DNA from: Ornithinimicrobium sp. CNJ-824
GTDB lineage: Bacteria; Actinomycetota; Actinomycetes; Actinomycetales; Dermatophilaceae
Direction of reading: 5' to 3'
NCBI RefSeq assembly: GCF_001942405.1
Contig: NZ_MKKA01000007.1
Coordinates: 1-64,000 of the forward strand
Length of the DNA: 64,000 bases
Position numbers and translations under genes: made by a program. Position 1 is the stretch's first letter; each line of letters begins with the position of its first letter. The notes under the pieces are model-generated. The model was not told the origin of the DNA. It saw nothing but the letters and a program-made list of their open reading frames with translations, and searched no databases. This document shows, piece by piece, positions 1 through 64,000 of the stretch.

Positions 1-411
1 GCCGGGCTGGTCCTGCCGTCCAGCGCCATTCCCTACTTCGGGCTCATCCCCCTGGCGCTCGGTATCTGGGCGGCGTGGCAGGCATGGCGAGGCGACGGTG
101 ACGACGACGACGAGAAGGTCGAGGGCAAGAAGGTCGGCATCTTGACTGTCGCCGCGGTCACCTTCGCCAACGGCGGAGACAACATCGGCGTCTACGTCCC
201 GGTGTTCCTGAACGTCAGCACGGCAACCGTGGTCATCTTCTGCGTCGTGTTCCTGCTGCTCGTCGGCGTCCTGGTCCTCCTCGCCAGGTATGTCGCCACC
301 CGCAGGCCTATCGCCGAGGTGCTTGAGCGGTGGGAACACGTGCTCTTCCCAATCGTCCTGATCGGCCTCGGCATAGCCATCCTCGTCAGCGGCGGCGCAT
401 TCGGACTCTGA
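1..411 (+). CDS. CadD-family cadmium resistance transporter, C-terminal part (5' end outside window)
   Basis: The reading frame is open from base 1 and ends at TGA 409-411, so the N-terminus is missing. The visible 136 residues hold about four hydrophobic segments, an Asp-rich loop (GDGDDDDEK) and the segment TFANGGDNIGVYVPVF, which I recognise as the conserved helix of CadD-type cadmium resistance membrane proteins. Family knowledge: these are small inner-membrane proteins that export or exclude Cd2+, usually next to an ArsR/CadC-type repressor. No regulator lies downstream, so any partner would be to the left, outside the window. It is probably cargo of the integrated element whose integrase lies at 6260-7384. 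Confidence 0.85.
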   Translation, partial: AGLVLPSSAIPYFGLIPLALGIWAAWQAWRGDGDDDDEKVEGKKVGILTVAAVTFANGGDNIGVYVPVFLNVSTATVVIFCVVFLLLVGVLVLLARYVATRRPIAEVLERWEHVLFPIVLIGLGIAILVSGGAFGL

Positions 412-539
412 CAACCCGCACCCTACGAAGCGCCAAGCGGCGGAGCGTGACGCCTCCCATTCCGAGGCCTGCCCTGCGGGGCACCGCATGCTTCCGACCA
501 GCTATAGCGACTGGTTCGAATAGGGCTGTCCACCAGTAA

Positions 540-547
540 GATATATC
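540..547. promoter_or_regulatory. A/T-rich palindrome GATATATC, possible operator
   Basis: A perfect 8-bp palindrome in an A/T-rich patch (aagatatatcgtt) stands out in otherwise GC-rich DNA. It lies 47 bases upstream of the zinc-finger gene at 595. It could be a repressor site or a -10 region, but nothing shows which protein would use it. Confidence 0.25.
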
Positions 548-594
548 GTTGGCACGATCACAGTCCCTACCGCGGCGGCCCGTCGGAGGCGCTC

Positions 595-1053
595 ATGGAG
601 ACCACGAACAGCGGCGCCCCCAGGGGTGGGGGCGCTCACACCGCTCATCGCAAACCGGGGCAGACGATCCTGTGCGGCTGGTGCGAGACAGAGGTGCCGG
701 TGCCACCTCGGGGACGCGTCCCGAAGTGGTGCTCCAGCTCCTGCCGCCATCGCGCCTGGGAGCAACGCCGTGCGGCTGACGCCGGTCTTGCTGCGGTTGA
801 AGTGGTCGACCGCGTGGTCGAGGTCGTGCGAGTTGAGAGGGTCGTCGAGGAGAGGCGGGTGCAGGTGGCCGTGTCGCGGACGCCTCGGTCCGCCAGGGAG
901 TGGGTCGACGTGTTGAACCGGCTCGAATGGGCGCTCGGAAGCAACCGCATGGACCTCGAGGATCTAGCCGAGATCGAACCGTCTCTGGCCCGGGTGGTCG
1001 CTGCCTACCACGCACGCAACGACAGGCTCCACCGTCGCCAGGGCCGTTGGTAG
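595..1053 (+). CDS. Small zinc-finger protein, function unknown
   Basis: This 152-residue protein has a Cys-x2-Cys (C27, C30) and a Cys-x3-Cys (C46, C50) pair followed by a basic stretch, CSSSCRHRAWEQRR, which looks like a small structural zinc ribbon with a nucleic-acid-binding tail. The C-terminal half (about 70-150) is charged and helical. The start is supported by GGAGG at 585-589, five bases before ATG. Proteins with this cysteine pattern are common as hypothetical genes on actinobacterial mobile elements, from memory. No catalytic motif is seen; a role in element regulation is only a guess. Confidence 0.6.
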   Translation: METTNSGAPRGGGAHTAHRKPGQTILCGWCETEVPVPPRGRVPKWCSSSCRHRAWEQRRAADAGLAAVEVVDRVVEVVRVERVVEERRVQVAVSRTPRSAREWVDVLNRLEWALGSNRMDLEDLAEIEPSLARVVAAYHARNDRLHRRQGRW

Positions 1054-1427
1054 CTTGCCTCCCCCGGCATTGAACCGAGAGAGCATGATGGCTTCCGTTA
1101 GGACTGCCCGGCCACCTCGCGTCGTCCTGGACGTGGCTCGCACTCGCGCGCCGGTCATGGCCTGAGCCGGTTCGCCGCCGACCCGTAGACGGCGACTGCG
1201 TGCCAGCAACTCGCCCGAGACCCACCGCCGCTCTCCCGTGGTGCGAGTGGCTTCGGCAGGGCGTTCCCGAGTAGGCGGCCGTTGCCCGATCGCCCATGGA
1301 AATGTGCGTAGACGGCGCGTTACCGTACCCGGGAACGCTCATCACGTATCCTGAGCCGAGATCGCAGGCAGGAGCAGATGGGGAACTGGATGCACACCGG
1401 CTCCTCGCGCGGCGCCCGGAGCCACTC
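1054..1427. other. Intergenic region, no convincing gene
   Basis: These 374 bases separate the zinc-finger gene from the cassette starting at 1428. A 26-codon ORF begins near 1089 but has no good ribosome site and no recognisable product. The frame of the next gene is open back to 1296, but its best start is 1428. The promoter of the downstream cassette probably lies here; I cannot place it. Confidence 0.4.
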
Positions 1428-2081
1428 ATGAGGACGTATACAGCCGACGAAGAGTGGCCGCGCCATGACAAGAAGCACTGGCGTGACGCGTTTGAGCACG
1501 CCCAGGCCGTGGGATGGTTCCTCGACCACATAGACGCCGCCCACCGGTTCGGCACCCTCAGATGCCCTTACGGCTGTCACAACGTCAAGGTCGACCACAC
1601 AGCCGTCGGCGGTGACATGTTCGCCGCCAGCCTACCCAACAAGATCAGAGCCTGTCAGAAGGCGAACGGGCTCGACCCAACCTCCATAAAGCTCGCCGAA
1701 GCCACCCGGCTGATGGACACCGCAGAGGCCCTCATCGACCGGATCGAAGAGGGCCTGACGAGCGTGTGGAGCAAGCAGTGCGCTACCGAAGAACTCGACC
1801 GGATATGCCTGCAGATCGAGACAGCCGACACCACCCTCCAGGACGAGGTGCTAGCGCGTGCCATCGCCGCGGAGGACTCTGCGACAGAGGTTGAAGACCT
1901 CCAGCAGTGGAGCGATGAAGCTGAGTCTCACGCGGACGAGGCCGAAGGGGTCCTGAAGAAGGTCTCCCGACAGACGGTCACTCGACCGCTTCGAGGTCGT
2001 CTGGACGGCTTGCGGGACCGACTCGCGAACGTCTGCAAGCAGCTTGACGCGCTCGATGGGAACGGAACGACCCCGTTGTGA
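1428..2081 (+). CDS. Hypothetical protein with HicA-like N-terminus and helical C-terminus, first gene of the cassette
   Basis: I chose ATG 1428 because GGAG lies six bases upstream; the open frame extends back to 1296 without a good start. The product is about 217 residues. Residues about 10-75 contain a Trp-rich helix (KHWRDAFEHAQAVGW), a strand, RFGTLRCPYGCHNVKV and a closing NKIRAC. I recall this arrangement from many small actinobacterial proteins; its helix-strand-strand-helix order resembles HicA/dsRBD-type RNA-binding folds. The rest (80-217) is acidic and strongly helical, probably coiled coil. It is followed 49 bases later by a helix-turn-helix gene with a strong ribosome site. A toxin role is inferred from context and fold impression, not shown. 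Confidence 0.5.
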   Translation: MRTYTADEEWPRHDKKHWRDAFEHAQAVGWFLDHIDAAHRFGTLRCPYGCHNVKVDHTAVGGDMFAASLPNKIRACQKANGLDPTSIKLAEATRLMDTAEALIDRIEEGLTSVWSKQCATEELDRICLQIETADTTLQDEVLARAIAAEDSATEVEDLQQWSDEAESHADEAEGVLKKVSRQTVTRPLRGRLDGLRDRLANVCKQLDALDGNGTTPL

Positions 2082-2130
2082 AGTTCCAACACTGTGCCGT
2101 AGTCTCGTCTCCAGGAAGGTAGGAGGGACC

Positions 2131-2826
2131 ATGCTCTACAAGGTCGTGCTCCGGCTCGCAGGCGTGGACCTGCGAGCCCCACAAGATTGGGAAGTGTTTG
2201 GCGAAGGCACCAAAGACGTGCACCTGGAGGCCGACGGCCCCCTCAGCCTCGCGACCCTATACGCGGAGTCCGCGCAGGAGGTGATGGCTCGCGCGGCCGG
2301 CTTCGCTGCGCTCCTAAAGGTGCAGGCCAGCCGAGCCTCCGTGGCCGGCGTCCACGACGAGCTCGCCTCTGTCGCGACGATCGCCAGCCGGGTTGGGCTT
2401 GGGCCGGAAGCCGTGCGTCTGTGGGTGCAGGGAGAGCGTCGCGGAGAAGCCTTCCCGCGGCCAGTACAGATCGTCGGTACTGGGGCCAAGCCGCAGCAGC
2501 TGTTCTCCTGGCGTGAGGTCTTGGACTGGGTGCGGGAGAACGTCGGGTGCGACCCGGAGCAGGGTGTCGCCTACCTGTCCGCGTCCCAACTCGCTGAGCT
2601 GGGTCACCAGGTTCTCGTTACGCCGTCCGCCGATCCACTTGGCGTTGTGGCTACGTGCTACACCTCCTGGTCCGCAGTGATTCACAAGCAGGCACCGATG
2701 CGGCTTCCGGAAGTGTCTTCCTCTATCCACTACAAGAGCCCGTCTCATATCATCAGTGCAACTTTCGGCCGGAACCCCCTGGGGTCGTTCGATTTGAACG
2801 CGAGGGACCGTGAGCGCTCTTCCTGA
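2131..2826 (+). CDS. Helix-turn-helix protein with C-terminal extension, possible antitoxin of the cassette
   Basis: ATG 2131 has a strong AGGAGG at 2121-2126. The 231-residue product has an N-terminal alpha/beta part (1-75), then a HTH (about 80-105; ASVATIASRVGLGPEAVRLW) followed by a GERRGEAFPRP loop and SWREVLDWV, a MerR/AlpA-like pattern. I recall this protein type as the usual partner of genes like the one at 1428. Residues about 163-231 form an extra tail beyond the normal end, with hydrophobic and aromatic residues. In toxin-antitoxin-chaperone systems the antitoxin carries a comparable tail recognised by the SecB-like chaperone; here that is inference. Its last 17 bases overlap the SecB-like gene. 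Confidence 0.55.
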   Translation: MLYKVVLRLAGVDLRAPQDWEVFGEGTKDVHLEADGPLSLATLYAESAQEVMARAAGFAALLKVQASRASVAGVHDELASVATIASRVGLGPEAVRLWVQGERRGEAFPRPVQIVGTGAKPQQLFSWREVLDWVRENVGCDPEQGVAYLSASQLAELGHQVLVTPSADPLGVVATCYTSWSAVIHKQAPMRLPEVSSSIHYKSPSHIISATFGRNPLGSFDLNARDRERSS

Positions 2827-3268
2827 CGGTGCGGACGAACGGTATTTGGCTTTTGTCGCCGGCGTCGAGGTCCAGTGGATCGAGGTCGTCCTTCTCCATG
2901 CGGAGAAGCAAAGCGTGAACGCTTCTAACGACGTCGAGGTGGATATCGGCGGTGGTAACGCTCTCGCCGAGGATCACTTCTTGAGTCGCTTCGAGGCCAA
3001 AGCATCTGTCACCGATGAAGATGGGGATGACGTAGCCCAGCTCCAGGTGGCGCTCATCATCAAGTTCTCATCCGAGACGGCCCCAGAAGAGGATTTGGTC
3101 GAGCGGTTTTCGCGCAGCACCGGCGTGATGATGGCGACCCCGTACCTGCGGGAGAACCTCTCGTCCCTGGCGCGCCGGACGAACGTGGAGGGCGTGCTCC
3201 TGCCCCTAGTGAGGATGCAGGGTGGCGTGGTCCAGGGCGACGGGGAAGCAGCTCCGACGCGGGAGTGA
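2810..3268 (+). CDS. SecB-like chaperone, third gene of the cassette
   Basis: This 152-residue protein has the organisation of SecB: alternating beta strands in the middle (about 57-90), then EEDLVERF (93-100), TPYLREN (110-116) and VLLPLV (129-134). SecB and the mycobacterial chaperone Rv1957 share the motif of a helix ending in Pro-Tyr-x-Arg-Glu followed by a Leu-Pro strand. Actinobacteria generally lack housekeeping SecB, and their SecB-like proteins are typically chaperones of toxin-antitoxin loci. GTG 2810 lies inside the end of the HTH gene, implying translational coupling. The assignment rests on motif recognition alone; an alternative is an unrelated beta-rich element protein. Confidence 0.55.
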   Translation: MSALPDGADERYLAFVAGVEVQWIEVVLLHAEKQSVNASNDVEVDIGGGNALAEDHFLSRFEAKASVTDEDGDDVAQLQVALIIKFSSETAPEEDLVERFSRSTGVMMATPYLRENLSSLARRTNVEGVLLPLVRMQGGVVQGDGEAAPTRE

Positions 3269-3335
3269 TCAATGCCGATGTCCTCGGACGCACCACGCTC
3301 CTCGAGCAAGAATGCTCCGCCGTACTCTTGGCGCC

Positions 3336-3743
3336 ATGAGGTACGACCAGACCTACGACCACGTCCTCGATCTCCAAGAGACCGCCTACCTGTCGGGGAT
3401 GGCGACGCGCGGCGTTCGCGTCTACGCGGGCGGCGACCTGTACGCCAGCGGAGTCATCAGCGATGGAGTTGTCGTCGATGTCGGAGGTCGCGCTAGCCTC
3501 AGCGGCCTTCTCTCAGGCCCATCTGTCGTTCGAGGAGTGCTAGACGTCAGCGGCAAGGTCGATGGACCCATTCGTATCGAGGAGGATGGCATGGTGATCT
3601 TCGCCGTTGGCTGCATGTGGAACGGACGCATTCTCCAGCCGGACGGTCGGTGGGCGACTCCCACCGAACCCGTCACCGTGATGATCGACGACAGCACGCC
3701 GCGCTACCGCATGGATGCTGGCGGTGAACTGACTCTGCTCTGA
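3336..3743 (+). CDS. Bactofilin-like beta-helix protein
   Basis: This 135-residue protein has short repeating units of the type Gly-Asp-Leu-x-x-Ser-Gly-x-Ile (GGDLYASGVISDGVVVDVGG, then ASLSGLL, VLDVSGKVDGPI), which suggest a right-handed beta-helix as in bactofilins/polymer-forming proteins. There is no signal peptide or membrane segment. The ATG at 3336 starts right before MRYDQTYDHV; the frame is open further upstream, but that part overlaps the SecB-like gene and looks non-coding. It lies 67 bases after the cassette. Its role is unknown. Confidence 0.5.
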   Translation: MRYDQTYDHVLDLQETAYLSGMATRGVRVYAGGDLYASGVISDGVVVDVGGRASLSGLLSGPSVVRGVLDVSGKVDGPIRIEEDGMVIFAVGCMWNGRILQPDGRWATPTEPVTVMIDDSTPRYRMDAGGELTLL

Positions 3744-3929
3744 CTGACTTGGTCCTGGTCCACGGGCGGGTGCTCTCCCAAGACCCATGGCAGCCGCTCC
3801 ACCAACTCACGCCCTGCTCCGCGCCTCATTCAGGACACCGCGTCGTGGCTGGCCGCGTACGAAATGGCCTAGTCTTGTCCACGGCGCCAAGCAGGCGGCC
3901 TTGGTAACCACCCCGAGCGAAGTTGAGCA

Positions 3930-6110
3930 ATGAAAAGACTCTCTGTCGACCTCAAAAATTGCCATGGAATCCGCGACTTGAGCGCCTCCTTCAAGTTCAA
4001 GAGTGGCAACTCTGCGGCCGTTTATGCACCGAACGGAACTATGAAGACCTCGTTCGCGCGCACGCTGGCAGATCTCGCAAAGGGCGTCGAGACGAGGGAC
4101 CGCATGTTCCCTGAGCGCACGACCGCCAGGAGTATCGTCGATGAAGACGGCGAAGAACTTCGGGGAGAGGATGTCGTCGTCGTGCTTTCCTACGACGAGG
4201 AGCTTGGGCCGACGGAATCTACGTCGGTTCTGCTGGTGAACCCAGAATTGCGTAAGGAGTACGAGGCGCTCCAGCGTGAACTCATCGAGGCGCGGGACGA
4301 ATTGATCATCGCTCTCAAGGAGCAGTCGCAGACTAGACAAGATATTGTCGCAGTTGTCTCCCGCGTCTTTACTCAGCAGGAAGACAACTTCTTCACCGCA
4401 ATGGTCCGCCTCAGCTATGAGATCGAGGCTCAAGAAGAGACGCCCTTTGCCAGCGTTCCATACGACGTTCTGTTCAACAGCAAGGTGCAGCCGATACTGC
4501 GCCAACAGGCCATCCAGGCTGCGCTGGCTGACTACGTGACTCGATTGAACGAACTGCTGGACGAGTCGGCGTTCTTCAGCAGGGAGTCCTTTAATTTCTA
4601 CAACGCGGCAAATGTGACCAAAAGCCTGGGGGACAACGGTTTCTTTGCAGCACGACACTCCATCTTGCTTCAAGGGCAGGACGAGGATCCTAAAGAAATC
4701 ACGAGCAAGGCCGACCTGGATGCCCTCATTGCGGACGAAAGGAAGCGCATCACCGATGATGAGACGCTGCGTAAGAAACTCGATGCAGTCGAGAAAGCCC
4801 TCAACAAGAACGTCGACACCCGCGCATTCTTCGATTACATCGCCGAGCACGTTGAACTGCTTCCAGAGTTCAGCAATGTGGACTTGTTCGAACAGAACGT
4901 TTGGAAGTCGTACATTAAGGCACACGAGGCCCTGTACGATCGCGTAGTCAACTGTTATAAGGATACAGAGAAACGCAAGAAGGCGATCGAACAACAGGCT
5001 GCAGCGGAGAGTACGCAATGGGAACGGGTTATCGACATCTTCAACGATCGGTTCTTTGTACCCTTCCGGCTAATTGCAACCAACCGCGATCGAGTGGTCC
5101 TCGGGCAGGAGAACTTGCTTAAGCTCGGCTTCGAGTTCGAGGACGGTTCCGAGAGGACTGCCGTGGAGCGTGGAGAACTGCTCGAAATCTTAAGCAACGG
5201 GGAGAAGAAGGCGTTGTACATCCTCAACGTGCTGTTCGAAGTCGAGACCAGGAAGGCGTCGGACCGCGAGACTCTGTTTGTTATCGACGATATCGCCGAC
5301 TCTTTTGACTACAAGAACAAGTACGCCATCATCCAGTATCTGAAGGAGATGTCTGAGCAGCCGAACTTCAGGATGATCCTTCTCACTCACAACTTCGACT
5401 TCTTCCGCACGCTGGAGAGTCGCGGCGTCGTCGGGTATGACCGGTGCTTCATGGCGCAGAAGGGTGAGTCTAAGGTCGTCTTGGGCCAAGCCGCGGGTGT
5501 CAGGAACCCGTTCATTAACGACTTCAAGCGGAATTTCTATGCGGACGGCATGAAGCGGGTTGCCTGCATCCCGTTTATCCGCAACATCCTGGAGTACACG
5601 AAGGGCGAGAGCGACCCACACTACTTGAAACTCACTTCGCTTCTTCATTGGAAGAGCGACACGTCGTCGATCACACAGGGTGACTTGGACATAATTTTCG
5701 CGGAAACTTTTGGCCTTGTGGGCTCGTGGCCCCAGTCCTCGGAGCCGGTTATTGATCTTATAGTCGGCGAGGCAAACAGGGCAGTTACTGCGGACGAAGG
5801 GGCGAACTTTGAGAACAAGATCGTCTTGTCCATCGCCATCCGCTTGCTGTCCGAGAGCCACATGGTCATGGAGCTGGCGGACCCGTCCTTCACCGATAAC
5901 ATCCAAGCCAACCAATCTCAGGCCCTCTTCAAGGCGTACAAGAACCGCGGCCAAGGTACTGCCGAGTCCCGCGACCTGCTTGGAGGCGTGGTGCTCATGA
6001 CGCCCGAGAACATCCATGTGAACTCGTTCATGTATGAGCCCATTATCGATATGTCGGACGCCCACTTGAGAAGGCTCTACACCGATGTGTTGCAACTGAC
6101 CGGACCGTAA
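3930..6110 (+). CDS. AAA/ABC-type ATPase of the RloC/PrrC-like (AAA_13) group, probable anti-phage protein
   Basis: The 726-residue product starts with an SMC/ABC-like nucleotide-binding part. Its Walker A is atypical: YAPNGTMKTS (32-41), with Met where the Gly before Lys39 is expected. A charged, mostly helical middle (about 100-400) is followed by the ABC-like signature SNGEKKAL (422-429), Walker B FVIDDIAD (Asp453, Asp454) and an H-loop LLTHNFDFF (His487). The C-terminal 240 residues contain IAIRLLSESH (Arg638, His644), matching the loose R-x5-H spacing of HEPN nucleases, and NSFMYEPIIDMS, which I recall from related AAA proteins. Codon use is richer in A/T than its neighbours, indicating recent transfer. 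PrrC/RloC relatives cut tRNA after phage attack; nuclease activity here is inference. Confidence 0.7.
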   Translation: MKRLSVDLKNCHGIRDLSASFKFKSGNSAAVYAPNGTMKTSFARTLADLAKGVETRDRMFPERTTARSIVDEDGEELRGEDVVVVLSYDEELGPTESTSVLLVNPELRKEYEALQRELIEARDELIIALKEQSQTRQDIVAVVSRVFTQQEDNFFTAMVRLSYEIEAQEETPFASVPYDVLFNSKVQPILRQQAIQAALADYVTRLNELLDESAFFSRESFNFYNAANVTKSLGDNGFFAARHSILLQGQDEDPKEITSKADLDALIADERKRITDDETLRKKLDAVEKALNKNVDTRAFFDYIAEHVELLPEFSNVDLFEQNVWKSYIKAHEALYDRVVNCYKDTEKRKKAIEQQAAAESTQWERVIDIFNDRFFVPFRLIATNRDRVVLGQENLLKLGFEFEDGSERTAVERGELLEILSNGEKKALYILNVLFEVETRKASDRETLFVIDDIADSFDYKNKYAIIQYLKEMSEQPNFRMILLTHNFDFFRTLESRGVVGYDRCFMAQKGESKVVLGQAAGVRNPFINDFKRNFYADGMKRVACIPFIRNILEYTKGESDPHYLKLTSLLHWKSDTSSITQGDLDIIFAETFGLVGSWPQSSEPVIDLIVGEANRAVTADEGANFENKIVLSIAIRLLSESHMVMELADPSFTDNIQANQSQALFKAYKNRGQGTAESRDLLGGVVLMTPENIHVNSFMYEPIIDMSDAHLRRLYTDVLQLTGP

Positions 6111-6197
6111 CGGCACGCCCCCTCGCAGCGAGTTCGATGCGTTCTTGAGGCTCGCCCTCGGGAGAAGCTTCTGCGACACACGCGATCCGTACAACCG

Positions 6198-6220
6198 GAC
6201 ATGGGCGTAAGCGCCATGTC
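6198..6220. terminator. Hairpin between convergent genes, possible terminator
   Basis: Arms GACATGG and CCATGTC pair perfectly around a short GCGTAAGCG centre. It lies between the end of the AAA ATPase gene (6110) and the end of the integrase gene (6260). A T-run (gtgtttttt) lies nearby at about 6252-6260. It could stop transcription from the ATPase side. Confidence 0.4.
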
Positions 6221-6259
6221 ACGCCCCGCCCTGCTCGCCACCTTGCCAGCGGTGTTTTT

Positions 6260-7384
6260 TCACTCATCTTTTGGACGGGCGAGGTCGGAGAGTCTCGCGG
6301 CGATCTCCGCGTCTCGGCCCTGAGCGGCGTGCTGGTAGCGCAGCGCGGCGGCGACGGTCGAGTGGCCGAGCCGCGCCTGTAGTTCGGCGAGCGTGGCGCC
6401 GGTCATGGCGGCCATGGTCGCGCCCGTGTGCCGCAGGTCGTGGATCCTGAGGTCCTCGCGCCCGGCGGCGTCTCGGGCCTTGCGCCATGCCGTGCGCAGC
6501 ACAGTCGGCTGCATGTGGCGCTCGTGGTCGCGCATGGACGGGAACAGCAGTGCATCCGCTCCCGGGCGCACGTGCTTCTCCAGGTGCCGCTCCAGGGCGG
6601 GGACGATGTGCGGCGGCACGCTCACCTCACGGGTGCCGGCAGCCGATTTCGGGGTGCCGACGATCGGCTGGCCTCGGACCCATGAGACGGCCCGGGTCAC
6701 TTTGACGACGCCGCGGGTCAGGTCGAGGTCGCACCTGCGAAGCTCGAGGACCTCCCCCACCCGCAGCGCGCACCAGGCGCAGAGCAAGACGAGGGCGCCG
6801 AGCTGGTCCGGCATCTCCTTCACGAGCACGTCCAGCTCAGTGAGCGTCGCCGGACGGATCTCCTTCTTGGTCGGCGGGTTCGAGGCGGCGCGGACGCGGC
6901 ACGGGTTGCTGGCGAGGAGCTCGTCGGTGACCGCGGTGGTGAGGATGGCTCTCAGGAGTGCGTAGGCGCGGGCGTTGACCGTCGGGTGGTCCGGCGACAG
7001 GCCTGCCCACCACCGGCGTACGAGGGCCGGCGTGAGGTCCGAGACGAGCAGCTCGCCGAACTCCGGCTCGAGGTAGCGCCGCAGCAGGTGCTCGTAGCCT
7101 TCGCGGGTCCGCGGCTTGAGGGACCGGTCGGCGAGCCACTGACGAGCAAACTCGGCGAACGTCGGTGGTGCCAGGCGCTCGGCCAACTCCGCCCGCCGCC
7201 TCGGGGCCAACCAGTCGTCGCGGCTCGCCAGCGCGCGCTCGTGGACCAGCCACGCTTCAGCGTCAGCCTTCGAAGCGAAGGTGTGCGGAGCGGTGTGCCG
7301 CCCCAGATCCGGACCGGTGTAGCTGGCCTGCCACCGCTTCGACGGCAGCCGCCGCAGTGCCCCGAAGCCTCGTCTCGTTGCCAT
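6260..7384 (-). CDS. int: Tyrosine-type site-specific integrase
   Basis: The 374-residue product catalyses integration and excision of the element at the adjacent tRNA gene. An N-terminal AP2-like arm-binding part (about 1-50, RRLPSKRWQASY) is followed by a core-binding SAM-like domain (about 70-160) and a C-terminal catalytic domain with ALRVGE (catalytic Arg), IHDLRHTGAT (His-x2-Arg), LGHS and the closing Tyr in LRYQHA. ATG at 7384 is preferred over upstream in-frame starts because GGGGAG lies just upstream. The gene begins 141 bases from the 3' end of tRNA-Thr, the standard layout for a tRNA-targeted integrative element, so the island extends leftward. Confidence 0.95.
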   Translation of the reverse strand: MATRRGFGALRRLPSKRWQASYTGPDLGRHTAPHTFASKADAEAWLVHERALASRDDWLAPRRRAELAERLAPPTFAEFARQWLADRSLKPRTREGYEHLLRRYLEPEFGELLVSDLTPALVRRWWAGLSPDHPTVNARAYALLRAILTTAVTDELLASNPCRVRAASNPPTKKEIRPATLTELDVLVKEMPDQLGALVLLCAWCALRVGEVLELRRCDLDLTRGVVKVTRAVSWVRGQPIVGTPKSAAGTREVSVPPHIVPALERHLEKHVRPGADALLFPSMRDHERHMQPTVLRTAWRKARDAAGREDLRIHDLRHTGATMAAMTGATLAELQARLGHSTVAAALRYQHAAQGRDAEIAARLSDLARPKDE

Positions 7385-7399
7385 CCCGCTCCCCATTTC

Positions 7400-7418
7400 G
7401 TGCAACATACGTGCAACA
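7400..7418. repeat. Tandem CGTGCAACA repeats, possible integrase arm sites
   Basis: CGTGCAACA occurs at 7400-7408 and 7410-7418, ten bases apart, about one helical turn. They lie between the integrase start and the tRNA. Direct repeats in this place often are arm-type binding sites of tyrosine integrases. They may also overlap the int promoter. Confidence 0.4.
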
Positions 7419-7488
7419 AGGGTGCCACTTCGTGCCCACTTCTGACAACGTGTGACCACGTCAACTCAGGGCCTATTTACCGCGTTTG

Positions 7489-7520
7489 CGCTGGTCAGAG
7501 GGGTGAAATCGCTGGTCAGA
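7489..7520. repeat. Paired CGCTGGTCAGA repeats next to the tRNA, possible integrase/excisionase sites
   Basis: The 11-mer CGCTGGTCAGA occurs at 7489-7499 and 7510-7520, 21 bases apart (two helical turns), immediately beside the 3' end of the tRNA-Thr gene. Spacing and position suggest integrase or excisionase binding. Confidence 0.4.
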
Positions 7521-7525
7521 CTAAG

Positions 7526-7598
7526 AGCTGGCGAAGGGACTCGAACCCTCAACCACCTGTTTACAAGACAGGTGCGCTACCAATTGCGCCACGCCAGC
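7526..7598 (-). tRNA. tRNA-Thr (anticodon TGT)
   Basis: Read on the minus strand, a 73-base cloverleaf forms: acceptor GCTGGCG/CGCCAGC, D-arm GCGC-AATTGGTA-GCGC, anticodon arm CCTGT-CTTGTAA-ACAGG with anticodon TGT (reads ACA), and T-arm GAGGG-TTCGAGT-CCCTT. CCA is not encoded. Its 3' end faces the integrase gene and is the presumed attachment site; the integrated element restores the tRNA 3' end. Confidence 0.95.
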
Positions 7599-7644
7599 CG
7601 GGCCGGGAGCACCCGGCCGACCGTCGATGCTACCTGGCCGTCGC

Positions 7645-8802
7645 TCAGCCGATGACGTTCGCGTTCAGCCAGGCCTGCAGGGCCACGACGGTGCGATGGT
7701 TCATGTAGGTCGACCCGTCGCGGGACAGGCCGATGTGATCCTGCAGCGCGGCCTGGGACATCGGGCCCCAGGCACCGTCCACCCGGGTGCCGACCTCGGC
7801 CTGCACCGCCTTGACCGTCGTGGTGTCCCAACGGCCGGTCTCCGGCAGGCCGACCCACCGCTGGACGGCCTTGACCGTCAGCGGGCCACGGCTGCCGTCC
7901 AGGACGAGCGGGGCCATCGTGCTCGACCCGGGGCTGGTCACGGCCCCGTCAGCCGCCCTCATGATCGACCCGCTGACCCAGCCCCGGCCGTCGGCCAGCT
8001 TGATCCAGCCGTTCGTGGACGACTCGCCCTGCACCGTCGCCCCGTGCGCCAGACCCCCGACCACCGCGTAGGAGGTGGACGGGCCCGACCGGACGTTCGC
8101 CCCCAGGGTCGCGGTCACCGTCCAGCTCGTGGATGCGGCGGGCGGCTCGGGCGTGGGCTCCGGCTCCGGCGTGGACGCTCCCGGGTCCTCGTCGGTCAGC
8201 GTCGACAGGGCGATCCAGCCGCGTCCGTCCGCGAGCCGCACCCACCCGTTGCTCAGCGTCCCGGTGACCTGCGACCCCGTGGCGGCCGCACCGACCACGG
8301 CATACGTCGTCGACGCCCCGAGCGCACGTTCGCCCCGGGCGTCGCGCTCACCCACCACGTGCCTGCACGCCCGGCTCGGGCGCGGCGCCGGGGCCGCACC
8401 GTCGTAGGGCTCCAGCCCGTTCTCCATCGTCAGCCCGGCGCGCACCGAGCACACCGGCCAGGCGCCGGGCCCCTGGACCTTGAGCACGCGCTGGGCCACG
8501 GTGATCTGCTGGAGCTTGGTCGCCTGGTGGGCGTAGGGGGCGAACTCCCCTCCGCCGAAGCCCGTCCAGGTCGGGTGCCAGAACTGCAGCCCGCCGTAGA
8601 ACCCGTTGCCCGTGTTGATGCTCCAGTTGCCGCTGGACTCGCAGTCGGCCACCCGGTCCCAGACGTTGTGGTCGTCGGCGGCGGCGGTCGGCGCGGCCAT
8701 CCCCACCGCGGAGACGGAGGTCGCGCCCGCCAGGGTCAGCCGGCCGACGCGACGCCGGAGCACCCCGGTGCGGGGCGTGCGGTGGGAGGTGGTGGAGCCC
8801 AT
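7645..8802 (-). CDS. Secreted Rpf-like (transglycosylase-like) protein with SH3 and peptidoglycan-binding-like repeats
   Basis: ATG at 8802 has GGAAGGA just upstream; the open frame further out is not used. An N-terminal signal ([19 protein letters not shown], cut near APTAAAD) leads to an Rpf-type domain (about 45-120) with [10 protein letters not shown], where Glu is the family's catalytic residue. Two SH3-like modules follow (ending GRGWIALS and GRGWVSGS), then a Ser/Pro/Glu linker between them and a tail of short helical repeats (VKAVQRWVG). It probably acts on peptidoglycan outside the cell. The first SH3 module is scrambled at its start: reading across frames restores [15 protein letters not shown], implying three missing bases near 8318, 8363 and 8380. 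Confidence 0.8.
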
Positions 8803-8987
8803 GGAGCGGTCCTTCCGGCAGGGGCGCGGTGCCGGGACGAGCACCGCGGGCGTCGCACCCGAGGGACGGGTGTGACGGATGGGACGAGCCGGACCAGCGT
8901 AGAGGCACCCTCCCCGGACGGGGAAGCGGGTGTGACGCACTTCATACGACGAGGTCCCCCGGACGAGCCGTGCACCCTGCTAGTGGG

Positions 8988-10751
8988 TCACGGGAGCTGG
9001 AACGGCAGCACGTCCGGCGGGTCGACGTCCGGGGGCAGCGGCCACCAGGAAACGGTGGGCGCGTCGAGCACGCCCCAGACCGCGAGCGCAGCACCGCCCA
9101 CGAGCATCAGGGTGACCAGGGCCACCGTGGGCAGGCCGGCCGGGACCGTGCCCCGCACCAGCGTGCGCGAACCCCGCCGCAGGGACGTGGCGGACAGACC
9201 CCACCAGGCCAGGAGCGCACCGACGAGGGAGCCGGCCGCGATCGGCAGGGGGTGCTCGACCCCGACGCCGACCATCGTCTCCGTCGTCGTCAGCACCCCC
9301 GCGACCACGAGGGCGACCAGCACCGCCAGCCCGACCGGCAGCAGCAGCGAGAGGAGGGTGGCCAGCACCCCCCGGGTCAGGTGCCATGGGGACGCGGCGA
9401 CCAGCACCGGCACGTCGCTGCGTCGTCGTCCGGCCTCGTGGCGGCGCAGCACGAGCGTGGTGAGGCTGGCGTCGACCGTCCTGGCGGCCACCCCCCACAG
9501 CGCGAACAGCCCCCACGCCAGGACCGGCACCGTCGAGGCCAGGCCGACGAACCCGACGAGCATCGCCGCCAGCGTCCCGGTCCGGCGGCTGCGCCCGATC
9601 CGGGGGTCGGGCCCGCCCTGCTCCCCCGCCGCCACGGGGTATGCCCCGTCGGTCCCCGGCTGCGCCTGCGGGACCGCGGGACGCCCGGCGTCGCTCTCCG
9701 CGGCGTCCCGGGGCGGAGGCGGCACCGCCACCAGCCTGGGCTGCCGGGGAAGCCCCCGGGTGGGGTCGACCACCGGCTGACGGCGGGTGTCGTCCCGGTC
9801 GCGCGGGCCGCCCTCGTGCCCGCCGACGCCACCGCCCCCACGAGGCGCTCTCGAGGGCAGGACACCGGTGACGTCCTCCCCCCGGGCATAGCGCTCCAGG
9901 CCCTCGAGCAGCTGCCGCTGCGCGGGTCGTCGGGACGGGTCGGGATCCAGCGCAGCGGCCAGCAGCGGCCGCAGGGCGGGGTCCACGCCGTCGAGCCGGA
10001 GCCGTCCCCGCGTCACCCGGTCGAGCACGACGGTCATCGGCGCCCGGCCGAACGGCGGCTCCCCGCTCGCCGCGTAGGCCAGCGTGGCCGCCCAGCCCCA
10101 CCAGTCGGTGGCCCGTCCCACGTCGCCGCCCTCGACGACCTCGGGCGAGAGGTAGCCCGGCGTCCCCATGACCATCCCGGTCATCGTCAGCCGCACGTCG
10201 TCGGCGACCTGGGCGATCCCGAAGTCGATGACGACCGGGTCCATCCCGGTGCCGTCCTGACGTCGCACCATGAGCACGTTGCCCGGCTTGAGGTCCCGGT
10301 GGACGATCCCGGCCCGGTGGATCGCCTCGAGCGCCTCCCCCAGTCCGCGGCCCAGCCGCAGCAGCTCCTCCCCGTGCAGCGGCCCGGACCGTCCCACGAC
10401 CTCGTCCAGCGGGCGGCCGGCGACGTACTCGGTCGCCACGAAGGGGGCCGGTCCGTCGACGTCCGCATCGACGACCGCCGCGACCCGCGGGTGGTGCACC
10501 CGGGCCAACGTGCGCACCTCGCGCCGGAGCCGGGCCCGGGCCTGCTCGTCGTGGGCGATGTGCTCGCGCAGCACCTTGACGGCCAGCTGGCGTCCCCGGT
10601 CGTCCACGGCCCGCCACACGACCCCCATACCCCCCTCCCCGATCCGCTCGAGGAGCTCGTAGCCGCCCAGCCGACGCGGCACGACGACCGGGACCCGTCG
10701 GGTCGGGTCGGCACCGGGGGTGCGGGGCAGCTCGGTCGTCACGGGGTCCAC
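8988..10751 (-). CDS. Membrane serine/threonine protein kinase (PknB-type)
   Basis: The 587-residue product has a full Hanks-type kinase domain (about 28-285): glycine loop [15 protein letters not shown] (ATP lysine), HRDLKPGN catalytic loop, VIDFGIAQ (DFG) and [10 protein letters not shown] Pro/Arg-rich linker (about 295-390) follows, then four or five hydrophobic segments to the C-terminus, with no PASTA repeats. The membrane part therefore probably does not bind peptidoglycan as PknB does. The start is GTG at 10751. It is divergent from otsA, with 114 bases between them. Confidence 0.9.
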
Positions 10752-10865
10752 GGTATGCGGTCTCCTCCTCGGGGGACCCGGTCAGCAGGTCCGGCGGGCG
10801 GACTCCGCAGGCCATCACTAGGCTGGCGGACGGAGTCGACACAGGTCAACGAACGAGGAGCGCAG

Positions 10866-12325
10866 ATGGTTTCGTCCGCACGCGGCACCTACGACTTCGT
10901 CGTGGCCGCCAACCGGCTGCCGGTGGACCGGCACGTCGAACCGGACGGCACCACGACCTGGCAGACCAGCCCCGGAGGCCTGGTCACCGCCATGGAGTCG
11001 GTCATGCGCGACCGGGAGGGCGCCTGGGTCGGCTGGGCAGGCTTCCCCGGCGAGGCCCCCGAACCCTTCGACGACGGGCCGCTGCGGCTGGTCCCGGTGC
11101 CGCTGTCGGCCGAGGAGATCGCCGACTACTACGAGGCTTCTCCAACGACACCCTGTGGCCGCTCTACCACGACGTCATCGTCCCGCCCACCTTCCACCGG
11201 TCCTGGTGGCACTGCTACCGCGCGGTCAACGAACGGTTCGCCGAGGCGGTCTGCGAGGTGGCCGCCGAGGGCGCGACCGTGTGGGTGCACGACTACCAGC
11301 TCCAGCTGGTCCCGGCGATGGTCCGCGACCGTCGACCCGACCTGCGGATCGGCTGGTTCGACCACATCCCCTTCCCGCCGGTCGAGCTCTTCGCCCAGCT
11401 CCCCTGGCGGGCCTCGATCCTGCGCGGCCTGCTCGGGGCCGACTTCCTGGGCTTCCAGCGCCCCGACGACGCCCGCAACTTCCGGCGCGCCTGCCGGGCG
11501 GTGCTCGGGGCCCGCGCCGCCGGCGACCAGGTGCGCTGGGACGGCACCGACGACGGGCGGACGGGCGCCGGGCCGCGGACCGTGCGGGCCGCCTCGGTCC
11601 CGATCTCGATCGATGCCTCCGGCTTCCAGCGCCTGGCCGACTCCCCCGAGGTCCGTGAGCGGGCCCGCGAGATCCGGGAGTCGCTCGGCGACCCCGACGT
11701 CGTGCTCATGGGGGTCGACCGGCTCGACTACACCAAGGGCATCCGGCACCGGCTGCGCGCGATCGGCGAGCTGTTCGAGGACGGCGACATCGCTCCCCCG
11801 GACGTCACCTTCGTCCAGGTCGCCACCCCCAGCCGCGAGCGGGTCGAGGCCTACCGCACGCTCCGCGAGCAGATCGAGGCGACCGTGGGCCGGATCAACG
11901 GCGACTTCTCGCACCTGGGCGACACCGCGGTCCACTACCTGCACCAGTCCTACCCGCGCGAGGAGATGGCCGCCCTCTTCCAGGTGGCCGACGTCATGCT
12001 CGTCACCCCGCTGCGGGACGGGATGAACCTCGTGGCCAAGGAGTACGTCACCGCCCGCCACGACGGCGGAGGCGCCCTCGTGCTGTCCGAGTTCACCGGG
12101 GCCGCCGAGGAGCTGCGCGCGGCCTACCTGTGCAACCCCCACGACATCGAGGGCCTGAAGGAGACGATCGTGCGGGCCATCCGGGACGACCCGGCCGAGA
12201 AGAGCCGCCGCATGGCCGCGCTCCGGCGCCGGGTCCGCCGCCACGACGTGCAGACGTGGGCCGAGGAGTTCCTGGCCGCCCTGGCCTCGGCGCCCCATCG
12301 ACCCCGGGTGCGCTCCCGCCGCTGA
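10866..12325 (+). CDS. otsA: Trehalose-6-phosphate synthase (frameshifted in this sequence)
   Basis: This glycosyltransferase family 20 enzyme makes trehalose-6-phosphate from UDP-glucose and glucose-6-phosphate. The start ATG 10866 follows GAGGAG. The N-terminal frame reads [10 protein letters not shown] and [11 protein letters not shown] up to ADYYE. The conserved continuation [14 protein letters not shown] is in the next frame, so one G is missing near 11136 (GAG[G]GC). The second frame carries [43 protein letters not shown] and [10 protein letters not shown] to the stop at 12325. Restored length is about 487 residues, normal for OtsA. It is followed 61 bases later by otsB. Confidence 0.92.
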
Positions 12326-12386
12326 GCGCCGGCATCCACATCGCCCTGACGCACCCGTCGACCCCCTGCCCTCCCGAGGAGCCGTC

Positions 12387-13187
12387 ATGAGCCTGCCCCC
12401 GCCGCTCGCCGAGGCCGTCGGCAGCTTCGCCGCCCTGCCCCGGATCCTTGTCGCGACCGACTTCGACGGGGCGCTGGCCCCGCTCGTGCTCGACCCGGAC
12501 GACTCCCACCCCGTCGAGGGGGGTATGGAGTCGCTCACCGCGCTCGCCGACCTGCCCGGGACCACGGTCGCCCTCGTGTCCGGGCGGGCGTTGGAGCCGC
12601 TTCGCACGCTGTCCGGCGCGACCGACCCGCTCCTGCTCGTGGGCAGCCACGGCGCCGAGGATTCCCGGCACCCCGACGGGCTGGCGCTCGACGACGGGCA
12701 GCGGGCGCTGCTCGAGACGCTGACGGCCGACCTGCGTGCCGTGGCCGAACGGCACCCCGGGACGCGCATCGAGGACAAGCCGGCCGGGCGGGTGCTGCAC
12801 ACCCGGGGGCTGGACCCCGAGGCCGGCGCCGCGGCCCTGGAGTCGGCCCGCGCGCTCGGCGAGCGGCATCCCTCGCTCGTGGTCACCCCCGGCAAGGAGG
12901 TCCTCGAGCTGGCCGTCGCGCATGTCGGGAAGGGCACCGCGCTGGTCGCCCTCGCCGACGAGCTTGGGGTGGACGCCGTGTTCTACGCCGGGGACGACCT
13001 GACCGACGAGCAGGGCTTCACCGCGCTGGCCGAGGACCCGGACCGGCAGCGCGCCGGGCGCCGGCTGACCGTCCGCGTGGGCGAGGGCGAGACGTCCGCG
13101 CAGTTCCGCGTGCCCGACGAGCCGGCCCTCGTCGAGGTTTTCCGGGCCATCGAGGCCGCCCGGCGGGAGCAGCGGCCGGCCGACTGA
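12387..13187 (+). CDS. otsB: Trehalose-6-phosphate phosphatase
   Basis: This HAD-superfamily phosphatase of 266 residues removes phosphate from trehalose-6-phosphate and completes the OtsAB route. Motif I is ATDFDGALAPL (Asp nucleophile, residues about 24-34), motif II LVSGRAL, and motif III/IV GKGTALVAL followed by YAGDDLTDE. It lies directly after otsA on the same strand and probably in one transcript. The genome also has a TreYZ route (56920-61142). Confidence 0.92.
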   Translation: MSLPPPLAEAVGSFAALPRILVATDFDGALAPLVLDPDDSHPVEGGMESLTALADLPGTTVALVSGRALEPLRTLSGATDPLLLVGSHGAEDSRHPDGLALDDGQRALLETLTADLRAVAERHPGTRIEDKPAGRVLHTRGLDPEAGAAALESARALGERHPSLVVTPGKEVLELAVAHVGKGTALVALADELGVDAVFYAGDDLTDEQGFTALAEDPDRQRAGRRLTVRVGEGETSAQFRVPDEPALVEVFRAIEAARREQRPAD

Positions 13188-13190
13188 CCT

Positions 13191-13395
13191 GGCGTGTCCC
13201 GCACCTCGCCGAAATCCCACCGCCGTCCCACCGCCGGCGTGTCCCGCACACTGCTGAACCCCACCGCCGGCGTGTCCCGCACATCGATACCCCCCACTGC
13301 CGGCGTGTCCCGCAGGGGTGCAGGACACGTGCTGCACAAAGCGCGCCAGGGGCAGCGACACGCCGCAACGGGATCGGCACAGTGCGCGACACGCC
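13191..13395. repeat. Array of GGCGTGTCCCGCAC repeats between otsB and the LacI-type regulator gene
   Basis: The 14-mer GGCGTGTCCCGCAC or its first 13 bases occurs at 13191, 13236, 13269 and 13302; the last three are exactly 33 bases apart. Inverted partial copies lie at 13355-13364 (GCGACACGCC) and 13383-13396 (one mismatch, GTGCGCGACACGCC). The array fills the space between two convergent genes and could fold into stacked hairpins. It may act as a two-way terminator or be a family of short dispersed repeats. Confidence 0.6.
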
Positions 13396-13437
13396 GGCAC
13401 GGTGCCGACCGGCGACCTCCCGGCGCTCCGGCGGGAG

Positions 13438-14505
13438 TCAGTCCCGGGGCGGGGCCGCCGTGGAGCGGCGCAGGATGAGCTCGGGCTCGAAGAGGTACTC
13501 CCGGTGCTGGACCGTCTCGCCGGCGATCTCCTCCATGACCGCCCCGACCGCCGCGGTGGACATGCCGGGGACGTCCATCCGGACGGTCGTCAGGGGCGGG
13601 TCCACGAACGACATGAACGGCACGTCGTCGGCCCCGACGACCGAGAGGTCCTCGGGGATGCGCAGCCCCAGCTGACGGGCGGCCCGCAGGACGCCCAGCG
13701 CCATGACGTCGGAGCCGGCGACGATGGCGGTCGCCCCCGCCTCGACGAGCTGCCGGGTCGCCGACGCGCCGCCCTCCACGGTGAAGAAGGTCGTGCGCAC
13801 CAGCCCCTCGGCGTCGACGCCCTCGAGGCCGTCCATGGCCTCCAGGAAACCCTCGACCCGTCGCTGGACCGGCACGTAGCGCGCCGGCCCGGTGGCGAAG
13901 CCGATGCGGGTGTGGCCCAGGTCGCGCAGGTGCCCCACCGACAGGTGCATCGTGCCCCGGTCGTCATGGCTGACGAAGGTCGCCTCGACCCCCTCCCGGT
14001 AGCCGTTGACCAGCGCGATGGGCAGACCCCGGTCGCGCAGCCGGGTGTAGCGCTCGATCCCGGCGCGCGAGTCCGCGTGGTAGCCGCTGACGAACACGAT
14101 GGCCGAGACTCCTCGGTCCAGCAGCATCTGGACGTACTCGTCCTCGTGCACACCGCCCGGCGTCTGCGTGCAGAGCACCGGGGTGTAGCCGGCCGCGGCC
14201 AGGTGGGTCTCGATGTGCTGCGCGAACAGCGGGAAGACCGGGTTCGTCAGCTCGGGGACGACCAGGCCGACGAGCCCGGCGCTGCTGCGGCGCAGCTTGC
14301 TCGGCCGCTCGTACCCGAGCACGTCGAGGGCGGTGAGCACGGACTGCCGGGTGCCGGACGCCACGCCGGGCTTGTCGTTGAGGACGCGGCTGACGGTGGC
14401 CTCGCTGACCCCGGCGTAGGCCGCCAGGTCGGCCAGACGACCCCGGCTCCCGCCGGCCTCGCCGCTGCCGGCGCGGCGGGCCGGAGAAGCCGGCGTAGTC
14501 GTCAC
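13438..14505 (-). CDS. LacI-family transcription regulator of the sugar ABC operon
   Basis: The 355-residue product has an N-terminal HTH (about 22-45, RLADLAAYAGVSEATVSRVL with NDKPGV) and a periplasmic-binding-like ligand domain (about 75-345; GLVVPELTNPVFPLFAQ, VVGADDVPFMSF). GTG at 14505 overlaps the TGA of the upstream permease gene by four bases, so it is the last gene of the importer operon. It most likely represses the operon until the transported sugar binds. A candidate operator is at 18748-18761. Confidence 0.9.
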   Translation of the reverse strand: MTTTPASPARRAGSGEAGGSRGRLADLAAYAGVSEATVSRVLNDKPGVASGTRQSVLTALDVLGYERPSKLRRSSAGLVGLVVPELTNPVFPLFAQHIETHLAAAGYTPVLCTQTPGGVHEDEYVQMLLDRGVSAIVFVSGYHADSRAGIERYTRLRDRGLPIALVNGYREGVEATFVSHDDRGTMHLSVGHLRDLGHTRIGFATGPARYVPVQRRVEGFLEAMDGLEGVDAEGLVRTTFFTVEGGASATRQLVEAGATAIVAGSDVMALGVLRAARQLGLRIPEDLSVVGADDVPFMSFVDPPLTTVRMDVPGMSTAAVGAVMEEIAGETVQHREYLFEPELILRRSTAAPPRD

Positions 14506-15437
14506 TTCACCGCGCCGGAGGTCAACCCGCCGATGAGCTGCTTCTGCAGGGAGAGGTAGACCAGCACCGGCGGGATGGAGGCGACCAGGGCACCGGCGCT
14601 GAACATGCCGAAGTAGCGGTTGCGGTCGGCCATGTTCAGCGAGTACAGGCCGACGCCGAGGGTCCGCTGGTCCTGGTCGAGCAGGAAGATGCTGGCCAGG
14701 AGGAACTCGCCCCACAGCATGACGAAGGCCAGGATGCCGACGGTCGCCAGGATGGGCGCCACCAGGCGCAGGGTCATCGTGAAGAAGATCCGGGCGTGGC
14801 TGGCGCCGTCCATCTTGGCGGCCTCGTCCATCTCCTTGGGGATGGTGTCGAAGTAGCCCTTGAGCAGCCAGACGTTGGCCCCCATCGCCCCGCCCAGGTA
14901 GACCAGCAGCAGGCCCCACAGGGTGTTCAGACCCACGGTCGGCAGGACCTCACCGATCCGCAGGAACATGACGTAGAGCGCCGGGAAGGCCAGCAGCGCC
15001 GGGAACATCTGCGCCAGCAGCAGACCCATGAGGCCGGGGCGACGGCCCGACCAGCGCAGCCGGGAGAAGGCGTAGGCCGCGGCGGCGCCGATGAAGACCT
15101 GGAAGACCGTGCCCAGGCCGGCGACGATGAGGCTGTTGCGGAACCAGGTCCAGAACGGGAAGGTCGTCGAGGCGAACAGGTCGGAGAAGTTCTTCCCGGA
15201 GAAGTGCTGCGGGATCGGCGATGACGCGCTCAGCGTGCCCGCCGGGTTCAGCGCCGCGGACAGGATGAACATCACCGGGAACAACGCCCACACGAGGGCG
15301 ACGATCGCCAGCGCGTGCCGCCACCACACGCCCGACCGGGGCTTGGACACGGCGCTCGCGGCAGCCTTCTTGCTCTCCGGCACCGGCGCGGGGGCGTTGG
15401 CGTCGGCGGCGGGGGTCTCGGCCGTGGGCTGAGTCAT
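14502..15437 (-). CDS. Sugar ABC transporter permease, MalG type
   Basis: This 311-residue inner-membrane protein has six hydrophobic segments after an Ala/Pro-rich cytoplasmic N-terminus (about 1-38). The EAA loop EMDEAAKMDGASHARIF, which docks to the ATPase, is at about 204-220, and the C-terminus LIGGLTSGAVK is typical of MalG proteins. It starts one base after the stop of the MalF-type gene. With the MalF, MalE and MsmK-type proteins it would import an oligosaccharide such as maltose or maltodextrin; the substrate cannot be read from sequence. Confidence 0.92.
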   Translation of the reverse strand: MTQPTAETPAADANAPAPVPESKKAAASAVSKPRSGVWWRHALAIVALVWALFPVMFILSAALNPAGTLSASSPIPQHFSGKNFSDLFASTTFPFWTWFRNSLIVAGLGTVFQVFIGAAAAYAFSRLRWSGRRPGLMGLLLAQMFPALLAFPALYVMFLRIGEVLPTVGLNTLWGLLLVYLGGAMGANVWLLKGYFDTIPKEMDEAAKMDGASHARIFFTMTLRLVAPILATVGILAFVMLWGEFLLASIFLLDQDQRTLGVGLYSLNMADRNRYFGMFSAGALVASIPPVLVYLSLQKQLIGGLTSGAVK

Positions 15438-15438
15438 C

Positions 15439-17130
15439 TCAGTTCACCTCTTCCAGGGCCGCGGACTGGCGGAACCCGATGTAGCTGATGGCACCGACGA
15501 GCATGAAGATCACGATGCTCACCGCGGACGCCAGCCCGATGTTGGGCTGCCCGGACTCCAGCGCCAGCCGGTAGGCGAAGTTGATGAGCAGGTCGGTGTT
15601 GCCGACCAGGCTGTTGCCCGAGTCGAACGGGCCGCCCTTGGTCACCAGGTAGATCAACGTGAAGTTGTTGAAGTTGAAGGCGAAGCTGGCCACGAGCAGC
15701 GGACCGACGGCCACGAGCAGCAGCGGCATCGTCACCGACACCAGCGTGCGCACGGGGCCCGCGCCGTCGACCGCCGCGGCCTCCTTGACGTCGTTGGGGA
15801 TCGACTGCAGCGCCCCGGTCGTGATGAGGAACATGTAGGGGAAGCCCAGCCACAGGTTGGTGATGAGCAGCGCCGCCCGGGCCGCCCACGGGTCGCCGAG
15901 CCAGTTGACGTTCAGCCCGGTGACCTCGTTGATGAGGCCGAACTGCTGGTTGAACATCGCCGCCCAGACCAGGCCCGTCACGAAGATCGGCAGCGCGTAG
16001 GGCAGGATCAGCAGCGACCGGTAGATCCCCTTGCCCTTGAGCCGCGGGTCGTTGAACAGCAGCGCGAGCAGCATGCCGAGGATGAACGTGCTGGCCACGC
16101 TGAGCAGCGGGAAGGCCAGGTTCCACAGGAAGATCTTCAGGAAGCCGCCCCGGAAGGTCGGGTCGGTGAAGATCGTCAGGAAGTTGTCGAAGCCGACGTT
16201 CTCGGTCCACCCGGCGGGCAGCACAGCGCCCTGGCCGTCCTCGGGGACGAAGTTGCCGTCCTGGGCCACGTAGCGCTTGCCCTCGGCGGTGACCATGACG
16301 TCGTTCTCCTCGTCGTAGGAGATCGTGGGCTGCCCCACGAACGCCTGCGAGGTGGTGGCCGGCTTGACCGCGGCCCCGTCCTCCCCGACGGGCACGGCGA
16401 AGTCCTGGACCTCCTGGGCCCGCTGGTTGGCCTCCATGAGGTTGAGCACCCGGTAGCCGGGCGCCGCGCCGATGGTGCCGTTGCCGCGCACCTCCACGCC
16501 CTCGGCGGCCAGCGGCTCCAGCCCCTCCTCGGTGCCGACGAACAGCTGGAAGCCGTCGGCGGTGACGTTCTCGCCCAGCTCGGCGGCGCCGATCCCCTCC
16601 TCGGCGCCCTCCTCGAGCTCGCCGGCGTCCTCGGCGGGGGGCACGGTCAGCAGCAGCGACAGCTCGCCGTTCTGCACCGTCGCACCCTCGGGCACGGCGA
16701 CCGACATCCCGTAGCGGGGGGCGTCGGGGTCCTGGCGCACCGACTGCGCCTGGATCGCCGAGATCGCCTCCTCCTTGGACAGGGTGTGCCCGTCGCCGTA
16801 GTTGGTGAAGGCGGTGGCCGCCGTGTAGACGATCGGCCACATCTGGAACAGCAGCAGCAGGATCAGGCCGGGCAGCAGGTACTTCAGCGGGATGAACCGC
16901 CGCGTCGAGTAGACGACCAGCACGGACATGGCGATGAACGCCACGACGATGACGATGAGCCAGGCGCCGGCCTCGATCGCCTGCTGGGCCGCGTAGGCCA
17001 GCACGCCGATCGTCAGCGCGATCAGCACCCACCTGGTCACGGTCACCCACACGGGCGTGTGGGCCACCTCGCTGACGTGCGGGTCCTGCGGCGGGCCGGA
17101 CCGGGGCGGGTCGGCGACGGTCTGGGACAT
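15439..17130 (-). CDS. Sugar ABC transporter permease, MalF type
   Basis: ATG 17130 has GAGGAG upstream and starts MSQTVADPP; the open frame beyond it is not used. The 563-residue protein has two early membrane segments, a third before a large extracytoplasmic insertion of about 190 residues (acidic, ending near DGQGAVLPAGW), as in enterobacterial MalF, and then the core permease segments. The EAA loop VKEAAAVDGAGPVRTL lies about 85 residues from the end. It partners with the MalG-type protein encoded immediately downstream. Confidence 0.92.
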   Translation of the reverse strand: MSQTVADPPRSGPPQDPHVSEVAHTPVWVTVTRWVLIALTIGVLAYAAQQAIEAGAWLIVIVVAFIAMSVLVVYSTRRFIPLKYLLPGLILLLLFQMWPIVYTAATAFTNYGDGHTLSKEEAISAIQAQSVRQDPDAPRYGMSVAVPEGATVQNGELSLLLTVPPAEDAGELEEGAEEGIGAAELGENVTADGFQLFVGTEEGLEPLAAEGVEVRGNGTIGAAPGYRVLNLMEANQRAQEVQDFAVPVGEDGAAVKPATTSQAFVGQPTISYDEENDVMVTAEGKRYVAQDGNFVPEDGQGAVLPAGWTENVGFDNFLTIFTDPTFRGGFLKIFLWNLAFPLLSVASTFILGMLLALLFNDPRLKGKGIYRSLLILPYALPIFVTGLVWAAMFNQQFGLINEVTGLNVNWLGDPWAARAALLITNLWLGFPYMFLITTGALQSIPNDVKEAAAVDGAGPVRTLVSVTMPLLLVAVGPLLVASFAFNFNNFTLIYLVTKGGPFDSGNSLVGNTDLLINFAYRLALESGQPNIGLASAVSIVIFMLVGAISYIGFRQSAALEEVN

Positions 17131-17162
17131 CGATGTCTCCTCGAGGACGGTCCGGAGGGGGA

Positions 17163-17210
17163 GGTATGCCGTGCGGTCGCGCCCCGGGAGGTGCGCACGC
17201 ACGGCATACC
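17163..17210. repeat. Inverted GGTATGCCGTGCG / CGCACGGCATACC near the MalF gene start
   Basis: GGTATGCCGTGCG (17163-17175) is matched by its reverse complement at 17198-17210, giving a 13-bp stem with a 22-base loop. It lies between the binding-protein gene and the MalF-type gene, upstream of the MalF ribosome site. It could be an attenuating or mRNA-stabilising structure. It uses the GGTATGCC octamer that is over-represented in this chromosome. Confidence 0.55.
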
Positions 17211-17280
17211 ACGCCCCGCCGGTGCGGGTGGGCGCCCCGGACCGGGACACCCACCCCGCGGTGGCGGGATCAGGCCGGGG

Positions 17281-18624
17281 TCAGAGCGCGGCCTCGACCT
17301 CGGACTGGGCGGTCGCCAGGCGCTCGGCCGGGTCGTCGCCGGTGGCGATGTCCGCGGTGGCCTTGCCCAGCGGACCCCAGACGGCGTTCATCTGCGGGAT
17401 GTTCGGCATCGGGGTGCCACCCTCGGCGGCCTGGCCCCAGGCCTCGATGTCGGTGTTGCCCTGGGAGACCTGGTCGTAGGCCTCGACCAGCGCCGGCGGG
17501 CGGTCGCCGGCCTCGTACAGGGAGACCTGCACGTCGGCGCGGCTCACGTACTCCTGCACGAAGGTCTGCGCGATCTGCGGGTTCTGCGACTCGGCCGAGA
17601 CGTAGAAGCCCTGGACGCCCAGGAACGGGGTCGTCTCGCCGCCGTCCTCGAAGTCGGGCATCGAGGTGATCTCGTAGTCGATGCCGGCCTCGGTGATCTG
17701 CTGGATAGCCCACGGGCCGGAGACGAGGAAGGCGGTGCTCTCCTCGACGAACTGCGGGATGGCGTTCGAGGCGTCGATGCTGACGCTGAGCGCCTCCTCC
17801 TCGGCCAGCCAGGCGATCTTCTCGCCGCCCTGGACGGTCTCCTCGGAGTCGATGATGACCTCGGTGGAGTCGAAGCCGCCCTCCTCCAGCACCGGGAAGA
17901 TGCCGCCGCCGTAGGCCGCCAGGTAGGGGTACATGGAGTAGGCGTTGCCCTCCTGGCCCAGCTCCTGGGCCATGACGAGCTCGGCCTCGCCGTCGGCGAC
18001 CAGCTGCTGGCCGGTCTCGACGAGGGCCTCCATCGAGGCGGGCAGCTCGGGCGCCAGGGCGGTGTTGCGGATGAGCGCGAGGGACTCCACGGAGTAGGGC
18101 ACACCGTAGGTCTGGCCCTCGTAGGTGAACGCCTCGACCGACTCCGGGGTGAACTGGCCCGCGAGGTCGGAGGAGAGCTGGACCGGGGCGACGACGTTGT
18201 TCTGGACGAGCTCGCCCAGCCAGTCGTGCGCGCCGACCGCGATGTCCGGGCCGGCGCCGGCGCCGACGGAGTCCTTGAACTGCTCGCGCAGGTTCTCGTT
18301 GGCGACCACCTGGAGGGTCACCGGCACGCCGGTCTCCTCCTCGAAGGTGGCGGCGACGTCCTCGAGCGCCGCGGCGCGCAGGTCGTCGGCCCAGATGACG
18401 AGGCTGGTGCCGTCGCTGGCAGCGGGGGCGGCACCCTCGGAGGTGGCGGCGGCGTCGTCACCGGCCGCGGCGTCCTCGGTCTCGGTGGCGGTGTCGTCCT
18501 CGGCGGCCGCGTCGTCCTCGGCGGCGGTGGTGGGCTCGTCGGCCGTGTCCGCGGTGTCGCCGCAGGCGGACAGCAGCAGGGCCGCCGCACTGGCGATGGC
18601 GACCGCTCCGGTCGTGCGCTTCAT
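17281..18624 (-). CDS. Maltose-type extracellular sugar-binding lipoprotein
   Basis: ATG 18624 follows AAGGAG. The 447-residue protein has a lipoprotein signal with lipobox LLSAC (Cys about residue 25), then a 45-residue low-complexity Asp/Glu/Ala/Thr linker, then a family-1 solute-binding domain starting TSLVIWADD with [19 protein letters not shown] and GPWAIQQI. It is the capture subunit of the importer encoded downstream; the 150 bases before malF include a hairpin-like GGTATGCC...GGCATACC pair at 17163-17210. Such a pair after the binding-protein gene may limit read-through and set subunit ratios. Confidence 0.92.
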
Positions 18625-18949
18625 GGTTCTCCTTCGAACTGGGTGGTCCCCGGCCGTGACACCTCTGACGGCCACGACGCCGGTACACGACGACCCGGAG
18701 ACCGAGCCGTGACGTACGCGATCAGTATGGGGCCGTGACGAGCGGCATGCAAAATCTTGCAACGCCCGTCCCGGGCTCCGTGCTAGCGTGAGGTCCGTCA
18801 CCGGCAAGGGCGCCGTGCACGCCATACCTCACCGTCTGTCGTGGGCACCCGCCGCCGGAGGCACCGCACGACGCCCGCCCGCGCCGCGGACGGGTTCCTT
18901 TACGACGGATCGTCCGGCACGTACCTGCCGGTGAAGGAAAGGCACACAG
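18625..18949. promoter_or_regulatory. Divergent promoter region of the sugar importer operon and the MsmK-type gene
   Basis: These 325 bases separate two divergent genes of one transport system and must hold both promoters. The clearest signal is the inverted repeat at 18748-18761. I see no confident -35/-10 pair and no other gene. Confidence 0.6.
18748..18761. promoter_or_regulatory. Candidate LacI-family operator TGCAA-AATC-TTGCA
   Basis: Perfect 5-bp arms TGCAA/TTGCA around a 4-base centre, in an A/T-rich patch 124 bases upstream of the binding-protein start. The half-site resembles the CTTGCA motif of actinobacterial MalR-type operators. The regulator encoded at 13438-14505 is the natural candidate to bind it. 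Confidence 0.55.
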
Positions 18950-20032
<1,083 letters not shown>

Positions 20033-20065
20033 GCACCGGCCCGGGGCGGCTGCCCCGGGGTGCGA

Positions 20066-20099
20066 CGAGGGCCGGGCGGTGGCAGCCGCCCGGCCCTCG
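20066..20099 (+). terminator. Strong hairpin terminator after the MsmK-type gene
   Basis: Arms CGAGGGCCGGGCGG (20066-20079) and CCGCCCGGCCCTCG (20086-20099) pair perfectly over 14 bp around TGGCAG. No T-run follows, as is usual in high-GC actinobacteria. Confidence 0.7.
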
Positions 20100-20155
20100 T
20101 GCGTCCCTGGGTCGTGGGTGGCGGAGGGCCGGCCGGTGACGCCTACCCTGGGAGC

Positions 20156-20845
20156 GTGCACGTCCCCGACCACTTCGCCCTCCCCGAGGAGCGCCTGCTC
20201 GCGCTGCTGGCCGCGCCGCGGGCCGGCAACCTCGTCACGGTCCACGCCGACGGGCCCCTGGCCACCTTCGTCCCGTTCCACCTGGAGCGGGTCGAGGAGG
20301 GCACGGCCACGCTCGTCACCCACCTGGTCGCCAACAACCCGCAGCTGGCCACGCCGACGACCGGGCCGGCGATGGTCCTGCTCGACATCACCGACACCTA
20401 CGTCTCGCCGCGCTGGTACGCCACCAACGACGTGCAGCCCAACGTCCCGACCTGGGACTACGTGACGATCCACGCCTGGGGGCCGCTCCACGTCGACCGC
20501 TCCCCCGCGCGGGCGCTCGAGGTGGCCCGGCGGCTGACCTCCCGGACGGGGGACGGCGACGTCGTGGACGCGGTCGGCGAGGACAAGCTCGCCGCGATGT
20601 CCCGGGCCATCCGGGCGGTCGAGGTGCGGGTGGACCGGCTCCAGGGCAAGGCGAAGATGAGCCAGAACCGCCACCCCGACGACGTGCGCAGCGTGCTCGC
20701 CCACGTCGAGGAGCACGGGCCGTCCGAGGTCGCCGACTACCTGCGCGAGGTCAGCCTGCCCCACGCGGAGGAGCGCTTCGCCACCATCCGACGGCTGTCC
20801 CGCCAGCACCGCGTCCCCGCGCACCGTCAGGGATCGGCCCTCTAG
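20156..20845 (+). CDS. PaiB-like FMN-binding protein
   Basis: The 229-residue product matches the PaiB/FMN-binding split-barrel family: N-terminal MHVPDHFALP, VTVHADGPLATFVPF, HLVANNPQL, the conserved YVSPRWYATNDVQPNVPTW segment (about 83-101) and late KMSQNRHPDD. Bacillus PaiB was described as a negative regulator of sporulation and protease genes, but many relatives are simply flavin-binding proteins. GTG 20156 is two bases after GGAG, so the exact start is uncertain. It stands alone between the terminator and the DUF4032 gene. Confidence 0.85.
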   Translation: MHVPDHFALPEERLLALLAAPRAGNLVTVHADGPLATFVPFHLERVEEGTATLVTHLVANNPQLATPTTGPAMVLLDITDTYVSPRWYATNDVQPNVPTWDYVTIHAWGPLHVDRSPARALEVARRLTSRTGDGDVVDAVGEDKLAAMSRAIRAVEVRVDRLQGKAKMSQNRHPDDVRSVLAHVEEHGPSEVADYLREVSLPHAEERFATIRRLSRQHRVPAHRQGSAL

Positions 20846-20911
20846 GACCGTCCCGACCGTCCCCGGACCGGTCCGCACCCGCCGAGGGGCGCGGCGGCAT
20901 ACCCTCGTCCC

Positions 20912-22159
20912 ATGGCCCTCGACATCACCGCCCTCGCGCCGGATCCGGCCCTGCTGGACCTGCCGTGGGAGGTGCCGCTGGAGGAGTGGCCCGAGCACCA
21001 CCTGGCCGCCCTCCCCCGGGGCATCTCCCGCCACGTCGTCCGGTTCGTGCGGCTGTCCGGCGGGGTGCTGGCGGTCAAGGAGATCAGCGAGCCGCTGGCC
21101 CGCCGCGAGTTCCAGACGCTCCGCAACCTGCGTCGCCTGGACCAGCCGGTGGTCGAGCCCCTCGGGGTGGTCTCGGGCCGGGTCGACGCCGACGGCAACG
21201 CCCTGGACGCCTGCCTGATCACCCGGCACCTGAAGTTCTCGCTGCCCTACCGGGCCGTCTTCTCCCAGCGGCTGCGCCCGGACACCGCCCGGCGCACGCT
21301 GGACGCGCTGGCCGTCCTGCTCGTGCGGCTGCACCTGGCCGGCTGCTTCTGGGGGGACGTGTCGCTGTCCAACACGTTGTTCCGCCGCGACGCCGGCGAG
21401 TACGCCGCCTACCTCGTCGACGCCGAGACCGCCGAGCTGCACCCGACGCTGTCCGACGGGCAGCGCGAGCACGACCTGTTCATCGCCCACGGCAACATCG
21501 CCGGGGAGCTGATGGACCTGGAGGCCGGCGGCCAGCTCGACGAGGGCGAGGACCCGATCGAGATCGCCAACCTCATCATGCACCGCTACGACCTGCTGTG
21601 GAACGAGCTGACCAGCGAGGAGCGCTTCGAGCGCGGCGACCGCTGGCGGGTGGACGAGCGGATCCGGCGGCTGAACAACCTCGGCTTCGACGTCGACGAG
21701 CTGGAGATGAGCACCGACGTCGACGGCACCCACATCCGGCTGCAGCCCAAGGTCGTCGACGCCGGCCACCACTCCCGCCGCCTGATGCACCTCACCGGCC
21801 TGGACGTCGAGGAGAACCAGGCGCGCCGCCTGCTCAACGACCTCGACTCCTACCGGGCCGCGACCGACCGGCAGAGCGACGACGAGGACGTGGTCGCCCA
21901 CGAGTGGCTGAGCCGGGTCTACGAGCCGGTCACCCGCTCGGTGCCCCGCGAGCTGCGGTCCAAGCTGGAGCCGGCGGAGTTCTTCCACGAGATCCTCGAG
22001 CACCGGTGGTACCTGTCCGAGCAGGCCGGCCACGACACCCCGATCGAGGACGCCGTGCGCGACTACCTGGAGACCGTGCTGCCCTCCCGGCCGGACGAGG
22101 TGGCGGTCGTCGGCGTGGACACCCAGGAGATCCCGATCCAGGCCCAGCTGGAGGACTGA
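20912..22159 (+). CDS. DUF4032 protein with kinase-like N-terminal domain
   Basis: The 415-residue cytosolic protein has a lipopolysaccharide-kinase-like part: LAVKEISEPLARREF (ATP-lysine-like), RLHLAGCFWGDVSLSNTLF (catalytic-loop-like) and YLVDAETAELH (metal-binding Asp-like). Residues about 210-400 are the DUF4032 region with ELMDLEAGGQLDE and HEILEHRWYLSE. The reaction is unknown. A GGCATACC octamer lies 9 bases before the ATG. Confidence 0.85.
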   Translation: MALDITALAPDPALLDLPWEVPLEEWPEHHLAALPRGISRHVVRFVRLSGGVLAVKEISEPLARREFQTLRNLRRLDQPVVEPLGVVSGRVDADGNALDACLITRHLKFSLPYRAVFSQRLRPDTARRTLDALAVLLVRLHLAGCFWGDVSLSNTLFRRDAGEYAAYLVDAETAELHPTLSDGQREHDLFIAHGNIAGELMDLEAGGQLDEGEDPIEIANLIMHRYDLLWNELTSEERFERGDRWRVDERIRRLNNLGFDVDELEMSTDVDGTHIRLQPKVVDAGHHSRRLMHLTGLDVEENQARRLLNDLDSYRAATDRQSDDEDVVAHEWLSRVYEPVTRSVPRELRSKLEPAEFFHEILEHRWYLSEQAGHDTPIEDAVRDYLETVLPSRPDEVAVVGVDTQEIPIQAQLED

Positions 22160-22252
22160 GGCCGTCGGCGGCTGTCCGGCCGGGCCCGGCCGGCCGACAC
22201 TGCACGCCCCGTCCGAGGTGCGCCGCCGACGGATCGGCGGATACTCGGACCC

Positions 22253-22749
22253 ATGGGCGCCGTCGGGCACAGACACAGGGGTCCCTCCGCGGTGGTGGCG
22301 ATGCTCGCCTCCACCGTGGTCGCGGGGTGCGGGCTGCAGATCCCGACCGACCCGGACCGGACGCTCGCGCAGGTGCGCGCCACCGGTGAGCTGCGCGTCG
22401 GCGTCTCGCCGCACCCACCTTCACCACCCTGCCACCGGCTCCGGGTGGTGAACCCGGGGGCGACGAGGTGGTCCTGGTCCGGCGGTTCGCGGAGGAGCAG
22501 GGCGCCGAGGCCCTGTTCGTCGTCGACGGCGAGGAGGCGCTCGTCACGCTCCTGGAGAGGGGTGAGCTGGACGTCATGGTGGGCGGCCTGTCCTCCCGGT
22601 CCCCGTGGTCGACGAAGGTGGCGCTGACCCGGCCCTACACGCGGACGCAGGAGGAGGGTCGCACCGTCAAGCACGTCATGGCCGTCGTCCGCGGGGAGAA
22701 CGCCCTGCTCAGCGAGCTGGAGCGCTTCCTGGACGAGGAGTCGTCGTGA
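22253..22749 (+). CDS. Short solute-binding-protein-like lipoprotein (frameshifted in this sequence)
   Basis: The N-terminal frame has a lipoprotein signal with lipobox VVAGC and GELRVGVSPHPP, the opening strand of family-3 solute-binding proteins. The rest, VVLVRRFAEEQGAEALFVVDGEEALVTLLERGELDVMVG, continues in the next frame, so a base is missing near 22420 (CC[N]TTCACC gives PPFTTLPP). Restored length is about 166 residues, shorter than a transport binding protein, so it may be a sensor or accessory lobe. Its TGA overlaps the GTG of the cation-efflux gene. Confidence 0.7.
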
Positions 22750-23728
22750 CGTCCCGGGTGGGCGACTACTTCGGCTCGACCGAGCTGCCCGGCGAGCAGC
22801 AGGCGGCGCTCCGGCGTGCCCGGCGGCTGGAATGGATCTCGCTGGCCTACCTGGGCACCGGTGTCGTCCTCGTCGCCCTTGTCATGGGCAGCTCGCAGGC
22901 GATGAAGGCCGCGTGGATCGAGGACATGCTCTCGCTGATCCCCCCGATCGCCTTCCTCGTCGCGACCCGTGCGGCCGCGCGACACCCGGACCGGGACTAC
23001 CCCTTCGGCCGGCACCGGTCGGTGGCGGTGGGTCACCTGGTCGCCTCCGTCGCCCTGCTGACGATGGGCGTCTTCCTGCTCTACGACTCCGGCTCGGGGC
23101 TGCTGACGGCGGACCACCCGCCCATCGGCACCATGCAGCTGTTCGGCCGGACCTTCTGGGCGGGCTGGCCGATGGTGGCCGTCATGGTCTACACGGGGAT
23201 CGGACCGGTGGTTCTGGGCCGGATGAAGGTGCCTCTGGCCGAGCAGCTGCACGACAAGGTGCTGCACGCCGACGCGACATGAACAAGGCCGACTGGATGA
23301 CGTCCGGCGGCGCCATCCTCGGTGTGCTGGGGATCGGCATCGGCCTGTGGTGGGCCGACGCCGCGGCCGCCCTGTTCATCGCGGCGAGCATCCTGCGGGA
23401 CGGCTGGGGCAACGTCCAGCACGCCGTCACCGGCCTCATGGACAGGACGGCCCGCACCGTCGACGACGCCGCGGAGCACCCTCTCGTGGGGCGGGTGGAG
23501 GACTACCTGGACAGCCGCCCCTGGGTGCGGGCCCACGACACCAGGGTGCGCGACATGGGCCACGTCTTCCACGTGGAGGTGCGTTTCGTCCCCGTCGGGG
23601 GGACGGTGGATATGGCCCGGATCCACCAGACCGTGGAGGACCTGCGGGCCATGGACTGGAAGCTCGACGACATCACCGTGGCGCCGGTCCGCTCGCTCGC
23701 CGAGGGGGAGGCGGACCAGCAGGTCTGA
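22746..23728 (+). CDS. Cation diffusion facilitator (frameshifted in this sequence)
   Basis: This membrane metal/H+ antiporter family member is read in two frames. The first part (22746 to about 23276) has four membrane segments and ends LLHADA. The second begins DMNKADWMTSGGAILGVLGIG with two more segments and a cytoplasmic tail (VEVRFVPVGGTVDMARIHQ). One G is missing near 23276; restoring it gives HADADMNKADW, the metal-site helix of the family. Restored length is about 328 residues. GTG 22746 overlaps the previous stop by four bases, so the two are coupled. Confidence 0.88.
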
Positions 23729-23736
23729 CCCTCCGG

Positions 23737-24702
23737 TCAGCGCAGCCGGCGGGAGCGGGACACCTCGTAGAGCGCCACGGCGGTGGCGATGCCGGCGTTG
23801 AGCGACTCGGTGACCGCCGCGATCGGGATCGAGACGATCTGGTCGCAGGTCTCGCGCACGAGCCGCGACAGACCCTTGCCCTCGGAGCCGACGACGATGA
23901 CCAGCGGCTGGTCGGCCAGCTCCAGGCCGGGCAGCTCGACGTCCCCGTCGCCGTCCAGCCCGACGACGAAGAAGCCCGCCTTGCGGTAGGCCTCCAGCGC
24001 CCGGGTGAGGTTGGTCGCCTGGGCCACGGGCACCCGCGCCGCCGCGCCGGCCGAGGTCTTCCAGGCGGCCGCGGTCATCCCGGCCGACCTCCGGGCCGGC
24101 ACCACGACGCCGTGCCCGCCGAACGCCCCGACCGAGCGCACGACGGCGCCCAGGTTGCGCGGGTCGGTGATGCCGTCGAGCGCCACGATGAGCGGGGTGC
24201 CGGGCAGCTCGACGTGGAGCAGGTCCTCGGGGTGGGCGTACTCGTAGGGAGGCACCTGCAGGGCCAGTCCCTGGTGCACCGCCCCGTCGGTGAGCCGGTC
24301 GAGCTCGGTGCGCGGCGCCTCCAGCACGGCGATCCCCCGCTCGGTGGCCAGGGTGATGCTCTCCTTGACCCGGTCGTCGCTCTCCATCCGCGACCCCACG
24401 TAGAGCGTGCTGCCCGGCACGTGCGTGCGCAGCGCCTCGAGCACGCTGTTGCGGCCGGCGACGATCTCGGTCGACCCTCCGCGACCCGGCCCGGAGCGTC
24501 GCCCCCCTGCCGGTCGGCCGCCGCCGGTCCTGCTCGCGGCGCTGCCGGACCTGCGGCGCGCCGCCGGGTGGCCGACCCGCTCCTCCGCCTTGGGGGTCGG
24601 CCCCCGGCCCTGGAGCTGCTTGCGGCGCTGGCCGCCGGAGCCGACGACCATCCCCTTCTTGTTGCTGGTGCGCGCGTTGCGGCGCTGCTGGTTGCCGGCC
24701 AT
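23737..24702 (-). CDS. rlmB: 23S rRNA (guanosine-2'-O-)-methyltransferase RlmB (SPOUT/TrmH family)
   Basis: The 321-residue enzyme methylates a guanosine ribose in 23S rRNA. A basic, Gly/Arg-rich N-terminal extension (about 1-75, NQQRRNARTSNKKG) precedes the substrate-binding domain (EIVAGRNSVLEAL) and the SPOUT knot with motif 1 DPRNLGAVVRS, motif 2 VVGSEGKGLSRLV and motif 3 IPIAAVTESLNAGIATAVALYE split around Asn. It lies 17 bases after cysS on the same strand, the usual actinobacterial order. Confidence 0.93.
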   Translation of the reverse strand: MAGNQQRRNARTSNKKGMVVGSGGQRRKQLQGRGPTPKAEERVGHPAARRRSGSAASRTGGGRPAGGRRSGPGRGGSTEIVAGRNSVLEALRTHVPGSTLYVGSRMESDDRVKESITLATERGIAVLEAPRTELDRLTDGAVHQGLALQVPPYEYAHPEDLLHVELPGTPLIVALDGITDPRNLGAVVRSVGAFGGHGVVVPARRSAGMTAAAWKTSAGAAARVPVAQATNLTRALEAYRKAGFFVVGLDGDGDVELPGLELADQPLVIVVGSEGKGLSRLVRETCDQIVSIPIAAVTESLNAGIATAVALYEVSRSRRLR

Positions 24703-24719
24703 GGTGTCTCGTCCTTCGT

Positions 24720-26172
24720 TCAGCGCAGCGACCAGCGGGCGCGGCCGGGGTGTCCTCGATGACCACGCCGAGCGTGGTCAGGTGGTCGCGGATGGCGTCC
24801 GCGGTCGCGAAGTCCTTCTCGGCACGGGCGCGGGCCCGCGCGTCCAGCCGGTCCTGCACCAGAGCCGTCAGCACCTCCATGCCACGGTCGTCCTCGCGGG
24901 ACCCGCCGCCCCAGGAGGGGTCGAGCGGGTTGGTGCCGAGCACGTCGAGCATCGCCAGCAGCTGCAGGAGGGTATGCCGCAGCGCCTGCGTGCCCGTCCC
25001 GGCACCGGCGTCGAGGGCGCGGTTGCCGTCGCGGACGGTGCCGAAGACGACCGCGAGGGCCTCCGGCACGTTGAGGTCGTCGTCGAGGGCGGCCCGGAAG
25101 TCGGTCGGGAAGGCCTCGTCGGCCGGCAGCGCGCGGGACGCCTCGAGCAGGTCCTCGGCGGCCTCGCCGAGCACCTCCCGGGCGCGCACGACATACCCCT
25201 CGATCCGCTCGACCGCGGCGAGCGCCTCGGTGAGGCTGTCGTCGCCGTACTCGATCGTGGACCGGTAGTGCGCGGCGCCGAGGTAGTGCCGCAGCACGAG
25301 CGGGCGCACGGTCTTCGTCAGCTCGGTGACGGCCAGGGCGTTCCCGAGCGACTTGCCCATCTTGGCGCCCTTGACGGTGACCCAGGCGTTGTGCAGCCAG
25401 TAGCGGGCGAAGTCGAGGCCGGCGGCGCGGGACTGGGCCTGCTCGTTCTCGTGGTGCGGGAAGCGCAGGTCGACGCCGCCGCCGTGGATGTCGAAGCGTC
25501 GCCGAGGTACTTGCGCGCCATGGCCGAGCACTCCAGGTGCCAGCCCGGGCGGCCGCGGCCGTACGGCGCCGGCCACGAGGCCGTCTCCGGCTCGCCGTCC
25601 TTGTGCCCCTTCCACAGGGCGAAGTCGCGGGGATCGCGCTTGCCCCGGGGGTCGGCGTCCTCGGCCGGCTCCATGTCCTCCAGCTTCTGCCGGGTCAGCG
25701 AGCCGTAGTCCGGCCAGGAGCGCACGTCGAAGTAGACGTCGCCGCTGCCGTCCTCCGCGGCGTAGGCGTGGCCCCGCTCGACGAGCGTGCGCACGAGCTC
25801 CAGCTGCTCGGTGATGTGGCCGGTGGCCCGCGGCTCGTAGGTCGGCGGGAGCACGCCCAGCAGCTCGAGGGCCCGGGTGGTCGCGCGCTCGTTCTCGTAG
25901 GACCAGGCCCACCAGGGGCGTCCGGCCTCGGCGGCCTTGGTGAGGATCTTGTCGTCGATGTCGGTGACGTTGCGGATGAGCGTGACGTCGTAGCCGTGCC
26001 CCCGCTCCAGCCACCGCCGCAGGACGTCGAAGGCCACCGCGAACCGGACGTGCCCGATGTGCGGGCTGCCCTGCGTGGTGAGCCCGCAGATGTACATGCC
26101 CACCCGTCCGGCCTCGAGCGGCTCGAACGGCCGCAGCTGCCGGGTGGCGGTGTCGAAGAGGTGCAGGCTCAC
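24720..26172 (-). CDS. cysS: Cysteinyl-tRNA synthetase (two frameshifts in this sequence)
   Basis: This class I synthetase charges tRNA-Cys. The N-terminal frame from GTG 26172 has [15 protein letters not shown] (HIGH box), [11 protein letters not shown] and [15 protein letters not shown]. The next segment [19 protein letters not shown] and AKMGKSLGN (KMSKS box) are in another frame, so one base is missing near 25500. A second loss near 24743 hides the expected end ARWSLR and stop at 24720. Since the gene is essential, these are probably sequence errors. DIDDKI and overall length favour CysS over the related MshC. Confidence 0.93.
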
Positions 26173-26273
26173 CCGCTCAAGGGTACCGGCGCCTCCCACG
26201 CCTCCCGACCTCCTCGCCAGCGGCCGCCTCGGGCCGACGGTGGGCCGGCGGACCGCCCTCGGTCCGCCAGGCG

Positions 26274-26322
26274 CCCAGCCTCCCCGGCCAGGAGCCCCGC
26301 CTCCCAGCCTCCCCGGCCAGGA
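26274..26322. repeat. 20-bp direct repeat, CCCAGCCTCCCCGGCCAGGA, two copies
   Basis: Identical copies start at 26274 and 26303, 29 bases apart. The second copy ends inside the left arm of the large palindrome. It is probably a local duplication. Confidence 0.7.
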
Positions 26323-26380
26323 CAAGGTTGTGCACCACGGGCATCGTCGAGAACGTCGTCTGCGGTGCACAACCTTGTCC
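26320..26380. repeat. Large palindrome, copy 1 (GGACAAGGTTGTGCACC arms)
   Basis: Perfect 17-bp arms, 26320-26336 and 26364-26380, enclose 27 bases. The same arm sequence recurs at 27511-27571 on the other side of the DUF559-type gene. Similar size, shared arms and different loops mark a dispersed palindromic element rather than a simple terminator. Confidence 0.85.
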
Positions 26381-26493
26381 AGCCGCGTGCTGTGTCCGTC
26401 CCCATGCTCCAGGCGTCGGACAGGATCTGGCGGTCGCTGCCCGCCTGTGGACGACGCCGGAGCCCCCGACCGCGGACGCGACACACTCGGGGC

Positions 26494-27492
26494 ATGTCCG
26501 AGGGGATCACGCAGCTGGTGCAGATGCAGGGCGGCGTGGCCAGCACCCGTGAGCTGCTGCGCGCCGGCTTCTCCCGCCGCTCGGTCGAGGCCATGGTGCG
26601 CCGTGGGGAGCTGGTCCGCGTCCGCCGGGACGCTGTCGTCCTCGCGAGCGCGCTGGCCGGCTCGACCCCGTGGGAGAAACGCGAACTGGTGGCCCGTGCC
26701 GTCGGACGCAGTCTCGCGCCCGCCCCGGCGGAGGCTGGGCCGACCCACGCCCTGAGCCACGAGAGCGCATTGATGGTGCACGGACTGCCCTACGCCGGCG
26801 AGGACGGGTTCGTCCACCTGGTCCGCACGGACGGTCGCAGGGGCCGGAAGGACGGCACGATCTGGGTGCACCGTCCCCTCGACGCCCGGTGGACGGACGA
26901 ACGGGACGGCCTCGTGCTGGTGACGCCCACGATGGCAGCGCTGCAGGTGGCGGCGACGCACGGCGGCGAGGCAGGCCTGGTCGCCGTGGACGGCGTCCTG
27001 CACGCGGCACGGGAGCAGGACCCGAAGGCTGCCGGTGGCCAGGAGGGCCTTGCCGTCACCCGGGTCAGGGAGGAGATCGCGGAGGCGCTGGAGGGAGGAT
27101 TCGGGCGATCCACCCCGACCGTACGACTCGTCGTCGACCTGGCCGACGGCCGTAGCGAGTCCGCCGGTGAGAGCCGCACCCGGTGGCTGGTCCACCTCCT
27201 CGGGCTCGGCCCCTGCAGCCCGCAGTTCGTGGTCCACGACGGCGACCGGTTGGTGGCGATCGTCGACCTCAAGCTGGCCCGCTGGGACGTGCTCGTCGAG
27301 TTCGACGGGACCGGCAAGTACACCGGCCACGAGGCCCTCCTCGCCGAGAAGGACAGGGAGGACAGGCTCCGGACGCTCGGCTACGAGGTGGTCCGCATCC
27401 GGTGGGCCGACCTCGCCCGGCCTCAGCTGATCCGTCGTCGGTTGCTCGAGGCCATCGCCCGGGCCGAGTCCCGGGCGACCCGGATCGGCTGA
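26494..27492 (+). CDS. AbiEi-antitoxin-like / DUF559-type protein
   Basis: The 332-residue product starts with a winged-helix-like part (about 1-45; [33 protein letters not shown] cut here for length) typical of AbiEi-like antitoxin domains, followed by a middle domain ([14 protein letters not shown]). It ends in a Vsr/DUF559-like nuclease fold: [56 protein letters not shown] split over the catalytic Asp, Glu and Lys positions. Such actinobacterial proteins are abundant and uncharacterised. It stands alone between two copies of a large palindrome. Confidence 0.7.
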
Positions 27493-27510
27493 GGCGACCG
27501 GACCACGTCA

Positions 27511-27571
27511 GGACAAGGTTGTGCACCGGATGCGTGGTTCTCGGCGTCGCATCCGGTGCACAACCTTGTCC
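27511..27571. repeat. Large palindrome, copy 2
   Basis: Perfect 24-bp arms, 27511-27534 and 27548-27571, enclose only 13 bases. The outer 17 bases are identical to copy 1 at 26320-26380. It starts 18 bases after the stop of the DUF559-type gene and may also terminate its transcript. Confidence 0.85.
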
Positions 27572-27699
27572 CCTCACCGCCCCGCCCCACGGCACGTCCG
27601 CCACCCGCTTGGCCTCGGCCCAGAGTCGGAGCCAGCAGGACAGACGCCTCCGTCGGCGGGCCGATGCGCCGCCGGGTGCGCACGGCATACCGTCGAGGC

Positions 27700-28359
27700 A
27701 TGCTCATCGCCGAAGAACTGCTCCTCGTCGGGACCTCCCCCGAGGGCCGCAACCTGCTGGGCAGCTCCCGGACGGTCGTCCTCGGCGGCGCGCTGCTGAC
27801 CGAGCTGGCCCTGCGCGAACGTCTGGACGTCGACGGGCGCAAGCGGCTGCGGGTCCTGGACGGTGGCACGATCGGCGAGCCCCTGCTCGACGAGGCCCTG
27901 GTCCGCTTCGCCGAGCGGGAGGGCAAGAAGCCCAAGGACGCGCTCGACCGGGTGGGCAAGAAGCTCCAGCAGCCCCTGCTGGACAGCCTCGTCCGGCGCG
28001 AGCTGGTGCGCCCCGAACCGGTCAAGGCCCTCGGGCTCACGCTGACGACCCGCTGGCCGGTCCTCATGAGCGGCCCGCGCGACGCCGTGGTCGGCGACCT
28101 CGCCACCGTCGTCACGGGCGCCCGCGAGCCGGACTCCCGCACCGGCGCGCTGATCTCGCTCCTGCACGCCGTCGACGCCCTGCCCAAGGTTCTGACCACG
28201 GAGATGCGGCCCGGGATGACCAACGGCGAGGTCAAGCGGCGTGGCAAGGAGATCAGCAAGGGACGCTGGGCGCCGGAGGCCGTGGCCACGGCGGTGGCGG
28301 AGCTCAACACCGCCATGATGGCGGCCGTGATGGCCGGCGGGGCCGCGAGCTCGAGCTGA
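27700..28359 (+). CDS. GPP34 family (Golgi phosphoprotein 3-like) protein
   Basis: The 219-residue protein has the GPP34 layout: MLIAEELLLVGTSPEGR, LGGALLTELALRERLDVDG, PLLDEALVRFAE and a helical C-terminus. Eukaryotic GOLPH3 binds PI4P; bacterial members are of unknown function and common in actinobacteria. There is no signal or membrane segment. A GGCATACC octamer lies nine bases before the ATG. Confidence 0.9.
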   Translation: MLIAEELLLVGTSPEGRNLLGSSRTVVLGGALLTELALRERLDVDGRKRLRVLDGGTIGEPLLDEALVRFAEREGKKPKDALDRVGKKLQQPLLDSLVRRELVRPEPVKALGLTLTTRWPVLMSGPRDAVVGDLATVVTGAREPDSRTGALISLLHAVDALPKVLTTEMRPGMTNGEVKRRGKEISKGRWAPEAVATAVAELNTAMMAAVMAGGAASSS

Positions 28360-28375
28360 CGACCACCGCCCGGGC

Positions 28376-29002
28376 TCAGTGACCCCGGTCGAGCCACTCC
28401 TGACGGTGCGGCTTCTCCGCGCCGATCGTCGTGGTCCCGCCGTGCCCGGTGTGCACGACGGTCTCCTCCGGCAGGACGAGGAGCTTGTCGGTGATCGATG
28501 CCACGATCGTGGGGAAGTCGCTGAACGAGCGTCCCGTCGCCCCGGGGCCGCCCTCGAAGAGGGTGTCCCCGGAGAACACCACGCCCAGCTCCGGCACGTG
28601 GAAGCAGCAGGCGCCCGGGCTGTGACCAGGCGTGTGCAGCACGTGCAGGGTGACCCCGGCGACCTCGAACGTCATGCCGTCGGACAGCTCCCCTCCGGGC
28701 GCGATGTCGTGCACCCGGTCCCACAGCATCTGGTCCTCGGGGTGCAGGTATGTCGTGGCTCCCGTGCGACGGGCCACCTCGGGGGCGGCGTCGATGTGGT
28801 CGTCGTGCCCGTGGGTCAGCAGCAGGGCCCGGACCGACCGGCCGCCGACCGCCTCGACCACCACGTCCGCGTCGTGGGGGGCGTCGACGACGATGCACTC
28901 CTCGTCGTCGCCGATCACCCACACGTTGTTGTCGACCTCCCAGGTGCCGCCGTCGAGGCTGAAGGTGCCGGTGGTCACGGCGTGGTCGATGCGGGCGGTC
29001 AT
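28376..29002 (-). CDS. Metallo-beta-lactamase-fold hydrolase, partner of the mycothiol-dependent dehydrogenase
   Basis: The 208-residue protein has the metal motif [10 protein letters not shown] (HxHxDH, about residues 62-71), [24 protein letters not shown] and a late VVHTGHG, the full glyoxalase-II-like metal set. ATG 29002 overlaps the dehydrogenase stop by four bases (ATGA). In mycothiol users the same pair occurs with MscR, where the hydrolase probably opens S-formylmycothiol to formate. That role is inferred from this neighbourhood. Confidence 0.9.
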
Positions 29003-30152
29003 GCGGAGGCCTCCTCGGTGGTGGTCGTGCCGGCCTGCTGTCCGCGGGCCGCGGCGGCCGTCTCGTCGACGATGACGACGGAGCGCAGCACGTCGCCGGC
29101 GTGCATCTTCTCGAACGCGGCCTCGACGTCGCCCAGTCCGATCGTCTCGCTGACGAAGTCGTCGAGGTTGAACCGGCCCTGGCGGTAGAGGTCGATAAGC
29201 ATGGGGAAGTCGCGCGAGGGCAGGGCGTCGCCGTACCAGCTGGACTTCAGCGCGCCGCCGCGGCCGAAGACGTCGAGCAGCGGCAGGGTGATCTCCATCT
29301 CGGGCGTGGGGACGCCGACGAGTACGACGGTACCGGCGAGGTCGCGGGCGTAGAACGCCTGCTGGTAGGTCTCCGGACGGCCCACCGCGTCGACGACGAC
29401 GTCCGCACCGACCCCGCCGGTGAGCTCCTGGATCGCGGCCACCGGGTCGGTGCCCGAGGAGTTGACCGTGTGGGTGGCGCCGAAGCCGCGGGCCGCCTCC
29501 AGCTTCCGGTCGTCGATGTCGACCGCGATGATCGTCGTGGCGCCGGCCAGCCGGGCCCCCGCGATGGCGGCGTCGCCCACCCCGCCGCAGCCGATGACGG
29601 CGACCGAGTCGCCGCGGGTGACGTTGCCGGTGTTGACCGCCGCGCCGAAGCCCGCCATGACGCCGCAGCCGAGCAGCCCGGCGGCGACCGCGGGAGCCTC
29701 CCGGTCGACCTTGGTGCACTGGCCGGCGTGCACGAGGGTCTTCTCGATGAAGGCGCCGATGCCCAGCGCGGGGGTCAGCTCGGTGCCGTCCTCGGCCAGG
29801 GTCATCCTCTGGCTCGCGTTGTGCGTGTTGAAGCAGTACCACGGCTTGCCCTTGGCGCACGCGCGGCAGTGCCCGCAGACGGCGCGCCAGTTGAGGACGA
29901 CGTAGTCCCCGGGCTCGACGTCGGTGACGCCCTCCCCGACGGCCTCCACGGTGCCGGCGGCCTCGTGCCCCAGCAGGAACGGGAAGTCGTCGTTGATGCC
30001 GCCCTCGCGGTAGTGCAGGTCGGTGTGGCAGACGCCGCAGGCTCGATCTTCACCACGGCCTCGCCGGGGCCCGGGTCGGGCACGACGACGTCGACGACCT
30101 CGACGTCGGCTCCCTTGCTGCGGGCGATGACACCCTTGACGGTGCTGGGCAC
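28999..30152 (-). CDS. mscR: S-(hydroxymethyl)mycothiol dehydrogenase / S-nitrosomycothiol reductase (frameshifted in this sequence)
   Basis: This zinc-dependent class III-type alcohol dehydrogenase oxidises the formaldehyde-mycothiol adduct with NAD+ and can reduce S-nitrosomycothiol. GTG 30152 follows AGGAGG and reads [20 protein letters not shown]. After VVKIEP the conserved [14 protein letters not shown] is in the next frame, so one base is missing near 30040. The rest is clean: [15 protein letters not shown] (structural zinc cysteines), [35 protein letters not shown] (NAD site). Restored length is about 384 residues. Confidence 0.92.
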
Positions 30153-30241
30153 GACAACCTCCTGGTCACGGGGAACGGTGCCCCCAGCCAACCCGGCGGC
30201 GGGGCGGGACGCAAGTGCGGCCCCGGGACACCGATTGCGTC

Positions 30242-31825
30242 TTAGAGCATGGTCAGCAGCTGGGCGACGAGGATCTTGACGACCATCGCCACCGGGTAGA
30301 CCATCGCGTAGCCCAGGGCCACCCGCTGGTCGTGGTGGGTCTGCTCCTGCGCGTGCGCCAGGATGGCCGGCTGGGTCTGCGAGCCGGACAGGACGCCGGC
30401 CAGCCGGGGCCCGGCCTGCCGCAGCCAGGCCCTGCCCAGCAGGAGGAGCACGGCCGCGTGCACGGTGGTGACGACCAGGCCGGCCAGCACCAGCTGCAGC
30501 CCGAGCGGGCTGGCGAGCGCGTCGACGAAGGCCGATCCGGCACGGCCGCCTGCGTAGGCCAGGAAGACGAGCAGCCCGATCTGCGTCAGCGTCTCGGCGG
30601 CCTGGTGGGGCAGGGTCCACACGAGCCTGCCGGTGCGTCCGGCGCGGCCCAGCAGAAGACCCACGACGAGCGGTCCGGCCGCCTGGCCGAGCTCCAGCGA
30701 CCCGAGCCCCGGCACGGGGACCGGCAGCGCGCCCAGCGCGAGCCCGGCCGTCAGCCCCAGCGCGAGACCGAGGGGGTTGATGTCCGCGGTCCCGTGCTCG
30801 CTGTCCCCCAGGTATGCCGCCACGAGCCTCATCTGCTCGCGCGGCGCCGCGACGCGGATCCGGTCCCCCGCCTGCAGCACCAGGTCGTCGGTGGCCAGGA
30901 CGTCCTGGTCGGCCCGGCGCACCCTGGTCGCGCGGGCGCCGAACCGGGCGAACAGGTCCAGGTCGGCCACCGTCCGGCCGTAGAACCGGCGCTCGGACAG
31001 CACGATCCGCCGGTAGTCCACGTCGGTGCGCTCGGCCTCCAGGTGGGTGGCCGCCCGCCGACCCAGCTGCTTGGTCAGGTGCCGCAGCGCCCGGTCGGGA
31101 CCGATGGCCAGCACCTGGTCCCCGGGCCGCAGGAGGGTGTCCCCCTGGGCCATCCGCACCTCCCCGGCGGCGTCCTGGTAGCGGGAGAACAGCACCCGGC
31201 CGTGGGGTGTCCAGCTCAGCTCGGCCACGGTGAGCGCGTTGTCGCGCTCGACGAGGATGGTGGCGTTGCGCACCTCGGTGGGCCGGGCCCGGTCGTCGGC
31301 CGTGGGGTGCCGGTCGCCGCTGCGCAGCGCCCAGGTCGCCGCGGCGAGCATGACCACCACTCCCCCCACGTAGCTCATCGAGTAGGCCACCGTGGGGTCG
31401 GGCGAGCCGTCCAGCCGCAGGATCGCGGCGGCCAGCGCCGGGGTGTTGTTCAGCGCCCCGGCGTAGAGGCCGGCGGTGCTCCCGGCGCTGAGTCCCAGCA
31501 GCCGGCCGATCCCCCAGGTGAGCACGCCGAGCGCGAGGAGGGTGGCCACGACCATGCTGACCGGCCGGAGGCCGGTGCGCAGCGAGGCGAAGAAGGAGGG
31601 GCCGGCGGTGACCCCGACGGCGTAGGCGAAGACCGCCAGGCCGAAGGTGCCGAGCACCTCGGGGAGGGCCAGCCGCTCGTCGGCGGCCGAGAAGGCCAGC
31701 GCGGTGAAGAGGACGGCCGCCGGGCCCAGCGAGACCCGACGCAGCCGGACCGCGCCGACGGCGGTGCCGATCGCCAGGACGGCGAACAGGAGCAGGACGG
31801 GACGTCCCGCCAGGAGGTCGGCCAC
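30242..31825 (-). CDS. AspT/YidE-type membrane transporter with two TrkA-C (RCK_C) domains
   Basis: The 527-residue protein has the duplicated layout of this family: about five hydrophobic segments, two cytosolic TrkA-C domains (about 185-345; GDQVLAIGPDRAL and GDRIRVAAPREQM), then five more segments ending AMVYPVAMVVKILVAQLL. GALNNTPALAAAI and SGSQTQPAILAHA are the matching repeat motifs of the two halves. AspT is an aspartate:alanine exchanger; the substrate here is unknown. I chose GTG 31825 because residues further upstream look non-coding; no strong ribosome site is visible. Confidence 0.85.
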   Translation of the reverse strand: MADLLAGRPVLLLFAVLAIGTAVGAVRLRRVSLGPAAVLFTALAFSAADERLALPEVLGTFGLAVFAYAVGVTAGPSFFASLRTGLRPVSMVVATLLALGVLTWGIGRLLGLSAGSTAGLYAGALNNTPALAAAILRLDGSPDPTVAYSMSYVGGVVVMLAAATWALRSGDRHPTADDRARPTEVRNATILVERDNALTVAELSWTPHGRVLFSRYQDAAGEVRMAQGDTLLRPGDQVLAIGPDRALRHLTKQLGRRAATHLEAERTDVDYRRIVLSERRFYGRTVADLDLFARFGARATRVRRADQDVLATDDLVLQAGDRIRVAAPREQMRLVAAYLGDSEHGTADINPLGLALGLTAGLALGALPVPVPGLGSLELGQAAGPLVVGLLLGRAGRTGRLVWTLPHQAAETLTQIGLLVFLAYAGGRAGSAFVDALASPLGLQLVLAGLVVTTVHAAVLLLLGRAWLRQAGPRLAGVLSGSQTQPAILAHAQEQTHHDQRVALGYAMVYPVAMVVKILVAQLLTML

Positions 31826-31902
31826 GTGACCCGAGTCTACGCCCGCCCGGACGACCGACGGACCCGCTGGACGACGGTCCGGCACGGGTCCACAGTGGAC
31901 GG

Positions 31903-32442
31903 ATGGCGCTGCAGCACCCCGCGGGCCGGGACGGGCCGGTGGGCGACGACCGGCACGAGTCCCGCGACGAGCGGATGGACCGCAACTTCGTCGAGCTCCT
32001 GCAGGAGCTGCGCGTGCTGCAGACCGGCACCCAGATCCTGGCGGGATTCCTCATGACGCTGCCCTTCCAGGCCCGCTTCCCCGACCTGACCGGCGAGCAG
32101 CGCGCCGTCTTCCTCGTGGCGATCGTCCTCGCCTTCCTCACCACGGTGCTGCTCGTGGGCCCGGTCAGCCTGCACCGTGCCCTGTTCCGGCAGCACCGCA
32201 AGGACGACCTGGTCCAGGTCTCCCACCGGATGGCACGGGCCGGCCTGGTCACCCTCGGGCTGACGATGACGGCCGTGCTCGTCCTCATCTTCGGGGTGGT
32301 GCTGGGTCGCACCGCCGGGTATGCCGCGGGCGTGGCGGCGCTGCTGGTCTTCGGTTCCCTGTGGTGGGGCCTCCCGGCGTGGATGCGCCGACGGCCGGCA
32401 CGGTCCGGGACCGGTTCGCCGGGTGAACCTACGCGAGCGTAG
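31903..32442 (+). CDS. DUF6328 family membrane protein
   Basis: The 179-residue protein has a polar N-terminus with [24 protein letters not shown], the family's opening motif, followed by about four membrane segments (near 40-55, 68-88, 113-133, 137-155) and a basic tail. It has no known activity. An internal ATG at 31975 (MDRNFVELL) is an alternative start closer to the conserved region. Confidence 0.8.
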
Positions 32443-32451
32443 GTTTGTCCC

Positions 32452-34155
32452 GTGACGAGTGCGCAGCCCCTGATCCCGCTGACCGTCGACCCGGCTCCGT
32501 CGACCACCGCCCTGCTCGAGCAGGCCGCCCGCCGGTGGCCCGACCGGGTGGCCGTCGACTTCCTCGGTGCGACGACGACCTACGCCCGGCTCGCCGACCA
32601 GGTGGCCGCCGCGGCCCAGGTGCTCCGCGACCTCGGCGTCGGCCCCGGGGACCGCGTGGCCCTGGTCCTGCCCAACTGCCCCCAGCACGTCGTCGCCTTC
32701 TACGCGATCACCTCGCTGGGGGCCACCGTCGCCGAGCACAACCCGCTCGCGGCCCCCGCGGAGGTGCAGGCCCAGCTGCAGCTGCACGGGGCGAGGGTCG
32801 TGGTGGCGTGGGAGCACGCCGTCGCGGCCGTCCTGCCGGAGGAGGGGCAGGACCGGACCGTCCTCGCCGTCAACCTCGCGGCGGCGATGCCGCGGCGGAC
32901 CCGGCTGCTGCTGCGGCTCCCCGTCAGGGCGGCCCGTGCCCAGCGCGCGAAGCTGCGGGCCCCGGTCCCCGACGAGGTCGGCTCCTGGGACGACCGGGTC
33001 GCCGCCGCCCAGGGCCAGCGCAGCGCACCGCACCGGCCCTACGAGCCGACCCCGGACGACGTCGCGGTCCTGCTGCCCACCGGCGGCACGACCGGAACCC
33101 CCAAGCTGGTGCCGCTGACGCAGGCCAACCTCATGGCCAACGTCGCGCAGGGCCGTCAGTGGGTGCCCGGCCTGCGGGAGGGCGAGGAGACCTTCGGTGC
33201 GGTGCTGCCGTTCTTCCACGCCTTCGGGATGACGCTGTCGCTGACCTTCGCGGTGTCGATGGGCGCCACCCAGGTGGTCCTGCCGAACTTCGACGTCGAC
33301 ATGGTGCTGGCGGCGATGCGGCGACGGCCCTGGACCTTCCTGGCCGGCGTCCCGCCGATGCTCGACCGCCTGGCGGCCTCGGCGACGGCGGAGGACCCGC
33401 AGCTGCTGCGTCCGTTGCGCTACGCCATCTCCGGGGCGATGGCCCTGCAGCCCGAGATCGCCGACCGCTGGGAGACGGCGACGGGAGGCCTGGTCATCGA
33501 GGGATACGGCATGACCGAGTGCTCGCCCATCGCGCTGGGCAACCCCTTCGGGCCGGAGAGGCGTCCCGGCACGCTGGGGATCCCGTTCCCGGGCACCGAG
33601 ATCCGCGTCGTCGACCCCGACCTGGTGGAGGAGGACCCCGACGCCCCGGACGTGCCGGACGGCGAGGTCGGGGAGCTCCAGGTCCGCGGCCCGCAGGTCT
33701 TCGGCGGCTACCTGGACGCCCCGGAGGAGACCGCCCAGGTGCTGCTTCCCGGGGGGTGGCTGCGCACGGGCGACCTCGTGCGCCGGGACCCCGCCGACGG
33801 GTTCGTGGCCCTGGCGGACCGGCGCAAGGAGCTCATCGTCTCCGGCGGCTTCAACATCTACCCCTCGCAGGTCGAGGAGGCCGTGCGTGGGATGCCCGGT
33901 GTCGTCGACGTCGCCGTCGTCGGCCTGCCGGACACCTCCCTCGGCGAGCACGTCGTCGCCGCCCTGGTCCTCGAACCGGGGGCGTCGGTGGACCTGGCGT
34001 CCGTGCGGGAGTGGTTGCAGGACAAGGTCTCCCGGTACGCGGTGCCGCGGGACCTGCATGTCCTCGACGACCTGCCGCGCAGCCAGCTGGGCAAGGTGCT
34101 GCGCCGCCACGTGCGCGAGCGGATCCTCGCCCTGCGGGAGCGGTCCGGCGGCTGA
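32452..34155 (+). CDS. Long-chain fatty-acid-CoA ligase family (AMP-binding) enzyme
   Basis: The 567-residue enzyme activates a carboxylic acid with ATP and transfers it to CoA. The P-loop [17 protein letters not shown] (about 205-221), [26 protein letters not shown] and [20 protein letters not shown] are the adenylate-forming motifs in order, and [12 protein letters not shown] carries the catalytic Lys. No CoA-independent fusion domain is seen. Substrate chain length cannot be told. It starts nine bases after DUF6328 and ends next to convergent ispF. Confidence 0.92.
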
Positions 34156-34189
34156 GCGCCACCGCCGACCCGGCGGGCGGGCCCGGGGG

Positions 34190-34677
34190 TCAGCGCGGCG
34201 CGACCAGCGCCGTGGCGATGCCCGCCAGCCCCTCGACCCGGCCGACGAAGCCGAGCCCGTCGGTCGTCGCTGCCGAGACCGAGACCGGGGCCCCGCCCAG
34301 GGCGCTCGACATCGCGGCCTCCATCTCGGCACGCCGGGCGCGACGCGGGGACGTCGGGCCACGACCTGCACGGCGACGTTGCCGATCTGGAAACCGCCTC
34401 GCGCCAGCAGGTCCGCCACGTGCGCGAGCATCTGCGCGCCCGAGGCGCCGGCCATCTCGGGGCGGTCGGTGCCGAAGACCGACCCGAGGTCGCCGAGACC
34501 GGCGGCGGACAGCAGCGCGTTGCAGGCGGCGTGGGCGGCGACGTCGCCGTCGCTGTGCCCCTCGATGCCGCGCTCGCCCGGCCACCGGAGGCAGCCGAGC
34601 CACAGCGGCCGGTCGTCGCCCTCCGGGGCCCAGGCGTGCACGTCCACGCCGATGCCGGTGCGGGGCAGCGGGGTCAC
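34190..34677 (-). CDS. ispF: 2-C-methyl-D-erythritol 2,4-cyclodiphosphate synthase (frameshifted in this sequence)
   Basis: This MEP-pathway enzyme makes the cyclodiphosphate precursor of isoprenoids. The N-terminal frame from GTG 34677 has GIGVDVHAW (metal Asp and His), [17 protein letters not shown] and [11 protein letters not shown]. After VAPR the sequence [14 protein letters not shown] continues in another frame, so one C is missing near 34335. The C-terminus reads [24 protein letters not shown]; the usual GRGEG is GRVEG here. Restored length is about 162 residues. It lies 22 bases after ispD. Confidence 0.93.
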
Positions 34678-34699
34678 CGGGTGGCCCTCGGGTCGGTGG

Positions 34700-35505
34700 T
34701 CACGGTCGCTCCCGTCCGTCCTCGCCCGCGGTCAGCCAGGCGGCCGCCACCTCCAGGTCGTGGGGCGTGGTGATCTTCATCGCCCGGGGCGACCCCTCGA
34801 CGACCGTGACCCGCCCGCCGTGCGCCTCGACGAGTCCGCAGTCGTCGGTGACCGTCGGCGGCCCGCCGCCCGCGGCGTGTTCGCCCTCGCCCCCGCCCGG
34901 CCCGCCGCGAAGGGCGGCGTGGGCGCGTTCCAGCGTCTCGCGCAGGAAGCCCTGCGGAGTCTGGACGGCCCTCAGGCGGGACCGGTCGAGGGTGGCGACC
35001 ACGGTCTCGACGCCGGTCGGCCCGGACCGGACCTGCTTGATCGTGTCGGTCACCGCCACGGCCGGGGTGACCGCCGGGTGGCCGGAGTGCACCGCGTGGA
35101 CGACCCGGTCGAAGACCTCGACAGGGGTCAGCGCCCGGGCCGCGTCGTGCACCAGGACCACCCCCACGCGCCGGGGGAGCGCCGCCAGCCCGATGGCCAC
35201 CGAGTCCGACCGCTCGGCCCCTCCGGCCACCACCTGGACCCGGCCGCGGCGCGGGTCGTCGAGGGCGCGGACGGACGCGGCCACCTCGGCGAGGGCCGCC
35301 TCGTCAGGGGGAGCCACGACGACGACGTCGGTGATCGCCCGGCAGCGCAGCGCTCCCCGCAGGGCGTGCACCAGCACCGGGGCGGCAGCCGTGCCGGAAC
35401 CGAGCGGCACGAGCGCTTGGGGCGGCCGGCGCCCAGCCGGGTGCCGCTCCCGGCGGCGACAAGGATGAGGCCAGCACCGACGGTGTCGTCGGGCCGGCCG
35501 GACAT
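34700..35505 (-). CDS. ispD: 2-C-methyl-D-erythritol 4-phosphate cytidylyltransferase (frameshifted in this sequence)
   Basis: This MEP-pathway enzyme makes CDP-methylerythritol. From ATG 35505 the protein starts [20 protein letters not shown] and reads [10 protein letters not shown] (CTP-binding loop). The continuation [19 protein letters not shown] is one frame away, so one G is missing near 35416. Later motifs are [26 protein letters not shown] and TDDCGLVEA. Restored length is about 269 residues; a Gly-rich insertion [15 protein letters not shown] (about 200) is unusual. CarD is encoded immediately upstream. Confidence 0.93.
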
Positions 35506-35510
35506 CCTGC

Positions 35511-35993
35511 TCAGGAGGCGAGGACCTCGTCGAGGGTGGCCTCGGCGGTGTCCTCGTTGGTCTTCTCCGCCAGCGCGAGCTCGGAGACGAGGATCTGGCG
35601 GGCCTTGCTCAGCAGCCTCTTCTCGCCGGTCGAGAGGCCGCGGTCCTTGTCGCGGCGCCACAGGTCGCGGACGACCTCGGCCACCTTGATGACGTCGCCG
35701 GAGGCGAGCTTCTCCAGGTTGGCCTTGTAGCGGCGCGACCAGTTGGTCGGCTCCTCGGTGTGCTCGGCGCGCAGCACCGCGAACACCTTGTCGAGGCCGT
35801 CCTTGCCGACGACGTCGCGGACGCCGACGAGGTCGCAGTTCTCCGCCGGGACCTCGATGGTGAGGTCCCCCTGGGCCACCTTGAGCTTGAGGTACAGCTT
35901 CTCCTCACCCTTGATGGTGCGTGTCTTCATCTCTTCGATGAGAGCGGCTCCGTGATGCGGGTACACAACCGTCTCGCCGACCTTGAACGTCAT
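35511..35993 (-). CDS. carD: CarD-family RNA-polymerase-binding transcription regulator
   Basis: The 160-residue protein begins [21 protein letters not shown], the RNA-polymerase-interacting Tudor-like domain of CarD, and ends in the helical DNA-binding domain ([31 protein letters not shown] with conserved Trp). CarD stabilises open complexes at rRNA and many other promoters and is essential in mycobacteria. It heads the ispD-ispF operon as in most actinobacteria. Confidence 0.96.
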
Positions 35994-36065
35994 TCAGATA
36001 GCCCCTTTCGCGGACCCTCAGGATATCACGGGGAACTCGCCCGGGGGAATCCGTCGACGACATCT

Positions 36066-36165
36066 GTGCAGGTCAGCGGCCTACCACACCCCGGGGGTAT
36101 GCCGTGCACGCGCCGAGGGCGGCGCTCACCGGCCCCCCGGGGAGCGCCGTCGGTGCAGGTCAGCG
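36066..36165. repeat. Direct repeat GTGCAGGTCAGCG, two copies
   Basis: Identical 13-mers lie at 36066-36078 and 36153-36165, 87 bases apart, in the space between divergent carD and the lipoprotein gene. A regulatory role is possible but unproven. Confidence 0.45.
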
Positions 36166-36211
36166 CGGGTCGGGACCGTCGCGGGGACGGGCACCCACTA
36201 GGCTGTGCCGC

Positions 36212-36760
36212 GTGACCACTGCACCCTCGCCCCGTACGCGCCGCAGCGCCGTGCTGCTCACCGCCGCCGCGGTGGGCGCGGTGGCCCTCAGCGGCTGCTC
36301 GACCACGAACCCCGCGACCACCCTCCTGCGCTACGCCCCGTCCGACGGCGTCGAGATGGACGGCGAGAGCATCGCCGTGCGCAACCTGATCGTCGTCAGC
36401 CAGGGCGACGGCGCCCCGGGCGTGGTGTCCGGGTCGGTCGTCAACTCCGGCACCGAGTCCGCGACGTTGACGGTGACCGTGGACGGCCAGGAGGCGACGC
36501 CCGAGGTGACCGTGGAGCCGGGGCAGGCCGTCCGGCTGGACGGGGCCCAGGCCGACGGGTCCGAGGGCGAGCGCCTCACCGTCGACGGCGTGGACGTCCC
36601 TGCGGGGCGGGTCGTCGAGGTGCGGGTCCAGGGTGGCGGGGAGACCCTGGCCGCCGACGCCCCGGTGCTGCTGCCGCAGGGTCCCTACGAGGACTACGCG
36701 GACGACGCCGGCGGCACCGTCGAGCCCCCGCAGGCCGACGAGGACGACGCCGACCACTGA
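36212..36760 (+). CDS. Hypothetical lipoprotein
   Basis: The 182-residue product has a lipoprotein signal (RRSAVLLTAAAVGAVALSGC; lipobox LSGC, Cys about 29), a beta-rich domain (NLIVVSQGDGAPGVVSGSVV, TLTVTVDGQ) like a small DUF4307/copper-chaperone-type Ig fold, and an acidic tail (PPQADEDDADH). I do not recognise a specific family. GTG 36212 is the only start giving a complete signal sequence. Confidence 0.75.
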   Translation: MTTAPSPRTRRSAVLLTAAAVGAVALSGCSTTNPATTLLRYAPSDGVEMDGESIAVRNLIVVSQGDGAPGVVSGSVVNSGTESATLTVTVDGQEATPEVTVEPGQAVRLDGAQADGSEGERLTVDGVDVPAGRVVEVRVQGGGETLAADAPVLLPQGPYEDYADDAGGTVEPPQADEDDADH

Positions 36761-36826
36761 CGTCCGGGCCGGCACCGGGCACCGACGTCCGGGGGCCGGG
36801 TCCGCCAGGCGGTTCAGCCCGCAGGT

Positions 36827-37531
36827 TCAGATGCCGGCCCGGGGCACCCCGCCGCCGCCGAGGTGGTCGCGGGAGGCGGCCTCCTGCTCGTCCATCCAGA
36901 CGCCGGTGACCAGGTAGACGACCCGGATGGCCACCGACACGGCGTGGTCGGCGAACCGCTCGTAGTAGCGCGAGAGCAGGGTGGCGTCGATGGCCGCCTG
37001 GGTGCCGCCGTCCCACTCCGGCTCCAGGAGGATGCGGAAGACCTCGCGGTGCAGCCGGTCCATGGTGTCGTCCTGCTGCTGCAGCTCGGCGGCGCCGGAG
37101 GCGTCCTGGGCCGAGACGATCTCCCCCGACCGCAGGCACATGGCCTGGGCGTGCTCCGACATCTGGGCGAAGACGTCGGTCAGCTCGCCGGAGACGGCGC
37201 ACACCGGGTAGCGCAACCGGGCCAGCTTGGCCACGTGCCTGGCCAGGTCGCCGCAGCGCTCCAGGTCGGCGCTCATCCGCAGGGTGGTGACCAGCTGGCG
37301 CAGGTCGGTGGCGACGGGCTGCTGGCGCGCGATGGCGTCGATCGCCCGGTTGTCCAGGTCCCTGCGCAGGGCGTCGATCTGCTCGTCCTCGCTGATCACC
37401 TGCTCCGCCAGCTCCAGGTCGGCGTCGAGCAGCGCCCGCGTCGCGCGCTCCAGGGCCTGCGCCGACAGCCGGCTCAGCTCGACGAGCTCGTCGGAGAGCG
37501 TCTCGAGCTCCTCGTGGAACAGACTGCGCAT
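36827..37531 (-). CDS. phoU: Phosphate signalling protein PhoU
   Basis: The 234-residue protein has the two three-helix PhoU repeats: FHEELETLSDELVELSRLS, DDTMDRLHREVF with the acidic metal-binding helices ADLERCGDLARHVAKLARL and YYERFADHAVSVAIRVVYLVTG. PhoU couples the Pst phosphate importer to the SenX3/RegX3 kinase pair, which is encoded divergently. I chose ATG 37531 (MRSLFHEEL), the usual PhoU start. Confidence 0.94.
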   Translation of the reverse strand: MRSLFHEELETLSDELVELSRLSAQALERATRALLDADLELAEQVISEDEQIDALRRDLDNRAIDAIARQQPVATDLRQLVTTLRMSADLERCGDLARHVAKLARLRYPVCAVSGELTDVFAQMSEHAQAMCLRSGEIVSAQDASGAAELQQQDDTMDRLHREVFRILLEPEWDGGTQAAIDATLLSRYYERFADHAVSVAIRVVYLVTGVWMDEQEAASRDHLGGGGVPRAGI

Positions 37532-37643
37532 CGGATCGACCGGTCCTTTCGTGGTGGACGTCGTGGGGGGCGCCCCGGGGCCAGGTCCCCATGGTCCCTG
37601 GACCGTCCCGGCGGGGTCCGCGCGGACCACCCTGGCAGCGGCG

Positions 37644-37672
37644 TGTGAACACCGTACGACACGCAGGTGAAC
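37644..37672 (-). promoter_or_regulatory. Candidate PHO box (two GTTCACN half-sites)
   Basis: On the minus strand GTTCACC (37672-37666) and GTTCACA (37650-37644) are 22 bases apart, two units of the 11-base PHO-box spacing known for PhoP/RegX3 in actinobacteria. The site lies 113 bases upstream of phoU and 83 upstream of senX3, so RegX3 could control either. Confidence 0.5.
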
Positions 37673-37754
37673 TCTGGGCCGCCAGCACCCGGCCGTCAGC
37701 GGTCCTGCCCTGCGGAGGTCCGGCCGTGCCCGTCGCGCGGCCTAGGCTGGTCCC

Positions 37755-39056
37755 GTGAGCCCCGTCATCGCCGCCGTCGTCGGCATGGCCGTCGGTCTGC
37801 TGCTGGCGGCCGTCGTCTGGTGGGTCGTCCTGCTCGCCGGTCGGCCGCAGGCGCAGCCGCCCGTGCCGGTCGAGGACCCGCCGGCCCTGCCCGAGGGGGT
37901 CCTGGACGTCCTGTCGGTGCTGCGCTCCGGCGGGATCGTCGTGGACCGCAGCGGCACCGTGCGGACGGCGAGCGCCTCGGCGGTCGCCTTCGGCCTGGTC
38001 CGCGGACGGGACGTCGTCCACGACGACCTCCGCCAGCTGGTCACCCAGGTGCAGCAGGACGGGGTGATCCGCGAGGCGGAGTACGACATCGCCCGTGGTC
38101 CCGTGGGCCCCGGCCGCGCCGTCGTCGGGGCCCGGGTCGCGCCGATCGGCGACGGGCTCGTGCTGGCCCTCGTGGAGGACCGGACCCAGGCCCGTCGGGT
38201 CGAGGAGGTCCGGCGCGACTTCGTCGTCAACGTCTCGCACGAGCTCAAGACGCCGGTCGGCGGGCTGGCGCTGCTGGCCGAGGCGGTCGAGGACGCCGCC
38301 GACGACCCGGTGGCGGTGGCCCGGTTCGCCGGCCGGATGAAGAAGGAGACCGCGCGCCTGACCCGGCTGGTGAGCGAGATCGTCGACCTGTCCCGTCTGC
38401 AGACCAAGGACGTGCTCGACCGGATGGTGGTCGTCGACGTGGCCGGGTGCGCCGAGGAGGCCGCCGACCACACCCGCCTGCTCGCCGGGGAGCGCGAGGT
38501 GGTCGCGCTGACCACCCAGGCGCGCGACCGGCTGCGGGTCTACGGCGACCCCGAGCTGATCACCACGGCGGTGCGCAACCTCATCACCAACGCCATCGCC
38601 TACTCCGACGACGGCACCCGGATCAGCGTGGTCACCCGGCGGGTGGACGACCTCGTCGAGGTCTCGGTCACCGACCAGGGCCGCGGGATCCCGGTCGCCG
38701 ACCAGGAGCGCATCTTCGAGCGCTTCTACCGCGTGGACGCCGCCCGGTCCCGCAGCACCGGGGGCACCGGCCTGGGCCTGTCGATCGTCAAGCACATCTG
38801 CGCCAACCACGGCGGCGAGGTGACCGTCTGGAGCAAGGAGGGGCAGGGGTCCACCTTCACCCTCCGCCTGCCCGCGGTCGTCGGGGACGACCGTCCGGTC
38901 GGGTCCGCGGCCCCGCACGGGCCCGGGCAGCACCCGGTGGAGCCGCCGTCGGGTGAGCTCCCCGGGGACGGCGCCCGGCCCCGCGCCGACGGCATACCCT
39001 GGGCCCCGTCCACGACCGCCGCACCCACGGCCCCACGGAAAGGTGACCATCGATGA
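37755..39056 (+). CDS. senX3: Sensor histidine kinase SenX3
   Basis: The 433-residue phosphate-starvation kinase has an N-terminal membrane segment or hairpin (about 5-28), a PAS-like domain (about 48-135), HisKA with FVVNVSHELKTPVGGL (phospho-His) and HATPase with NLITNAIAYSDD (N box), DQGRGIPVADQERIFERFYR, and GGTGLGLSIVKH. A disordered Gly/Pro tail of about 60 residues ends it. GTG 37755 is the start. Its stop overlaps the regX3 start. Confidence 0.94.
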   Translation: MSPVIAAVVGMAVGLLLAAVVWWVVLLAGRPQAQPPVPVEDPPALPEGVLDVLSVLRSGGIVVDRSGTVRTASASAVAFGLVRGRDVVHDDLRQLVTQVQQDGVIREAEYDIARGPVGPGRAVVGARVAPIGDGLVLALVEDRTQARRVEEVRRDFVVNVSHELKTPVGGLALLAEAVEDAADDPVAVARFAGRMKKETARLTRLVSEIVDLSRLQTKDVLDRMVVVDVAGCAEEAADHTRLLAGEREVVALTTQARDRLRVYGDPELITTAVRNLITNAIAYSDDGTRISVVTRRVDDLVEVSVTDQGRGIPVADQERIFERFYRVDAARSRSTGGTGLGLSIVKHICANHGGEVTVWSKEGQGSTFTLRLPAVVGDDRPVGSAAPHGPGQHPVEPPSGELPGDGARPRADGIPWAPSTTAAPTAPRKGDHR

Positions 39057-39739
39057 CGCGGATCCTCGTGGTGGAGGACGAGGAGTCCTTCTCCGACCCC
39101 CTGTCCTACCTGCTGGAGAAGGAGGGGTACGACGTGGCGGTCGCCGAGACCGGCCACGAGGCCCTGGCCGAGTTCGACCGGGGCGGCGCCGACCTGGTGC
39201 TCCTCGACCTCATGCTGCCCGGCCTGTCCGGGGTGGACGTCTGCCGGGCGCTGCGCCAGCGCTCGAGCGTGCCGGTCATCATGCTGACCGCCAAGGACTC
39301 CGAGGTCGACAAGGTGGTGGGGCTGGAGATCGGGGCCGACGACTACGTCACCAAGCCCTACTCCGGCCGGGAGCTGCTCGCCCGCATCAAGGCGGTGCTG
39401 CGCCGCGGCGCCGAGCCCGAGGAGCTGCTGCCCGCCACCGTCGAGTCCGGACCGGTGCGGATGGACGTCGAGCGGCACACGGTCCAGGTCGACGGCCGGT
39501 CGGTCTCGCTGCCGCTCAAGGAGTTCGAACTGCTGGAGATGCTGCTGCGCAACGCCGGCCGGGTGCTGACCCGGGGCCAGCTCATCGACCGGGTGTGGGG
39601 CAGCGACTACGTCGGGGACACCAAGACGCTGGACGTGCACATCAAGCGGCTGCGCGCCAAGGTCGAGCCGGACCCCTCCCGCCCGGTGCACATCGTCACG
39701 GTGCGGGGGCTGGGCTACAAGTTCGAGGCCGCCGCCTGA
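39053..39739 (+). CDS. regX3: Response regulator RegX3
   Basis: The 228-residue OmpR-type regulator has a receiver with EDEES acidic pair, phospho-Asp in LVLLDLMLPG, and Lys in DYVTKPY, followed by a winged helix (about 130-228; LPLKEFELLEMLLRN, VWGSDYVGDTKTLDVHIKRLR). ATG 39053 overlaps the senX3 stop by four bases (ATGA). It presumably activates phosphate-uptake genes on low phosphate. Confidence 0.95.
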   Translation: MTRILVVEDEESFSDPLSYLLEKEGYDVAVAETGHEALAEFDRGGADLVLLDLMLPGLSGVDVCRALRQRSSVPVIMLTAKDSEVDKVVGLEIGADDYVTKPYSGRELLARIKAVLRRGAEPEELLPATVESGPVRMDVERHTVQVDGRSVSLPLKEFELLEMLLRNAGRVLTRGQLIDRVWGSDYVGDTKTLDVHIKRLRAKVEPDPSRPVHIVTVRGLGYKFEAAA

Positions 39740-39744
39740 GCCCG

Positions 39745-39772
39745 GGCGACGGGACCGAGGGGCCCCGTCGCC
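39745..39772. terminator. Bidirectional hairpin between regX3 and gpmA
   Basis: Arms GGCGACGGG (39745-39753) and CCCGTCGCC (39764-39772) pair perfectly between two convergent genes. Confidence 0.6.
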
Positions 39773-39788
39773 GGCCCGGCACGGCCGC

Positions 39789-40550
39789 TCAGGCCTTGGC
39801 CCTGCCCTGGTTGGCGACCTGCTCGATCGCGGCCGCGGCCGCGTCGGGGTCCAGGTAGCGTCCGCCCCGGGTGACCGGCTCGAGGTCGGCGTCGAGCTCG
39901 TACAGCAGCGGGATGCCGGTGGGGATGTTCAGCCCGACGATGTCGTCGTCGCTGATCCCGTCGAGGTGCTTGACCAGGGCCCGCAGGCTGTTGCCGTGCG
40001 CGGCGACGAGCACGACCTTGCCCGCCCGCAGGTCGGGGACGATCGAGGAGTCCCAGTAGGGCAGCATCCGGGCGATGACGTCCTTGAGGCACTCCGTCTC
40101 CGGGATCGGCCCGTCCGCGTCGGCGTAGCGGGGGTCCCCGGCCTGGGAGAACTCCGAGTCGGCCTCGATCGGCGGCGGGGGGGTGTCGAAGCTGCGCCGC
40201 CAGAGCATGAACTGCTCCTCGCCGTACTTCTCCCGCGTCTCCGCCTTGTCCAGCCCCTGCAGGGCCCCGTAGTGACGCTCGTTGAGCCGCCAGGACCGCC
40301 GCACCGGGATCCAGTGGCGGTCGGCGACGTCGAGGGCCGTGTTGGCCGTGGTGATCGCCCTGCGCAGGAGCGAGGTATGCAGGATGTCCGGGAGCAGCTC
40401 CTCGGCGGCCATCAGCTCGCCGGCCCGGCGGGCCTCCTGACGGCCCTTGTCGGTGAGGTCCACGTCCACCCAGCCGGTGAACAGGTTCTTGGCGTTCCAC
40501 TCGCTCTCGCCGTGGCGGAGCAGGACGAGGGTGTGCGCGACGTCGCTCAT
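39789..40550 (-). CDS. gpmA: 2,3-bisphosphoglycerate-dependent phosphoglycerate mutase
   Basis: The 253-residue glycolytic enzyme interconverts 3- and 2-phosphoglycerate. [12 protein letters not shown] holds the phospho-His, [13 protein letters not shown] the substrate loop, and [19 protein letters not shown] the second His. It lies in the conserved actinobacterial block mshA-ybjN-like-gpm-senX3-regX3, here convergent with regX3. Confidence 0.96.
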
Positions 40551-40559
40551 GCCCCCACC

Positions 40560-41117
40560 CTACTGGGGGGTCCGCCCCCCGGCACCGGGGGCGGGCGGCT
40601 CCTCCGACTCGTCCTCCAGCGCCTCGAGCTCGGCCCGGAACGCCGCGAGGTTGGCGGTGGACTCGCCGCGGGACCGGCGCCACGCCCACTCCCGCCGGAT
40701 CGAGGTCCAGAAGCCCAGCCGCAGCAGGTCGTCGAAGGGGTCGTCGCAGGCCGCCAGGACCGCGCCGAGCAGCTCGTCGACGGCCGCCTCGTCGATCCCG
40801 GCCAGCGGCGTCCGCCCGGTGACGTAGACGTCGCCGACGGCGTCCACGGCATACCCGAGCCCGGGCAGGCGCAGCGCCCGCCGCAGCAGGTGGCGGTAGA
40901 AGTCCTCGTGGTTCTCGTCCGGGTTGCGGATGACGAAGGCACGCAGCTCCATCGCCCGCTCCCCGACGAGGAGGGACACCACCGTGCGCAGCTTGTGCTC
41001 CCCGGGCAGGGTGACCACCGTCTCGCCCGGGCGGGTGCCCTCCTCCCAGTCCGCGCCCACCCGGTCGAGCAGCAGCCGCAGGTGGTCGACCGGGTCCGCG
41101 GCGGTGGGCCGGCTCAT
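40560..41117 (-). CDS. YbjN-domain protein
   Basis: The 185-residue cytosolic protein matches the YbjN fold, a type III secretion chaperone-like sensory domain: [21 protein letters not shown] split around the strand, [22 protein letters not shown], and [14 protein letters not shown]. The function is unknown; the mycobacterial counterpart sits at the same place beside mshA and gpm1. ATG 41117 overlaps the mshA stop (ATGA), so it is translated with mshA. Confidence 0.88.
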
Positions 41118-42406
41118 GCGACCCCCCGTCCCGCGCCGCGCCGCGCGGCGACCGCCCCGGCGTAGACCTCGACCAGCCGGTCGACGGTGACCTCCCACGA
41201 GAACCCGGAGGCGTGCTCGACGGCCCGGTTCCGCCAGGCCTGCCGTTCCGCCGGGACCGCGAGCGTGTCGAGCGTCGTCGCGAGGGCGTCGGCCCACCCG
41301 GCCGGGTCGTGCCCCTCGACGAGGACGCCCGCGTTCCCGACCGCGACGGGCAGCCCGCCCACGTCCGCGGCGACGACCGGGGTGCCGCACGCCAGGGCCT
41401 CGACCGCGACGAGGCCGAACGACTCGTTGTAGGACGGCACGGCCACGAGGTCGGCCGCGCGGTACCAGTCGGCCAGCTCCTCCCGGGAGACCGGCGGGCC
41501 CATGCGCACCACGCCCTCGAGCCCCTCCTCGTCGACGACCCGCTGGACCAGGTCCGGGCGGGTCACGCCCGAGCCGGACAGCCCACCGAGGACCGCCACG
41601 ACCAGACGGTCCCGCAGTGCGGGCCGTCGCCGCAGCAGCACGGCGGCGGCCCGCAGGAGCACGTCGGGGGCCTTGAGCGGCTGGATCCGCCCCACGAACA
41701 GCAGGACGACGGCGTCGGTGGGCAGGCCGACCCGTCGACGGGCCTCGTCCTGGGGGCCGGGGCGGAAGGTCTCCAGCGCCACCCCGGGGGTGACGACGTG
41801 GACCGTTGCCGGGTCGGCGTCGTAGAGGTCGACCAGCTGCCGGGCCTCCTCGGGGGTGTTGGCCACGAGGGCGTCGGCGATGGCCACCACCTGCTCCTCC
41901 CCGATCACGCGGCCGCGCGGCTCCGGGTCGTCCCCCTCCGCCAGCGCCTCGTTCTTGACCTTGGCCATGGTGTGCATCGTGTGCACGAGCGGGACGTCGA
42001 AGCGCTCCGAGGCCAGCCAGCCCACCTGCCCGGAGAGCCAGTAGTGGGCGTGGATGAGGTCGTGGTGGTCCTCCGGGTGCTGGGCCACGTGGTGGGAGGT
42101 GGCCGCGGTGAAGGCGCACAGCTGGCCCGGCAGGTCCTCCTTGCCCAGGCCCTCCAGCGGGCCGGCGACGACGTGGTGGACCACCACGCCCGGCGCCAGC
42201 TGGACCGCCTCGCCCTGGGCCCCGCTGGTGGCCCGGGTGAAGATGTCGACGGCCACCCCGCGAGCGGCCAGCCGGGTCGCGGTCTCGACGACGTAGACGT
42301 TCAGCCCCCCGGCGTCCCCGGTGCCGGGCCGCTCCAGCGGGGAGGTGTGCACCGTCAGCATCGCCACCCGGGTCAGGCCCCCGTCAGCGTCCGGAGGAGT
42401 CCGCAC
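41114..42406 (-). CDS. mshA: D-inositol-3-phosphate glycosyltransferase (mycothiol step 1)
   Basis: The 430-residue GT4 glycosyltransferase joins UDP-GlcNAc to inositol-3-phosphate. [20 protein letters not shown] is the conserved MshA N-terminus; [32 protein letters not shown] and [14 protein letters not shown] are the GT-B nucleotide-sugar motifs. GTG 42406 is assigned; a start at the MLTVHTSPL methionine is also possible. Together with mshD (53819) it shows that the host makes mycothiol. Confidence 0.95.
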
Positions 42407-42454
42407 TGGTCATCGGCCCAGTGTCCCACGCCTGTCCAGGCATACCCTGGCACC

Positions 42455-43276
42455 GTGGCAGCTCGTCCCGTCGGCAGCATCACCCGCGGGACCACCAACC
42501 CCAACCGCCTGCGCCGGGTCGACCGGTGGACCGCCGCCACGATGGCACCGCTCGTGCGGGGACCGGTCGCACCGCCGCTCGTCGTGGACCTGGGCTACGG
42601 CGCCTCCCCGGTGACCGTGCTGGAGCTGGCCGCGCGCCTGCGTCGGGTCCGGGCCGACGTCCGCGTGCTGGGCGTGGAGATCGACCCGGCCCGGGTGGAC
42701 CGGGGTCTGGCCGTGGCCGACCCCCCGGCCGTCGACTTCGTGCTCGGCGGGTTCGAGGTGCCGGTGCCCGACGGGAGCCCGGTGGTGCTCGTGCGGGCCC
42801 TCAACGTCCTGCGGCAGTACGACGAGGCGCAGGTCGTCGACGCCTGGACCAGCATGGTGGCCCGCCTCGTGCCCGGCGGTGCCCTGGTCGAGGGCACCTG
42901 CGACGAGCTGGGGCGGCTGGCCGCCTGGGTGGACGTGCGCCGGGGCGAGGACGGTCTGCCGGCGCCGCGCACGCTCACGCTGGCCTGGCGGCTGGCCGGG
43001 CTCGAGCGGCCCTCGGTCGTGGCCGAGCGTCTTCCGAAGGTGCTCATCCACCGCAACGTGCCCGGTGAACCGGTGCACGCGCTGATGACGGACCTGGACC
43101 GAGCCTGGGCCCGGCACGCCCCGCTGGGGGGCTACGGGGCCCGGCAGCGGTTCGTCGCGACGGTGCGGGAGCTGGCCGACCGCGGCTGGCCCGTCGTGGG
43201 CGGCCCGGCCCGGTGGCGGCTGGGCGAGCTCACGGTCGCGTGGCCCTCGGTCGCGCCGGCTCAGCCCCGGGTGTAG
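42455..43276 (+). CDS. Class I SAM-dependent methyltransferase-like protein
   Basis: The 273-residue protein has VVDLGYGASPVTVLELAARL (motif I-like Gly loop), LGVEIDPARVDRG (acidic end of strand 2) and VVLVRALNVLRQY in the catalytic region, with PGGALVEGTCDELGR later. The substrate is unknown. The start is GTG 42455, nine bases after a GGCATACC octamer, and the gene is divergent from mshA. Its last 16 bases overlap the convergent cupin gene. Confidence 0.8.
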   Translation: MAARPVGSITRGTTNPNRLRRVDRWTAATMAPLVRGPVAPPLVVDLGYGASPVTVLELAARLRRVRADVRVLGVEIDPARVDRGLAVADPPAVDFVLGGFEVPVPDGSPVVLVRALNVLRQYDEAQVVDAWTSMVARLVPGGALVEGTCDELGRLAAWVDVRRGEDGLPAPRTLTLAWRLAGLERPSVVAERLPKVLIHRNVPGEPVHALMTDLDRAWARHAPLGGYGARQRFVATVRELADRGWPVVGGPARWRLGELTVAWPSVAPAQPRV

Positions 43277-43737
43277 TCGTCCTCCAGCCGCTCGATGTCG
43301 GCCTCGTCGAAGTGGCCGAAGGCCATCTCGAGCACGCGTGCCGTCCGGTCGCCGGGGTTGCCGAGGCGGTGCGTCGCCCCGGCCGGCACCCACACCTGCT
43401 CGCCCGGGGCCACCGACCAGCTCCGCTCCCCCACCGTCACCTCGACCGGACCGTCGACCACGTGCCACATCTCCGAGCGGTGGGCGTGCCGCTGGAGGGA
43501 CAGCCGGTGGCCGGGCTCGACCGAGATGACCTTGACCGTGACGGGCTCGCCGGTCGTGAACTGCTGGAACCTCCCCCACGGGCGCTCCTCGACGAGGATG
43601 CCCCGGGTCCGGTCCCGCTGCACGTCCGAGGCCCGCTCCGACCCGCGGTCGTGGCCCTCCGGCGGTCCCGCCGTGCCTGTCCCTGTCGTCCCTGTCCCTG
43701 ACACTCCTGCTCCCGGCCTCTCTGCGCCGCACGTCAC
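43261..43737 (-). CDS. Cupin, phosphomannose-isomerase type II-like
   Basis: The 158-residue protein has the cupin core RPWGRFQQFT, LSLQRHAHRSEMWHVVDG (metal His pair and Glu) and PAGATHRLGNPGDRTARVLEMAFG (second His), as in the C-terminal domain of mannose-1-phosphate guanylyltransferases. The first 40 residues are low complexity (GTGTTGTGTAG, from CCTGTC repeats) and may not be translated; a start nearer residue 40 is possible. The isomerase domain stands alone here. Confidence 0.8.
   Translation of the reverse strand: MTCGAERPGAGVSGTGTTGTGTAGPPEGHDRGSERASDVQRDRTRGILVEERPWGRFQQFTTGEPVTVKVISVEPGHRLSLQRHAHRSEMWHVVDGPVEVTVGERSWSVAPGEQVWVPAGATHRLGNPGDRTARVLEMAFGHFDEADIERLEDDYTRG
43676..43710. 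repeat. Short CCTGTC microsatellite in the cupin gene 5' end
   Basis: CCTGTC units recur four times (cctgtccctgtcgtccctgt region), encoding the Gly-Thr-rich start of the cupin protein. It is likely slippage-derived. Confidence 0.5.
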
Positions 43738-43775
43738 CGGGCTCCCCTCCGGCCGTCGTGCCCTCCTGCTCCCTC

Positions 43776-44587
43776 TCAGGTCGCCGAGAGGAACTCACCG
43801 ACGAGGTCACGGGTGCGCCCGCGGTGCTCCCACATGATGCCACCAGGGCCCGACAGGTGCAGCACCGAGCGCGGCAGCAGGGCCGCCACCTCCCGCGCGA
43901 CGGACGCCGGGTGGAGCGCGTCGCCCTCCTGCCCCAGCACGAGCACCGAGCAGGGGACGCGCCCCAGCAGGGCGGGGTCCGGGACGGGGACCCGGTCGAC
44001 GAGGACCCGGAGCACCGCGGGCACGCCGCTGCCGACGAGCTCCTCGGCCCGGTCGCGCGACCAGCGCACCACCGCCGGGTCGGTCCGCACCGGCGCCGGC
44101 TGGTCGGCGAGCAGGTGGGCGGCGACCGCGTCCACGTGCCCGGCGTCGACGAGGTCGGCGAACCGGCCGAGGCGGGCGGTCGCCGCGTCGTCCCGCACCC
44201 GGTCGAGGACGGCGGGCAGCACGAGGACCACCCGGTCGAACCGGTCAGGGTCCTCGGCCAGGCCGGCCAGGAGGCTCCCGCCCCCATGCTGATCCCCAGC
44301 GCCCGGTCCGCGCCGACCGCCCCGGCGACCGCCCACAGGTCGGCCGCCAGGTCGGCATACCCCCACCCGGTGCCGGACGGCCGGTGCGAGCGGCCGTGGC
44401 CGCGCTGGTGGACGAAGGTGCGCGTCCCGGCGACCTTCCCGGCGTAGGGACGGGTGGTGGCGATCGACCCGCCCGCGCCGTGCGCGAACACCGTGGACGG
44501 GCTCCCCCGTCCGCTGGTCAGCACCTCCAGGGGTCCGTCCCGGCCGTCGAGGAGGGTGGTCCGGGGCGCGCCGGGGCGCACGCTCAC
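43776..44587 (-). CDS. Alpha/beta-fold hydrolase (frameshifted in this sequence)
   Basis: From GTG 44587 the first frame reads LLDGRDGPLEVLTSGRGSPS and FAHGAGGSIATTRPYAGKVAG (oxyanion HG loop), FVHQRGHGRSHRP and ALGISMGAGS, where GxSxG carries the nucleophile Ser. The continuation LLAGLAEDPDRFDRVVLVLP is in another frame, so one base is missing near 44280. The C-terminal half has VLVLGQEGDALHP (acid) and HLSGPGGIMWEHR (His). Restored length is about 271 residues. The stop of DUF2516 overlaps its start by four bases. Confidence 0.82.
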
Positions 44588-44916
44588 CAGGGACCGTAGG
44601 GCCCCATGTGGGACCCCGAGCCGCCGCCGCGCTGCTGGACCGACCGCAGGGCCGGCCGGACGTCGGCGTGGTAGACGCCGGCCGCGACGATGGCCACCAG
44701 GTTGAAGATGTTGAACGGGCTGAACATGAAGATGAACCCGACGGCCGTGGCCCCGCCGGTGACGAGCAGCCAGAACGTCTTGGTCCGCTTGCCCGCGGCC
44801 ACGAAGGCGTCGGGACGGGTGCGTGCGGCGTCCACGAGGGCCCAGACCATCATGGCGAGGACGCCCACGCCGATGACGGTCATGAGCAGGTCCTGGGCCG
44901 TGTAGATGGCAGGCAT
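44584..44916 (-). CDS. DUF2516 family small membrane protein
   Basis: The 110-residue protein has two or three membrane segments (about 8-28, 47-62, 65-82), the family phrase ALVDAARTRPDAFVAAGKRTK and WLLVTGGATAVGF. The function is unknown. TGA overlaps the GTG of the hydrolase gene (GTGA), so the two are coupled. Confidence 0.88.
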   Translation of the reverse strand: MPAIYTAQDLLMTVIGVGVLAMMVWALVDAARTRPDAFVAAGKRTKTFWLLVTGGATAVGFIFMFSPFNIFNLVAIVAAGVYHADVRPALRSVQQRGGGSGSHMGPYGPW

Positions 44917-44978
44917 GGGCCCAGCGTATGCGGTGCGGCTGGGGGTGGGCTGGACCGCGCGCCCGGTCAGGCCCCGCC

Positions 44979-45401
44979 TCAGGTGTCGACGACGACCGTG
45001 AACGGACCGTCGTTGACCAGCTCCACCTGCATCGTCGCGCCGAAGACACCGGTGGCCACCTCCACGCCCCGGCCGCGCAGGTCCGCGACGACCGCCTCGA
45101 CGAGCGGCTCGGCGACCTCACCGGGAGCGGCGTCCCCCCAGGACGGGCGACGGCCCTTGCGGGTCTGTCCGTAGAGCGTGAACTGGCTGACGACGAGGAC
45201 GGCCGCCCCGACGTCGACGACGGACCGCTCGTCGCGCAGGATCCGCAGCTCGGCGATCTTGCGGCCCATCCGCTCCACCTCCGCCGGGCCGTCGTCGTGG
45301 GTGGCGGCCACGAGCGCGACCAGGCCAGGCCCGATCGCCCCGACGACCTCCCCCTCGACGACGACCTGGGCACGGGTGACCCGCTGGAGGACCGCCCTCA
45401 C
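44979..45401 (-). CDS. dtd: D-aminoacyl-tRNA deacylase
   Basis: The 140-residue enzyme hydrolyses D-aminoacyl-tRNA and glycyl-tRNA-Ala, keeping D-residues out of proteins. [18 protein letters not shown] is the typical N-terminus, [17 protein letters not shown] the catalytic SQxTL motif and [19 protein letters not shown] the Gly-cis-Pro-like tail. GTG 45401 overlaps the asparaginase stop (GTGA). Confidence 0.95.
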
Positions 45402-46411
45402 GCGATCCCCACGGCCCGGACCCCGCCCACGACGTCGCCGTGCCCGCGGACGACCGCGCGGGCGTCGAGCTGGTCGAGCAGGGCCGCGACCTGCGCGTCG
45501 TCCCGGCCGACCCCGAGCCGGCGCAGCACGGCGGTGGTCACGACCACGCGGGCCCGCTCGGCCCCGTCGGTGATCTTGACGACCACCCCGTGCCCGTCGG
45601 CCAGGCCCACGGCGTAGACCGACTCGGCGCCGTCCTTGGCGATCAACCCGGGGACGCCCCCGACGAGCAGGGTGACGTCGCGGCCGGTCCCGCCCAGGTG
45701 GCGCGGGTGGGCCCGGACGGCGTCGGCGACGCGGCCCTCGGGCGTGCCCGGGTCGGCGGCGGCGATCCGGCCGAAGGCCCTGGCCAGCCCGGCCGGGCTC
45801 ACCGCCAGGGCGGGCGCGCCGCAGCCGTCGACGGTCACGGCCGCGACCCGTTCGCCGGTCAGCTCCTCGACGGTCTCCACCGTCAGCCGCTGCAGCGGGT
45901 GCTGCGGGTCCCGGTAGGTGCTCGGGTCCCAGCCCGCGGCCACGCAGGCGGCCAGCATGCCGGCGTGCTTGCCGGAGCAGTTCTGCGCCAACGACGTCGG
46001 GGCCCGACCGGCGGCAAGCCACCGACCACGCACGTCGGGGTCGAGCGGCAGGTCGGAGGTGTTCTGCAGGGCGTCCTCGTCCAGCCCCGCCGAGCGCAGG
46101 GTCGCCAGCGCACCCTGCTGGTGGATCTCCTCCCCGGAGTGGCTGGCGCAGGCGAGCGCCAGCAGCTCGCCGGACAGGTCCGCCCCGGCGCGGAGCATCG
46201 CCACCGCCTGGAGCGGCTTGAGCGAGGAGCGCGGCAGCACGGGGGCCTGGACCGGGCCGAGGGCCAGCACGGTCGCGCCGTCCGCCGCGGTGGCCACGAC
46301 GATCCCGTGGTGGACCGACTCGACGAAGCCGCTGCGCACGACCTCCGCCACGACCGGGGCGTCGGCGAGCGGGCTGGTGCTCGGTCCCCCCGTGCTCGTG
46401 CGCCCGCTCAC
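45398..46411 (-). CDS. L-asparaginase II family (PF06089-type) protein
   Basis: The 337-residue protein belongs to the asparaginase family first found in Rhizobium: [48 protein letters not shown] and [13 protein letters not shown] are its conserved blocks. It would hydrolyse L-asparagine in the cytosol; no signal peptide is present. GTG 46411 overlaps the BKACE stop by four bases and its own stop overlaps dtd, forming a coupled three-gene run. Confidence 0.92.
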
Positions 46412-47253
46412 CGGGTCCTCCTGTCCTTGACGCCGAGCAGCTCGCGGGTCTGCTCCGGGGTCATCGGCGGCCGCTGCATCGTCGTGGCCAGCCCGGCGGC
46501 CCGCTCGACCAGCTCGGCGTTGTGCTGCACCTGCTGCCCCCGGGCATACAGAAGGTTGTCCTCCATCCCCACGCGCAGGTGCCCGCCCATGGCCAGCGCC
46601 GCGGCGGCGACCGGCAGGTGGGCGCGGCCGATGCCGGTGGCCGACCAGCTGGTCACCTCCTCCGGCAGCGCCTGCACGCCCGCGACGAGCGCCTCGACCG
46701 TGCCGGGCATCCCGCCGGGCACGCCGGTGACGAAGTCGACGTGGACCTTGCCGCCGTAGGGCAGCCCGTGCTGGTCGAGCAGCCGGCGCAGCGCGGCGAC
46801 GTGGCCCAGGTCGAACAGCTCGAACTCGGGCACCACCTGCTGCTCCTGCGCCTGCACGTAGAGCTCGCTCATGAAGGGGTAGGGGTTGAGGAACACGTCG
46901 TCGCCGAAGTTGACGGTGCCGCAGGTCAGCGAGCACGAGTCCGGCTCCGCGTCGAGGACGGTCAGGCGGCGTTCCAGCGGGTCGTGGACCGAGCCCCCGG
47001 TCGAGAGCTGGACGACCAGGTCGGTCGACTCGCGCAGCGCCTGGACGGTGTCGCGCAGCCGGACGGGGTCCAGGGTCGGGCGGTGGCCGTCCTCGGGGTC
47101 CCGCACGTGCACGTGGACGAGCCCGGCACCGGCCTGTTCGCACCGGCGCGCGGTCTCGACCAGCTCCTCGAGGGTGGTCGGCAGCTGGGGGACGTCGGCC
47201 TTGGCGGTCTCGGCGCCCGTGGGCGCCACCGTGATCAGGGTCGGGGCAGGCAT
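46408..47253 (-). CDS. BKACE family (3-keto-5-aminohexanoate cleavage-like) enzyme
   Basis: The 281-residue TIM-barrel protein has [18 protein letters not shown] (zinc His pair), [16 protein letters not shown] and [17 protein letters not shown], all typical of BKACE enzymes that condense a beta-keto acid with acetyl-CoA. Substrates vary and cannot be told here. It heads the coupled run with asparaginase and dtd, which hints at amino-acid catabolism. Confidence 0.9.
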
Positions 47254-47313
47254 GGGGCCGATCCTGCCAGCCGGGCCGGGCCGGCATCGATGCGGGTGGA
47301 GGTGGTGCCGCCG

Positions 47314-48513
47314 TCAGGGCAGCCGGGCCTGCCGCATCAGCGGCGAGGGGTAGACGGTGCCGACCCGGACCCCGTCCAGCCACCGGGTGAGCCGGTCGGC
47401 CTCGACGTTCAGGGCCCTGCGGGCCTCGGCCGGCAGGCGGACGTCGGGGGCGGCCACCACCTGCACCACGCCCTCGTCGTCCTGGACCCACGCCCCGACG
47501 ACCCGGCCGTCCCACCAGGCCGTGGTGCCCGCGTTGCCGTTGGTGTCGAACAGGAAGGGCCGCAGCCGCGGGTCGAGGTAGAAGTCCCGTCCCCTCCAGC
47601 CCATCGTCGTCGGGTCGAGCGTGGGCAGCAGGGCCGCCCAGGGCTCCACCGGCCCCACCGGGTCGAGGTCGTCCGGGAGCAGCCACGCCGTCGACCCGTC
47701 GTCGAGGACGACCTGCACCGCGTCGACGGCGGCGAGCGCCGCGCGGGCCGCCGTCCGGGTGGACCCCAGCCACCACTGGAGGTCCTCGAGCGTGCCCGGC
47801 CCGAAGGTGCGCAGCCAGCGGCGGACGAGCTCGGCATACCCCTCCGCGGTCCCGGTCGGCTCCACCTGCCCGCCGAGCCACTCGTCGGCGAGCACCCAGG
47901 TGGGCCGGTTGAGCCGCCAGTGACCGGCGTTCGGCCCACGGACGACCAGCCCCTCGGCGCCCAGCAGGGTGAGCACCCGGGGCGCCAGCGGAGCAGCCCC
48001 GCCGTAGCTCTTGCCGGGCGCGTGGACCACCTGGCCGGCCAGCTCGGGCAGCTCCTCGCGCAGCTGGCGGGCATTCGTCGGCGCCGCCCCGGTCAGCCGG
48101 TCGAGCACCCCGCTGCGGGCACGGTCCACCCAGGCCTCCCCGTCCGGGGCGACGCCGTGCCGCTCCACGTCCCGCACGAGCGCCCTGCGCTGGGTCTGGG
48201 CGACCCGCGCGGACGCGCTGCCCAGCACCGCGGGCAGCAGGTCCCGCGGCAGGACGAACAGCGTCCGGCGCATCGCCAGCTGCTTGACCAGCGACCGGTC
48301 CTCGCCGAGCACGCGGTCGACGTCCTCGGGCGCCGGGGGTGCCTCCGGGTCGGTCCTGGCCCGGACCGCCAGGTGCACCGTGGCGGCCTCGGTCGCGTGC
48401 AGCACCGTCATGGCCCGGGCCGCGGCCACCGGGTCGGGAACCCGGTGGTCGGGGTGGAGCGCGTGCCGGACGGCCAGCCTGGCCCGCCGTTCCCGGTCGT
48501 CGACGGTGCGCAC
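47314..48513 (-). CDS. Winged-helix DNA-binding protein (AlkZ/HTH_42 type)
   Basis: The 399-residue protein matches the HTH_42 family: RHALHPDHRVPDPVAAARAM, LAMRRTLFVLPRDLLPAV, PGKSYGGAAPLAPRVLTLLG and GNAGTTAWWDGRVVGAW. Streptomyces AlkZ relatives unhook interstrand cross-links with a Q-x-Q motif; I do not see that exact motif, so DNA-glycosylase activity is uncertain. It begins with GTG, 11 bases upstream of the next gene's end. Confidence 0.82.
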   Translation of the reverse strand: MRTVDDRERRARLAVRHALHPDHRVPDPVAAARAMTVLHATEAATVHLAVRARTDPEAPPAPEDVDRVLGEDRSLVKQLAMRRTLFVLPRDLLPAVLGSASARVAQTQRRALVRDVERHGVAPDGEAWVDRARSGVLDRLTGAAPTNARQLREELPELAGQVVHAPGKSYGGAAPLAPRVLTLLGAEGLVVRGPNAGHWRLNRPTWVLADEWLGGQVEPTGTAEGYAELVRRWLRTFGPGTLEDLQWWLGSTRTAARAALAAVDAVQVVLDDGSTAWLLPDDLDPVGPVEPWAALLPTLDPTTMGWRGRDFYLDPRLRPFLFDTNGNAGTTAWWDGRVVGAWVQDDEGVVQVVAAPDVRLPAEARRALNVEADRLTRWLDGVRVGTVYPSPLMRQARLP

Positions 48514-48524
48514 GCGGCGGGCGG

Positions 48525-49145
48525 TCAGCCGGTCAGGGGCCGCCGGGCCGTCGCCAGGAAGACCTGGTAGCCCCGACCGTCCTTCTCGATGCGGGTGCAG
48601 TCCTCCACCCGCACGTCGACGAGGCCGACCGCCTCGAGGTCGGCGGCGAGCTCGGCCCGGTCGAACCCGTGGTGCCCGTCGAAGTCGTGCTGGTGGAAGG
48701 AGCCGTCCTCCTGGTCGAGGTCGGCGATCGCGAGGTGCCCGCCGGGGGTGAGCAGGTCGGCCAGCGCCGCCAGCGCGGCGTCCAGCTGCTGCACGTGGTG
48801 CAGCACGAGCGAGCCGACGACGAGGTCGAACCGTTCCTGCGGCACCTGCTGCATCTCCACGTCGAGGGCGACCACCCGGGCGTCCGACGGCAGGGCTCCC
48901 GTGGCGACCTTGTCCGCCATCACCGCCCGCATCCCGGCGGAGGTGTCGGCGAGGGTGATCGGCCCGACGCGGTCCTGCAGCGCCTGGGAGACCAGGCCCG
49001 TGCCGGCGCCGTACTCCAGCATCCGCTCGGCCCCGGTCAGGGGGACCGCGGCGGCCACGGCCTCGGCCACCTCGTGGGCCCGCCGGACCTTGTCCGGGTC
49101 GTCGTCCCAGGTGGCGGCCCGCTCGTCGAAGTGCTCCGCGTGCAT
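48525..49145 (-). CDS. Class I SAM-dependent methyltransferase
   Basis: The 206-residue protein has ERMLEYGAGTGLVSQALQD (motif I), LADTSAGMRAVM (acidic loop), VVALDVEMQQVPQERFDLVV and SLVLHHVQQLDAAL, the order found in UbiE/Methyltransf_11 enzymes. It probably methylates a small molecule. It lies between ygfZ and the AlkZ-like gene on one strand. Confidence 0.88.
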   Translation of the reverse strand: MHAEHFDERAATWDDDPDKVRRAHEVAEAVAAAVPLTGAERMLEYGAGTGLVSQALQDRVGPITLADTSAGMRAVMADKVATGALPSDARVVALDVEMQQVPQERFDLVVGSLVLHHVQQLDAALAALADLLTPGGHLAIADLDQEDGSFHQHDFDGHHGFDRAELAADLEAVGLVDVRVEDCTRIEKDGRGYQVFLATARRPLTG

Positions 49146-49182
49146 GGTCGTGCGCTCCTCGGTGGGTAGGGTCCTCGGTCCC

Positions 49183-50253
49183 TCAGCGTGCCACGGGCGG
49201 GCGCGGGGCGGAGGGTCGTTCGCGCCGGGCCGGCTTCTCCGGGACCACGATCGCGGTCTGCGCGGCCGAGACGTCGCCCGCCAGGAGCACGGCCTCGGGG
49301 TCGCTGGCGTACCGGACCACGCCGAGCCCGATCGGGCCCTCCTCGGAGTGCCGGGCGACGCTGGTCAGCGTGCCCACGGCACGGCCGCCCTCCACCGGCA
49401 CCAGCTCGGTCCCGGGGTCGGGCAGGACGTGCCCGGACCCGTCGAGGTGCAGGAAGACGATCCGGCGCGGGGGCCGGCCCAGGTTCTTCACCCGGGCGAC
49501 CGTCTCCTGGCCGCGGTAGCAGCCCTTCTCCAGGTGCACCGCGGTGCGCAGCCAGTCCAGCTCGTGCGGGATGGAGCGGTGGTCGGTGTCGACGCCGGCC
49601 CGGGGACGCCAGGCGGCGACGCGCAGCGCCTCGGCCGCCCACGTCCCGGCCAGCGGCCGTCCGCCGACGGCCGCCTCGAGCTCGTCCCTGGGCACGAGCA
49701 GCTCCCGCCAGGCGCGGCCCCGGGCGGGGTGCTGGTCCTCGGGCGGTCCGTAGGCGAAGGTCTGGCCCTCCTCCCGGGGCCACGGGTCGACCCAGGCGAG
49801 GGGCTCGCCGGGGGCCGACCCGGCCCCCACGGGCTCGCCGAGCACGGCATACCCCTCGGTGACGTCGGCGACCTCCACCCGGAGCATGAAGCGCATCGAG
49901 TCCAGCCAGGCCGCGACCGCGGGGGCGGCCCCGGGCTCGGTGGTCAGCCAGGTCGTCTCCTCGTCGTCGACCACGTGCAGCGCGTGCTCCACGTGGCCCT
50001 TGGGCGAGAGGACCAGGGTCTCGGCCGAGGCGCGCGGCGCCAGGCCGAGCAGGTGCTGGGTGGTCAGCGAGTGCAGCCAGGACAGGCGGTCGGGCCCGGT
50101 GACGGTGACCACGCCCCGGTGGGACAGGTCGACCACCGCCAGCCCCTCGGCGAGCAGGCGCTGCTCCTTGGTGGGGTTGCCGTAGTGGGACGCCACGCCG
50201 GCGTCGGGCCCGGTCGCCTCGACGGCGCCGGGACGGGTGAGCAGCACGCTCAT
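49183..50253 (-). CDS. ygfZ: Folate-binding protein YgfZ (iron-sulfur-cluster maintenance)
   Basis: The 356-residue protein has the YgfZ/GcvT fold: VVDLSHRGVVTVTGPDRLSW at the N-terminus and the signature EKGCYRGQETVARV with its conserved Cys (about 260-273). It binds tetrahydrofolate and repairs or assembles Fe-S proteins. ATG 50253 (MSVLLTRPGA) is preferred to the upstream in-frame ATG. It is divergent from the LCP gene. Confidence 0.92.
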   Translation of the reverse strand: MSVLLTRPGAVEATGPDAGVASHYGNPTKEQRLLAEGLAVVDLSHRGVVTVTGPDRLSWLHSLTTQHLLGLAPRASAETLVLSPKGHVEHALHVVDDEETTWLTTEPGAAPAVAAWLDSMRFMLRVEVADVTEGYAVLGEPVGAGSAPGEPLAWVDPWPREEGQTFAYGPPEDQHPARGRAWRELLVPRDELEAAVGGRPLAGTWAAEALRVAAWRPRAGVDTDHRSIPHELDWLRTAVHLEKGCYRGQETVARVKNLGRPPRRIVFLHLDGSGHVLPDPGTELVPVEGGRAVGTLTSVARHSEEGPIGLGVVRYASDPEAVLLAGDVSAAQTAIVVPEKPARRERPSAPRPPVAR

Positions 50254-50356
50254 GGCACGGCTCCTTCGGTGGGGGTATGGAGTGCTCCGCCCCGCCACGC
50301 TACGTCACCGGGCGCCGTGGGCCCGGTTGTCAGTCCCGCGCCCTACACTGCCCGCC

Positions 50357-51613
50357 ATGGGGTTCACCGACCGCTCCGCCCGTGACCGGGGCGACACCGC
50401 ACCGACCCGTCGTCGCCGTCGCGGCGGTCCCCTGCGGGCGCTGACCGCGGTCGTGGGGCTCGTGGCGCTGCTGGGGGTGCTCGTGCTGGGCGGGTACGCG
50501 TTCTGGCTGCAGCGCACGGTCTCGAGCAACATCGAGCACGACGACCTGGTGGCCGAGGACCGGTCCACCATCACCCTCTCCCCCGACGTCTCCGGCGGCC
50601 AGCGCCCCGGGCAGGACGGGGCCGACGAGGAGGGCGACGGCAGCGAGCAGCCGTCCGAGACGGGCGACACCGACGGGGAGGGCAGGGTCGACGCCGAGGA
50701 CGACCCGGAGGTCGCCGAGGTGGACGACGAGGTCGCCCCCATCGTCGGCGACGACGGCCAGGAGATCGACGTCACCGGCGTCGAGGTCGAGGCCAGCGTC
50801 CCGGCCCGGCCCGGCGAGGCCGGCGACGCCCTGAACTTCCTCATCATCGGCAGCGACAGCCGCGACCTGTCCGTCGAGCGCGGCCGGTCCGACGTCATCG
50901 TGCTGGCGCACGTCGACGACGAGCGCGAACGGGTCGACCTCGTGCACTTCCCCCGCGACCTGTTCGTCCCGATCGCCGGGACGGGCGGCAGCAGCAAGAT
51001 CAACGCGTCCTACGCCTACGGCGGGGCCCCCCTGCTCATCCAGACGCTGCAGCCGCTCATCGGTGTGCCGATCGACCACGTCGTCATCGTCAACTTCGAG
51101 AGCTTCAAGGCGATGACCGACGCCATCGGCGGGGTCAACGTCCAGGTCACCGAGGCCGGCGGCGGCTTCGACGTGGGGACCCACTACATGGACGGCGAGC
51201 AGGGCCTGCGGTTCGTCCGCGAGCGCTACTCGCTGAGCCAGGGCGACATCTCCCGCGGCGAGCGCCAGATGCAGTTCGTCAAGGCGGTCATGCTCAAGGC
51301 GCTCTCCCGGGAGACCCTGACCAACCCGGCCCGGCTGGCCAGCTTCGTCGACGCGGCCACGACCAACCTCACCGTCGACCAGGACCTGCGCGTGGGCGAC
51401 ATGCGCAACCTGGCCTTCGAGCTGCGCGGCCTGCGGGGCGGGGACATCCACTTCTGGCAGGGACCGTGGCGGGGCATCGACATGCACCCGGTCGCCGGCT
51501 CCATCGTGCTCATGGCCGACGACCAGATGGCCACCCTCGGCGAGCACCTGCGCACCGACACGATGGAGTCCTACTCCGACCCGGTCTCCCCCCGGACCGG
51601 CTTCGGCGGCTGA
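50357..51613 (+). CDS. LytR-CpsA-Psr (LCP) family cell-wall ligase
   Basis: The 418-residue protein has a basic cytosolic N-terminus with RRRRR, one membrane segment (about 29-49), a long acidic low-complexity linker (about 60-140, DDEVAPIVGDD), and the LCP domain (about 150-390) with FLIIGSDSRDLS, VDLVHFPRDLFVPI, VIVNFESFKAMTDAIGGVNV and YMDGEQGLRFVRERYS. Its Arg and Asp residues bind polyprenyl phosphate. LCP proteins attach wall glycopolymers to peptidoglycan. Confidence 0.93.
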   Translation: MGFTDRSARDRGDTAPTRRRRRGGPLRALTAVVGLVALLGVLVLGGYAFWLQRTVSSNIEHDDLVAEDRSTITLSPDVSGGQRPGQDGADEEGDGSEQPSETGDTDGEGRVDAEDDPEVAEVDDEVAPIVGDDGQEIDVTGVEVEASVPARPGEAGDALNFLIIGSDSRDLSVERGRSDVIVLAHVDDERERVDLVHFPRDLFVPIAGTGGSSKINASYAYGGAPLLIQTLQPLIGVPIDHVVIVNFESFKAMTDAIGGVNVQVTEAGGGFDVGTHYMDGEQGLRFVRERYSLSQGDISRGERQMQFVKAVMLKALSRETLTNPARLASFVDAATTNLTVDQDLRVGDMRNLAFELRGLRGGDIHFWQGPWRGIDMHPVAGSIVLMADDQMATLGEHLRTDTMESYSDPVSPRTGFGG

Positions 51614-51634
51614 GGTCCGCGGGCGGCGCCCCGG

Positions 51635-52129
51635 TCAGACGCGCTGCAGCTCGGCGGACACGTGCGACTGCAGGGCGTGACCGGTGGCCGCCATGTCCAT
51701 GACCCACATCATGTTGCCGTTGACGTAGCCGTACATCCGGTGGGCCGCGGTGTACTCCTTGGCGTGCGGGCTGCGGATGACGCCGTCGGTGCGCAGCTCG
51801 ACCCGGGCCGGCTGGGTGTGGCCGTAGTACATCTCCACGATGCCAGTCGGGTGCGCCAGCACGAGCTCCACCTCGCCGTCGGCCTGCGGCCGCCAGAACC
51901 CGGTCTCGACCGCCGCCTCCTTGACCTTGTTGCCGTGCTCGTCGAGCAGCCAGGCCCGGGAGGTCCACATGAGGAAGGGCCGGCCGTCGTGGGTGACGTC
52001 GATCTCCTGGCCGAAGTTGCGGGACTCGATCGAGGGGTAGCCGACGACCCCCGCACCGGCCCAGGAGCCGATCATCCAGGCGAGGGGGGCCAGGTCGGGG
52101 TGCATGGTGGGGTCGAGCTCGATAGGCAC
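51635..52129 (-). CDS. Nitrobindin-like heme-binding beta-barrel (DUF1794/FABP-like)
   Basis: The 164-residue protein has the family's GSWAGAGVVGYPSIE near the N-terminus and TGHALQSHVSAELQR at the C-terminus, where His is the heme ligand. Nitrobindins bind ferric heme and isomerise peroxynitrite. GTG 52129 (VPIELDPTMHPDLAPL) is the start; ATG at 52105 is also possible. Confidence 0.9.
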   Translation of the reverse strand: MPIELDPTMHPDLAPLAWMIGSWAGAGVVGYPSIESRNFGQEIDVTHDGRPFLMWTSRAWLLDEHGNKVKEAAVETGFWRPQADGEVELVLAHPTGIVEMYYGHTQPARVELRTDGVIRSPHAKEYTAAHRMYGYVNGNMMWVMDMAATGHALQSHVSAELQRV

Positions 52130-52170
52130 GCACCCATGGTAGGGGTCCGGGCGTCGGGCCGTCGGACCGC

Positions 52171-52956
52171 TCAGGCGACGGCGTCGGGCACGAGGGCCAG
52201 CGCCACCAGGTAGGGCACGGCCCCGACCACGAGCACGGAGGCGATCGCGGTCACCAGCCGGGGGCGAGGCAGGGCCAGGGTCGGCAGCGGCGCCAGCACC
52301 GCCCGCACGGCCTGGCTGAGGGCGGCGCTGACCACGCCGACGAGCAGCCACGTCGTCCACGGGACGTCGAGCAGGAGCGCGACGAGCACGGCGGCCGCCC
52401 CGCCGCCGACCATCGCCAGCGGCACCAGCCAGCCCCGCAGACCGGGCCAGCGGCCCAGGAGGTCGGTGCCGGCGGAGGCCACGGCCGCCGCCAGGGCGCC
52501 GAGCACGAGGGCGGTGCCGTCGGCCGTGTGCGCGGGCGGGACCAGCAGGACCCCCACGGCGACCAGCGTGAGCGCCAGCACGACCGAGCTGACCGACACC
52601 ACGAGGCGGGGACGCCCGTCGCGGCGGAACAGCTGGTGGGCGAACGCGGCGATCATCGAGATGCTCAGCGCGGCCGGGACCCACACCAGCCAGGGCGGGT
52701 CCGGTCGCGTGCCCACGGCCAGGACGAGCGCCAGCCCCCCGACGACGATGACGCCCAGCGACCCCCGCGGCGTCGGCAGCGCCAGCGCCCCGGCCCACCC
52801 CCAGGCCAGCGCCACCACGGCCGCCGCGAGCGCGAAGGTCAGCACCGCCGGGGACACGGCCGCGGCCAGGGCCAGCACCCCGGCCACCGTGGACACGGCC
52901 CCGGCCACGTGCGCCGACGGCGTGATCCGCGGGCGGCGCGCAGGCACGGGAGGCAT
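52171..52956 (-). CDS. Hypothetical membrane protein
   Basis: The 261-residue protein has seven or eight hydrophobic segments and few charged residues apart from a loop FRRDGRPRLVV (about 110). I recognise no family motif. It sits beside glnR on the opposite strand. ATG 52956 is chosen over the upstream ATG because it gives the shorter, cleaner start. Confidence 0.7.
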   Translation of the reverse strand: MPPVPARRPRITPSAHVAGAVSTVAGVLALAAAVSPAVLTFALAAAVVALAWGWAGALALPTPRGSLGVIVVGGLALVLAVGTRPDPPWLVWVPAALSISMIAAFAHQLFRRDGRPRLVVSVSSVVLALTLVAVGVLLVPPAHTADGTALVLGALAAAVASAGTDLLGRWPGLRGWLVPLAMVGGGAAAVLVALLLDVPWTTWLLVGVVSAALSQAVRAVLAPLPTLALPRPRLVTAIASVLVVGAVPYLVALALVPDAVA

Positions 52957-53024
52957 GCCCCCATCCTGCCGCACGCGGTCCGTGCGGGCCGGGCACGGTG
53001 GCCAGCGCGACTAGGCTGGGCCCC

Positions 53025-53800
53025 GTGGCCGACCTGGTCCTCCTGACGCCCCGCACCCCGGCCGACGCCGCGGTGGCCCAGGTGGCGCCCGGACTGGTCC
53101 TGCTGCCGCACCGGGTGACCGTCCTGGGGATGGACGTCGGGGCCCTGGTCTCCCGCCCCGGCCGCGAGCCGGCACTGGTCGTCGTGGACGCGGTCACCGA
53201 CCTGGTCGCCGCCCACGGCGTCCTGCGCACCCTGGCCGCCCTCGAGCTGGCGTCCCCCGTGCTGGCCGTCGTCGCCGACGCCGCCCTGGGCCTGCTCGAC
53301 GACAGCTGGCCCCTGGACGACCTCGTCCTCACCGGGGCCGGTCCCGCCGAGGTCGCCGCCCGCGTGCGCCTCCTGCTCGCGCGACGGCATACCCTCCTCC
53401 GACCGGTGACGGCGGGCGCACCCGGCCCTCGGAGCACGGCGGAGGGCCGGGACCCCACGGGCGGGCGCCGTCCGCGGACGAGCCGCAGGCCATCCGCGTC
53501 GCGGACGTGGTGGTGGACGAGGCCAGCTGGACGGTCCGGGCGGGCGGGCAGGTGCTGGACCTGACCTACAAGGAGTTCGAGCTGCTGCGCTACCTGGTCG
53601 GCAGGCCAGGCCGGGTGGTCACGCGTGACACCCTCCTGCAGGAGGTCTGGGGGATGGACTACTACGGCGGCACGCGCACCGTCGACGTCCACATCCGCCG
53701 GCTGCGGGCCAAGCTCGGGCCCGAGCGCGAGTCGCTCATCGGCACCATCCGCGGCGTGGGCTACCGGTTCAGCGGCCCGCGCGGTGGCGAGGACGGGTGA
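53025..53800 (+). CDS. glnR: GlnR-type orphan response regulator (frameshifted in this sequence)
   Basis: The N-terminal frame from GTG 53025 has the degenerate receiver of Gln[39 protein letters not shown] and [18 protein letters not shown]. The winged helix ([44 protein letters not shown]) is one frame away; a base is missing in the linker between about 53400 and 53480. GlnR controls nitrogen-metabolism genes in actinobacteria, and the order glnR-mshD matches mycobacteria. The assignment rests on this pattern and neighbourhood. Confidence 0.82.
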
Positions 53801-53818
53801 CCGTGCCAGACTGAGCCC

Positions 53819-54805
53819 ATGTCTGGCCAGAGCCCCACCGTCGAGGAGCTTGCCCACCCCTCCCCGCCCCGCCTGTCCGGCGACGTGCTCGCGCTCGCCG
53901 TGCGCGCGGCCCAGCACGACGGCGTCCGACCGCTCTCCGAGCAGACCGTGCTCGAGGCCCGCCGGTTCTCCGACGAGGTGACGGTGCCCACCTCGACGCA
54001 CCTGGTGGTCACGCAGGAGGTGCCGGGGACGCCCACCCCCCGGGTCCTGGCCTACGGCCACGTCGACTGCGGGGACCCCGACCACCCCTCCGCCGAGCTC
54101 GTGGTCGACCCCGAGCACCGGCGCCGCGGCCTGGGCGGGATGCTGCTGGACCACGTGCTGCGACGCTGGCCGGACGTGCGGCTGTGGAGCCACGGCGACC
54201 TGCAGGACGCCCGCCGTCTCTACACCTCGCGCCAGCTGGTCGTCGTCCGCGAGCTGTGGCAGATGAGCAGGCCGTTGCGGGGCGAGTGGAGCGACCTGCC
54301 CGACCACGTCGAGCTGCCCGAGGGCTTCGCCGTACGTCCTTTCGTCGTGGGCCAGGACGAGGAGCCGTGGCTGGTGGTCAACGCCCGGGCCTTCGCCGAC
54401 CACGCCGAGCAGGGCCGGATGACCCTGACCGACCTGCGGGAACGCGAGCAGGAGCCGTGGTTCGACCCGCAGGGCTTCCTCGTCGTCGAGGACACCACCG
54501 ACGTCGACCCCGACGGCAACGCCCGGATCGCGGCCTTCCACTGGACCAAGGTGGAACCCGCGCAGGCGGGCGGCCAGCCCACCGGGGAGGTCTACGTCGT
54601 CGGCGTCGACCCCGACTACCAGGGCCGGGGGCTGGGCCGGGCGGTGACCCTGCTGGGGCTGCAGCACCTACGCAACGTGGGGTGCGAGGTGGCCACCCTC
54701 TACGTGGACGGCGACAACGCCTCCGCGATCGCCACCTACGGCCGGCTCGACTTCGAGCGGTCGGCCGTGGACGTCATGTATGCCGCCGGGCCCGACCGGT
54801 CGTGA
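53819..54805 (+). CDS. mshD: Mycothiol synthase (mycothiol step 5)
   Basis: The 328-residue protein is a tandem GNAT acetyltransferase that transfers acetyl from acetyl-CoA to Cys-GlcN-Ins. The N-terminal repeat has AELVVDPEHRRRGLGGMLLDHV and the C-terminal repeat VYVVGVDPDYQGRGLGRAVTLLG with LYVDGDNASAIATYGRLDF. It lies 18 bases after glnR. Its stop overlaps the nudix start. Confidence 0.95.
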   Translation: MSGQSPTVEELAHPSPPRLSGDVLALAVRAAQHDGVRPLSEQTVLEARRFSDEVTVPTSTHLVVTQEVPGTPTPRVLAYGHVDCGDPDHPSAELVVDPEHRRRGLGGMLLDHVLRRWPDVRLWSHGDLQDARRLYTSRQLVVVRELWQMSRPLRGEWSDLPDHVELPEGFAVRPFVVGQDEEPWLVVNARAFADHAEQGRMTLTDLREREQEPWFDPQGFLVVEDTTDVDPDGNARIAAFHWTKVEPAQAGGQPTGEVYVVGVDPDYQGRGLGRAVTLLGLQHLRNVGCEVATLYVDGDNASAIATYGRLDFERSAVDVMYAAGPDRS

Positions 54806-55748
54806 GCGCCGGGGTCCCGCTCGTGCGGGCCGCGGGGGTGCTGCCCCACCGGGTCCACGAAGGGGTGCTGCAGGTCGCCCTGGTGCACCGACCCCGGTAC
54901 GACGACTGGTCCTGGCCGAAGGGCAAGCTCGACCCCGGTGAGGACTTCGCCACCGCCGCGGCCCGCGAGACCTTCGAGGAGACCGGCCTGCGGGTGCGGC
55001 TCGGCCGGCCGCTGCCGGAGTCGCGCTACGCCCTGGCCGGAGGCCAGGACAAGGTGGTGCGCTACTGGGCCGGGGAGGTGGTCGGCGGCGAGGGACGGCT
55101 TGAGCACGAGGTCGACGAGGTGCGGTGGATGTCGCCGACCCTGGCCGCCCGCCGGCTGACCTACGGGCGGGACCGCGACCAGCTGGACGCCCTGGTGGAC
55201 CTCGCCGGTCGGCGACGCCTGGCCAGCTGGCCGCTGCTCGTCGTCCGGCACGCGCACGCGCATCCGCGCAACGGGTGGTCCGGGCCCGACCCCCTGCGTT
55301 TGCTGAGCCCGGTGGGGGTGCGCCGGGCCGCGCGGATGACCGGCATCCTGGGCGCTACGCCCCGGTGCGGGTGCTCACCAGCCCGTCCGTGCGGTGCGCG
55401 GACACCGTCGCCCCCTACTGCACCGCCCGCGGCGTGGAGCTGGTGGCCAAGAAGGGTCTGTCCGAGGAGGGCTTCGAAGAGCGGCCCGAGAAGGTCGACA
55501 AGCACCTCCGCCGGCTCCTGGCCGCGGCGGAGCCGGTCGCCGTCTGCACGCACGGACCGGTCATGGGTCCGTTGCTGCGCGCCCTGCTGGGACGCGCCGG
55601 GGCGGACCTTCCCGGCACCGACCGCCGGATGCTGGCCCGCCTGCTCGACGTCGGTCTCGACAAGGGCGAGGTGCTGGCCCTGACGATGGTGGGGGCCGGC
55701 GACGGGGCCGAGGTCGTCGCCGTCGTGCGGCACCGGCCGCCGGGCTGA
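54802..55748 (+). CDS. Nudix hydrolase fused to histidine phosphatase, MutT1-like (frameshifted in this sequence)
   Basis: The first frame has a complete Nudix box, GKLDPGEDF...RETFEETG (about 36-60), then the start of the phosphatase domain VVRHAHAHPR. After RMTGILG the continuation RYAPVRVLTSPSVRCADTV is in another frame: one C is missing near 55353. The end has VAVCTHGPVMGPLL with the second His. Restored length is about 315 residues, the length of mycobacterial MutT1, which degrades 8-oxo-GTP and diadenosine polyphosphates. GTG 54802 overlaps the mshD stop. Confidence 0.88.
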
Positions 55749-55926
55749 GCCGCCGCCCACCGGAGGGGTGGGTGGTGCGTGCCGGACCGGGAGCGCCTCT
55801 CGGCGCGAGGCCGCTCGAAGCGGCGAATGTTGGAGCCCGGGGCTGCCGCGGCCCGGCACGCGACAGGAGACAACGAGGCGGGCCCGGGGTTTGTTCCCAC
55901 CGGCACCGGGTCGTCGCCGGCCGGAC

Positions 55927-56280
55927 TCAGTCGGCGGCCTCGTAGGCGCGGACCAGCCATCCGTCGACCTCGTCGTCGACCTCGTCGGGGGACCGCAGCT
56001 CGAGGTGGTGCATCCACGTCCTCGGGGAGGGGTGGGCCACCTCCTTCCACCGGGCGGAGGGGTCCCGGGCGGGCAGCACGACCGAGAGGACGGCGGGCAC
56101 GGCGCTGCGGACGTAGCGCCCGGGCCGCCACACGTAGGCGAAGCCGCGGCGGCGGCGGAAGGCGACCTGGCTGCGGGACACCCTCACCTCTACCGGTCCG
56201 AGGGCCCGGACCGCCCGGTCGACCTCCTGGAGGATCGCCAGCCCCTCGGGGGACCCGGCGAAGAGCTCCTCGGTGCTCAC
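55927..56280 (-). CDS. DUF5655-type small protein
   Basis: The 117-residue protein has the DUF5655 pattern: GPVEVRVSRSQVAFRRRRGF, AYVWRPGRYVR, VVLPARDPSARWKEVAHPS and WMHHLELRSPDEVDDEVDGW. This fold is thought to bind nucleic acid, with no known activity. GTG 56280 (STEELFAGSPEG) is likely; GTG 56283 is one codon before it. It is the last gene of the run that starts with treY. Confidence 0.78.
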   Translation of the reverse strand: MSTEELFAGSPEGLAILQEVDRAVRALGPVEVRVSRSQVAFRRRRGFAYVWRPGRYVRSAVPAVLSVVLPARDPSARWKEVAHPSPRTWMHHLELRSPDEVDDEVDGWLVRAYEAAD

Positions 56281-56302
56281 CACCGCGGCCCGACCTCGCC
56301 CG

Positions 56303-56923
56303 CTAGTGCAGCGACTCGCGTCGCCACAGGCGGGCGCTGGCCAGCAGGTCGTCGGCAGTGTCCCGCATCCGGGCCGCCCGGCGCACCTGCTCGGCCGGGA
56401 TCTCCCCCGGCCCCGGCTCGGCGAGGCCGACCGCCGCCACGTGGCAGAACGCCGAGGCCCGCTCCAGCGCCAGCCCCAGGTCCCCGTCGAAGACCCCGGT
56501 GAGGATCTCCTCGGTGAGCCGGCGCAGCGCCTGCGGGTCCGGTGGCTCGGCGACCCCGGCCACGGCGGACCAGACCTCGGTGTGCGAGCGGCCCAGGGTG
56601 AACAGCCGGCCCACCTCCTCGGGCTGGCGCAGCACCCACTCGTGCAGCAGGTAGAGGCGCCACAGCGCACCCGGGAGGGTCCTGGCGGGGCGGTCGGCCC
56701 ACATCTGCGCCACCGTCGCCAGGCCGACCTCGGACACGAGGTTGACGAGCCGGTCGGTGACCTGGGGGTCGCCGCTGTCCCGGCCCCGCCCGACGACCAG
56801 CTGCGCGGTGCGGTGGGCCGCGTCGGCCACGTCGAGCGGGTCGACGCCGTCCGCGGCCGCGTCCAGCGCCTCCGGCGGCCGCAGCGTCGGGCGGTGGAAC
56901 GGCCGCCGCTGCCCGTCGCTCAC
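56303..56923 (-). CDS. Hypothetical protein in the treYZ run
   Basis: The 206-residue protein is Leu/Ala-rich, all-helical by eye and has no signal or membrane segment. LPGALWRLYLLHEWVLRQPEE and RDTADDLLASARLWRRESLH are the best blocks, a pattern I recall from actinobacterial hypothetical proteins beside treZ. GTG 56923 overlaps the treZ stop (GTGA), so it is coupled to treZ. Confidence 0.7.
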   Translation of the reverse strand: MSDGQRRPFHRPTLRPPEALDAAADGVDPLDVADAAHRTAQLVVGRGRDSGDPQVTDRLVNLVSEVGLATVAQMWADRPARTLPGALWRLYLLHEWVLRQPEEVGRLFTLGRSHTEVWSAVAGVAEPPDPQALRRLTEEILTGVFDGDLGLALERASAFCHVAAVGLAEPGPGEIPAEQVRRAARMRDTADDLLASARLWRRESLH

Positions 56924-58686
56924 GACCAGCCCCCGACCACGGCCACGGAGTCGGCGCCCAGCACGAGGCGGTCCTGCTCCACCGTGACCTCGCCGAACCG
57001 GGCGAGCACCTCCGCGTGCTCCGGCAGGTCGACCGTGGCCGTGCCCTCCCGCAGCAGGACGAGCACCCCGACCGCGCCGCGTGCCACGGTGAGCAGCTCG
57101 CCCCCGCCCGCCGGCTCACGCCGTACCTCGGCCTCGCCGAGCGGGGTCTCCCGCAGGGCGGGCCTCTCCCGGCGCAGGCGCAGCAGGGTGCGGTACCAGT
57201 CGAGCATCGTGGCGTGCTCCCCGCGGTGCACCTCCTCCCAGCGCAGCGTGGACGCGGCGACCGTGCCGCGGTCCTGCGGGTCCGGCACGTCACCGGCCCA
57301 CCCGTGCTCGGCGAACTCCCGCTCGCGCCCCTCGCGGATGGCCTGCGCCAGCCAGTCCTCGGCGTGGTCGGTGAAGTACTGCCACGGGGTGGACGCGGCG
57401 TACTCCTCGCCCATGAACAGCATGGGGGTGTAGGGCGAGGTGAGCAGCAGGGCCGCCCCGGCCGCGTGCCGCCCTGCGGGGATGCCGTGGTGCACCCGGT
57501 CCCCGGCGGCCCGGTTGCCGATCTGGTCGTGCGTCTGGAGCGAGGCCACGAACCGCCAGCCCGGCGTCACCCGCGGGTCGACGGGACGCCCGTGGACCCG
57601 CCCCCGGAAGGTCGAGTACGTCCCGTCGTGCAGGAACGGGCTGCGGCCCAGGACCTTGACGGCCGCGTCCGGGTCGGTGAAGTCGTGGTAGTAGCCCTGC
57701 GACTCCCCGGTGAGCAGCACGTGCAGCATGTGGTGCACGTCGTCGGCCCACTGGCCGTGCAGCCCGTAGCCGCCGGAGCCCCCCGGCCCGCGGAGCGCCA
57801 CGAAGGAGGGGTCGTTGCGGTCCGATTCGGCCACGAGCGTGCGCGGGACCCCGGTCTCCCGGGCGATCTCGTCGGCGAGCGCGGCCTGCTCCTCCAGCAG
57901 GTGCACGGCCCGCTCGTCGTGCAGGGCGTGGACGGCGTCCAGCCGCAGGCCGTCGAGGTGGTAGTCCTCCAGCCAGAGGCGCACGTTGTCGAGCAGGAAG
58001 GCGCGCACCTCGTCGCTGCCGGGCCCGTCGAGGTTGACCGCGTCGCCCCAGGGGGTGTGGTGGCGGTCGGTGAAGTAGGGGCCGAACTCGGCCAGGTAGT
58101 TGCCGCTGGGGCCGAGGTGGTTGTGCACGACGTCCAGCCAGACGGCTAGGCCGCGAGCGTGCGCGGCGTCGACGAGCCGGGCCAGCCCCTCGGGGCCGCC
58201 GTAGGTCTCGTGCACGGCGTAGAGGTCCACCCCGTCGTAGCCCCATCCGTGCCGGCCGGGGAAGGCGGCCACCGGCATGAGCTCGACGACCGTGACGCCG
58301 AGGTCGACGAGGTGGTCGAGGTGGTCGACGACCGCGTCGAAGGTGCCCTCGGGGGTGAACGTGCCCACGTGCAGCTCGTAGACGACTGCGTCCCGCAGCT
58401 CGACGCCGTTCCATCCGTCGTCGGTCCAGGCGAAGGTCCCGGTGTCGACGAGCGCGCTCGGCGCGTGCACCCCGTCGGGCTGCCGGCGGGACCGTGGGTC
58501 GGGCCGTGGGTCCCCGCCGTCGAGGGCGAAGGCGTAGCGACCGTCGCCGGGGTCGGTGCTCAGCGCCCACCAGCCGCCGTCGACCTGCGTCATGGGTTCG
58601 ACGCGGGGGTCCTGGACCCCGACGTGCAGGTCGACCCGCTCGGCGTCCGGGGCCCAGACGCGGTAGGTGTGGGCGGAGGAGGTCAT
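56920..58686 (-). CDS. treZ: Malto-oligosyltrehalose trehalohydrolase
   Basis: The 588-residue GH13 enzyme releases trehalose from the product of TreY. An N-terminal E-set domain (about 1-95; TYRVWAPDAERVDLHVG) is followed by the barrel with DGLRLDAVHAL (nucleophile Asp), TLVAESDRNDPSF (acid Glu) and SLQTHDQIGNRA. A C-terminal beta domain follows. ATG 58686 overlaps the treY stop by four bases (ATGA). Confidence 0.95.
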   Translation of the reverse strand: MTSSAHTYRVWAPDAERVDLHVGVQDPRVEPMTQVDGGWWALSTDPGDGRYAFALDGGDPRPDPRSRRQPDGVHAPSALVDTGTFAWTDDGWNGVELRDAVVYELHVGTFTPEGTFDAVVDHLDHLVDLGVTVVELMPVAAFPGRHGWGYDGVDLYAVHETYGGPEGLARLVDAAHARGLAVWLDVVHNHLGPSGNYLAEFGPYFTDRHHTPWGDAVNLDGPGSDEVRAFLLDNVRLWLEDYHLDGLRLDAVHALHDERAVHLLEEQAALADEIARETGVPRTLVAESDRNDPSFVALRGPGGSGGYGLHGQWADDVHHMLHVLLTGESQGYYHDFTDPDAAVKVLGRSPFLHDGTYSTFRGRVHGRPVDPRVTPGWRFVASLQTHDQIGNRAAGDRVHHGIPAGRHAAGAALLLTSPYTPMLFMGEEYAASTPWQYFTDHAEDWLAQAIREGREREFAEHGWAGDVPDPQDRGTVAASTLRWEEVHRGEHATMLDWYRTLLRLRRERPALRETPLGEAEVRREPAGGGELLTVARGAVGVLVLLREGTATVDLPEHAEVLARFGEVTVEQDRLVLGADSVAVVGGWS

Positions 58687-61142
58687 CGAGGTCCTTCCTG
58701 GAGGTCGCGGGCACGGACGAGCAGGGCCACGGGGAACCGGTCGAAGACCTCCCGGGCCAGCACGCCCTCGTCGCCGACGTGGTGGTCGCGGCCGGTCAGC
58801 GCGTCGGTCCACACGTCCGGCGGCAGCGGGACCCGGGTGTCCCGCAGGCCGCCGGCGGCGCCGAGCGCGCGGGGGGCCCGGATGGTCAGGGTGGCGGCGA
58901 CGCCGCCGCGGAGGAAGCCGAGCACGTGCGGCCCGGCCTCGACGGGGGCGTGGTCCGCGCCCGGTCCGTAGGCCTGGGGCAGCCAGCTGCGCAGCCGCAG
59001 GGTGCGGGAGGTCACCCAGAGCACCTCGTCGGACAGGTCGCGCAGGTCGCCCCCGCCGTCGACCCGGCGCAACCGCTCCATCCGCCCGTCGTAGTCGACC
59101 GGTCGGCGGTTGTCGGGGTCGACGAGCGAGAGGTCGACCAGCCCGGCCCCCTGGTAGGTGTCCGGCACGCCCGGCACGGTGAGCTGGACGAGCTTCTGGG
59201 TCAGCGTGAGGGTGCGCACGGTGGGCTCGTTGTCCCGCAGCGCCGCGCCGATCGCCTCGCTCACCTCGCCCTCGGAGACCATCTCGCTGGCCAGGGCCGT
59301 CACCCGGGCCTCGTAGGCCTCGTCCGGCTCGACCCAGCTGCTGTGCAGCTTGGCCTCGCGGACGGCCTTGGTGAGGTAGGCGTGCAGCCGCTCCTCGGAC
59401 ACCCGGCCGGCGCCGACGAGGGTCTGCCAGACCAGGTGGGCGGTGGGCGCGTCCACCCCGTGCCGCTGGGCCGCGGCGGCCCCCGCCGCCGAGAGGGCCC
59501 GCCAGGCGTCGGCGTCCCCCGCGACCGCCAGGATCCGGGCGCGCACGTCCTCGCTGCGCTTGGTGTCGTGGGTGGACAGGGTGGTCATGCCCCGGGGCCA
59601 GTGCCGGGCCTGGTGGGCGGCCCAGGCGTGCAGGACGTCCACGTCGGGGCGCTCGCCCCGGGACGGGTCGGCGCCGACCTCGTTGAGCGCCACCAGCCGG
59701 TGCCAGCGGTAGAACGCGGTGTCCTCGATGCCCTTGGCCATGACCGGCCCGGTCGTCTGCTGGAAGCGCAGACACAGGTCGGCCGCCGCGGCGGGGTCGG
59801 ACCCGTTGCCCTCGGGGTGGAGCAGCACCTCGGCGAGGGCGTCCACCTCGGCCAGCAGGTCGGGCCGGGTCGCCCGTGCCCGCTCGACCGCCTCGATCAG
59901 CGGCGCCCGCAGCTCGGGCGGGTCCTCCAGGCCGGGCCGGATGTAGGCCCGGTAGGCGTGCACGTCGACGAGCAGCTCGGCGAGCGCCGCCCGCAGCCGG
60001 TGCTCGTCGTGCCCGGGGAGCGCCTCGACCGCGCGACGCACCAGCCGGCCCATCTCCGGCTGCAGGAGGGCCTCCACGGCCTGCCGCTTGCACCGGTCGA
60101 CCTCCACGTCGAGGTCGGGCTCCCCGCCGGTGGCGAACCACGCCGTCGACACCGCGTCGGCGGTCGTGGGGTCCACCAGCGCGGCGGTGATCGCGGCGTT
60201 GGCGTCGTAGCCGGTCGTGCCGGCGCACGCCCAGCCGCGCGGCAGCCGCTCGTCGCCCTCGAGGATCTTCTCCACCCACACGGGGGTGCCCGGACGCACC
60301 GAGGAGGCAAGGGTCTCCAGGTATGCCGTGGGGTCGGCCAGCCCGTCGGGATGGTCGATGCGGAACCCGTCGACGACGCCGTGGTGGTGCAGGTCGAGCA
60401 GCTCGGCGTGGGTGGCCTCGAAGACGTCCCGCTCCTCGACCCGCACGCCGATGAGCTGGTCGACCTCGAAGAACCGCCGGTAGTTGAGGACCTGGGCCGC
60501 GTCCTTCCAGAAGCCCAGCCGCCAGTGCTGGGCCTCCAGCAGCGCCGGCAGGTCGTCCAGCAGGTGCTCGGTGCCGGGGGCCACCGGCCAGACGTGGTCG
60601 AAGTAGCGCACGACCGGCTGACCGGTGATGCGGCCCTCGCCCTCGTCCTCCCGGCCCCGGTCGACGGTGAGCTCGCCGGCGGCGAGCACCTCCTCCAGGG
60701 GGGCGCCCAGGACAGGCAGCCCGAACCGTCCGTCGAGGTGGTCCCAGTCGACGTCGAACCAGTGGGCGCGGGCCGCGCCCCGGCCCTCGCGCAGGGTCTC
60801 CCAGACGGGCGCGTTGCGCCACAGCGGCTCGACGAGCGCCATGTGGTTGGGGACGATGTCGACGACCACCCCCATGCCGCGGGCGTGCGCGGCGTCCGCC
60901 AGGCGGGTCAGCCCCTCGCGACCGCCGAGCTCGGCGCTGACCCGGGTGTGGTCGAGCACGTCGTAGCCGTGCTCGGAGCCGGGCACCGCGGTGAGCACGG
61001 GCGAGAGGTAGAGGTGGCTGACGCCGAGGGCCTCCACGTAGGGCAGGACCGCCTCGGCGTCGGCGAAGGTGAAGCCGGCGTGCAGCTGCATCCGGTAGGT
61101 GGCGGTCAGCGGGCGGCGGTCGGGGGCGTTCGGGTTCGTCAT
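58683..61142 (-). CDS. treY: Malto-oligosyltrehalose synthase
   Basis: The 819-residue GH13 enzyme turns the reducing end of a malto-oligosaccharide into a trehalose unit. TYRMQLHAGFTFADAEAVLPY, VDIVPNHMAL, VVDGFRIDHPDGLADP (nucleophile Asp), WVEKILEGDE (acid Glu) and LSTHDTKRSEDVRAR (third acid) follow in order. It uses glycogen-type glucan; with treZ it is a second trehalose route besides otsAB. No treX debranching gene is in the window. Confidence 0.96.
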   Translation of the reverse strand: MTNPNAPDRRPLTATYRMQLHAGFTFADAEAVLPYVEALGVSHLYLSPVLTAVPGSEHGYDVLDHTRVSAELGGREGLTRLADAAHARGMGVVVDIVPNHMALVEPLWRNAPVWETLREGRGAARAHWFDVDWDHLDGRFGLPVLGAPLEEVLAAGELTVDRGREDEGEGRITGQPVVRYFDHVWPVAPGTEHLLDDLPALLEAQHWRLGFWKDAAQVLNYRRFFEVDQLIGVRVEERDVFEATHAELLDLHHHGVVDGFRIDHPDGLADPTAYLETLASSVRPGTPVWVEKILEGDERLPRGWACAGTTGYDANAAITAALVDPTTADAVSTAWFATGGEPDLDVEVDRCKRQAVEALLQPEMGRLVRRAVEALPGHDEHRLRAALAELLVDVHAYRAYIRPGLEDPPELRAPLIEAVERARATRPDLLAEVDALAEVLLHPEGNGSDPAAAADLCLRFQQTTGPVMAKGIEDTAFYRWHRLVALNEVGADPSRGERPDVDVLHAWAAHQARHWPRGMTTLSTHDTKRSEDVRARILAVAGDADAWRALSAAGAAAAQRHGVDAPTAHLVWQTLVGAGRVSEERLHAYLTKAVREAKLHSSWVEPDEAYEARVTALASEMVSEGEVSEAIGAALRDNEPTVRTLTLTQKLVQLTVPGVPDTYQGAGLVDLSLVDPDNRRPVDYDGRMERLRRVDGGGDLRDLSDEVLWVTSRTLRLRSWLPQAYGPGADHAPVEAGPHVLGFLRGGVAATLTIRAPRALGAAGGLRDTRVPLPPDVWTDALTGRDHHVGDEGVLAREVFDRFPVALLVRARDLQEGPR

Positions 61143-61189
61143 GGCTGCTCCAGTGTCCCAGCAAGGACGGGCCGACGACCATTCCGCGC

Positions 61190-61224
61190 GACGGCCGCCG
61201 GACCCGTGGGGTCCGGCGGCCGTC
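61190..61224 (-). terminator. Hairpin terminator after the HesB-like gene
   Basis: Perfect 15-bp arms GACGGCCGCCGGACC (61190-61204) and GGTCCGGCGGCCGTC (61210-61224) with a 5-base loop lie just after the stop of the HesB-like gene and before treY. Confidence 0.65.
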
Positions 61225-61242
61225 GTCGTGCGGGGCGGGCGC

Positions 61243-61530
61243 TCAGGCGGTCGGCTCCTGCGGCTGCAGCGTGAACCCGACGCCCTCGGCCGTCTGGGCG
61301 GCGTCCAGGGTCTGGTCGGCCAGCGCCGGGACGGTGTCCTCGGCCACGTAGACCGGGGCCTGGGTGCTGGGCACGGCCTGGTCGGTGGGCTCCGGCTGCG
61401 GCACGAGCGCCACCTGCAGCTGGGTCTGGTCCTCGGCCAGGGACAGCCGCAGGCCGGCGGTCTCGGGCATGCCCTGCTCGGAGGTCAGGCCCTTGACGAC
61501 GGCCTGGGCGTTCTCGGTGACGGTCAGCAT
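61243..61530 (-). CDS. HesB/IscA-like small protein
   Basis: The 95-residue protein resembles the HesB/IscA fold in MLTVTENAQAVVKGLTSEQG, TAGLRLSLAEDQTQLQVALV and PVYVAEDTVPALADQTLDA, but it lacks the three iron-sulfur Cys residues. Such cysteine-less forms are common in actinobacteria and their role is unknown. ATG 61530 is the start. A hairpin terminator follows. Confidence 0.8.
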   Translation of the reverse strand: MLTVTENAQAVVKGLTSEQGMPETAGLRLSLAEDQTQLQVALVPQPEPTDQAVPSTQAPVYVAEDTVPALADQTLDAAQTAEGVGFTLQPQEPTA

Positions 61531-61721
61531 GGTGGTCTCCTCATCGTCGGTGCGACGACCGGCCGGGGGCCGGTCTCGACGCCCACGGCCACCACGGGAG
61601 GTGGTGGGTGCGCACGCGCCTCGGACCGCTCCACCCTGTCCCACCGCCCGGGGGGCCTGGCAAACGCGGGTCGCCGTCCACCCTCGACACCCCACCGTGC
61701 GGGCGGGCAGAATGGGCGTCC

Positions 61722-62801
61722 ATGGCGCTGCGTCCGCGCGCGGACGACGACCGGCTCGTCGAGCAGGTCGCCGCGGTCTGCGCCCGCGCCCAGGAACCTC
61801 TCCTGCTGCTCGAACGGGTGGCGGCCGCCGTGCGCCGGCGCGTGCCCTACGACTCCGCCGGCTGGCTGCTCGTGGACCCGGACACGCTGCTGATCACCGG
61901 CGTCTACGAGGAGGACGTGCCGCGGCAGGCCCAGCTGGCGCTGATCGAGCTGGAGCTGACGGCCGAGGACGTCAACAGGTTCGTCGACCTGGGCCGGGCC
62001 CGGGTGCCGGCCGCCGCCCTGGGCGCGACCACCGAAGGGCACCTGGACCGCTGCGCCCGGTGGACCCGCGTCTACGGCCCGGCGGGCTTCGGCGACGAGC
62101 TGCGTGCGGTGTTCCGCACCGGGCGGGTGCTGTGGGGCCACGCCTGCCTCACCCGCCGGGCGGACCGGGCGTGGTTCTCCCGGCGCGAGGTCGAGCTGCT
62201 CGCCCGGCTGTCCCCGCACGTGGCCCACGGCATCCGCACGGCACTGCTCCTCCACGAGAGCTGGGCCGAGGACCGGGCGGACGGACCCGCCCTGCTCGTC
62301 CTCGACGACGACGGCCGGGTGGAGTCGGCGACGCCGGAGGCGATGGACCGGCTGGGTCCGGTCGAGGACGGGCGTCTCGACGCGTCGGTCGTCGTGCACG
62401 AGGTCGCCGCCCAGGCACGGGCCCTGGCGGACCGCGGGGCGGGGGGCCCTCCGGCCGTCGCCCGCACCCGGGCCGCCACCGGCGAGTGGCTGCTCGTGCG
62501 GGCGACGAGGCTGGCCGGCGACGTCGGGCGCACGGCGGTGCTCGTCGAGCCCGCCCGCCGTTCCGACGTGGCTCCCCTGCTGCTCCACCTGCACGAGCTG
62601 ACCACCCGTGAGCGCGAGGTGACCGGCCTGCTCCTGACCGGCATGGCCACGGCCGACATCGCCCGGGAGCTGTGGATCACCCCTGAGACCCTCCGCGGCC
62701 ACGTCAAGGCCGTCTTCGCCAAGCTGGGGGTGGGCAGCCGGGCCGAGCTCTTCGCCCGGCTCTCCCACGAGCCGCCGGTGCGGTCCGCCCCCGGGTCGTG
62801 A
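61722..62801 (+). CDS. LuxR-family transcription regulator with GAF-like N-terminus
   Basis: The 359-residue protein has a GAF-like part (about 20-175; VPYDSAGWLLVDPDTLLITGV) and a C-terminal LuxR HTH (about 290-350) with ELTTREREVTGLLLTGMATADIARELWIT split at the first helix, then TLRGHVKAVFAKLGVGSRAEL. The signal is unknown. It is convergent with the monooxygenase gene. Confidence 0.88.
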   Translation: MALRPRADDDRLVEQVAAVCARAQEPLLLLERVAAAVRRRVPYDSAGWLLVDPDTLLITGVYEEDVPRQAQLALIELELTAEDVNRFVDLGRARVPAAALGATTEGHLDRCARWTRVYGPAGFGDELRAVFRTGRVLWGHACLTRRADRAWFSRREVELLARLSPHVAHGIRTALLLHESWAEDRADGPALLVLDDDGRVESATPEAMDRLGPVEDGRLDASVVVHEVAAQARALADRGAGGPPAVARTRAATGEWLLVRATRLAGDVGRTAVLVEPARRSDVAPLLLHLHELTTREREVTGLLLTGMATADIARELWITPETLRGHVKAVFAKLGVGSRAELFARLSHEPPVRSAPGS

Positions 62802-62810
62802 CCGGGGGCC

Positions 62811-63949
62811 TCAGGCGGGCACGGGGACCGGTTCCGGGTCCCGGGCGATGCCGCGGGCGGCCGTGCGGGCCAGCCGGCCCACGTATCCGGTCAGCCCGGG
62901 CCGGTAGACGTAGCCCACGAACCGCAGGCCCGGGGCCGCCTCCCCGCCGTCGGCGACGCGGGGCATCCCGCGGTCGTCGAGCACGCCGAGGTGACCGACC
63001 AGCTCCGGCAGGGCGGTGCCGAAGCCGGTGGCCAGGACGAGGTCGTCGACCTCGACCCGCCCGCCGTCGGCGAGCCGGGCCCCCGTGGCGTCGAGCCCGG
63101 TGACCGCGGCCACCACCCGGATCGACCCGTCCCGGATCGCCTCGACCGTCCCCCGGTCGACGATCGCCGTCCCCGCCCCGCGGGCCATGAGGGCCGCGAT
63201 CGCCCCCTCGGGCGCCGGCGGGAGCCCGTGGGCGGTGAGGTCCCCGACGGTCAGCCGCTGCATCCGGGCGAGCATCGCGTCCACCACGGGCACGGGCAGC
63301 CGGAAGAAGACCGGCACCGGCAGGTCGGTCGGCAGCCCGCCGCTGGCCCGCAGGAGCAGGTTCGGCGGGGTGCGCACCGACAGCAGCACCTCCCCGGCGC
63401 GTCCCGGGCCAGCTCGGCGGCGATCTCCATGCCGGAGGAGCCGCCTCCGACGACGAGCACCCGCCGACCCCGGTAGGGCAGCGGGTTCCGGTAGTCGGCG
63501 GAGTGCACCACGCTCCCCCGGTAGGTGGTGCCGGTGGCCCACCCGGGCAGGGCGGGGCGGTTGGCGATGCCGGTGGCCACGACGACGTGCCGGGCGGCCA
63601 TGGGGCCCGCGTCGGTGCTCAGCCTCCAGCCCCGGCCGCCGGCGGGGTCGATTCGCTCCACCGCCACGCCGGTGCGCACCGGGACGTGGTGGCGCGCGGC
63701 ATACCCGTCCAGGTAGTCCACGTACTCGTCCCGCGTCGGGAACCAGCCGTACGCCCTCGGGAAGGGCGCTCCCGGCAGGGCCGACCACCACCGGCTCGTG
63801 TTGAACCGCAGGCCGTCGTAGCGGCCGGCCCAGGCGGCTGCCGCCCGGTCCCCGCGCTCCAGCACGGTCGTCGGTATGCCGCGTCGCAGCAGCTCCGCGG
63901 CGGTCGCCAGCCCGGCGGGGCCGCTGCCGATCACCAGCACCTCGTCCAT
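62811..63949 (-). CDS. Flavin-dependent monooxygenase / NAD(P)-binding oxidoreductase (frameshifted in this sequence)
   Basis: From ATG 63949 (GAGGAGG upstream) the first frame has VLVIGSGPAGLATAAELLRRG (FAD GxGxxG, cut here), a typical monooxygenase opening RYDGLRFNTSRWWS, VVVATGIANRPALPGW and the NADPH fold VLVVGGGSSGMEIAAELARD. The next conserved EVLLSVRTPPNLLLRASGG is one frame away, so a base is missing near 63400. The end VLATGFGTALPELVGHLGV and PGLRFVGYVYRPGL is the FAD-binding tail. Restored length is about 379 residues. Its substrate is unknown. Confidence 0.9.
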
Positions 63950-64000
63950 GTCGCCTCCTCGGTCCGCCACCGGTGACGGCGGCTCCCCTCCAGGCTGGCC

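Follow-up and report, generated by a model that had tools for sequence, protein, structure and literature searches.

The PDC-S46 gene of an integrated Ornithinimicrobium element: an SMC/Rad50-class ABC ATPase with a helical C-terminal domain and a possible role as an anti-phage RNase

What is the function of the gene at positions 3930-6110, forward strand, of a 64,000-nucleotide stretch of DNA from Ornithinimicrobium sp. CNJ-824 (the whole of which is called the window here)? In a preliminary description, made from the sequence, it had been read as an A/T-rich gene for an AAA ATPase on an integrated element, with an R-x5-H motif at R638 and H644 as in HEPN nucleases and with phage defence as the likely setting. 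The ORF is present and encodes 726 amino acids. The family to which this protein belongs, the fold and probable active site of its C-terminal domain and the element that carries it were investigated. Published work is cited by PMC number.

Family membership, ATPase head and spread

Based on comparison with PADLOC-DB, the window protein is a full-length member of family PDC-S46 (PDLC05023; E 1.8e-272, 904 bits). The match covers residues 1-723 and profile positions 1-718 of 719, and no difference from the family was found; the second-best PADLOC family, PDC-S06, lies far below at 3e-12. PDC is read as "phage defence candidate" after PMC11514479, so that PDC-S46 is already on a list of defence candidates. 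In the literature searched, the name PDC-S46 was not found in the main texts of papers, nor was a mechanism for the family. In Pfam the protein matched SMC_N below threshold, with two further rows at the level of chance, and NCBIfam and Pfam together gave only SMC_N and RecF matches, all sub-threshold. The features of the gene are as follows.

3930..6110, + strand: PDC-S46 gene, ABC ATPase head and helical C-terminal domain, 726 aa (ORF and PADLOC PDLC05023)
4026..4052, + strand: Walker A, APNGTMKTS, residues 33-41, with Met38 where RloC-like proteins carry Gly (relatives alignment)
5190..5204, + strand: ABC signature LSNGE, residues 421-425 (S422, G424 and E425 in 90/90 relatives)
5274..5291, + strand: Walker B LFVIDD, residues 449-454 (D453 and D454 in 90/90 relatives)
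5388..5390, + strand: H-loop His487 (90/90 relatives)
5475..6107, + strand: helical C-terminal domain, residues 516-726 (modelled alone)
5580..5594, + strand: first invariant R-x3-E, R551 and E555 (89/89 relatives each; common to PDLC04889)
5646..5648, + strand: H573 (88/89 relatives)
5748..6107, + strand: part with a likely HEPN-like fold, residues 607-726 (VIA-align Z 4.5-6.0; Foldseek non-significant)
5841..5855, + strand: second invariant R-x3-E, R638 and E642, proposed active site (88/88 relatives each)
5859..5861, + strand: H644, non-conserved (74 relatives)
6015..6017, + strand: H696 in TPENIHxNSFMYEP, ahead of the last helices, proposed active site (87/88 relatives)

Residues were counted in relatives found by a scan in which each species was represented by a single genome. 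This gave 383 encoding stretches, of which the best 80 were kept; these 80 come from Actinomycetota, Pseudomonadota, Nitrospirota, Cyanobacteriota, Bacteroidota, Bacillota and others. Four loci were omitted (L020 and L061, whose frames are broken, and L012 and L069, whose extended ends overran the stop although their frames look intact), leaving 76 relatives for the counts, including the short or over-long L055, L058, L065, L066 and L068. The latter five were left out of the tree and of the sister-family comparison alignment. The structure alignments held 71 of the 76 relatives and the window protein, and a larger alignment, with 14 viral, phage and plasmid rows added, held 90 relatives (91 rows with the window protein).

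The preliminary description was right about an ATPase with intact signature, Walker B and H-loop, but its class is corrected here to ABC, with a head of SMC/Rad50 type. In the full-length model, built from a 72-row alignment (mean pLDDT 86.9, pTM 0.65), the head reached a best Z of 16.2 against SMC/Rad50 heads (248 residues, rmsd 3.9) and a Z of 15.2 against retron PtuA; by this fold and the invariant ABC motifs it is an ABC ATPase of the SMC/Rad50 class. A search of PDB sequences with the protein returned two rows, which are weak and lie on the ATPase head. Walker A does depart from the canonical form, but it is not odd for the family, in which YAPNGxMK[TS]S is the standard form (M38 in 88/89 relatives, A33 in 87/89, K39 and S41 in 89/89). 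Gly occupies the M38 position in 17/17 comparison rows (13 AAA_13-type and 4 from a sister family). It is a matter of speculation that the fixed Met confers unusual handling of the nucleotide.

The gene is A/T-rich for its surroundings, as had been noticed: its GC content per kb is 0.547-0.553, that of the remaining kb windows in positions 1-7000 is 0.627-0.683, and the per-kb values across 8001-64000 (0.683-0.781) are also above it. The family is found in many phyla, and its occurrence is patchy. Among 396 genomes of the host phylum eight gave a match, which was of full length only in the window's own genome; the other seven were partial, inside profile positions 295-568. Among 72,556 plasmid records 27 carry PDC-S46, with at least 80% of the query covered in 25; the family was also found in one of 50,697 phage records and in nine viral contigs. 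A DNA-level search of E. coli genomes gave no relative. Two Rhizobium plasmid copies (L143:6001-8163 and L144:5001-7178) are annotated as "phage infection protein".

The family tree groups by phylum, with 16 label changes where the minimum possible is 13, and the Actinomycetota members fall on one side of a branch. Transfer within a phylum is clear from the sequences, because 4,666 bp that include the PDC-S46 gene are 99.66% identical in Kocuria carniphila (L010) and Ornithinimicrobium sp. INDO-MA30-4 (L011), and outside this segment the two 18-kb loci have no match (E 1e-20). Two further ORFs in the 4.7 kb common to these loci had no Pfam match.

In both loci (L010:7024-11691 and L011:7026-14896) the gene is flanked by copies of a 24-bp repeat, three in L010 and four in L011, on a single strand, where none is expected by chance. 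The repeat translates to VEFRFNV-stop, which we take to resemble the 3' end of ychF. The repeat-bounded region looks, from its sequence, like a row of cassettes.

The C-terminal domain and its invariant residues

Residues 516-726, modelled alone, are entirely helical (pLDDT 91.2, pTM 0.90). The least certain residues are 695-699, which include H696 (pLDDT <50). Structure prediction around residues 600-700 had been suggested as a check of the HEPN idea. The best matches were HEPN structures, yet at Z of at most 6.0 and Foldseek E values of 0.8 or more. In Foldseek against the PDB no row was significant (best E 0.8); nine of the 50 matches listed have a probability of at least 0.25, and all nine belong to HEPN structures, of two different proteins (eight chains of MntA-HepT complexes, assigned to HepT from their length, and a single Thermus protein). 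In VIA-align the 11 rows at Z 4.5-6.0 all contain HEPN domains (MntA-HepT with four entries, Roquin with five and Thermus with two), and the caution level of this tool for helical bundles is about Z 13. A family missing from the Foldseek or VIA-align lists is not thereby excluded. The HepT and Thermus chains align over nearly their whole length, to residues 575-607 through 726 of the protein; the Thermus structures are presumably HEPN proteins. Searches of BFVD with the C-terminal model gave no significant row, and those of PDB sequences with the C-terminal profile gave E 0.34 or worse. Roquin carries a HEPN domain (4TXA and 4Z30; PMC4614863), and HepT is a HEPN RNase with the motif RX4HXY, in which Y104 is the Tyr (PMC7641770). 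The His of HepT, two residues before Y104, lies about 29 residues from the chain end, and H696 lies 30 residues before the C-terminus. Because the scores fall under the safe level of the tool for helical bundles, the HEPN-like fold of residues 607-726 is rated as likely and no higher.

The HEPN idea thus survives in part, as a helical domain with weak HEPN best matches and an invariant R638, while H644 is lost as the partner of this residue. R638 and E642 were found in 74/74 relatives of the first set and in 88/88 of the larger alignment, and H696 in 87/88, which makes the three roughly as invariant as the Lys of the P-loop. K630 and Q662 are likewise conserved in 88/88. The distance from E642 to H696 is 53 residues in 77 of the 88 rows, 52 in five, 49 in one, 55 in four and 254 in one. 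An Arg at -5 to -7 of H696 occurs in 1/88 rows only.

A second cluster, R551/E555/H573, is conserved to the same degree and is common to the sister family PDLC04889 (PDC-S06 subfamily; rows L083, L086, L128, L129 and L165-L167). By hhalign (probability 93%, E 3.3e-07) the two families match over columns 418-576; the aligned region spans the C-lobe of the head together with the R551-E555-H573 module. When the PDC-S46 C-terminal profile was compared with four PDLC04889 rows, the short R551-H573 stretch alone was recovered (probability 6%, E 0.006). In the seven sister-family rows the R-x3-E is present in 7/7, and at the place of H573 there are four His and three Lys. The His of the motif NE[ST][YF]H, which was placed opposite H696 by eye, is present in 7/7.

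These data bear on a reading in which the protein serves in defence and its helical domain lacks RNase activity of the kind proposed below: the domain might bind RNA, DNA or a partner, or R551/E555/H573 might be catalytic, for example in cleavage of DNA. The invariance of the first cluster and the hhalign match, which covers that cluster and not R638-H696, speak for it, as does the report that in some families HEPN domains lacking the motif probably bind RNA without catalysis (PMC3710099). It is opposed by the three Lys at the H573 place, by the seven His opposite H696 and by the near-complete invariance of R638, E642 and H696, and is considered unlikely. R638/E642/H696 is favoured over R551/E555/H573 as the candidate active site; a composite site made of the two R-x3-E motifs and the two His is a bold alternative.

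The element and its cargo slot

The genetic setting was analyzed by blastn, Pfam and PADLOC comparisons, in which neighbouring ORFs were called from length, frame and codon-position GC only. The features of the element in the window are:

1..1047, no strand assigned: element core, common in full or in part to four same-genus elements (blastn 79-94% to L157, L160, L161 and L163)
1182-6203, no strand assigned: variable cargo slot between the core and the integrase end (blastn comparison)
6260..7459, - strand: tyrosine integrase of the element (Pfam Phage_integrase E 1.2e-18)
7525..7598, - strand: tRNA-Thr (TGT), integration site (repeated attachment sequence 7524-7570)

The PDC-S46 gene ends 0.15 kb from the tyrosine integrase ORF, which in turn adjoins the tRNA-Thr gene, and the claim of an integrated element therefore holds. 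An identical copy of the 47-bp repeat at 7524-7570 is located at G000:C1:93653-93699. After this copy come about 110 bp resembling the distal ends of four elements of the same genus, and beyond them GC-rich genes that include several for the synthesis of cobalamin; the contigs are not joined. In the four same-genus genomes (G401, G403, G405 and G397) the same core is present: their elements match portions of window 1-1181, as well as the integrase end, at 79-94% identity. In G401 the initial 40 bp of the repeat occur twice in the same orientation, with about 40 kb between the copies. Window 1182-6203 had no blastn match in the stretches from these four genomes (E 1e-8, >60 bp). The tRNA-Thr(TGT) gene is an integration hotspot in the genus, with a common core and exchanged cargo in four other genomes. 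On the core near the contig end, window 142-411 codes for the last part of a transporter of cadmium-resistance type (Pfam Cad, positions 100-186 of 192). The four ORFs between the core and the PDC-S46 gene (1296-2081, 2128-2826, 2810-3268 and 3222-3743) gave no Pfam match.

In the slot of G403 (L160) an ApeA-like protein was identified (L160:9094-10086; Pfam ApeA_NTD1 E 2.9e-14, HEPN_Apea 23.8 bits with a cut-off of 24.4, no PADLOC model at E 1e-4). The slot of G405 (L161) encodes RmrT/RmrA and a GajB-like helicase and that of G397 (L163) a TIR/SpbK-like protein, while in G401 the two ORFs scanned of six gave one TauD-like piece. Defence-type genes are thus present in the slots of three of the four related elements, among ORFs which were picked by eye, some because they looked defence-like, so that the comparison is biased towards defence; 10 of 30 ORFs in five stretches were scanned (G401 2/6, G403 1/3, G405 4/10 and G397 3/11). 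With this bias the cargo slot is the best contextual support for defence, and the defence-type setting proposed earlier is borne out as an exchanged slot of this kind.

No constant partner gene was found among 139 ORFs scanned, from L001-L078, out of 156 nearest ORFs selected. The commonest Pfam families among the 139, as raw counts, were N6_N4_Mtase (4), DUF2130 (3), N6_Mtase (3), Metallophos (3) and ResIII (3). Some relatives adjoin restriction-modification genes; the neighbours vary, and from these raw counts no enrichment is claimed.

A role outside defence, as an SMC/RecF-like protein that aids maintenance or repair of the DNA of the element or of its host, would suit the class of the head, the sub-threshold SMC_N and RecF matches and the occurrence of the family on plasmids and other elements (the 27 of 72,556 records given above). 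It is distinctly unlikely: PADLOC counts PDC-S46 as a defence candidate, the gene lies in the exchanged slot and not in the common core, defence-type genes occupy that slot in three of four other elements, and the family is missing from almost every genome sampled in the phylum. Defence is preferred because the family is a PADLOC candidate, its spread is patchy and the gene is located in an exchanged cargo slot.

Proposed mechanism and comparison with known systems

Given its family, the order of its domains, the class of its head, the invariant residues, a weak HEPN-like fold match and the mobile defence-cargo setting, the gene is proposed, with a probability of about one half, to form by itself an anti-phage system of the ABC-HEPN type, that is, an ABC-gated RNase which causes abortive infection. 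The SMC/Rad50-like heads would bind nucleotide and, probably, some mark of infection, and a change of shape would then free the C-terminal HEPN-like domains to cleave RNA. Cleavage would take place at a non-canonical site built on R638, E642 and H696, with the R551/E555/H573 cluster possibly helping in substrate binding or in coupling of the head and tail domains. Cleavage of RNA would arrest translation, and the infected cell would therefore abort phage production. Counting against the RNase are the non-significant fold matches, the pTM of 0.65 for the full model, the uncertain H696 loop, the lack of a conserved R-x4-6-H, the failure of the C-terminal profile to align with RloC and an E642-H696 distance mostly one residue past the RloC range, along with the equal invariance of R551/E555/H573, which is also the set that hhalign recovers in PDLC04889.

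The pair proposed in the preliminary description, R638 and H644, is in place with R-x5-H spacing inside the helical domain. Poor conservation of these residues had been named beforehand as evidence against the pair, and the outcome differs for the two: R638 is invariant, but H644 is variable, with F in 40, Y in 25, H in 8 and L in 1 of 74 relatives, and with H in 0/22 members of <45% identity. No R-x4-6-H is conserved at 80% in the 91 rows, nor is any [KR]-x4-6-H at the levels tested. The window protein holds two R-x4-6-H motifs, where 2000 composition-preserving shuffles average 1.9 and 58% have at least two; when residues 516-726 were shuffled alone, 52% had at least one. By itself, then, the R-x5-H does not exceed chance; the preliminary description had cautioned that the motif is short and may arise in this way. 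A canonical HEPN nuclease using R638 and H644 is highly improbable on the conservation of H644 and the chance-level motif, by which the two are ruled out as a catalytic pair, and this obvious pair to mutate would be the wrong choice.

A bolder form of the preferred ABC-gated RNase reading would place PDC-S46 in a separate class, with a P-loop in which Met replaces the last Gly, no zinc hook, an enlarged C-terminal domain, a composite R551/E555/H573 plus R638/E642/H696 site and a HEPN scaffold devoid of R-x4-6-H. This is put forward tentatively and is somewhat doubtful. If true, the P-loop would answer a nucleotide signal other than that of RloC, and the RNA target would be new. The six invariant residues and the deviant P-loop give a directly testable hypothesis. 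Should the protein be an RNase, it would give the ABC-HEPN anti-phage effectors a branch that is free of the hook and provide a case of a HEPN-like site that lacks R-x4-6-H.

Among known systems, the anticodon nuclease RloC (PADLOC PDC-S06 models, Pfam AAA_13) has a triad spaced R-x3-E-x36-52-H, and Ala at any one of the three residues abolishes activity (PMC2610378). PDC-S46 is like RloC in its ABC head, LSxGE signature and putative C-terminal effector domain. Its invariant R-x3-E followed by a later His (R638-x3-E642-x53-H696) comes near the RloC spacing, although in most rows the E642-H696 distance is one residue past the published range. It is unlike RloC in the P-loop, with Met in place of the Gly of the RloC-like comparison rows, and in the zinc hook CxxC, found in 0/91 PDC-S46 rows and 17/17 comparison rows. 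AAA_13 scored 26.9 bits on the window gene, on the head only, and 34.1 bits on the relative L001, the cut-off being 36; it was not listed by hmmscan of the window protein. Membership of RloC is ruled out by the missing hook and the sub-cut-off AAA_13 score. The PDC-S46 C-terminal profile gave a probability of 0.2% and no alignment with nine RloC C-termini, and the likeness of R638/E642/H696 to the RloC triad is claimed as a resemblance of sequence only. An RloC-like protein had no match among PDB sequences, and two such proteins had no relative among the viral contigs.

PrrC also joins an ABC head to a C-terminal Arg-Glu-His nuclease (R320, E324, H356; PMC2610378), a role which in PDC-S46 is predicted, and at 341-416 aa (same source) it is about half the size. 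The PADLOC PrrC model was not among the 13 families matching the window protein at E <=10, and none of the seven ORFs of window 1-7459 had a restriction-modification Pfam match, whereas PrrC is encoded inside a type I restriction-modification operon. IbfA of IncI1 plasmids was ruled out as a relative, being an ATPase-TOPRIM protein homologous to HEC-04 (PMC12111858).

The sister family PDLC04889, besides the aligned head C-lobe and R551-E555-H573 module, differs in having a zinc hook and a canonical P-loop (4/4 rows tested). It is a very common plasmid gene which looks little studied: relatives of, for example, L083:43-2343 occur in 815 of 72,556 plasmid records, 607 of them conjugative and 478 from Escherichia, and in no phage record at E 1e-40. 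The best, though weak, structural neighbours of residues 607-726 are HepT and other HEPN RNases, and HepT has RX4HXY (PMC7641770) where PDC-S46 is without a conserved R-x4-6-H. The fold of the ABC head is common to the Septu-like ATPase of retrons, PtuA, and PtuA/PtuB complexes are named in the titles of structures which matched the head model. PtuA works with a separate nuclease, PtuB, whereas in PDC-S46 the putative effector is fused to the ATPase.
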